DNA of 35,589 bases from Verrucomicrobiaceae bacterium (GTDB taxonomy: Bacteria > Verrucomicrobiota > Verrucomicrobiia > Verrucomicrobiales > DEV007): contig JAACDM010000110.1 in assembly GCA_009936795.1 (NCBI GenBank), positions 1 to 35,589 on the forward strand, in the 5' to 3' direction. The notes below the pieces were generated by a model, which made no database searches, had not been told where the DNA came from, and saw nothing but the letters and a program-made list of their open reading frames with translations. This document shows positions 1 through 35,589 of this stretch, one piece after another (positions within the stretch are counted from its first letter, which is position 1; every line of letters starts with the position of its first letter). The translations under genes and the position numbers were made by a program.

Positions 1-336
1 AATTACTTTCATTTGTTCATTGATTTGCTCAATGCCTCAGAAAGTCGGGCACAGATGGATGACGAAGAGATTTAGAGGCGTCTCGGCTTGGTCATGAATA
101 AAGAGCCCCTCACCAGCGAGCGTCCTATACTCGAACGATTGAACGAACAGGCTCCAACAATGGTTACTTGGAGCAATGAACGCTTTAAGAGTATGCTCTT
201 AGAGTATGACAAAGCAGTTTTTTTTACGATGACTGCGTACATTAACCTTAATTCCTTGCGTCCTAGAATGCTGGCTCAGGAGTGGACCATAGGTTGGACG
301 AGCCCCTCGGGCCGAACAATGGCGTCCACGTTCTAA
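1..336 (+). pseudogene. Y1/IS200-type (HUH) transposase relic
   Basis: The frame starting at base 1 reads NYFHLF, then DDEEI, an in-frame TAG at 73-75, RRLG, and later NERFKSMLLE and AYINLNSLRPRML. These match in order the conserved blocks of REP-associated/IS200-like tyrosine transposases (NHFHLL, LSDEELLRRY, ERFKSxLVE, AYIDLNPVRAGL). The HUH motif, normally His-x-His, is Tyr-x-His here, so a metal ligand is lost. The frame ends at 336 without the usual tail. The N-terminal third lies outside the window. The combination of a mutated HUH motif, an internal stop and a degenerate tail says this is a dead copy. No terminal hairpins are recognisable. Family assignment rests on remembered motifs and is fairly secure. 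Confidence 0.72.
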
Positions 337-515
337 GCCGCGTCCGCATTGCCTCTACTGGCATTCTCCAAAGAGAAGGGTTATTCCCCACTATGACATA
401 TTCATTTATGGACTCGTCCATAACTTGAACGTTACAGGCGGGCCACCGTCTCGTGGCCATCCTTATCCCATCGCAGAACCTCGAGCGTTGAACCTATACT
501 CAGCGCTTTTGTGAG

Positions 516-2399
516 CTAATGAGTAGCACCTTGTTTCCGTTTCTTCTTCGCCTTGCGGTCCACAGGCGGATTACCAGCAAGATAGTTCAGCCGGTCGTCG
601 ATGTAGCGATTCGAGTGTTTCACATCGTCTTTGGAAATAGAAAACTGATGTCCCAATCCGCTTTCGTGAAGCAGGACTGCCGTATTCAGAATCTCATTCG
701 TCGCCACTTCCGACGGCGAGTCTTTCAGTGCGGCCATAATACCAGCGACGGGTGAATCAAATCGAGTCAGGCCGAGGAACTCAGTGGCACGCTGACGAAC
801 CGTGACATCGAGATCGTCTACTGCAGCCTTCTTAGCTGACCCAGCGAAGACACCGGCTTCAGGTCCAGATCGCAAAGCACTCACATAGCCCCAGTGACGC
901 TCGCGTGGATTCTTAGATCGCAGTGCCTTTTCAAGAATAGGCTTAGCCTTCGAGAATGGCACTAACTGAAGATCAGCGAGATCAATCAGCGCGTGAAGCT
1001 CTTCGCGGTGCGCTTTCCCAAAGGCCACAGGATTCTCCATGGCGAGATCCATGAGGTGCGTCTCCGGATAGAAGCTAAGCTCGGGCATTCCTTTCACCCA
1101 TGCAGTAAGACGACCACGCATGTCCGCAAGGATCTCGGCGTGTGCTTTGCTCGCGGCGAGGTTATCTGTCTCATGTGGGTCCTTGCTCAGATCAAAGAGC
1201 ATCTCAGCCGGTCTTCCTCGAAAGAAAGCCTTCTGCTCCTCAGTCAACTTGCCAGCTTTATAAAGATCCCGCCACTCGGCATAGGCGAGCATTCGATAGC
1301 GATAATCGTTGTGCAGCCCATCTGGCGTATGCGGCCAATAGCTACGCATGTACTTAAAAGCCCCTTTGCGCAGCGTACGCACAAGATCAATCTTCTCGTC
1401 GAATCGATCCGCATAACCAAACGCCTCATCACGCTGAGCGAGCTCAGCCGCCGTGATTCCAGGACCAAGAAACGGGCGCCCATCCATGCCTTCGGGGACC
1501 TTGATGCCAGCAAGATTCAAGAGCGTGGGACCGAAATCAATGAAACTGACAAAGCCATCCAAACGATCGCCTCGTTTGTGATCAACAAGGCCTTTCCATT
1601 TGTCTGGTACCCTCACTACTAAGGGGACATGGAGCCCGCTCTCATAGGCGTAACCTTTGCCCCGTGGAAGGACGCCACCATGATCACCAAAGTAGAAGAT
1701 AAACGTGTTTTCTAACACTCCGGCATCCGTCAGCTCACTTATCAGGTTGCCCACTTGCCCATCGATATCGCGAATTCGATCGTGATAGCGAGCATAGGTG
1801 TAGCGGAAGGTAGGCGTGTCAGGATGATAAGGAGCGAGCACAACCGATGCGGGATCCGTGCTGGTCTTCTCTGACAACATCTTCTTTAGCGAGAAGTGCA
1901 ACGAACTCTCATGTGAGGCTCCAAAGGTGCGCTGGTGAAAGAAAGGCTGCCCATCTTTGCGATCCCGCCAACTCGCTTTGGAAGATGACGCATCCCAAAC
2001 GCCCTTGCCAGGGGTCGCATTATAGTCGGTCTTCGAATTGTTCGTAGTATGATAGCCAGCCTCGCGCAGGTAGGCAGGAAACATCTTCAGCCCTTCGGGC
2101 ATCGGCGCCATTTTGGATCGGCGATGATGCTGCGTGCCAATCCGCGGCGCGTAGCAGCCTGTAATCAGGGTTGTGCGCGCAACTGAACACACCGGCGCAT
2201 TTGAAAAGGCGTGATTGAACACCAGTCCGTCTTTGGCCATGGCCTCAATATTCGGCGTCGGAGCCCCATTTGGATCAAAGAGGCGCAAGTAGTGCTTCGA
2301 ATTATCTTCGGAGAGAATCCAAACTACATTCGGCTTATCTGCAGCACTGCTTGAGACAAGGCCAATGAGAACAAGGAAACCAAGGGCACGAAAAGACAT
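516..2399 (-). CDS. secreted sulfatase, formylglycine type, with HEAT-like tail
   Basis: Hydrolyses sulfate esters, probably on polysaccharide, in the periplasm or outside the cell; the substrate is unknown. From the ATG at 2399 it starts MSFRALGFLVLIGLV, a clear signal peptide, then KPNVVWILSED with the first metal-binding acidic pair (about residues 31-32). The nucleophile motif is C-S-V-A-R at 71-75, followed by TTLITG. Cys can be converted to formylglycine, but the usual Pro of C-x-P-x-R is Val, a variant I have seen in PVC sulfatases. FGDHGG carries further metal ligands. The last 150 residues look like HEAT repeats, and the C terminus is very basic (KAKKKRKQ). A GTG six codons upstream (2417) has a purine-rich stretch, AAGGGGAAAA, 4 bases before it and is a real alternative start. 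The gene stands alone, 244 bp after the protease operon. Confidence 0.93.
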   Translation of the reverse strand: MSFRALGFLVLIGLVSSSAADKPNVVWILSEDNSKHYLRLFDPNGAPTPNIEAMAKDGLVFNHAFSNAPVCSVARTTLITGCYAPRIGTQHHRRSKMAPMPEGLKMFPAYLREAGYHTTNNSKTDYNATPGKGVWDASSSKASWRDRKDGQPFFHQRTFGASHESSLHFSLKKMLSEKTSTDPASVVLAPYHPDTPTFRYTYARYHDRIRDIDGQVGNLISELTDAGVLENTFIFYFGDHGGVLPRGKGYAYESGLHVPLVVRVPDKWKGLVDHKRGDRLDGFVSFIDFGPTLLNLAGIKVPEGMDGRPFLGPGITAAELAQRDEAFGYADRFDEKIDLVRTLRKGAFKYMRSYWPHTPDGLHNDYRYRMLAYAEWRDLYKAGKLTEEQKAFFRGRPAEMLFDLSKDPHETDNLAASKAHAEILADMRGRLTAWVKGMPELSFYPETHLMDLAMENPVAFGKAHREELHALIDLADLQLVPFSKAKPILEKALRSKNPRERHWGYVSALRSGPEAGVFAGSAKKAAVDDLDVTVRQRATEFLGLTRFDSPVAGIMAALKDSPSEVATNEILNTAVLLHESGLGHQFSISKDDVKHSNRYIDDRLNYLAGNPPVDRKAKKKRKQGATH

Positions 2400-2545
2400 A
2401 GAGTCAATGATGTACACTTTTCCCCTTCAAGACAAGCTCTAGACATTCGCGTATCTTAGAAAGACGGGCTCCGCTGAAATCGGTTCAGCCCCTTAAAGCG
2501 ATCGCTTCGACACATACAGCCGATCATAAATCGTGACCAAGTCAG

Positions 2546-2580
2546 GATCTCCACAAGCAACTCATCAACATGTGGAGATC
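2546..2580 (-). other. 10-bp inverted repeat (hairpin) between operon end and sulfatase
   Basis: GATCTCCACA at 2546-2555 pairs perfectly with TGTGGAGATC at 2571-2580 across a 15-base loop. It lies 63 bp after the stop of the pseudoprotease gene and about 150 bp before the sulfatase start, on the transcribed minus strand. There is no T-run after it, so it is not a standard intrinsic terminator. It may be an mRNA-end hairpin, an attenuator or an operator. Confidence 0.4.
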
Positions 2581-2642
2581 ACAGCAGCGGCGATATCACG
2601 GGCTTAGCTAACAAAGCTCTTCAAAAAAACTCAGCTCCAAAT

Positions 2643-3656
2643 CTACTGAGATCGGATGCGCCACAATGCTCGGAGAAGAGCCTCCCGAGTAAGGGCAAAC
2701 GTAGTGACCCGGTCTCTTCGCGCAATGTTCATCCCCACAACCCGGCCCTGCAGATCCACGACGGGTCCACCCATACTCTCAGGGCCAAGCGGACAATCGT
2801 GCTGGAAAACCTGCTCAAATCCGGCTCGACGCGGCGAAACCGGCCCGCTCATACGAAGGTTGCGATGTTCTCCCGCATTCGTAGTTTCATCACCGAGAGA
2901 GACGTCCTTCAGCCGGAGCTTACCCGCTCGCTCAAACTCTAGTTGCACCCGATCACCGGGCCTCAAAGCCCTAACAATACGCTGCAGCGCACGATAACTA
3001 CGCACTGGCCGCGCATTGATCGCTAGAATCCTATCTCCTTTTCGTAGCTTGGCCTCAGCAGCCATTCCGCCTTCTATCACCTCATCTATCAGAGCCCCTC
3101 GCTGGGGATCATCCGGTTCCATAATAATCCCGAGTATGGTTTGCGGCACATCGATTGGCCGCGTAGATCCACTGATGACTCCGACGCGCAGATCTCGCGA
3201 ATCTCGAAGCGAAGCGACCCAAGCCCCCTCAGGAGAAGGCTCATGCCACATCGGTAAGAACTGCCCGTCTGTACCATTCACCTGCAACAGAGCAACATCA
3301 TTCACGTTATCAGATCCCACAAGCCGGACCGGTCGAACTTTCTTTCCAGGCAGCACCAGTTGCAATACCCCTGACTCCTTAATTGCACTCGCCTTGGTCA
3401 ACCAATAGCCCGATCGATCGGCAGGCATCGCAAGACTGAGTTGTCCTTTGGTCCCTCCTTGAACCACACCGGTGTGAGCTTGTAAGGCTCCCTTAGGTTT
3501 GGCGAATGCTTGTAAGGTTGCCGCCCCATTCAGGCGTTCGCCCGACGCAAGAGAAGCTCCTGGCATCCAAGCACAATTGCTAAGCGAGAGCAGGCAGAGC
3601 AGGCTCCCAACAACAAAGAGCAGCAGCCAAGTCAGATCCAGAGCACCCGCCCTCAT
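2643..3656 (-). CDS. HtrA-like pseudoprotease with PDZ domain inside the protease fold
   Basis: Probable secreted or membrane-anchored scaffold related to trypsin-like proteases. Starting at the ATG at 3656, which overlaps the upstream stop as ATGA, it has an N-terminal hydrophobic helix (LTWLLLFVVGSLLCLL) and then a trypsin-like N-lobe. The His position reads WLTKASAI instead of LTAGHV, so the catalytic His is Ser (about residue 90). The Asp region NDVALLQV is kept. A PDZ domain follows (about 174-256: GALIDEVIEGGMA, KGDRILAIN). The Ser loop comes only after the PDZ domain (GPESMGGPVVD, Ser about 294) and has Met where active enzymes have Gly. Standard HtrA order is protease then PDZ, so the PDZ domain appears inserted in the protease C-lobe. 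Proteolysis is unlikely. Overlap with the active protease gene suggests coupled translation and a possible complex. Confidence 0.85.
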   Translation of the reverse strand: MRAGALDLTWLLLFVVGSLLCLLSLSNCAWMPGASLASGERLNGAATLQAFAKPKGALQAHTGVVQGGTKGQLSLAMPADRSGYWLTKASAIKESGVLQLVLPGKKVRPVRLVGSDNVNDVALLQVNGTDGQFLPMWHEPSPEGAWVASLRDSRDLRVGVISGSTRPIDVPQTILGIIMEPDDPQRGALIDEVIEGGMAAEAKLRKGDRILAINARPVRSYRALQRIVRALRPGDRVQLEFERAGKLRLKDVSLGDETTNAGEHRNLRMSGPVSPRRAGFEQVFQHDCPLGPESMGGPVVDLQGRVVGMNIARRDRVTTFALTREALLRALWRIRSQ

Positions 3657-4333
3657 GGAACCAAATCTGGCCACCCAACGCGAAAGGTCTCAAGTGGCAC
3701 ATGGAAATTCTGATCTGCCGCTCGCGAAATGCGACTGTGGATCGCCACGAGACGCCCTCTCAAATCGAACAGTGGCCCACCAGAATCTCCTCCGACAAGT
3801 TTACAGTCTGATCGAATTGTATTCCTCGACTTGGAAATGACACGTCCCAATCTCAAAATCGGTCCACGATCGGAATCATACCCTCCCGGATGCCCCAATG
3901 CCAAACACCACGTTCCCACCGCAACTTCATCGGCCGCAGAACGAACTCTAGCAAATGGATATCTTCCCGACTCTAGCTGAACCAGACCAGCATCAGCTCT
4001 CGCTTGGAACCCAAGCGAGACTCCCCTGACCAAGCGACCACTTGGAAGAACAACCATCAAAGAGGAATCCTTCTTACCACACACATGGCCAGCGGTAAGA
4101 ACCAAACCTGATCGGGAGACAATCACTCCACTGCCCGAACCATCGCCTAGGACAACGACAGTCGCCCTCTTGACAACGGGAATTACTTTCTGAACTCGCT
4201 TTTGAATCGCCTGGAGGTCCTGCGCCGTCTCTGGCGTCGCTGTCTCTACCTGTCCTTGGGCACCTAGCTGAGTGCCAGAAAAAGCAAGTAGGCAACTACT
4301 AGCAAGAAGACAGACGAGAGCCCGCAAATCCAT
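3653..4333 (-). CDS. secreted trypsin-like (S1C/HtrA-type) serine protease without PDZ
   Basis: A 226-residue exported endopeptidase. The signal peptide is MDLRALVCLLASSCLLAFSG with a likely cut near QLGAQG. The catalytic triad is complete: His 83 in LTAGHVCG, Asp 114 in ARADAGLVQL, and Ser 184 in GGDSGGPLFD. It is a bare protease domain; the PDZ domain that DegP/DegS carry is absent but sits in the next gene. The start is ATG 4333, two bases after the TAG of the upstream propeller gene; a GTG directly before it (4336, overlapping that TAG by one base) is equally possible. The gene ends ATGA into the pseudoprotease gene. The tight packing of propeller, protease and pseudoprotease suggests one envelope module, perhaps quality control or processing of secreted protein. 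The substrate is not predictable. Confidence 0.9.
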   Translation of the reverse strand: MDLRALVCLLASSCLLAFSGTQLGAQGQVETATPETAQDLQAIQKRVQKVIPVVKRATVVVLGDGSGSGVIVSRSGLVLTAGHVCGKKDSSLMVVLPSGRLVRGVSLGFQARADAGLVQLESGRYPFARVRSAADEVAVGTWCLALGHPGGYDSDRGPILRLGRVISKSRNTIRSDCKLVGGDSGGPLFDLRGRLVAIHSRISRAADQNFHVPLETFRVGWPDLVP

Positions 4334-4335
4334 CA

Positions 4336-5541
4336 CTACCGCAAGTCTGCGCAGACAACGTCACCTCTATTGTTCTTTACAAAGAGCCTTCCATCCGAAA
4401 GGACTGGCTTTACCCAGCAGCGCTTGCTCAGCAACTGAGCCTGCGAAATCGGCGTGTAGCGATTTCCCGTGGCTTCAGCGACGACCAGGTTTCCTTTATC
4501 ACTAAGAGCTAGCAACTTACCCCCTGCCAATGTAAGGGTCCCCATACCAAAGCCCTTCTGAGCCCACTGCGTCTTACCATCTTTTAACGACACACAGATG
4601 AGCTGTCCATTGGTATCGCCACACACGGCGAAGACGTGTCCATTGTAAACAACACAGCTGCTCATTTTCGTTTTGATGTCCTCGTTGGTCCAAAGCTTCC
4701 TTGGCTTGCCGCTACTCAAGTCGAACAGAGCTACCCGTCCATCATTGTAGCCACTCGAAACGATGAGTTGATTGTTTGGCAGCGGCACTGGAGAAGACGC
4801 ATTCACATCGTAAGAAGTCTTCCAGGGCACTTCCCACAAACGCCTGCCGGTTTTCAAATCGTGAGCCACCAACGCCGTTCCCTTAAAGACAAGAACGGCG
4901 TCCTTACCTCTTAGTTTGATCGGCGTTGGCGTGGAATAGCCAGCATTCTCGTCACCATTGCCCCAGACTTTCCTGCCGCTGTTCTTGTTTAGCGCGAGAG
5001 TTGAATTCCCCTTGCCGCCATTGTCCAAGATCAAGAGATCTCCAACAACCAGTGGAGACGACGAGTATTTCCACCTTGATAGCTTGCCACCAAATTTTTC
5101 TATCAAATGCGTTTTCCAAATCACTTTACCATTCTCAAGGGAAAGGCACTGGAGCTGTCCATCGTAGCTTAAGTTGTAGACACGATCACCATGAATCGTC
5201 GGTGTGGCGGCCGTACCTCCGTCAAACATCCGCTTTTCGAACTCGCAATCAAACGTGTTCTTCCATAGCGCTTTTCCCGAGTCCGCATCGAAACAGAAGA
5301 CGGTTTCCTTGTCACCATTCGCACCCGAGGTAATGACGCGTTTTCCACTCACTACGAAGCTCGCTGCACCCGTGCCGACCTTGGCTTTCCAAGCGATCTT
5401 GGGCCCATCATCGCCCCAATCGGCTTTCCAGCCCGTCTCGGAAGACGCTCCGTTAAAATTTGGGCCCGCAAAGAATGGCCATTCGCTAGCCGCGAGTGGT
5501 GAGACAAGAAGTGTCGAAGCAAGTAAGAGAATCCGTTTCAT
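4336..5541 (-). CDS. secreted PQQ-type (BamB-like) beta-propeller protein
   Basis: A 401-residue exported beta-propeller built from PQQ-like repeats. The ATG at 5541 gives MKRILLLASTLLVSPLAASEW, a good signal peptide ending AAS/EWPFFAGPN. An ATG at 5568 would add nine residues and weaken the signal, so 5541 is preferred. Typical repeat signatures recur: CFDADSGKALWKN, CLSLENGKVIWKTH, ALNKNSGRKVWGN, AHDLKTGRRLWEV and CVSLKDGKTQWAQ. No catalytic residues or heme site of PQQ dehydrogenases are seen, so it is a binding or scaffold propeller of the kind common in PVC genomes. It is the first gene of the operon with the protease and pseudoprotease. BamB acts in outer-membrane protein assembly, but calling this gene bamB is not justified by the sequence alone. 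The stop is TAG. Confidence 0.88.
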   Translation of the reverse strand: MKRILLLASTLLVSPLAASEWPFFAGPNFNGASSETGWKADWGDDGPKIAWKAKVGTGAASFVVSGKRVITSGANGDKETVFCFDADSGKALWKNTFDCEFEKRMFDGGTAATPTIHGDRVYNLSYDGQLQCLSLENGKVIWKTHLIEKFGGKLSRWKYSSSPLVVGDLLILDNGGKGNSTLALNKNSGRKVWGNGDENAGYSTPTPIKLRGKDAVLVFKGTALVAHDLKTGRRLWEVPWKTSYDVNASSPVPLPNNQLIVSSGYNDGRVALFDLSSGKPRKLWTNEDIKTKMSSCVVYNGHVFAVCGDTNGQLICVSLKDGKTQWAQKGFGMGTLTLAGGKLLALSDKGNLVVAEATGNRYTPISQAQLLSKRCWVKPVLSDGRLFVKNNRGDVVCADLR

Positions 5542-5577
5542 GAGCGAAGTCTCAAACAGAAACTGCATCAGGGCAAG

Positions 5578-6807
5578 TCAACGACTATGATCTAGAACGT
5601 ATTTCTCCACCAATTCGGCTAAGACCGCCTGTTGCCAAGGCTTCGTCGCACATCGCTTGGCATCGCCCACACTGGCTTGCGCAAAAAACTGGCGCTCATG
5701 GTCCAGGAGAGATCGATCCCTCTGATCTCGCTCACGCATCATCCGTCCCCTATAGAAATGCCTCAGGAAGCGCAGCTCCCCCCACTGCGAGAAAGGCCCC
5801 TCTCCTATCACATCTGCTACTATATCTCAGCGATCGCCCGCAGCGGAGGCATCGGCAATGAGCAACCGGGCAAACGCATTCTGCGGCTCTTGTGGCTCTA
5901 CCTCAGGAAACGCTTCGGGATACTCTTGATACCATCGAATCAACACGTCTCCCCTTCCGATTCGAGTGAGGCCTTCCGCCACCTTTCGAGTTTCGGAACC
6001 GCTTTTGAACTCACAGTTCAGTTTGAGCAACGAAGAGGTCACAGCCCTCTCAACATCCGGCCTAGCGGCACGACTCGCTTCCAGCGCCCTCAGAAACGAC
6101 GGATGCACCGTATCAGCCGACTCAATATGGATCTGTAACCAACCCGTCAACTCCACGATCGATCTTGGCCAAGGCTTCGCGGTAAAAGACGTCAACATGA
6201 GGGTCATATCCATGGCAGAGGCGTCTGCCGAGTGCGAACTGCCTTCCCCTTCTGCGGCATTTCCGAGCCCCAACCGATGCCTTTCCGGATAATCAACTCC
6301 CGCTCTTAACGAAGCATACGCGAGGCTCAATAACGTCTCGGGATTTGCAGGCCTCAAGTCGGCCAGAGCCACGGTGTGCTGCAGAAAGATCTGAGGACCG
6401 TTGCGAAACAAATACAGCCCCATCTCGTGATAACTGAGAGCATCCACGCTACGCCCAGGCATCAATTTCGAGTAGGAATCCCGGGCACGTAGCTCAACTC
6501 CCAATTCGATCGCTTTGAGAGTACTGATAAGCGGATCGCCGGATACCAGTTCGAGCACGCGAGGGTCGCGCCTCGCTTCATAAGCCTGCATGAGAATCTC
6601 TCTCGCCGCAGCATCATCGGAGTCACCGGCAAAGGCAGAACGCGCCATGATTACGGCACCATCGGGATCGCCACCGGCAAGAAACTGTTCCGCGTGGGAA
6701 AATAGGCAATCTGTTTTCTAATCATTATAGTAAGCTAGGCAAGCGCCTACCAAGACCACTAACGACCAAATCCCAGGTTTACTTATTGCTAGTCTAACGA
6801 GTCGCAT
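5578..6807 (-). pseudogene. TPR protein of the exosortase locus, two nonsense codons
   Basis: One continuous frame of 410 codons runs from ATG 6807 to TGA 5578, interrupted only by TAG at 6718-6720 and TGA at 5827-5829. The N terminus (MRLVRLAISKPG, then IWSLVVLVGACLAYY) is a membrane anchor. After the TAG it continues SHAEQFLAGGDPDGAVIMAR and AAAREILMQAYEARRD, typical of helical TPR-type repeats, and ends with more helical sequence. The start overlaps the end of the EpsI-like gene by 14 bp, so this is the original operon order. The largest remaining open piece (ATG 6648 to 5827, 273 residues) lacks the membrane anchor, so any product would stay in the cytoplasm. Such TPR proteins accompany exosortases and EpsI in several phyla. 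No frameshift is needed to read the full ancestral protein. Confidence 0.8.
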
Positions 6808-7426
6808 AAGTCGCCCCGTTTGATGGTTGACGATGTACTGGGTGGATTGTTCGGCGAACAAAAGCTGCCATTTCGCAGTCAGCAGCCTCTAATGACGTGT
6901 CCCAAAAACCCACCTCGATCAAACGACGGCCTTGGTTGCCCTCACCACGCCACGCCCGCATCAACCGCTCTCGACGATAAACGCTCGAGCCCTCTCGCAG
7001 GGCTCCTTTCCGCCCGTCGCTTGACCACACGCCAAAGTAAACAATGACATCCGTATCCTGCCTAACAAACTGGTATCTTCGAAACTCGTAATTCGATTCA
7101 CCGACCCGGAAATTCTGAAACAAGGGACCTCCTTGCAACTCGAATCCCGCTCCCTCCAAACATATTTCAGGTTGATGACCGCGAACAGTCAACACCGCCG
7201 GGTTTTCCGAAGACCATTGGATGTAGTGAGCCACGCGATGACTTTCTTCAGGCCCCCGCCACTCGGTTGAATGGGTGAAATCAACCCCCATCTGCCTCGC
7301 CCAGCTCTTTGGAAAGGGAACGGTCCGATAAACCAACTCGTCTGTCGGCGATTGAAACGTCCATTCATCTATCTTGGCTGGAACAGATCCCCTGCTGAAC
7401 CACACTACGCGTGCTCCCTCCATCAT
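6794..7426 (-). CDS. EpsI/DUF3485 exosortase-associated protein, N terminus damaged
   Basis: The diagnostic block of EpsI-type proteins, HQPEICLEGAGFEL, is present (about residues 84-97), followed by a conserved body (YQFVRQDTDVIVYFGVW) and a basic C terminus. In exosortase systems this protein accompanies the transpeptidase-like enzyme, but its exact role is unknown. The first good start is ATG 7426. The same frame is open upstream to 7468 and encodes GWLFGGLAVVLLMMEGARV, the expected N-terminal membrane helix, which the Met start cuts in half. Just upstream is TAA (7469-7471), preceded in frame by ATG 7483 (MPLV). Either the TAA is a nonsense mutation at codon 5 of the old gene, or the exosortase ended there and this gene used a non-ATG start. 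The domain is intact, but proper membrane insertion is doubtful. Confidence 0.7.
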   Translation of the reverse strand: MMEGARVVWFSRGSVPAKIDEWTFQSPTDELVYRTVPFPKSWARQMGVDFTHSTEWRGPEESHRVAHYIQWSSENPAVLTVRGHQPEICLEGAGFELQGGPLFQNFRVGESNYEFRRYQFVRQDTDVIVYFGVWSSDGRKGALREGSSVYRRERLMRAWRGEGNQGRRLIEVGFWDTSLEAADCEMAAFVRRTIHPVHRQPSNGATYATR

Positions 7427-7468
7427 TAAAAGGACAACAGCAAGACCTCCAAACAGCCATCCATGGAG

Positions 7469-8396
7469 TTAAACGAGTGGCATCTGCGGCCAACAAAATT
7501 CCCGTGAGGCTGGGCGAGGTTTCCTTGCAACACCATCTCTCCATTTCAGCACCACACACAGCACTAAAGTCAACGTTAGTATCTGTGCAATCGATCCGGC
7601 CAACTGATGATGCCGATCGAAGAGATCACGCCCACCGTGTTCGGCAAGCATGGCAAGCGACACGCTACGAATGCTGTTCATCACAACAGCCACCACCGCC
7701 GCTAGGAACAGGTAGGCTGCTCTCCCCAGAACAGGCAACCGATGAAGTTCTCCCCAGAACAACGCAGCGGCTAGACAAAGATGCAGCGACCGTATCCCCG
7801 TACCTCAATCTTCAATGCCGAGGACAGTATGCCGAAGAGTGATCATATCACGTCCGACGCGTTCAGCCGCAATACCACCAAGATGCAAGACCTCCAAGGT
7901 GACACCTTGGTCGTCAGTTGCTTGAGAGAATCAATCAGGTAGTACTCGATAGCATATGGAAGAGGCACCGCCGCCGCCATGATCAGAAACGGCGTTGCAT
8001 ACTGGGTGACGGCCTTCCATCCACCTAGCGCGTGGAGAATCACTACCGTAAGAGCGCTAGCCAGAACAAAGGTAACCCAGCTTATGAGATGCCAGTCCAC
8101 ATTGGCATGCCCAATCAGTCTCACCGGTAGCCAAGCGAGACGGACACCAAAAAGCACCGCGCAGTGTCCCCAAGAAACCATAGGCCGCCCCGGCAAAGGC
8201 TCCCAAGATGTTGGCGAAACCGCAGCCTCAACAGGAGCAACAACACGATTGGCATCAGCCACCCAAATTGATACTCCGGATTGTAACGCCATTCAACGGC
8301 CAAGTGCGTGATGCAGGCGATCTATGCCACCAGGATCAGCAGAGCACCGCCAATATGCTTGGCGTGCCATTCGCTAGGATGAGGATGGGCATTCAT
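7469..8396 (-). pseudogene. exosortase, inactivated (2 frameshifts, 2 stops, catalytic Cys lost)
   Basis: Multi-membrane cysteine transpeptidase that would cleave PEP-CTERM sorting signals. The start ATG 8396 overlaps the PEP-CTERM gene stop as ATGA. The frame reads GALLILVA, TAG (8322-8324), IACITHLAVEWRYNPEYQFG, the typical exosortase N terminus. It then shifts near 8220 to a frame with FLIMAAAVPLPYAIEYYLI, the conserved FP-to-PLP segment, and shifts again near 7900. The third frame contains VLGIED, TGA (7805-7807), GTGIRSLHL. The family motif here is A-C-S-G-I-R-S: the Ala codon is a stop, the catalytic Cys is Gly (GGT 7802-7804) and the Ser is Thr. The conserved Arg region (MNSIRSVSLAM) and the His region (RHHQLAG) follow. 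This enzyme cannot function even if read through. Confidence 0.88.
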
Positions 8397-9358
8397 ACTC
8401 TTTCCCGGCTACGACGCTGACGGTGTAATAGCACTGAAAACCCGAGCACTAGTGATAGGACAACAAAGCCATTCGTCGGCTCAGGGCTCGGCACGACGGT
8501 GAGCGCTGCATTTGTAAGCATCGTGCTCCGAAAGGCCGCCCAGGATGGAAGCAGATCCAGGCCCGTTCTGGGACCGCTATCCGCAGCCGAGATTTCATAC
8601 CCATAAACACGGTCCCCTACATTGATTCTAAACTGGTGAAACGTTAGCAAGAGACCTCCTATGTTTTGAACCTGATCGATGTCGTCTGGCTGATCGAATG
8701 GACCGCCCCTGTCATTCGTCTCCGAATCCCAAAGAGCATGGTGCATGCTGGTGACGCCACTTCCAAAGGGATCCCCATCTCCAATCGTTACTTCTTAGGA
8801 ATAAGTTAGTGCTTTCCCTACTCCATCCACACTCATGACCAATCGCATGTTGATATTCCTATCATTCGCCTAACTTTCAATAATAGAGACGCCAGCCTCT
8901 TTCAGCTCTAACGGATCATTTAATTGCACGCCGGTCATACTTTTGAATCGCACGGCATCCAGGGTGCGATTGAAGGTATCGTCAGAGCCATAATTAATTC
9001 GAAGCGGCGTGGAAAACATGTCGGCCAGATCGACCAACGCATTCCCCGTGTAGCCCGTATCGTTGCCGTTGCTTGGCATATCATTCCGCTCATACCAAAC
9101 ACGGGTCTCCACTGGGTTCGCCTTGAAGTCGAAGTCGACCTAAGGAAATTCAACCAACGGTTCGTAGGTCGATCCTCCTGCCGTAAAGGTCGTTACGACC
9201 GTGACATCGTTTTCATACCGATAGCCATTATTTGGATCAATACTCGGGGGCCCTACAGTTGTGCTCGTGGTGATCGAATCCCAAGACACCAGGGCAGCTC
9301 GCGCCAAAGGACTAGCCAGAAGCAATCCCCAAATGATCAGCGACCTGAGGGCCTGCAT
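8393..9358 (-). pseudogene. PEP-CTERM surface/secreted protein with three in-frame stops
   Basis: A 322-codon frame from ATG 9358 to TGA 8393, broken only by TAG 9140-9142, TAG 8870-8872 and TAA 8795-8797, without any frameshift. The N terminus (MQALRSLIIWGLLLASPLARAA) is a signal peptide. The body is beta-rich and unidentified (for example NGYRYENDVTVVTTF and GNALVDLADMFSTPLRINY). The C terminus carries the sorting signal: PSPEPTNG, a hydrophobic helix FVVLSLVLGFSVLL, and a basic end HRQRRSRERV. This is the natural substrate type of the exosortase that follows with a 4-bp overlap. No part of the remaining open pieces contains both the export signal and the sorting signal, so no sorted product can be made. 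Confidence 0.82.
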
Positions 9359-9362
9359 AAAT

Positions 9363-9374
9363 ATGAGCGCTCAT
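9363..9374. promoter_or_regulatory. 12-bp perfect palindrome upstream of the PEP-CTERM gene
   Basis: ATGAGCGCTCAT is a perfect palindrome ending 5 bases before the ATG at 9358. It is flanked by AT-rich sequence with weak further symmetry (AATAT on one side, ATATT on the other). It could be an operator at the head of the former exosortase operon, or chance. No SD-like purine stretch is visible between it and the start. Confidence 0.3.
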
Positions 9375-9527
9375 CAATATTTTCATAATAATGACAATTA
9401 AAAGTTTTAATGCGAAGCTTTTTCATGACGATTCGATGGGAAACAGATCAGATTTTTACCGAGAATGCCTGCGGGCGTATCGACATGAAAGCGACCACCT
9501 CTTGGCGGGTCCAGGAAAGATTCTCCT

Positions 9528-10110
9528 TCAAAGCAAGTCGCTTTGAGGGCCTTTCTGAACGATTCTCGACCGATAAGAGGTGCGAGGCTCCATGGGCGCA
9601 TTGTCTGTGACAATAATCTTGGTCAGGTCGCTAGGATCAACCTGAGCCTCGACGTTGCTAGCGGCGGTTTCCCTTTGACCGTCATAGCGATAGATCTCCG
9701 TATAGCCTCTCACCGTGTTGCTTCGCTCCACAATCCAGCAAATCCCTGTGACGCCAGGCCTGTAGCCGAAAGTAAACTCAACGCCACCTCGATCATTTGG
9801 TTGCAGGATAGGCTTGCGGTTGGAATTCGTAGCCGTTCGGATCGGTGTCGTCATGATCAGCCCCAGTGAAAGACGCACTACCGCCCACTAACACTTACTT
9901 TAAGCACAAACCAAAGGAGTTTTCACTCTCCCTCTCTACCGCCCCAATGGCTGCACGGTGACCGATGGGCCGGGGAAAACCGTGCTGGTCCTTCGAATGA
10001 GGGCTTATGCCACCGGCATCGATGACCAGGCCACCAGCAAGATAACGTCTTGTTAGGGTTGGACCTCCATAGTCACCTAGACTTTTCAGCATCGGATCAG
10101 GCACTACCAG
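9528..10110 (-). pseudogene. C-terminal fragment of a beta-helix (choice-of-anchor Q) secreted protein
   Basis: On the minus strand the frame ending at TAA 9895 contains DPMLKSLGDYGGPTLT, then LVIDAGG, DQHGFPRPIG and AAIGAVE. This is the classic end of right-handed beta-helix proteins (LGDYGGPT, SPAIDAG, DQRGFPR, DIGAVE). The same frame continues past the TAA with TGADHDDTDPNGYEF, a D/N-rich linker. It then shifts to the frame ending at 9528, which has GVEFTFGYRPGVTGICWIVE and later TSYRSRIVQK, a typical terminal beta-sandwich module of verrucomicrobial secreted proteins. The beta-helix itself is missing: upstream the frame enters the DUF6288-like relic. The fragment therefore looks like the 3' end of a gene whose 5' part was deleted, joining it to its neighbour near 10.1-10.4 kb. 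Confidence 0.68.
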
Positions 10111-11874
10111 AATGTGTGGCCCTGCCGCAATTCTGGAGGCTTGGAAGCTGGACAAGCAATGAACGCCTTGGGTCACAAGCGTTGCCCCATCGTTGCTATG
10201 CAGAACCACGGAGTTTCCTGAATTGAGGGAAAGGCCGACACGTGCCGCGCTTCCCGCTCCGTGAAGGACGCCGTTTACCGTCACGGCGACCTCGCCAAAA
10301 TTAGCTGCGGAAACTAACGTCCCCACTGTTTTCACAATGTCAGTTTCTTCGTCAAGGATCGACACTTTGAGGTCGCCCGGTATCCACGTCGGGTCCACCA
10401 TCTGCGCATATACCAACATATTCTTTTTAGCTAATGACAGTATCAACGCCATGACACTGGAGGCCACGAATCGCGGGTTGGCGTTGTAGATGGCATTGTC
10501 CCGGTTGGACTGATAGTAGAAGGATCCATCCGTTCATTGGGAGAGCGAGAACCACCACTAGTTGTTATCCAACAATTGACTGAAACTCCCCGGATCGAAC
10601 TGAGCGTCCATCGCCGCGTAAGCCATAGCCATCGTCGGCGAGCCGAGGGTTTCGGGAAACGTTGAGGATGAGTCCCCATGAAGCGTGCGTAGTTCAGCGC
10701 GCGGGCTCGATAAATCGGGTGCGAGTAAGGACTCATCCGATAGGCGATGGATGTCGCACCGGTGCGCCCGAGATCACTCCAGGCATCCGGATTGCCTCCC
10801 GACCCATCCTAATCGGCATACCACACATAGTTGTTTGATCCAGTGCCCTTGACGAGGAATTCGTAGGCGGCATCTAGGCGGGTGCGATCGACTGTCACTC
10901 CAACACGATCCATGAGGGCGAGTGCCAGAGTTCCCTGACCCGTGGCCATGCAGATGGGGCCGTAGCCTTCGAAACAGGGATTGTGTCTCCAGCCGTCAAA
11001 ACCAAATTTCGTCGGATCGACGTCGTGGGTTTGGGGCAGCACCAACTGAGAGATGTCCTTGTACTGGCTGTCGATGAGGTAGGTGTAGAGGGTTTGCAGT
11101 TTGATCAAGACCCAGGGTTTGCTCGTCTTATTTTAGTATTCTGATAGATGAATCGCGGCCGTGAAGTATTTCCAGTGATGGAGGCCGTGCTGTGGAATGG
11201 CCGCGTTGGTCTGGTTGTCGTAGTAAGCGGCAAGATTGTCAGCTGCGGTTATACTTGCTGTGCTGCTGTCGGCCAGCAAGGCGAGCCACACAAAGATGCT
11301 ATTCTCGTGGCCGCCCTGTCCCTCCCAAGTCCCATCATTCAATTGAGAAGTTTGCAGGTAGGTTAGTAATTCGGCGAGGATGAGAGTAGATTTCGGGCAG
11401 CTGTCCGAAAAGGTTGGCGAGAACCTCCCGGTAGACCGTTCCCACATCGAGCGTGACGTTCTGCGAGCTCATTCCACGGTTGAAAAGACACGTCGAGGAG
11501 ACCATCGGTAGACTGAATCGTGTCCAGAGCCACTCTGAATTCACTGATCGGTCCTTGCGCTCTAAAAACCTCTGGGCTGTAACCGCTCTAATGGTCCTCA
11601 GTAAACGCCTGACCCTCCACTCCGGTGATCACGTCCTCTGCTTACAGGAGTCCATTAGCAGGTGATCCGGAAAAAACATATTTCACCACCAGCGTTCGGG
11701 GCGAGCTACACACTCAAACCGGTGATGCCGAGGTTGTAAAACCAGCTGGGAACCACGGCATCGCGCCCGACACTCGTCGTCGCCGACCACGAAGAGCCAC
11801 TCTCAACATTGTAAGCGACCTGTGCGCGGATGCTGCCGCATAGCACCATACCTGCGAGTAAAATTGGTTATCAT
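10111..11874 (-). pseudogene. DUF6288-like secreted protein (PDZ-like plus alpha/alpha toroid), decayed
   Basis: Successive frames give the ordered blocks of this family. The N-terminal signal (LLAGMVLCGSIRAQ) is one base out of frame with ATG 11874. Then come VAYNVESGSSWSATTSVG and VVPSWFYNLGITGLSV, a PDZ-like stretch (VFSGSPANGLL, EDVITGVEGQAF), DSCPKSTLILAELLTYL, WRHNPCFEGYGPICM and GTGSNNYVWYAD, then SDLGRTGATSIAYRMSPY. The end reads WWFSLSQ, a stop, TDGSFYYQSNRDNA and ASSVMALILSL. In-frame stops include TAG 11706, TAA 11642, TAG 11588, TAA 11133, TAG 10809, TAG 10558 and TGA 10534 (lowest coordinate of each). There are frameshifts in the signal peptide, near 11700, near 11440 and near 10670. 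The toroid fold is that of terpene-cyclase-like helical barrels; the function of the family is unknown. The family name is from memory and should be confirmed by search. Confidence 0.7.
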
Positions 11875-11946
11875 TTAATATTTGATCGTTTAGCTAGGGT
11901 CTTAAAGCTATGCCCGAACGGTATCAAATAGTAACGGCTTAGGTCC

Positions 11947-13035
11947 TCACGGTCTCTCTGTAGCTTGGGGCTCGTCAGAATCTGAGAAGGGCTTGATAGA
12001 GATTGTGACAGGCGAGCCCTTGGCAGGAAGCGGACCACGGTTGACAAACCAGATGTCGTCACGGATCCGCGACTGACCGGGATGGTTCACCATGGCACTG
12101 GGATCCGAGAAAACCGCCGCGATATCGCCAGTTTTCCCGGCACGGAATCCAGTCTCGGTGACGACCGAGCCAGTGTATAGCCACGGGCCAGCAGCCATCG
12201 GCTTTCCGGTTTCTTCGTTAATGATCAACTCATTCATCGGGGACCTCATCCGCCTACCTTCGGTGATCCATGCTGCAGAGATATCGAGACGAGCGAGCGA
12301 GCGTACGTTCTCCGACACCGTGGGGTATTTACCAGTCGGCCGGTGATCAGGTGTCCGGATTTCAAACAGCTCAGGCGACGGTTCGTAGCCGAGTAGAAGG
12401 AAGGCCACGTTGAGGTCGATCGGCCGAATACGGCACGAGAAGAGCGCCTCGTGTGTCTTGCCTCTACGAGTGACCAACAAATACTCAATGGGGCCATCAA
12501 TTTGGTTCACAGAGGCCTCAAAAACGATTTCCCGGGATGGCTTGTGAATCGTGATATTGCCTACTTCATAGGTGTGTATATCGATCTTGGTGACTTTCCC
12601 CGCGGCAGTATGTTCAGCCGGGGCCTCTGCTACAAGCGTCGTGGTGCGCTTCGTGCCGTGAACTGACTTCCTAAAGTAGAGTCTACCGTTGATCCGAATG
12701 GTCCGCACGGCCGACTCACCCGGACGGCCCTCGAATTGCAACTGGATGTCAGGCTTGCCCTCGGCCGCTTCCAGCAGGCCATTCGCGATATTCGGCGTCA
12801 GGTCCCACGACGTTCCACTATCATTGGTCCAGCGGAAACGCATCGCTTCGGTTGGATGGCGTGTGATGTCGCCTCGATCCTTACCCGTGTCTGGCAAGGC
12901 GGTTTCGTATCGGCCCAAAAGCGTCCCCTCGTTGGCCGACAACGGCAACGTACCCACGATCAGGAGCAGCACGCCGAAGATCAATCGACGAAGCCGAACG
13001 AATCTTAAGGGTATGTGAGATCGAATACGGGACAT
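11947..13035 (-). CDS. secreted YdjY-like domain protein
   Basis: An intact 362-residue frame starting MSRIRSHIPLRFVRLRRL followed by IFGVLLLIVGTLPLSANEG, a long signal peptide with a basic n-region. The C-terminal half has the YdjY-type pattern: REIVFEASVNQIDGPIEYLL, then GKTHEALFSCRIRPIDLNVA and FLLLGYEP. The first half is beta-rich (GRYETALPD, FRWTNDSGTSWDL). The biochemical role of YdjY domains is not established. The gene lies 72 bp upstream of the decayed DUF6288-like gene on the same strand, so the two may have formed an operon; this partner has survived. No stop or frameshift is seen, and the end (DEPQATERP) is clean. Alternative start codons within the signal peptide would shorten it implausibly. 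Confidence 0.78.
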   Translation of the reverse strand: MSRIRSHIPLRFVRLRRLIFGVLLLIVGTLPLSANEGTLLGRYETALPDTGKDRGDITRHPTEAMRFRWTNDSGTSWDLTPNIANGLLEAAEGKPDIQLQFEGRPGESAVRTIRINGRLYFRKSVHGTKRTTTLVAEAPAEHTAAGKVTKIDIHTYEVGNITIHKPSREIVFEASVNQIDGPIEYLLVTRRGKTHEALFSCRIRPIDLNVAFLLLGYEPSPELFEIRTPDHRPTGKYPTVSENVRSLARLDISAAWITEGRRMRSPMNELIINEETGKPMAAGPWLYTGSVVTETGFRAGKTGDIAAVFSDPSAMVNHPGQSRIRDDIWFVNRGPLPAKGSPVTISIKPFSDSDEPQATERP

Positions 13036-13431
13036 TGGGTCTTGAACGCGGATGCTCTTGGAGAGTTATCGGGTATTCGATATGTCAGCTGGCAACCGAG
13101 GAGAATGATTACCAGTTCACCGCATAGCGTGTAAAGAGTTTTGGAGCAGACCACCTTACACGGGGAGAGGCTCCTGACATTTCGCGACACATTCATAATT
13201 ATACTACCTCTGATGAATGGTGCCATCCCCCTCGAACCTTTGCGAAAGCCCGTCAATGAATTGAAGATGCCAGGATCCAGTGGGCCTCTGTCGGTCACAA
13301 TATTCATGGTAAGATAGCCAAGTTCGAGCATGGTCCTGACATTTCCCGTCAAGAACTGGGCTCAGAATGTGAAGTTTAGTCCCCACACATGCCTTGGAAA
13401 CTGCTCCCATCTTAAGCCCCCCCCAACTGCG
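13036..13431. other. 396-bp gap without a recognised gene
   Basis: Between the YdjY-like gene start and the HAD gene stop both strands carry only short frames of no recognised family. A plus-strand frame (about 13159-13311) reads LRKPVNELKMPGSSGPLSV and a minus-strand frame reads DGKCQDHARTWLSYHEYCD, but neither has a credible start, continuity or codon pattern. A run of eight C (13417-13424) follows the HAD stop. The region probably holds the promoter of the YdjY-like gene and degraded sequence. Confidence 0.5.
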
Positions 13432-14136
13432 TCAGCGCATCAGCCAAGAAACGATTTCCTCCGTTGCAGCCAGATCCCCTACCAACTGATTCGGCTCATG
13501 CCCAGCCAACGCACCGCGTTCGAAGCAACCCGTCGCCACCGCAAGTGTGCGTGCTCCGCAGGCTTTCCCACAAGCGATGTCCTTCGGCGTGTCGCCAATG
13601 ACGGTGACTTGGTCAGGCGAAAAACAGTGCCCTCGTTTCTCCGAAGCACGAGTGATCGCCGCCAATCCTAACTCGTTTCGGTCCCAGTGATCAGAGCCGT
13701 AAGCACCACTTTCAAAACAGAAGTATTGGGACAGTCCATACGCATCCATCTTCGTCTGTGCTCCCTCCAACGTATTCCCTGTAAGAAGACCTACGGCCAC
13801 ATCTGGCAATTGAGTGAGACGATCTAGAAGAGCATTCACGCCGTCCAGCACCCGGCCGCGGACAGTCCCATCCTTTGCGATAATCTCATCGCGCAGCACA
13901 CCGACATAGGCATCCAAGAACGCTGTCTCATTCTCAATCGTCTGCTCGACATCGAAGGTCTCAAAAAGAAACCGTGTAAGCCCAAGATCAGTCGCTCCAG
14001 CCAGCTCAAGTGGAGGAACTTCTTGCTCGCCGACAGCCTCTGGGAATGCCAAGCGCATCCCCTCCTGCAGAGAACTGCGACCAATGCCGCCAGTGTCTAC
14101 CAGAGTACCATCGATATCGAAGAGAAGGAGCCGCAT
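13432..14136 (-). CDS. HAD-family phosphatase (phosphoglycolate-phosphatase-like)
   Basis: A 234-residue cytoplasmic HAD hydrolase. Motif I is LLFDIDGTLVDT (nucleophile Asp 7, general acid Asp 9), motif II is GLLTGNT (Thr 119), and motif IV is VIGDTPKDI (Asp 182 and Asp 186). A helical cap lies between motifs I and II. The likely reaction is phosphate-ester hydrolysis of a small phosphorylated metabolite; phosphoglycolate or a sugar phosphate are the usual guesses. The ATG at 14136 immediately follows the TAA of the Gfo/Idh gene (14137-14139), so the two are surely co-transcribed and probably coupled. It is the last gene of a PhoD, Gfo/Idh, HAD operon. Confidence 0.9.
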   Translation of the reverse strand: MRLLLFDIDGTLVDTGGIGRSSLQEGMRLAFPEAVGEQEVPPLELAGATDLGLTRFLFETFDVEQTIENETAFLDAYVGVLRDEIIAKDGTVRGRVLDGVNALLDRLTQLPDVAVGLLTGNTLEGAQTKMDAYGLSQYFCFESGAYGSDHWDRNELGLAAITRASEKRGHCFSPDQVTVIGDTPKDIACGKACGARTLAVATGCFERGALAGHEPNQLVGDLAATEEIVSWLMR

Positions 14137-15453
14137 TTAAACGGGCTCCCAGCCCTTGCGATAGTCGCGTTTTACAAAGCCGGTCGCTGCCTCGGAATTG
14201 CGGAAACGAAGATCGTCCGAGTCCCACAAAAGAGTCTCGTCAGGGAAGATGCTCGCGACACAGCCTAACAGAACTGCCTCAGTCAGTGGCGCGGCATACT
14301 CGAAATTGGCGGAGGGCTTGGGACCACCATTCAAGCAACTATCAACATACTCCATGTAGTGGTTCCGCGGCTCAAGCTTGGGGTAGCGGAACTTCTCGTA
14401 GCGATCTCTTGGAAACATCACGGGTCGACCACCATGAGGATGAAGCAGCACACCTTCTGTGCCGACAATGATATTCCCCTGCCCCGGCACCTTATCCACC
14501 AGATCTGTAATCTCCTTGGGAGGTCGAGACGAGCCATCATACCAAGTCACCTTTACGGTCTGCCCCTCGGTGTAAAAGGTCCCCGGGAAGGTGTATTCGA
14601 CCTGGCCATTAATCGCCCAGTTGTGCTCATTCGGCTCTGGCCCGGTAGATTTCACAGACAAGGGCGCAGATAGAGCAAGCGCCCGAAACCAAGAGCTGAA
14701 GATGTGGCACCCCATGTCGCCTAATGTTCCCGTGCCAAAGTCGCGACGCTTCCTCCAATTTCCAGGATGATAGTGTCCCTTGATGTAGGGGCGGTCTTTG
14801 GCCACGCCTAACCAAAGGTCCCAGTCAAGATCGGCAGGCGGCTCTTGGCCAGACTCAGGGCGTGGTTTGGGATCACCCCAAGCCTTGTTCGAGAAACTGT
14901 GCACTTCTTTCACTTTGCCTATATTACCATCTTGAACGAGACGGACGGCAAAGCGCTCTTCAAATCCAGAGGAGACTTGGATACCCATTTGTGTCATCAC
15001 CCCCTTCTCGCGCGCCCGCAACATGGCTTGGCGGCATTCCCATAGGTTTTGAGTCAGCGGCTTTTGACCATAGACATGCTTACCTTGTGCCAAAGCGGCC
15101 AGACCCATCGGCCCATGCATGTGGTCGGGTGTGGATACATTGACGGAATCAATCTTGTCCCCCTCTTTGTCTAACAACTCCCGCCAATCTTGATAAACTC
15201 GGACATCGGGATGCTTCTTCTTGATCGCCTCCAGGTTTCTTTTGGACACATCAGCCACAGCCACAAGCTGGAATTGATCGTGCCGCGAGAGGCTACCTAT
15301 ATCTGCACCAGCCATGCCAGCAGCGCCGAAGCTCGCATGCTGAAGCTTGCCATTGGGAGAAACGGCCTTGGCTCCTGTCGTTACAAAGGGAGCGGTGATT
15401 GCGGTCGCACCAGCAGTGCGGAGAAAGTTTCTACGAGAGGATTTGGTGTGCAT
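14137..15453 (-). CDS. Tat-exported Gfo/Idh/MocA-family oxidoreductase
   Basis: NAD(P)-dependent oxidoreductase probably acting on a sugar or glycoside outside the cytoplasm. The ATG at 15453 gives MHTKSSRRNFLRTAGATAIT, a twin-arginine signal (RRNFLRT) fitting export of a folded, cofactor-loaded enzyme. The Rossmann region follows (LQHASFGAAGMAGADIGSL, LVAVADVSKR). The substrate-binding motif, usually EKP, reads GQKPLTQN, as in many PVC secreted members. The C-terminal domain contains GDMGCHIFSSWF and NHYMEYVDSC. A longer frame from 15492 would put 13 residues before the Tat motif and overlap the PhoD gene, so 15453 is preferred. It is the middle gene of a three-gene operon, 10 bp after the PhoD-like gene and abutting the HAD gene. 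Confidence 0.92.
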   Translation of the reverse strand: MHTKSSRRNFLRTAGATAITAPFVTTGAKAVSPNGKLQHASFGAAGMAGADIGSLSRHDQFQLVAVADVSKRNLEAIKKKHPDVRVYQDWRELLDKEGDKIDSVNVSTPDHMHGPMGLAALAQGKHVYGQKPLTQNLWECRQAMLRAREKGVMTQMGIQVSSGFEERFAVRLVQDGNIGKVKEVHSFSNKAWGDPKPRPESGQEPPADLDWDLWLGVAKDRPYIKGHYHPGNWRKRRDFGTGTLGDMGCHIFSSWFRALALSAPLSVKSTGPEPNEHNWAINGQVEYTFPGTFYTEGQTVKVTWYDGSSRPPKEITDLVDKVPGQGNIIVGTEGVLLHPHGGRPVMFPRDRYEKFRYPKLEPRNHYMEYVDSCLNGGPKPSANFEYAAPLTEAVLLGCVASIFPDETLLWDSDDLRFRNSEAATGFVKRDYRKGWEPV

Positions 15454-15463
15454 GAAAATAAGT

Positions 15464-17341
15464 CTAGGATTTCGAAATGAGTTGACCTGCAAGAATTACC
15501 GTGTCAGCCCGGTCTTTCCCGACTTTCACTGTGTAACTTCCCGCAGCGTACACGGGCGGTTCAAACCCCGTCTCAGCGCGGACGGTGTAGAGAATGTCAT
15601 TCGTCGCTTCATTCAGCACCTGAACCACGGGCCGATCAATTCCCGGCACATTGATCGCTGGGAGTCGACCAACAACTTCACGCCCGTCGTTGTCTGACAT
15701 CTTCACGGTAATAGGCCAGCCAGGATACTGGACCTTGTCCCCTTCAGAAACATCTGCGAATCGCGGCCAGCATTCGAAGGTCACGGTCTTCGTCTTCTTG
15801 TCGAAACGTGCCACGCCATGACCATCCGAGCGCTGCTTCTCATCCCTACGATCCGTAGGATTGGCATAGGCCATCATATTCACCCTATTGCCAAGCCCAT
15901 CGAGATAATCACCCGTCCATGGAAGCTTGCTGTTCGGCACCGGATTGGGCCCGGCCTTCTCATCCTCAGGATGCCACCATCGCCCATAAATCGTATTCAC
16001 AATGGCAGGGCTAGTGAAAGCGTAAGGCCCGTCACCATGCGCTTCGATGCCATGCTTCACAACCACCGCCAAGTGCTGATCCCCACAGAGATGTGGTGCC
16101 CAAGCCCGTCTGATAGCTTGCAGGGCTCGGTTGCGCCCAGTCTGCGGCCAGGCATTCGAGTCCAAGTCCGCCAACAACCGGTTCGTCGGCTGACCATGGA
16201 TATGAACAGCCCCGCAGAACGCTGTTTGCGACAGAACCGCCTTGAGATCGGCACCGGTCCAGTCTTGTCCCCAAGCCTTGAGAAAGTCTAGTTGACGTTC
16301 CCCAAGGAGAACGAGCCCTTTCACGTCAACCGATTCACGATCATACTTCGGATCATTGATATGATCTGGACGCGGCCCCATCTTCGGAATCTTTCCGTCA
16401 GGGCCACTCTTAAACTTGCGATCTTCCAATATCGCGAAATCCACGCCTCCGACCTTCATACTTGTGTAATAAACACCTATCCCACGTTCGATCGGCGTGG
16501 CATCATACGGGTCCGGCAAATGCCACGTCTGGTGACGCTGCACCATATTGACGTATTTGGAAGGGTAAAAGAATCCGCCTTCCGGCCCAGCTGTCGTCGT
16601 CGCCTGTTTTCCGCTCTCCCCCCAAAGATTTGCCTGCCCCACATCATTATCGTCTGGAATGGTAATGACAGGACGGGCCTTGAGAATATCGCGAAACTGC
16701 AATCCAAACTGCAACCAACCAGCCGTGTGCTCGGTGTGATGATAGGTTTGATCCCCCGCAAAGAAGAGTAGATCCGGATCCTGTTTCAGCAAATTCGCCA
16801 CAATGTTGGCGCGCGCCCCAGGGGTGCTACTCGAATTACAGGAAAGATTCCCCACCACGATCACGTCCTTGTCGATAGGATCCCGACGCACCGCCCCTTG
16901 GAACATCGCCTTCTCCCCGTGTCGCACCCGATAGGCAACCGACTCCGTGGTATCCCAACCAGCCACGCGGAAATGCGCGCTCCAACCCAACTCAATCACG
17001 TCCGCCTTCGCCATCTCTTTCCAGGAACCATCCTCCGCCATCGTTTCCAGTCGAACTTCCTTCGCCTCATTGGGCATCAGGGGGAAGAGCTGGGCTGACA
17101 TCTTCAGTGCTCCCTGCGAGACCGTGTAAACCGCAAAGGCCACGACCTCATCACGCGGTACCTTCATCTCGATAAAGTTCTTGGCCCGTCGCTTCTTCAA
17201 TGTCGCGGCATCTTTCTGCCACCACTTTCCTGTAGCTAGGCCATCGAGATTCTTAAACCTCTCGCCAAAAGGCATCGCTTCCTGAGCTGTCAGCCCAGAA
17301 ATCATCCCCAGGGTAGCCAATCCAATGATCAGTCGTCTCAT
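15464..17341 (-). CDS. secreted PhoD-like metallophosphatase
   Basis: A 625-residue exported calcineurin-like phosphoesterase of the PhoD group. The ATG at 17341 gives MRRLIIGLATLGMISGLTAQ, a clear signal peptide; the open frame extends 45 codons upstream but that part overlaps the divergent gene and has no export features. The metal-site blocks are VIVVGNLSCNSS, LLFFAGDQTYHH, ITIPDDNDVGQANLW, AHGDGPYAFTSPA and HLCGDQHLAVVVKHG. An N-terminal beta domain of about 180 residues and a C-terminal beta domain flank the catalytic core. The likely role is phosphate or phosphodiester release from external substrates. It is the first gene of the operon with the Gfo/Idh oxidoreductase and HAD phosphatase. 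The 95 bp to the divergent pseudogene must hold its promoter. Confidence 0.88.
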   Translation of the reverse strand: MRRLIIGLATLGMISGLTAQEAMPFGERFKNLDGLATGKWWQKDAATLKKRRAKNFIEMKVPRDEVVAFAVYTVSQGALKMSAQLFPLMPNEAKEVRLETMAEDGSWKEMAKADVIELGWSAHFRVAGWDTTESVAYRVRHGEKAMFQGAVRRDPIDKDVIVVGNLSCNSSSTPGARANIVANLLKQDPDLLFFAGDQTYHHTEHTAGWLQFGLQFRDILKARPVITIPDDNDVGQANLWGESGKQATTTAGPEGGFFYPSKYVNMVQRHQTWHLPDPYDATPIERGIGVYYTSMKVGGVDFAILEDRKFKSGPDGKIPKMGPRPDHINDPKYDRESVDVKGLVLLGERQLDFLKAWGQDWTGADLKAVLSQTAFCGAVHIHGQPTNRLLADLDSNAWPQTGRNRALQAIRRAWAPHLCGDQHLAVVVKHGIEAHGDGPYAFTSPAIVNTIYGRWWHPEDEKAGPNPVPNSKLPWTGDYLDGLGNRVNMMAYANPTDRRDEKQRSDGHGVARFDKKTKTVTFECWPRFADVSEGDKVQYPGWPITVKMSDNDGREVVGRLPAINVPGIDRPVVQVLNEATNDILYTVRAETGFEPPVYAAGSYTVKVGKDRADTVILAGQLISKS

Positions 17342-17436
17342 GCAAGGATGGTAACGCCGACTCTGATCTTGGAAAGCAAGATCCGCCATCCTCGATGGAA
17401 GTTGCAAGGCGACTCCACACGCGACTAGATTCTCCC

Positions 17437-18096
17437 ATGCGTAGGCTCTCTTTCCACTGCCTCTGCCTGATTGCACTGGGGTTGGCTTGTGGGGTTGGCT
17501 TATGGGGAAGCGGCCGGGCTCTTCACCTGAAGAGCAGCGCTCCCAGCGTTGTCCCAGGATCTAGATCTGCGTCACTGCTGAGCTCCCGCATGCCGAACAG
17601 GCTGCATTCCACGCCTGCTGAAATTCAGAATCTCGGGGACGCACTATCAAAGCCTGTTGAGCCACGTCCTTCTAAAGACCTCACGCAGTAAATAGCAATG
17701 AATCCCAAGGCGACGGCAACACTATGGGGTCGAAACTCGACACCAAATCACGGCCCACTACTCCGTTCTATCAGGGCACAGTGGTCACACGATGAACCTG
17801 CTGAAGCCAACGAATGGCTCGCCCATCACAAGAACATCCCTCACCTCAGCAGAGCCATTCAGGGAATCGTTCCTACACTAGCACACGCCGAACCGGAAAA
17901 AGCTATCCAATAGATACAACGTCTTCGAGATCCGTCGATCCTCACCCAGACCTGGGCTGCTCACGGCTTCCAACCCTATCAACAACTCGCCAAACTCACC
18001 GGCGTTTACGTTTTGAATGACCAGGAGGCAGCCGATGCGCGCAACAGCCTTCGTTTGAATGGCCAATAAGTCACCTTCGATAAGGTCGTTGAGTAG
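17437..18096 (+). pseudogene. membrane-anchored short-repeat protein, three in-frame stops
   Basis: A 220-codon frame from ATG 17437 to TAG 18094 broken by TAA 17689, TAG 17911 and TAA 18067, with no frameshift. It starts MRRLSFHCLCLIALGLACGV, a signal or anchor helix, then a Ser/Pro-rich linker. The body reads LLRSIRAQWSHDEPAEANEW, then LSRAIQGIVPTLAHAEPEKA and, after the TAG where Trp would fit the repeat, IQRLRDPSILTQTWAAHGF. The pattern W-x(3)-D/E-P-x-x-A-x-x-W is the helical repeat of a family common in Verrucomicrobiota whose function is unknown. It is transcribed away from the PhoD operon and followed 4 bp later by a second decayed protein of the same type. Confidence 0.65.
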
Positions 18097-18100
18097 CATC

Positions 18101-18777
18101 ATGACCAAACGCGCGCTCGTTTACATTGTCTACCCCGTTGGCATTGTCTTGACTTGGGGTCATTGCGCCTCATCTACACCCCGCTCGGCTCCAGAATTAC
18201 ACCGATCCCCCCCCCCCCGAATCGCCTTTCAGTGGCAACCTTACCCGAATCAAAACCGAGGAAACTGATCCGATCGTTCAAGCAAGTCTCTCACAACTCG
18301 CCAAGTCAGCAGAAGACTATTTGGACGACCTATCAATCTAACAGATAATCCCTCAGCCCTTGTTTAGGGCAATTCTCTGAGCCGCAGAAGACAATCCCCT
18401 GGGAGTGGGACAAACTCCCTCCCCTCGACCTGCTTGACTACCTCAGTCCTGCCAAAGACGCTTACCTTACGATCAAACAAATCATCCAAGCCTGGACGGA
18501 GAGATCTCACCAAGAAGCCTCCGAAGGGGTGGATTCCCGTTCCGATCATCCGTATCACGGAGCGGCGATCGTGGGCATGGCAGAGAGCATTCTAAGAGAA
18601 GCCCCCGAAGCCGCGCTGCTCTGGGCAGCCGAGGTGACCGCTAAAGATGAACATGTTGATCTCGTCGCCAATACCTCTCGAGTAATCGATCAAACTACCC
18701 CATCAAAAGCAGAAGCCATGCTGATTGAATTCCGACTCGATGACTCTCAAAAAACGGCGATTCGAGAAAGCTGGTAA
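18101..18777 (+). pseudogene. second short-repeat protein, frameshifted at a poly-C tract
   Basis: ATG 18101 opens MTKRALVYIVYPVGIVLTWG, an export-like N terminus, and reaches a run of 12 C. In the present phase it ends at TGA 18266. With 11 (or 8, or 14) C the frame would continue PESPFSGNLTRIKTEETDPI and SLSQLAKSAEDYLDDLSI to a TAA at 18339-18341. A further shift is needed to enter the last long frame, which reads WEWDKLPPLDLLDYL, IIQAWTERSHQEASEGV and AESILREAPEAALLWAAEV and ends at TAA 18775. These are again W-x-x-x-D/S-x-x-x-A helical repeats. The gene is decayed: one shift at the poly-C tract, a stop, and a second shift. The region 18778-18957 continues open without recognisable repeats. 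Confidence 0.58.
18207..18218 (+). repeat. homopolymer of 12 C within a decayed gene
   Basis: Twelve consecutive C bases follow ACCGAT. The tract is located 106 bp after ATG 18101. Removing one base restores the reading frame for 41 more codons. Such tracts are hot spots for slippage in replication and for sequencing error. Confidence 0.9.
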
Positions 18778-18957
18778 CACCTGAATGCAGGGCAATCATC
18801 GATCTCAGATGATATCTGGGCCCATTTCCGTTCGACCGCAAACCTTCGAGCCAAGGGCCTTCCTTCACTGAGCTGTGGCCAGCCAATGAAAAGACCAATC
18901 GTAAACGCTTCCTGCGAACGGACGGCTACCGGGCCAGGCTCATTCACTAACTCGGAC

Positions 18958-20466
18958 CTACTTCACCGGTGCTTTCGGAGCTTGCGGCCATGGCGTCTTA
19001 CCAGGCGCCCATTCTTGTGGTTGCTTAGCTCGGATTGCTTTCACATGCTTCACTAACCAGGCCGCAGGCTCCTTGTTCTCATCGATGCCATAGATGTAGG
19101 GCAATGGCGGGTCCATAAGGAGGGGCTTGTCACCCAGTGGTGGCCGTTGGTTGCCGACTTCCTCCAACCGAGCCTTGAGCTTGGCCACGACGTCAGGATG
19201 CTTCGCAGCAATGTCCTCCTTCTCGCTCGGATCGTTGACCACATTGTAGAGCAGATCCCCCATGAGCTTGAAATCGCCACTACGAATGGTCGGGGTTCGC
19301 ACACTGCCACTAACCTCAAAAATGATCTCTGTCCGTGGGCTCGACTTTCCATTGAAGATCATCTCCGACATGTCGTGAGCGTCCAGCGGGTGATCTTGCT
19401 TGAGGCTGCCTCCCGCAAGTTCAACAAAGGTCGCAAACCAATCGGAGACAAACATCATACCATCCACACTCGAACCAGGCTTGGTCTTCCCAGGCCAACG
19501 CATGACACAAGGCACGCGCACACCACCTTCGAAAGTCGTATTCTTGGCACCTCGATAGGGTTTGCTCATCTCTTCTAGCACCGGCCCGTTATCGTTCGTG
19601 AAGATCACCAACGTGTTCTCCTTCAAGCCCTGCTTATCGATCGCACTGACAATACGGCCAACGGCATCATCCATGCATTTGAGCATCGCGCTGCGCACAT
19701 CAAGCCCCGTATAACGCGGCGGCTTATTCAGCGGTCCGTGCACGGCATTGAATGGCACGTAGAGAAAGAACGGCTTGTCCTTCGTCTGCTTGGCAATCAC
19801 CCGCTCCGCTTCCGCGGCAAAGAGATCGGTGGCATAACCTTCTTCTTGCAATGGTTTCTCATTGCGATGCCAATCGTAGACCGCAAAGCGAGCAGGCGCG
19901 TTGTGCTCAATGGTATACGTATTGTAATCGATCCCCCAGGCATAGTGCCCGTACTGGTGCATGAAACCACGCTGCATCGGCAAGTGCTCTTTCAACCACT
20001 CACCAAGATGCCATTTCCCAACGAGCGCGGTGAAGTAACCGGCTTCTTTTAATGCGTCGCCTATCGTCCGTTCACCAGCATCCAATCCGTGGATCCGCCG
20101 CGTTGGTTCTCCTCGCTCATTGTGCGCTAGCGTAAGACCGAGCTTCGCCAAGTAACTCGGCTTTCCAAAGTCTTCAGTCCGCCAGTCCATCCACGAGCGA
20201 AAGGCATACCGTCCCGTCATGAACGCAGCACGAGTCGGTGAGCACACGGAGTGCGTGTAAAACTGCGTTAGTTTAGTCCCTTCAGTGGCCAGTTTGTCAA
20301 TGTGAGGTGTGATGTCAGGCCCACCGCCATTGAAGCCAGGTTGCGCCCACCCCATGTCATCCGCCATCATAAACACGATGTTAGGACGGCTCGCAGCAAT
20401 GCCTTGCGCATGCAGACAGCCCAGCAAGGAAATAAGCAGAAGAGCAGTAGCGATTATTCGGACCAT
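18958..20466 (-). CDS. secreted arylsulfatase-type sulfatase
   Basis: A complete 502-residue formylglycine sulfatase. The signal peptide is MVRIIATALLLISLLGCLHA; the LLGC could be a weak lipobox, so lipoprotein anchoring is possible. Metal-binding Asp residues are in NIVFMMADDMGW (36-37), and the consensus nucleophile motif C-S-P-T-R is at 75-79, followed by AAFMTGRY. Further hallmarks are TALVGKWHLGEW, IFTNDNGP and the C-terminal FKLMGDLLYNVVNDPSEKED. It resembles arylsulfatase A/B-type enzymes that desulfate glycans; the substrate is not predictable. Unlike the sulfatase at 516-2399 it has the full CxPxR motif and no HEAT tail. It follows the UbiA gene by 52 bp on the same strand, so it may be read through from the ebo-type genes, though function does not link them. 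Confidence 0.95.
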   Translation of the reverse strand: MVRIIATALLLISLLGCLHAQGIAASRPNIVFMMADDMGWAQPGFNGGGPDITPHIDKLATEGTKLTQFYTHSVCSPTRAAFMTGRYAFRSWMDWRTEDFGKPSYLAKLGLTLAHNERGEPTRRIHGLDAGERTIGDALKEAGYFTALVGKWHLGEWLKEHLPMQRGFMHQYGHYAWGIDYNTYTIEHNAPARFAVYDWHRNEKPLQEEGYATDLFAAEAERVIAKQTKDKPFFLYVPFNAVHGPLNKPPRYTGLDVRSAMLKCMDDAVGRIVSAIDKQGLKENTLVIFTNDNGPVLEEMSKPYRGAKNTTFEGGVRVPCVMRWPGKTKPGSSVDGMMFVSDWFATFVELAGGSLKQDHPLDAHDMSEMIFNGKSSPRTEIIFEVSGSVRTPTIRSGDFKLMGDLLYNVVNDPSEKEDIAAKHPDVVAKLKARLEEVGNQRPPLGDKPLLMDPPLPYIYGIDENKEPAAWLVKHVKAIRAKQPQEWAPGKTPWPQAPKAPVK

Positions 20467-20518
20467 AGAAATCTCTTAGCGCTTCAACAAAGAGCAGGCC
20501 AGCCGAATCTCGACAGTT

Positions 20519-21379
20519 TCAAGTAGCGGGAACCATACGCTGGAAGAACAGCGCCATGAAAAAAACTGCCACACCCAGCATTGCAGGAACCGCTCCAAAT
20601 TCCGCAAGAAACATGGCATCAGCCAAAGCAATCGTGGCCAGCATCAAAGCGACTGATTTCCCAATCCGGGCTGAGTCTTCTCCCTGCTTGAGCAGTCGCA
20701 AGCTCATCGAGACTGCCCCGAGAAAGAGCCCGCAGGCTGACGCAAGTGGCCACGAGAAACCTGACACCCCAAGCCAAACTGCTCCGCAAAGAGGCAAGGC
20801 CAACAGGCCTAGCGGCCAACGTATCACAGACTGGGAACGACTCTCTCCTCTCGCCGTGAAACTTAAACCAACAATGTAAGCGAACAACGTCACTGCATGA
20901 ATCCAAACCGGCCAAGCGATGCCCGAGGCGACACATGATGCCGCTACCAAACTCAGAAAGAACCGGCACCCTCCCATAACAAACACAGAGCCTGCCCACT
21001 CCTTGTGGCGATAGTCATAAAGCACGATAGCGACGATGAGACAGGCGAGGAAGATCCAAGAGCCCTGCGCACCTACCAGAATGGCAGCGATTCCCCCAAC
21101 AAAGTAGAGCAAGCAACCCACACCCACCGTCCTCCGCGAAAGCACACCAGAAGGAATCGGGCGTTCTTTCCGAAATTCGCGATCGAAGGCGACATCAAAG
21201 AAATCATTGAGAGTCGTCCCCCCCACGTAGAGCAAACTCGCCCCCGCCAACATCCAGCCGAGAGCCGCACTCCAAGTAAAGGCCCCGCCTGACAACAGCC
21301 AAGCCACAAACACATTGGTCCACACGGTGGGAAGGTTCGATACCCGACCGAGAATCAACCAGGCACGCAACGCCTTCAT
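20519..21379 (-). CDS. eboC: UbiA-family prenyltransferase, EboC-like
   Basis: A 286-residue integral membrane protein with about eight to nine hydrophobic helices. The first Asp-rich motif is NDFFDVAFDRE (58-68), which binds the Mg-diphosphate of the prenyl donor, followed by RPIPSG. The second conserved site is around YDYRHKE (121-127), where the usual Asp-rich motif is reduced. It transfers an isoprenoid to an acceptor in the membrane. The neighbour 176 bp upstream is eboE, and EboC of the ebo operon is a UbiA prenyltransferase, so eboC is the most likely identity; the acceptor is unknown. The other expected ebo genes (eboA, TatD-like eboB, dehydroquinate-synthase-like eboD) are not in the window. 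An alternative is a quinone or chlorophyll-type prenyltransferase, less likely given context. Confidence 0.82.
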   Translation of the reverse strand: MKALRAWLILGRVSNLPTVWTNVFVAWLLSGGAFTWSAALGWMLAGASLLYVGGTTLNDFFDVAFDREFRKERPIPSGVLSRRTVGVGCLLYFVGGIAAILVGAQGSWIFLACLIVAIVLYDYRHKEWAGSVFVMGGCRFFLSLVAASCVASGIAWPVWIHAVTLFAYIVGLSFTARGESRSQSVIRWPLGLLALPLCGAVWLGVSGFSWPLASACGLFLGAVSMSLRLLKQGEDSARIGKSVALMLATIALADAMFLAEFGAVPAMLGVAVFFMALFFQRMVPAT

Positions 21380-21414
21380 GACAACTCCACGGTGTTAGAA
21401 CTCAACGTAAGGAA

Positions 21415-21435
21415 GCTTGGGCAGCTTGCCCAAGC
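21415..21435 (-). terminator. 9-bp hairpin between eboE and the UbiA gene
   Basis: GCTTGGGCA and TGCCCAAGC form a perfect 9-bp stem with a GCT loop, 36 bp upstream of the UbiA ATG on the transcribed strand. The bases after it (TTCCTTACG) are only weakly T-rich. It could be a leaky terminator or attenuator reducing expression of the UbiA gene and sulfatase relative to eboE. The remaining 120 bp of this intergenic stretch show no coding signal. Confidence 0.42.
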
Positions 21436-21555
21436 CCTGGCCAGGAAGACCCCTCGGCGAGAATTCACGCTTATCCGTACCCGCATCATCTGCCTTGGAG
21501 CCCCCTATGATTCGCTACCGACTGGCTACTCATCAGAATCAAAAAGTAGTCAGTT

Positions 21556-22725
21556 TTAAGCTAGCTCACGCAGTTTCAGCTGATTCAAGCACCAATCATA
21601 CTCTTTAACTAACTGATCGACGACTTCACCTTGCCGCAGTTCTGGTGGAAGCACTTCCCAGGTATAGGTCTCCATTTCCAGGTGCTGACAACGTGAGGGC
21701 TGCTGACCTAACCAATCTAGCGTGGCTTCCATTTGATCTGCCGTGCTCAGAAGGCCCTCAGTAGGATCATGGTGAAGCGGAATATGAAAGTGAACGCGCC
21801 ATTCCTCGCCAGGATCATCCGACGTCGCGGCCCAATCCAAAGCCGGCCCAAGGTCAGAGAACCGATGGAGAGTCCCGTCTGCCTGACGAACAATCGTCTG
21901 GTGCAGGTAAATATCTTCCTGAAACGCACGTAACTGATCTAGCAAAGCCGTCGTTGGTTTGAGTCGAAGCGCCGAACTCAGATGAATCTTACTCATCCGG
22001 ATACCCGCCTTCTCAATTCGCCCTAAGGCTTCGGAAGCTTCCTCGAACTCCACGGCCAGATGACAACAATCATAATTGATCCCCAACCTTCGGCGCAGAA
22101 CACTCTCGTCGTCGGGAAAGTCCGCAAACGTCTCCAAGAGAAAGGCAACGGTCTCTTCGCTCGTCTCCAACGTGCACAGTGGCTCCGGTTCGATGCCAAG
22201 ATGGAGGTCTCTTCCAGTCCGCTCGCTGACCTCAGCAATGTAAAGCCCGACCTCGCGGTAGTGTTTCCTCATCAACTGGCGGTCCGCTTCTTCAATCCCA
22301 AAGTCTTTGAAGGAAGCAGGCGACGTACTCACACTAGCAGCCACGCCGTCTGGCACCAACCGCGCTAAGAGGTCAAAGAGCTTCTTCGTGTAATTAACCC
22401 GCTCCCGCGTTGTCCAATCAGGCCGATATACCTGCTCCTTCACCTTGCCACCATGAAACTTCCCGTAAGGAAATCCGTTCACCGTGAAGACATAACACTG
22501 ATGTTCTTCCAACCAATCTTGGAATGCCTGCAGAGTCCCAGGTTCACTCAACTCTTCTGCCGCGACTGCACTCAATCGCAACCCAATGGCATAGGGCGCG
22601 TCTGGACACACAGCTGCCTTGACCCGCAACGTGTGCGCTTTGAGGCCAGCAAAGGTTTCCGCCCAGTTCTCGCCCCGGTGGATATTGGTGCAGTAGGCTA
22701 GATGAAGGTCGTGCTGAAGACGCAT
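21556..22725 (-). CDS. eboE: metabolite traffic protein EboE
   Basis: A 389-residue cytoplasmic TIM-barrel protein of the xylose-isomerase-like type. The N terminus reads HLAYCTNIHRGENWAE, the YCTN-x-H-x-GE signature of EboE. Probable metal and substrate residues follow: GIEPEPLC (Glu 179, Glu 181), NYDCCHLAVEFE (Asp 219, His 222), SKIHLSSAL (Lys 246, His 248), HFHIPLHHD (313-320) and EMETYTWEVLP (350-360). The ebo operon has been tied to export of secondary-metabolite precursors in cyanobacteria (scytonemin) and occurs in symbionts and other bacteria; the reaction of EboE is unknown. Here it is first in line with the UbiA gene. Start ATG 22725 is preceded by AGGTAGG at a short distance. No damage is visible. 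Confidence 0.85.
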   Translation of the reverse strand: MRLQHDLHLAYCTNIHRGENWAETFAGLKAHTLRVKAAVCPDAPYAIGLRLSAVAAEELSEPGTLQAFQDWLEEHQCYVFTVNGFPYGKFHGGKVKEQVYRPDWTTRERVNYTKKLFDLLARLVPDGVAASVSTSPASFKDFGIEEADRQLMRKHYREVGLYIAEVSERTGRDLHLGIEPEPLCTLETSEETVAFLLETFADFPDDESVLRRRLGINYDCCHLAVEFEEASEALGRIEKAGIRMSKIHLSSALRLKPTTALLDQLRAFQEDIYLHQTIVRQADGTLHRFSDLGPALDWAATSDDPGEEWRVHFHIPLHHDPTEGLLSTADQMEATLDWLGQQPSRCQHLEMETYTWEVLPPELRQGEVVDQLVKEYDWCLNQLKLRELA

Positions 22726-22776
22726 AAGACCTACCTAGGACGTCTCCCCTCCGCCGCCAAGGGAAATTCTCAGCGC

Positions 22777-23034
22777 CTATGAAGACAGCTCCCATCTAAC
22801 CGTTACAAGCACATCCATCCACTTACTAGTCGTCACCTGGACGTCAAGAGGCCCCAGCTTCTGGCACCTTCGCTCTGCTTTGCTCCCGCCTTTGCCGTCT
22901 GCCCCCTTCACGTCTCCTTGTTCCGTCAAGGCCTGGTGGCCCCTCAGCTGACGCCTATAATTGTCGGTCGCCGTTACAAGAACGCGGGTGACAGCTTCCG
23001 TCGCATCCACGATATGGGCTTCTAGCGATGCCTC
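22777..23034 (-). pseudogene. unidentified small frame next to the sigma-factor relic
   Basis: After a TAA at 23035-23037 the frame reads EASLEAHIVDATEAVTRVLV, then a charged linker with QGDVKGADGKGG and finally KLGPLDVQVTTSKWMDVLV, ending at TAG 22777. The same frame before the TAA reads GETSFEAK, which fits the following sequence and suggests the TAA is a nonsense codon in a longer former gene. The only start codon is a GTG at 23010. Regular alternation suggests it once coded for protein, but I do not recognise the family. Its 5' end overlaps the sigma-factor relic in another frame. Confidence 0.35.
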
Positions 23035-23850
23035 TTACTTCGCCTCAAAACTCGTTTCACCAGCACAATGTTCTTACTTTCACTCAAACCCGCATTGAAG
23101 CTGATTGAATCAACATCCTCAACAATTTGACGCCCATCATGCCGCCATACAAGCCCCCCGGCTGCAACCACTACTAGAACGTCAGCGATCACGATCACCT
23201 GCTTCCCCCAATCCCCAGAAACGACGTTGAGCCAGTAACCATCGAGGGCTGACATTTCGACAAGATACGAGCAAAAAGCGCGGGCAATGGGGGTGGCACC
23301 CATTGCCTCGCTAACAAATCAGCATGCAATGCCATCGAACTCGTGATTCCCATTGCGGCCAGCTCCTTTCGCAGCCGTTCCAGGGCACGCGAGACACGCT
23401 TCTGTGCTGTATCTTCGCTGATCGAACGAGTTTCGTCTATAGTCCGAATACTCAGCTGTTCGAAAAAGCGAGTGATGACCAAATCTCTATCAGACGCTGA
23501 CAATCCTAACAGCAATCTTGGTAGAATGTCCGAAAGTCCATCTGCATTAGCATCTGTTTCGTCCATGGCAGTGGTAGCATAATTTGTCTCTCCTTTGGCC
23601 CTTCTCCGTTCACTTCGTGCCAATCTCGACGCCGGGTGAAAGGCATGACGATAAAGCCAAGCGTGCAATGAGGAATATCCTTCGCTAGTGTCGGCGCCTT
23701 CTCTGCAAGGCCCCTTAAGACAAGCTGTGCGGCATCTTCTTCCAGTTGCTGATCGCCTCCCAAACACGTAAGAGCCGCCGCCATCACCACTGGGAGATAT
23801 CGATCCAGTAAAAGACGAAACTGGGCAAGAAGGTCGGCTGCTTCGGACAT
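23022..23850 (-). pseudogene. ECF-type sigma factor with C-terminal membrane segment, frameshifted
   Basis: The first frame, from ATG 23850 (MSEAADLLAQF), encodes sigma region 2: AALTCLGGDQQLEEDAAQLV and LRGLAEKAPTLAKDI. Near 23670 the coding moves to another frame with AWLYRHAFHPASRLARSERR, then sigma region 4: LSASDRDLVITRFFEQLSIR and SISEDTAQKRVSRALERLRK. Near 23230 it shifts again to a frame encoding VIVIADVLVVVAAGGLVWRH, the membrane helix typical of this verrucomicrobial sigma-factor group, ending at TAG 23022. The two frameshifts, one between regions 2 and 4, abolish function. Its former regulon is unknown; such sigma factors often precede a membrane or secreted partner, which may be the remnant downstream. 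Confidence 0.72.
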
Positions 23851-24030
23851 GGCGGGCAAGACGTGATCTACTAGAAGATCCCCGCTCAAATCTAGAATCA
23901 GACACCTTTCCTACCAGGACACTTGGGATGATCAGAAGGTCAGCCATTTGGCCAGCACCCATAATCTATAAATCAACGCATCATTTTTATTGCTATCACG
24001 GTATTTAGAATAGATCGTTGGCCACAAACG

Positions 24031-25200
24031 ATGCCGAAGAAAGACAAGCTCGCTCTCTACATCTTCATTGACGCTCTCGGTTGGGAAGTCATCAAAGAGC
24101 GCCCCTTTCTTAACGATTTGGCGAGGACGAAGGAACCGCTCGGCACCATCTTTGGTTACAGTTCATCCTGTGATCCCAGCATCCTCACAGGCAAGCTTCC
24201 GCAGGAGCACGAGCACTTCTCCTTCTTCCGCTACAACCCCAAGGATTCCCCGTTCGCGATCTGCAAATGGCTCGATTTCCTTCCTAAATCGCTCACCAGA
24301 CGGGGTCGAGTGCGCCAGCTCATGAGCCGCTTCATAGGCAAATTTTACGGCATCACGGGTTACTTTCAGATCTACAACATGCCGTTCAAGCATCTATCGC
24401 TATTCGATCACACGGAGAAACGAGATATTTATAAGCCTGGAGGAATCAATAGCGGCGCCTCCATCATCTTTGAATACCTCGAAGCGCGCGGTATCCCCTT
24501 TCATGCCTCAAATTGGCGTTTGCCCGAGATTCAAAGGATCGAGGCTCTCGAAGCGGATCTTCCCAAACGGGAGATCGAGTTTGCCTACCTCTTCCTGGGA
24601 GATATTGACGCAGTCATGCACGAGCACGGCACCCAGGGGCCTGAAGTTGACTCCAGTGTCTCCTGGTATGACAAGCGCTTGCGGCAAACACTCGACCTCG
24701 TTAATCAGAACTATGACGACGTGGAATTCTATGTCTTCTCGGACCACGGCATGACAAACACGATCGACAATTGTGATCTTATCAGCCGAATTAATGCGCT
24801 TGGTTTCACGTTCGGGAAGGACTACGCGGCCGTTTACGATTCCACCATGGCACGTTTCTGGTTCTTCAACGAAAACGCCCGCAAGTCCATTGCGGAAGCA
24901 TTGGGAGAAGAGCCACGTGGCAAGATTCTTGATCAAGCCACACTCGCCGACTACGGTTGCGACTTCAAAGACGACCTCTATGGCGAGCTCTTCTTCTTGC
25001 TAGACCCAGGTGTTCTACTCTGCCCCAGCTTCATGGGAGAAACAACTCTCAAAGGCATGCACGGATTCGATCCGTACGACAAAGACTCACTGGCATCGCT
25101 GACTAGCAATCAGAAGTTGGCTGATCCTCCCAAGCGCCTTGAAGAAATGTATGACCTGATGAAGGCTTCAGCCGATCGCCTCCGGCCTGAAACTTCCTAG
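24031..25200 (+). CDS. alkaline-phosphatase-superfamily (NPP-like) phosphodiesterase
   Basis: A 389-residue protein without signal peptide or membrane helix. Superfamily residues are visible: Asp 14 in LYIFIDALGWEV, a nucleophile region SSSCDPSILTGKLP (44-57, candidate Ser 50), GDIDAVMHEHG with Asp 191 and His 197, FSDHGM with Asp 238 and His 239, and KGMHGFDP with His 344. This is the two-metal arrangement of nucleotide pyrophosphatases and phosphodiesterases. It probably cleaves phosphodiesters of a nucleotide-sugar, lipid-linked or phosphoglycerol type in the cytoplasm. The ebo operon contains an NPP-family protein (EboF), but the nucleophile region here differs from what I remember of EboF and the gene lies on the opposite strand, so I do not use that name. 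It converges on the matrixin-like gene, 15 bp between stops. Confidence 0.85.
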   Translation: MPKKDKLALYIFIDALGWEVIKERPFLNDLARTKEPLGTIFGYSSSCDPSILTGKLPQEHEHFSFFRYNPKDSPFAICKWLDFLPKSLTRRGRVRQLMSRFIGKFYGITGYFQIYNMPFKHLSLFDHTEKRDIYKPGGINSGASIIFEYLEARGIPFHASNWRLPEIQRIEALEADLPKREIEFAYLFLGDIDAVMHEHGTQGPEVDSSVSWYDKRLRQTLDLVNQNYDDVEFYVFSDHGMTNTIDNCDLISRINALGFTFGKDYAAVYDSTMARFWFFNENARKSIAEALGEEPRGKILDQATLADYGCDFKDDLYGELFFLLDPGVLLCPSFMGETTLKGMHGFDPYDKDSLASLTSNQKLADPPKRLEEMYDLMKASADRLRPETS

Positions 25201-25215
25201 ACCGTCTCGGGAAGG

Positions 25216-27960
25216 CTAGGGAGCGATCACTATACGGATTCGAAAGAATCGACGGGCCCCCTCCTCGCCAAATGGAATCGTGTAACTCACGTCACCGCCA
25301 TTCTCGACGGGAATCTCTGTCGCCTGAAACCAATCAACCATATTCTGGGACCATTCAACCACCTCTAGGTTGCCGGGCAAGAAGGACGCACGAGGATAAG
25401 ACAAAACCGACTCTGTCTCGCCAACAACTAAAGTGTAAGGATCTTCTTCGAAATTGGTCGGATCAAGCCCTAGCAGATAGGCTAATCCGTTGGGCCATTC
25501 ATCGTTATCAGGATCATCTCCAGGAGCTCGGTCAAGTTCTGTTGGTGGAAAGACCATATTCACCCACTGCCCATAATCTAACAACGCCATTACACAAATA
25601 TCATCTCCATCTCCACCAACATACGTCACACGATAAATCGCCGCACCCGCCGAGACCTCAGCGCCCTCGCCAAGGAGTTTAAAATTCCCGATAACCGATG
25701 CATTGGCCGCCGTATTGACTAGGGACAAGACATCACCCGCTTTAAAAGCAGCCGGCGGCATGAGTAATTCCAGGTTTAACCCTGAAATATCGATGCTCGC
25801 TGGATCCAGAAGATCCACCCTGTCCTCCCCGATCACCAGACTCAATCGACTCTCACTGCTAAACGTCAGCGCTGTCGCCAGTGTGAGTCGATCCTGCCCA
25901 TCCAGACTAAGTTGCCCATCGACAAACCACGCACCTCCGGCCACCTGAGTGCCGCTCGCGCGGACCACCACGTTCTCCGCAATACAAGAGAGCCCCGTTG
26001 TTAGCGCCATTGCCAGCGGATCAGCTAACACGATCTCATCATCGTCATCTTGCCCATCCAGCGACAAGGTCGCTGGGTAGTCATCATCCAACGCAGCAAG
26101 AGTAATCACATCATTCCCGCCCCCCATCATCACCACTAGGCTAGCGGGATGCGCCAAGATCACTTGTGTCAATCCGGCAGCCGCCACTCGGGTCTCACCG
26201 TCAACAGGAGAACTCAACTCAATCACATCGTTCGATGAGGAATACTGAACAACTTCGTGGGTCAATCCAATATCTCCTTCGACACGTTGCACATTCACAC
26301 ATTGTATCGCGTAGGCATTGTCCAGACTGATTTGCAACTCGGCATCTTCCCCGATGACAAACCAACCGTCGATGTAATCACGGCCATTGACTTCCATAAC
26401 ATTGTTCGCAACAGCAGAATTCTCTCCTCCATCAAACTCCAAGTCAGCAGGCAACTCACTGGTACTGTGATCGATCGTAAGTCGATCATCGCCTCCCCCT
26501 GCGAGAACCTTGATACTGCCCCCCGTAATCAAAGCAGACGGCACTCGCACTTCATGCGTCCCATTTCCAGTCGCCGTGGCAATACTCGTCCCCAGCAGCC
26601 TGTTGGGATCCGAAATCACCACTTGTTCTGCCTCGGCATCATGACTCAACGTCAACATGTCATTATTCGTTGTTTCAACGTCCTGAATAACAAGATTTCC
26701 CTGGCTATCAATGGCCACTTCCGTCTCTAGCAGATCATCATTAAGACTAACTAGCGAAAGATTATAAAGTTGGATGCTATCCGTCGTATCTCCAGTCACC
26801 TTGACGACGTAGGGGCCCAACGCTGGCCCCAGCGTCACCACCAGCACTTCTTGACTCCCTGCACCCTGCGCATCCACACTTGCTAGTTCATTTCCAAGAC
26901 TATCCAAGACCTCAATCCAAAGATTCCGCTGAGTCTGAGAGTCAAAGTTACTCCCCGCGGCACAACTCCCGTCAATGTTCTGCGAACCTTCGAGATAGAC
27001 CTCACCTATCGGGATGACCGTGACAGACAGCTCCGTCTCCGGAATCGTTGTGGAGAATTGAAAGTAATCGGTGTCACTCACACCGTCTAGACTGACCATT
27101 TCTACTCCTATCGGGCTGAGGGACACAACCCCTAACTCTGAAGCGGCGCTCAATCCATCATTCGGCTCCAAAGGATCGCCGTACACACGCTGCCCACCGA
27201 GGATGTCGTCGTGCTGCGGCCCGTCGAAGCTGGTCGAAACGAATGGCTCCATCAGCTTTGTTTGATTGACAGGACACACGTGATTCAAACCGATCCCATG
27301 CCCATGTTCATGAGATACCCCATTCCGTAGAAAAATCGAGTTCCCGCTGGTATCTTCAAAGAAACTGTCGTCGGTATCGAGAACCATGTCGCCAACCGTA
27401 GGTAGGAAGTTGAAGGCAAGAGTCTTTCCGTCTCCGTCAATTCGACGTCCCCCAATCCGCACATCAGGCCTGATACCAACTATACCACGACTCACATTAC
27501 TAAAACTGCTGAAGCTTGCTCCATCATCATTCGCTTCGTGGACATAGGTGATTCCCGTCACCTCCCCCCATCGATCAAAGACACTTTGGAACAACGGCAT
27601 CCACGTCGCCTCCTCCCCATAAATCTCATCCAAACGAGCTCGGAGATCACTTCCTCCAGAGCCCCCTGCGCTAAAACTCGGAATGGTCGTCCCATCTGGG
27701 ACGATACCCCAAGTCAACGTGATTGGAGTGCCTGTAAGAATGCTCCCGCCATCCGTCGCCGTAGCCGTCCAGTGGTCTACGGCTTGGAAGAATTGGATAC
27801 CCGACGACACCTGCCCCTCACCGATAAGAGAGGGATCCGTTCCTGGAGCATAACACCGCGCCATTCTTATGGGACCGTCTACGGGCATCTCGAGAAGATG
27901 GGTATACCAAGCAAATGCGACGACACTGCCAGCAAGCCAAATGGGGAACTTCCAAATCAT
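25216..27960 (-). CDS. large secreted matrixin-like (M10-type) metalloprotease with beta repeats
   Basis: A 914-residue exported zinc protease. From ATG 27960 it starts MIWKFPIWLAGSVVAFAWY, a signal or anchor helix. The first 240 residues form the protease domain: LTWGIVPDG, FDRWGEVTGITYVHE, then the zinc site SHEHGHGIGLNH (HExxHxxGxxH, about 216-227) and a Met-turn KLMEPF. A pre-peptidase-like domain follows (DPLEPNDG, DTDYFQFSTTIPETE), then beta-rich Asp/Gly repeats (LAGGGDDRLTIDH, MMGGGNDVITLAAL, LDGQDDDDEIVLAD) like calcium-binding surface proteins. The C terminus carries a dense DDPDNDEWPNGLAYLLGLDP linker and a final beta module ending RRFFRIRIVIAP. There is no PEP-CTERM or LPXTG signal. 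It likely degrades extracellular protein. An ATG seven codons upstream (27981) is a weaker start. Confidence 0.88.
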   Translation of the reverse strand: MIWKFPIWLAGSVVAFAWYTHLLEMPVDGPIRMARCYAPGTDPSLIGEGQVSSGIQFFQAVDHWTATATDGGSILTGTPITLTWGIVPDGTTIPSFSAGGSGGSDLRARLDEIYGEEATWMPLFQSVFDRWGEVTGITYVHEANDDGASFSSFSNVSRGIVGIRPDVRIGGRRIDGDGKTLAFNFLPTVGDMVLDTDDSFFEDTSGNSIFLRNGVSHEHGHGIGLNHVCPVNQTKLMEPFVSTSFDGPQHDDILGGQRVYGDPLEPNDGLSAASELGVVSLSPIGVEMVSLDGVSDTDYFQFSTTIPETELSVTVIPIGEVYLEGSQNIDGSCAAGSNFDSQTQRNLWIEVLDSLGNELASVDAQGAGSQEVLVVTLGPALGPYVVKVTGDTTDSIQLYNLSLVSLNDDLLETEVAIDSQGNLVIQDVETTNNDMLTLSHDAEAEQVVISDPNRLLGTSIATATGNGTHEVRVPSALITGGSIKVLAGGGDDRLTIDHSTSELPADLEFDGGENSAVANNVMEVNGRDYIDGWFVIGEDAELQISLDNAYAIQCVNVQRVEGDIGLTHEVVQYSSSNDVIELSSPVDGETRVAAAGLTQVILAHPASLVVMMGGGNDVITLAALDDDYPATLSLDGQDDDDEIVLADPLAMALTTGLSCIAENVVVRASGTQVAGGAWFVDGQLSLDGQDRLTLATALTFSSESRLSLVIGEDRVDLLDPASIDISGLNLELLMPPAAFKAGDVLSLVNTAANASVIGNFKLLGEGAEVSAGAAIYRVTYVGGDGDDICVMALLDYGQWVNMVFPPTELDRAPGDDPDNDEWPNGLAYLLGLDPTNFEEDPYTLVVGETESVLSYPRASFLPGNLEVVEWSQNMVDWFQATEIPVENGGDVSYTIPFGEEGARRFFRIRIVIAP

Positions 27961-28005
27961 CGACCCATCATTACCTAACAAGCATCCTCACCCCAATCCA
28001 CTCTA

Positions 28006-28950
28006 TCACAGCTTTATCACCTTCTTCGCATTCTCTGCAAAGACCTTTGAACGCACGCTCGCGTCAGGAACAAGCGCTCTCACAGTCTTGATCGCCTCTG
28101 CTCCAGAGCACTCGCTTCCATGGCCGACCGAATCGTTGCAATCAGTTCCAAGCATCAACTTGTCCTGATGACGATGAAGAAAATCGGCTGCGTGTTCCAG
28201 ATCACGAGTCATGGAATTCAGCCCCGAGCCCGCAGAGAGATCACCGAAGACGTTGGAATAATCCGAGAGCAAGCGATCTGTTAGTCCCCCCTTGGAGACT
28301 TTTGTCTTGGGATACATCACCGCCTGTTCGGGTTTCTTATCAATGTTACCCCACCAAGTTTGCGCGTGACCGATAAAGTTTACCGTAGGGAATTTTTCAA
28401 GGACCTTGTGAAATCGATCGAACCCATGGTTGTAACTGTCATGTTCAATATGGAGAAGGACAGGCACCTTGAATTCACGAGCCAACTCGTAGATTCGCAT
28501 CATCTCAGGCGAATCGATCGCAATGTTAAATTTCTGTTCACCAATGCCACACGCCCCTTTCTTAAGCCAGTTCTCGATCGATTTCGTTGCCCCAGGAAGG
28601 TCAGGTACTTCATTGGCAAAGTAGACAAACTTGTCAGGATGCTTCACAGCCAGCTTCGCCGCCGCCGCCGTCCCAAAGATCCTTGCGGCGAGACCATTAG
28701 ATCGCCCTTCATGAGTCGTGGCACCAAGCATTACCGAACCCGCTGGCAATAGAACGGACTTGGCAATCCCCAGCGTCTCCTGATGCTTGATCAGATCGTC
28801 ATTGGTCCGCCCCGAATAGTTGATGTGTTGGTGCACATCGATCAGGACTTCTTTCTCCTTCGCTTCGGTCTCCTGCCCAACGGAAGACGCAAGATGCCCA
28901 AGACCGAGCCCGATCATGCCAGAACCTTGTAAAAAGTGGCGACGCTTCAT
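28006..28950 (-). CDS. Tat-exported amidohydrolase-2-type TIM-barrel hydrolase
   Basis: A 314-residue metal-dependent hydrolase. The ATG at 28950 gives MKRRHFLQGSGMIGLGLG, a twin-arginine signal (RRHFLQG). An upstream ATG at 28989 would overlap the divergent gene and bury the Tat motif, so it is rejected. Metal ligands are DVHQH (His 40, His 42), VPVLLHIEHDS, VNFIGHAQTWWG and LMLGTDCND (Asp before Cys). It belongs with PF04909-type enzymes, which include decarboxylases and lactone or amide hydrolases; the substrate is not evident. The gene follows the divergent cytochrome gene start by only 27 bp and precedes the matrixin-like gene by 45 bp. A C-terminal KVFAENAKKVIKL matches the usual end of the family. 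Confidence 0.88.
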   Translation of the reverse strand: MKRRHFLQGSGMIGLGLGHLASSVGQETEAKEKEVLIDVHQHINYSGRTNDDLIKHQETLGIAKSVLLPAGSVMLGATTHEGRSNGLAARIFGTAAAAKLAVKHPDKFVYFANEVPDLPGATKSIENWLKKGACGIGEQKFNIAIDSPEMMRIYELAREFKVPVLLHIEHDSYNHGFDRFHKVLEKFPTVNFIGHAQTWWGNIDKKPEQAVMYPKTKVSKGGLTDRLLSDYSNVFGDLSAGSGLNSMTRDLEHAADFLHRHQDKLMLGTDCNDSVGHGSECSGAEAIKTVRALVPDASVRSKVFAENAKKVIKL

Positions 28951-28977
28951 GAATGAACAGAGTATGCTGACGCCTTC
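28951..28977. promoter_or_regulatory. 27-bp divergent gap between amidohydrolase and cytochrome genes
   Basis: Only 27 bases separate the two start codons (ATG 28950 minus, ATG 28978 plus). This is too short for two promoters with ribosome sites, so one or both promoters must lie inside the opposing coding region, or transcripts are leaderless. No -10/-35 pair or SD sequence is obvious in it. Confidence 0.35.
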
Positions 28978-31635
28978 ATGGGAATACAATCCTCATTCAT
29001 CGTTCTGTTCCTGCTCCTCCGGACCACCATTTCGGCGAGAGCTGAACCAGAAGCGTTAGCTCAGGAGTTGCCACGCATTCCTCCGACGCTTCCTGATAAC
29101 GCCTTGGAAACCTTCGAGGTAAAACCTGGCTTCACTTTAGAGCTCGCTGCGCACGAACCTCTCATCGAGGACCCCATCGATGCCATCTTCGACGAAGACG
29201 GGCGACTCTTTGTCGTCGAAATGCGAGGGTATTCCGAGCGACGCGATTCGAAGCGCGGACGGATTCGTCTCTTGCACGATGATGACGACGATGGCGCTTT
29301 CGATCGAGCCACCGATTACGTCACGGGGCTCCGTTGGCCAACCTCGGTCGCTTGTTTCGACGGCGGCATCTTCGTGGCCGAAACCCCAGACATCCTCTAT
29401 TGTAAAGACACCAACGGCGATGGCGTGTCTGACACCCGCGAGGTTGTCTTCACAGGCTTCGGACTAGGCAAGACCCGTCTGAACGTGCAAGCAATCTTGA
29501 ATGGGCTAAAATGGGGCCCCGACAATCGGATCTGGGGAGCCACCTCAATGAATGGCGGGGACGTCGGCCCTCCCGGAGAAGCCACCATCAAACTAAACGG
29601 CCAAGACTTCTCCTTCGATCCTCGCAAGCGTGATCTGCGCGCTGAGAACGGCACTGCCCAGAATGGCATGAGCTTCGATTCGCGAGGCCGCCGCTACGTG
29701 TGCAGCAATAGCAATCACCTGATCGCAGTCATGTGGGAACGTGATTGGGTTCAGGACCGTCCACACTCATTGCCCAATCCGCTCGAGGGTATCGCCACCG
29801 ATGGTGGCGCAGCACCGGTCTTCCGAATCAGCCCTGACGAACCTTGGAGAATCGTGAGGACTCGGTGGCGAGTCGCTGGTGTCGTCGGCGGTCCGGTCGA
29901 AGGCGGCGGACGCGTCTCCGGCTACTTCACTGGGGCGTCGGGAGTGACCATCTACACCGGCGACGCCTATCCTACTTCGTTTCGCGACAACGCCTTTACA
30001 GGCGACGTCGGAAGCAATCTGGTCCATCGCAAGATCATCCAGCCGCAAATTCCTAACGGACTAGCATTAAAAGCCGCTCGCCCCAAAGACGAGCAAGACA
30101 AGGAGTTCCTCGCCTCCCACGACAACTGGTTCCGTCCTGCTAATTTCACCAACGGTCCAGACGGATGCCTTTACGTGATCGATATGTACCGCGAGATCAT
30201 TGAACACCCCTGGTCCTTGCCACCAGGTATCAAGAAACACCTCGACCTGAACAGCGGCTCTGATCGCGGTCGCATCTATCGCCTCAATCCGGCAGATATC
30301 TCGCGTCGCTCAACTCCGAAGCTCAGCGCACTTTCCAATGACCAGCTTGCCGATCTGCTAGACCATGCAAACGGCTGGCACCGCGTGACAGCCCAGCGCC
30401 TACTCTTTGAAAGGGGCGACGTTCGTGCTCAACACGGCTGGGGCGATCCATCTCTTCCCAGATCCATGTCCGTGGGTTCGTCAAACCTGCTTGAGAAGCA
30501 CATCAGCTCAGAAGATCCATGGCTCCAAGCCGCAGCACTCCATTCACTGCGTGATTCGACCGACGCAGTTGAACTCTTTAATAGAGTTCGTGGAGAACCC
30601 CGTCTCAAGCTGGCAAAGTTCATCGGAGAGAGAAACGACTCCGAAGCGGAAAACTCTATTATCAACGCAATAGAAAAAACAGAACCCGTCGAAGCGTTTC
30701 GCATCCTTCGGGCCTTATGCGAAGGGAAAGCCAAATTGGATCTGGATTCTTGGTTTCAAACCGCTCTGAACGTGGCCCTAGATGCGAAAGCCACAGATAC
30801 TAACCGCCGTGCGGCTGTCGCCTTGCTTGAACTCAACAGTAATGAAACGACGGCCAAGAAACTGCTACCTGCACTCAAGCACGCTAGCGACGCTGGTCTA
30901 CAAGAACAACTCATTGCCACCCTCGCCAAGCACCAGATCGATAGTTTCGCCGCTGTCATCCTCGAACGGTGGTCCAAATTCAGTAGTCGCGTTCAAGCCG
31001 CTGCGGTCAATGCTCTGCTCGCGAATCCCACACGTATTCTCGCACTGCTCGAAGCCATCCAGACAGAGAAGATCCCCCAGACAGCCCTTTCATCATTGCA
31101 GATTAAGAGCCTGCGCGACCATGCGAACGCAGACGTACGAACTACTGCCCTCAAGCAGTATCCCGTCAGCGAAAGGCCTTCGACAGCAGCATTGCTAGAC
31201 CAGTATCGACCGGCTCTAACCATCGAAGGAGATCCAGCCAAAGGACGGGTAACCTACGAGCAACGATGTGTGAGCTGCCACCGTTTCGAGAACGGGGGCC
31301 ACGCGGTCGGACCAGACTTGGTGACGTTTGCTACTGCCGGACATGAATCCCTTCTCACCAACATCCTCGATCCCAATCGCGAAGTCGCTCCGCGCTATCA
31401 AGCCTACACAATTTCGACGAAAGAGGGCGACACAATCATTGGCACCATTGCAAGGGAATCAACGATCGAAGTCACCATCCGTCAGCCATTCGGCATCGAG
31501 AGAACGGTCATTCGAAAGAACGTCACGAAGATGCAATCATTGGGCACCTCTCTCATGCCAGCCGGCCTCGAAGCGGGCATGGCAGTGCAAGAAATGGCTA
31601 ACCTGCTTGCATTTATTTCGCAGTCCTCGAACTAA
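28978..31635 (+). CDS. PVC-type membrane-bound dehydrogenase/HEAT/cytochrome c protein
   Basis: An 885-residue exported three-part protein. Signal peptide: MGIQSSFIVLFLLLRTTISA. Residues 45-430 form a soluble-dehydrogenase-like beta-propeller (PGFTLELAAHEPLIEDPIDA, DGRLFVVEMRGY, WGPDNRIWGATSMNG, GPDGCLYVIDMYREIIEHPW). Residues 445-720 are HEAT-like helical repeats. The C terminus is a cytochrome c domain with the heme-attachment motif CVSCH (764-768) and a probable axial Met in TSLMPAGLE. This architecture is strongly expanded in Planctomycetes and Verrucomicrobia, where it is proposed to oxidise sugars and pass electrons to the heme. The divergent amidohydrolase and the nearby sulfatases and Gfo/Idh enzyme fit a polysaccharide-oxidation setting. 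The gene is complete and ends before a hairpin-rich intergenic region. Confidence 0.93.
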   Translation: MGIQSSFIVLFLLLRTTISARAEPEALAQELPRIPPTLPDNALETFEVKPGFTLELAAHEPLIEDPIDAIFDEDGRLFVVEMRGYSERRDSKRGRIRLLHDDDDDGAFDRATDYVTGLRWPTSVACFDGGIFVAETPDILYCKDTNGDGVSDTREVVFTGFGLGKTRLNVQAILNGLKWGPDNRIWGATSMNGGDVGPPGEATIKLNGQDFSFDPRKRDLRAENGTAQNGMSFDSRGRRYVCSNSNHLIAVMWERDWVQDRPHSLPNPLEGIATDGGAAPVFRISPDEPWRIVRTRWRVAGVVGGPVEGGGRVSGYFTGASGVTIYTGDAYPTSFRDNAFTGDVGSNLVHRKIIQPQIPNGLALKAARPKDEQDKEFLASHDNWFRPANFTNGPDGCLYVIDMYREIIEHPWSLPPGIKKHLDLNSGSDRGRIYRLNPADISRRSTPKLSALSNDQLADLLDHANGWHRVTAQRLLFERGDVRAQHGWGDPSLPRSMSVGSSNLLEKHISSEDPWLQAAALHSLRDSTDAVELFNRVRGEPRLKLAKFIGERNDSEAENSIINAIEKTEPVEAFRILRALCEGKAKLDLDSWFQTALNVALDAKATDTNRRAAVALLELNSNETTAKKLLPALKHASDAGLQEQLIATLAKHQIDSFAAVILERWSKFSSRVQAAAVNALLANPTRILALLEAIQTEKIPQTALSSLQIKSLRDHANADVRTTALKQYPVSERPSTAALLDQYRPALTIEGDPAKGRVTYEQRCVSCHRFENGGHAVGPDLVTFATAGHESLLTNILDPNREVAPRYQAYTISTKEGDTIIGTIARESTIEVTIRQPFGIERTVIRKNVTKMQSLGTSLMPAGLEAGMAVQEMANLLAFISQSSN

Positions 31636-31640
31636 CAATC

Positions 31641-31702
31641 AGCTCCAAGGAGCGGCGGGGTTTTTTTACCGCCGGGCTAGCGAGTGGCGCTTTAAAAGCG
31701 CC
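31641..31702. terminator. hairpin-rich region between convergent genes
   Basis: Just after the cytochrome gene stop lie three symmetric elements: AGCTCC/GGAGC with a short loop (31641-31653), CGGCGG/CCGCCG (31653-31658 with 31669-31674) enclosing a run of seven T, and a near-perfect GGCGCTTT-A-AAAGCGCC (31686-31702). The T-run after the first two stem halves could terminate the plus-strand gene. The third hairpin lies 82 bp beyond the end of the converging PA14/LamG gene. Together they probably act as a bidirectional terminator. Confidence 0.5.
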
Positions 31703-31784
31703 GATCCTTGGGGGCTCTTTCTTGTCCGTAGCGTTATTACCGGTTTGATATCCACCTGGATCAAGGAGCTAACCCATGAACCGA

Positions 31785-34700
31785 TTATTTCACCTGCACC
31801 CGATAGAAACCAGCAGGCATTCCGTTCCGAGTCGCGTCCGAGTCAGCAAACGTCTTGGTACCGCCATCCCCTTCCACCGTCGCGACAACCGACCATGAGC
31901 CAGGCGTAAGGTCTTCCGAGTATTCCAACTCATAGGTCACGCCTGCCTGCGTTTGAAAGGCCGTTTGTAGGCCATTGTCAGACCATTGGACAGTAGCCAG
32001 TACGGGCACGTCTGTTGTGGGTCCGGGGTCCACAGTCCCAGTCAGAGGCACACCAGGATTCTGGAAAAGAGTCATCACGTCGGCCGCACCAAGCGCGCGA
32101 TCATAGAGTTGCACATCATCCAGAATCCCTGCCAAGGCCACCGCGCCGTCAAAAGATCCCAAATAAAGCGGCTCGTTCACACCTGTCGCAATAAAGTTGG
32201 GATCCGTTTGTTCCACCACCATTTGGCCATCGACATAGATGCTAGCGACACGAGCGTCACCCGTGGTCAGGAAACTCACCGTCACATGATGGGCCGTGTC
32301 CGCCTGCAAGAAGTCTGGCTCTGAGGCAAATTCCTGCTCACTACCGACAAACCACTGCAAGCCCACACTACTGAACAGTAGAGCAAAGTTGGGACCACCA
32401 CCAGGCTCACCTTTACCGAAGATCATTTGTGGGGCTTCCGCGATTGCATTCGCCTTGATCCAAACAGCGAGTGTGAAATCCTCCCACCCAGCGAATTCGG
32501 CGCCACTCACACTAGCACGTGCCCCTCCAGAAAAGCCTACCGCTGTTCCTGACGCGAGAGCAGGTTGTCCCAACGATAGAGTGCCATTTCCTGGCGAGAA
32601 GACTCCATCCCGCTGGTTACCACTTCGATCTCGCAAGACTTCACCTTCAGTCTCGTCCAACGCGTAATGAGCAATGGGTCCAACAGGGTCAAGCGCCCCA
32701 GCAGAAAGCTCGATCATGAGCGTTGCTTGATCAGCGTCATTCGTATCCAGCTCCAGCATCGCCACATAGCCGCCTGGCACCCCTTTCGGATCAAAGGTTA
32801 CCTTGAAAAGGCCTGCTTCGCCCCCAGCCACGCTTCGGGGGTAATCGGTGAGAACAAAGTTCCCAGATTGCTCTCCAGACACATCTGCCCGAGTAATCGT
32901 CAAGGTTTCGGTGCCTGTGTTATGAACAATGAATCCTAACGGCAAGGTCCCAACTGAAAGCCGAATGGCACCCAAATCTGCCTGAGCAGGAGCAGAAATT
33001 CTCGGGCCAGCAAAAGCCTCAGGTGTCGCATTGCGCTTCACATAGGCGGTCGGCGCCCCTTCCGTATTTAGCAATGTCGCCGTCTCGGTGTCCCGGTCGT
33101 ACTGATACCACTCGACCGCCGCTCCACCGAAACCTTGGAAATACATCAACCGGAAGGCATACACCCCTTCCTGCCTCACCACCACATCATACAAGTCCTG
33201 AGGTTCTCCACTCTCGATTCTACGACCAGAATCCCAGCCGTCGAGCATGAGCGTTCTGTCAGTTGCTTCGACTCCAACAGAGGCGGAAAAACCGTCGTCA
33301 CTGTTCACACCAAACGTGTAGGCACCAGGCTTGAGATGCAAGTGTGTTAGAACCTCCATGCTAAAGTAGTCCGAACTCTCTCCATTGAGAAGTCCTTCTT
33401 CAGCGAAGCCGAAATCTTCGTCGAAGAGCCCGCTGCCGCCGAAGTTGATCACCGGCACCGTCTTCGTAGCTGTAAAGGCCCCTTGCCCGGCCAACTGTTT
33501 CTCGGCCTCAGAAATGGAGGCCCCGCGAGGCCCCGGATCCTGGACGATTCGTGCAGAGGATCCTGGTTCAGAAGCATTGGCTATTGGGGTTCCCCACGCT
33601 GGCGGAAGCACCGTGGCATTTCGATAAACACCGAGATCATAGGTCTCCTGCCGCGCCAAGGGAGGATCGAGATCTAACGTATAGGCGACCTCCACTTCAT
33701 GACTACTTCCGAGATCGAGCGCACCAGGGAAATACCTTACTTCTAGCGAGTGTCCATCGGTCGATAGGCTCGGAGTCACGGCCGCCCCATCAAAACTCAT
33801 ACTCACAGAGCCAGCGACCACTTGCGCGCCACCCTGCTCAATCAAGAGATCCACCGAAGTATTCGGTTTGGCAAAGTCCGTTACTGGCGTTGGAAACACT
33901 CGACTAACATAGGTCGAATCTCCAGCAATGAATTGGTAGGCCTTGATCGCATCTGGATCATCTGGATCGTTTATCGCAATCCGTCGCGCCTCTTTCAGGG
34001 AGAAGAACTCCATGGAGGCACCTTCTTCTGTACGCTCACTGTGTGTGAAGAGAATGCGAATCGGATAGAACCCAGCCTCAGGCGCCAGCACGTCAAAGTA
34101 CTTGTCACCCAAGAATGAGTAACGAACGGCGTCCTCATAAGAGCCTAGCACAGGCGCTAAGCGATCACGCCCATCAGGGCCCATGCTCGCTTGATAACCG
34201 CCGAGCGTGTTAATCCCCAAATGGTGATAACCAGCCTCCAGCTCCAAGTAGGCTAGAACTTCTATGACCAAGCCATTCGTGCTATTGCCGGATCCAGGAA
34301 TCAATGGAATCTCTACATCCGTTTGGTTCGTGGCCAATTGACCAAAGTATCCCGCATCCGTAGGCGCGTCCTCAGACCAGTTGATGATGCCTTCTACCAC
34401 TGTCGATGCCGGGACCCAGCCATTCTTGCTATCACTTGCCTCATTATAGAATGGCTTACCTTCGACACTCAGCAGATTGCCTGCGAGTTGTTGCTCCGCT
34501 TTTTCCAAATTCTGCCCATGCGCACTTGAGCTATCGGCTTGGACGTCGCTGATCTGCGTCACATTCACCGTGAATCCACGTGGCACATCATCCAGGGCGC
34601 TAACACCGTAGGTCGGGGGGATGACCGAGTAGTCTGGCACCACAACGGGGATCTCCGTCGCCCCCACTTCATACTGAATCTGTAGCGAGTGCTCCGAACC

Positions 34701-35588
34701 AGGCGCCAACCACTCCGAGTAGAGCCCTTTCACAGTCGTGAGTCCCCCATCCTTCGTTGCGGTCACCACGACTTCAGCACCGTCTAACAACGCAACCACA
34801 TTTGCTGGATCGACCACCTCATCACCATCTTCTAAAATCACGGTGAACCCATAGCCATCAATGAAACTGCTCTTCGAGAGATCCGTCCCACTACCGCTTC
34901 CAGGCACCGTCAGGGCAAGCTCTGCCGATTCCATCCAATCCGTTGCCCAACCATCGGAAGCCCCTTCTTGAAACGCCGAGACACTTACTTTCTGACCAAC
35001 ACTGAGTTCTAGCGCTTCCAAAGGCAGCTTCGCCTCAAATGAATCTCCTGTCGCCGCCCACTCAAACTCGGATAGGTATGCTCGTTCATCAGGGTCAGTC
35101 GGGTCATAGGCATTGATGCCATCAGGCGCACCGTTTCGCCAACCAATCTGAATAACGATCTCTGAGCCCACCGTTCGCTCGATGCCAGTCGGTTCATTCT
35201 CATAGGTAGCATTGCTCACCCCTGTGACAGGATTGCTATCGGCGTCGATCAGCCAATGATAATAGTGCCTGTTGGTATCTCCTTCTGCGGTGTCTTCCGG
35301 CTTCGGCGTGATGATCCCCTCCACAGTCATGCCAAGATACACATAGACGCCATCGGTCGTTGCTCGAATCTGTTTCAGATCACCGTTCGGATCTAGCAGG
35401 TCATCAACAGAATCGTCCACCACCACAATGTTCGTATTCCCGCCACCACCGTCTGCTGCAGGAATCTTCATTTCCACGGACTCGATAAAGTCCACTGCCC
35501 AGCCATCCGAAGCACCTTCTTGAAAGGCAGAAACCGATACCGTCTGACCGGGAACCAACCCGAGCGGCTCATAGGGTATTGTTGCCTG
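31785..35588 (-). CDS. giant secreted PA14/LamG adhesin-like protein, 5' end outside window
   Basis: At least 1267 residues are in the window; the frame is open to the right edge, so the start and signal peptide are missing. In order it shows: repeated beta-sandwich modules resembling CBM9/DOMON-type carbohydrate binding (VYVYLGMTVEG, HYYHWLIDADSNPVTG, SFEAKLPLEALEL); two PA14-like domains (HLGINTLGGYQASMGPDGRD and YTFGVNSDDGFSASVGVEAT, with EEGASMEFFSL and GAAVEWYQYD); a choice-of-anchor D/hydin-like domain (HNTGTETLTITRADVSG); a LamG domain (IAHYALDETEGEVL, AGILDDVQLYDRALG); and a final beta module (YELEYSEDLTPGSWSVV, GFYRVQVK). No PEP-CTERM or other known anchor is at the end. It probably binds polysaccharide at or outside the cell surface. 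No enzymatic domain is recognisable. Confidence 0.85.
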   Translation of the reverse strand, partial: QATIPYEPLGLVPGQTVSVSAFQEGASDGWAVDFIESVEMKIPAADGGGGNTNIVVVDDSVDDLLDPNGDLKQIRATTDGVYVYLGMTVEGIITPKPEDTAEGDTNRHYYHWLIDADSNPVTGVSNATYENEPTGIERTVGSEIVIQIGWRNGAPDGINAYDPTDPDERAYLSEFEWAATGDSFEAKLPLEALELSVGQKVSVSAFQEGASDGWATDWMESAELALTVPGSGSGTDLSKSSFIDGYGFTVILEDGDEVVDPANVVALLDGAEVVVTATKDGGLTTVKGLYSEWLAPGSEHSLQIQYEVGATEIPVVVPDYSVIPPTYGVSALDDVPRGFTVNVTQISDVQADSSSAHGQNLEKAEQQLAGNLLSVEGKPFYNEASDSKNGWVPASTVVEGIINWSEDAPTDAGYFGQLATNQTDVEIPLIPGSGNSTNGLVIEVLAYLELEAGYHHLGINTLGGYQASMGPDGRDRLAPVLGSYEDAVRYSFLGDKYFDVLAPEAGFYPIRILFTHSERTEEGASMEFFSLKEARRIAINDPDDPDAIKAYQFIAGDSTYVSRVFPTPVTDFAKPNTSVDLLIEQGGAQVVAGSVSMSFDGAAVTPSLSTDGHSLEVRYFPGALDLGSSHEVEVAYTLDLDPPLARQETYDLGVYRNATVLPPAWGTPIANASEPGSSARIVQDPGPRGASISEAEKQLAGQGAFTATKTVPVINFGGSGLFDEDFGFAEEGLLNGESSDYFSMEVLTHLHLKPGAYTFGVNSDDGFSASVGVEATDRTLMLDGWDSGRRIESGEPQDLYDVVVRQEGVYAFRLMYFQGFGGAAVEWYQYDRDTETATLLNTEGAPTAYVKRNATPEAFAGPRISAPAQADLGAIRLSVGTLPLGFIVHNTGTETLTITRADVSGEQSGNFVLTDYPRSVAGGEAGLFKVTFDPKGVPGGYVAMLELDTNDADQATLMIELSAGALDPVGPIAHYALDETEGEVLRDRSGNQRDGVFSPGNGTLSLGQPALASGTAVGFSGGARASVSGAEFAGWEDFTLAVWIKANAIAEAPQMIFGKGEPGGGPNFALLFSSVGLQWFVGSEQEFASEPDFLQADTAHHVTVSFLTTGDARVASIYVDGQMVVEQTDPNFIATGVNEPLYLGSFDGAVALAGILDDVQLYDRALGAADVMTLFQNPGVPLTGTVDPGPTTDVPVLATVQWSDNGLQTAFQTQAGVTYELEYSEDLTPGSWSVVATVEGDGGTKTFADSDATRNGMPAGFYRVQVK
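34930..35562 (-). repeat. 184-codon internal repeat in the PA14/LamG gene
   Basis: The block encoding VSVSAFQEGASDGWA followed by D, an aromatic residue and an ES end occurs twice, with its DNA well conserved (for example CTTCTTGAAA at 34964 and 35516). The spacing is 552 bp, exactly 184 codons, so complete modules have been duplicated in tandem. More copies may lie beyond the right edge. Confidence 0.75.
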
Positions 35589-35589
35589 C

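Follow-up and report, generated by a model that had tools for sequence, protein, structure and literature searches.

Exosortases share the common motifs C-x-G, N-x-x-R and H-x-x-x-G, as described by Haft et al. (2006, PMC1569441) for the PEP-CTERM/EpsH system (TIGR02602, TIGR02914, PF09721 and PF11984), and the fusion of EpsI to an exosortase has already been described in the same work. Dedicated pairs, in which the enzyme lies beside its only target, have been discussed for sortase, exosortase and rhombosortase (PMC3237569), while XrtD (TIGR04152) represents a fused exosortase specific to VPLPA-CTERM proteins. Regarding decaying exosortase operons, nothing specific was found among the titles and abstracts that literature searches listed.

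The locus compared here with those systems belongs to a contig of 35.6 kb (C391), analysed over its whole length and called the window below, from a metagenome bin of 6.6 Mb in 739 contigs (genome G000; completeness 95%, contamination 3.3%). It comprises a PEP-CTERM-like substrate gene, a fused exosortase-EpsI gene and a TPR-like gene, which very probably formed a dedicated module and are now recent pseudogenes. Similar to the PEP-CTERM/EpsH system, the exosortase part is followed by EpsI, N-x-x-R and H-x-x-x-G are still readable and a PEP-CTERM-like substrate adjoins the enzyme; however, the gene differs by three stops, two frameshifts and a Gly in place of the catalytic Cys, and exopolysaccharide genes were not recognised beside it. 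As in dedicated pairs, the module has an enzyme and one substrate side by side in overlapping genes, but here there is a third, TPR-like gene, the genome holds other exosortases with many substrates, and the pair is dead.

Organisation of the Locus

The genes of the locus and its flanks described here are on the reverse strand. The substrate pseudogene (8393-9358) has stops at 9140 (TAG), 8870 (TAG) and 8795 (TAA) and no frameshift, and it is joined through an ATGA stop/start overlap (8393-8396) to the fused exosortase-EpsI pseudogene (6794-8396; PF09721 and DUF3485/PF11984), which in turn overlaps by 14 bp (6794-6807) with the TPR-like pseudogene (5578-6807), having stops at 6718 (TAG) and 5827 (TGA) and no frameshift. 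Most of what the initial annotation had claimed for this region was reproduced by translation and codon listing: the eight stops are at their exact coordinates, both overlaps are present, and the PEP-CTERM and TPR frames, with 321 and 409 codons, are free of frameshifts.

Downstream, an intact gene for a PQQ-like repeat protein (4336-5568) was used for synteny and as a clock. Upstream, the next gene is a DUF6288 pseudogene (9552-11864) that has lost about 665 codons by deletion and also contains stops and frameshifts; beyond it lies an intact flanking gene (11947-13035) that is 71% identical to its syntenic counterpart on contig C40 of G001. Elsewhere in the window, a sigma-factor-like coding region (23195-23962) apparently lies in two frames (23509-23910 and 23198-23965) and may be a pseudogene; a tRNA gene searched for within the window was not found.

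The bin is fragmented and partly contaminated, and an individual stop might come from an error or from strain variation; intact genes could then appear broken through faulty sequencing or assembly, or through several strains mixed in the bin. This is highly improbable, as at least ten neighbour genes on the contig are intact, one of more than 1000 codons, and the defects are clustered in 5.6-11.9 kb and comprise three kinds of stop, frameshifts, the large deletion in the DUF6288 gene, and a substitution at the catalytic site.

The Fused Exosortase-EpsI Gene

The enzyme gene has in-frame stops at 8322 (TAG), 7805 (TGA) and 7469 (TAA), as well as two frameshifts, the first lying somewhere within about 8220-8136 and the second at about 7924-7903. 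The exosortase and EpsI parts had been taken as separate genes, and the stop at 7469 as only a possible one. In G011 and G023, from another genus of the same family, the relatives of the enzyme are single intact open reading frames of 549 and 546 aa, with an exosortase domain (PF09721, 120 bits) followed by an EpsI domain (PF11984, 35.3 bits). The window gene aligns without a change of frame between 7903 and 6869, a stretch that includes the TAA; because of this and of the single frame of the relatives, 7469 is an internal stop of one gene. Separate genes are ruled out by these intact fusions, leaving a module of three genes rather than four. The stretch 8396-6794 (534 codons) also has the extent of the fused relatives. 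PF09721 matches two window fragments (profile positions 48-136 and 135-251), and the EpsI part alone scores 19.8 bits, under the cut-off of 26.1.

In a tree from which exosortases failing the active-site motif filter (e.g., C72, C206, C573 and C18) were omitted, the window gene groups with the enzymes of G011 and G023 with a support of 100/99. Among NCBIfam models, XrtD matches the intact relative best, in both halves; however, the 120.5 bits are far under the cut-off of 400, and the tail of the substrate carries SPEP instead of VPLPA. Judged by these sequence comparisons, the clade of fused enzymes is related to XrtD but separate from it and unnamed.

The remains of the C-x-G active site (7787-7813, reverse strand) read ED-stop-G-T-G-I-R, against EEGCTGIR in the relatives, within the sequence IED-stop-GTGIRS. 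The Cys is invariant in seven of the seven aligned relatives (C216 in A1), and the window gene has Gly in that column, so that C-x-G has become G-T-G, while N-x-x-R (NSIR) and H-x-x-x-G (HQLAG) are kept. As the TGA at 7805 is one codon before the Cys column, and the codon usage is still coding-like, it might be thought that the stops are read through or recoded, for instance with this TGA as selenocysteine at the active site, and that the genes still work. Such recoding is ruled out for practical purposes: the stops of the module are four TAG, two TGA and two TAA, two frameshifts interrupt the enzyme gene, and the TGA falls on the position preceding the Cys, whose own column holds Gly. Consequently, no nucleophile would be available even with readthrough at every stop, and the gene reads as the descendant of an exosortase that is no longer a working enzyme.

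The Substrate and TPR-like Genes

The putative substrate was recognised by eye, from a signal peptide and a tail of the form SPEP-TM-RQRR, with the PEP motif, a transmembrane helix and a basic cluster; the tail is not listed by TIGR02595, being below the family HMM, with no HMM match. Its frame of 321 codons has three stops, against 13.6 expected under a first-order Markov model (P about 0.0003), and the TPR-like frame of 409 codons has two, against 17.8 under the same model (P below 0.0004). Both frames have codon scores of 0.21-0.23 per codon, compared to 0.15-0.35 in the intact neighbours. An intact homolog of the substrate, of 300 aa and 32% identity, is found in G244 (contig C17). In G003, a 94-aa open reading frame (C490, 3830-4111, reverse strand) matches only the N-terminal ~70 residues of the substrate homolog (52%) and continues into unrelated sequence; it is possibly a third remnant of the module in the genus.

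With the window protein as the query, the TPR-like family is present in 4 of the 387 genomes of the order: the window genome itself, G002 (as a remnant), G011 and G023. The reciprocal search added marginal matches only (E about 6e-4). The homology between the window protein and that of G011 is 31% over 129 aa; the intact homolog of G011 has one TPR_19 match, and the window protein does not match the PrsT-type TPR protein (TIGR02917).

Both G011 and G023 carry the TPR gene together with the intact fused enzyme. In each, a PEP-CTERM gene is joined by ATGA to the TPR gene immediately after it, which encodes a 600-aa TPR membrane protein (G011:C460, 54-2599; G023:C448, 1-1977), and this two-gene unit is apparently without a name. 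The enzyme is located on a different contig from the PEP-CTERM/TPR pair, and the substrate there is not the same protein as in the window. In addition, these two genomes belong to the same genus and thus count as one independent instance of co-occurrence, not two.

A search for an intact version in sister genomes had been proposed; the fused enzyme and the PEP-CTERM/TPR pair are intact in G011 and G023, of another genus. Within the genus, only remnants of the module were found, from searches covering the genus, the family and the 387 genomes of the order.

Timing of the Decay and Loss in the Nearest Sister

The window genome and its nearest sister, G002, differ in six flanking genes by a dS of 0.94-1.37. 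In G002, only the last ~32-46 codons of the TPR gene are left before the same flanking gene, and the sequence beyond them is unrelated. This remnant has 62% amino acid identity over 32 codons, with a dS of 1.44 and a dN of 0.29, and 50% identity over 46 codons. These values indicate that the TPR gene was under purifying selection after the split of the lineages or shortly before it. Moreover, as the remnant in G002 is coding, the common ancestor already had the gene, and the module was cut away separately in G002. The site of the loss in G002, near the TPR remnant, also bears a tandem repeat of CAGGACAAC units together with unrelated sequence (G002:C113, 137-210).

In the window genome, the eight stops in 3705 bp correspond to ~0.06 substitutions per site since the genes were released from constraint (95% interval 0.026-0.12, n = 8 events), given that ~3.6% of random point changes create a stop and assuming neutral, uniform mutation. 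This distance is roughly one tenth of the window lineage's half of the flank dS. The substrate, enzyme and TPR-like genes have 3, 3 and 2 stops, respectively, compared to 2.0, 3.4 and 2.6 expected by their lengths (p = 0.73, with low power). Such an even spread would be expected from a joint release of the three genes, within the low power of the comparison.

Extent of the Decay and Remaining Display System

The decay extends upstream to ~11.86 kb, into the DUF6288/choice-of-anchor Q gene, which has frameshifts near 10660 and 9835, stops and the ~665-codon deletion at about 10218. Intact versions of this gene are an ortholog of 1474 aa in G001 (C40) and a paralog of 1510 aa in the window genome (C206). 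The early, concerted loss of an operon claimed at first stands in part: the decay is recent and joint, with gene order kept, as seen by the spread of the stops and a distance of ~0.06 against a dS of 0.9-1.4, but it is not specific to the operon, as the DUF6288 gene is broken too.

The same annotation had read the locus as the loss of a display system, which does not hold. The genome keeps two intact exosortases, one on contig C285, close in sequence to its counterpart in G001 and also present in G003, and one on C72. It also has about 30 PEP-CTERM tails, of which almost all lie in open frames. One dedicated side module has been lost, and the display system itself is kept.

The loss affects the fused type of enzyme: only one further fused exosortase-EpsI gene was seen in the window genome, on contig C139 (1424-2166); its exosortase half is gone and a frameshift lies near 1760. 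Intact copies are present in G002 (C365) and G001 (C5).

Considering the neighbouring DUF6288 gene, which is more heavily broken than the module, the region could have decayed as one dispensable island, with no specific release of the sorting module. This possibility, to which we give slightly less than an even chance, would also fit the synteny break at the site: in G001, the upstream flank maps to C40 but the downstream one to C73, neither of them with the module, which was either gained after the split from G001 or lost in G001. On the other hand, the truncation in G002 and the loss of the catalytic half of the C139 gene point to the fused exosortases in particular, suggesting that these enzymes became dispensable. 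The two readings are not exclusive, and decay of a dedicated module is compatible with decay of the region around it. The decay of the module is a gene loss of the ordinary kind, here well resolved.

Proposed Mode of Action and Loss

Based on the families to which these proteins are related, the substrate would have been exported via its signal peptide, with the C-terminal tail keeping it in the inner membrane. Then, the fused exosortase-EpsI would have acted on it at the PEP motif, by cleavage or transfer, through a Cys/Arg/His site, with the TPR-like protein, presumably membrane-anchored, acting as a partner or adaptor. Selection then lapsed on the whole unit, with nonsense codons, frameshifts and the loss of the catalytic Cys accruing at a similar rate. 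The general exosortase has been retained along with its many substrates, and in the nearest sister species the same module has been truncated independently at the same site.

Significance for the Family

In a broader reading, to which we assign even odds, the module is an unnamed three-gene unit of one Verrucomicrobiales family, made up of the substrate, a fused enzyme from a clade that none of the named Xrt families includes, and a TPR protein specific to the family; a single genus would be losing it repeatedly and independently but keeping the general exosortase. What is useful in the finding is the dating, the separate truncation seen in the sister, and the connection of the TPR-like family with the exosortase clade. 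The locus offers a dated example of joint release from constraint for a dedicated exosortase, its substrate and a partner, with the shared system retained. The TPR-like family is tied to the fused exosortase clade by shared distribution and decay, which may give a lead on the role of EpsI and of TPR partners.
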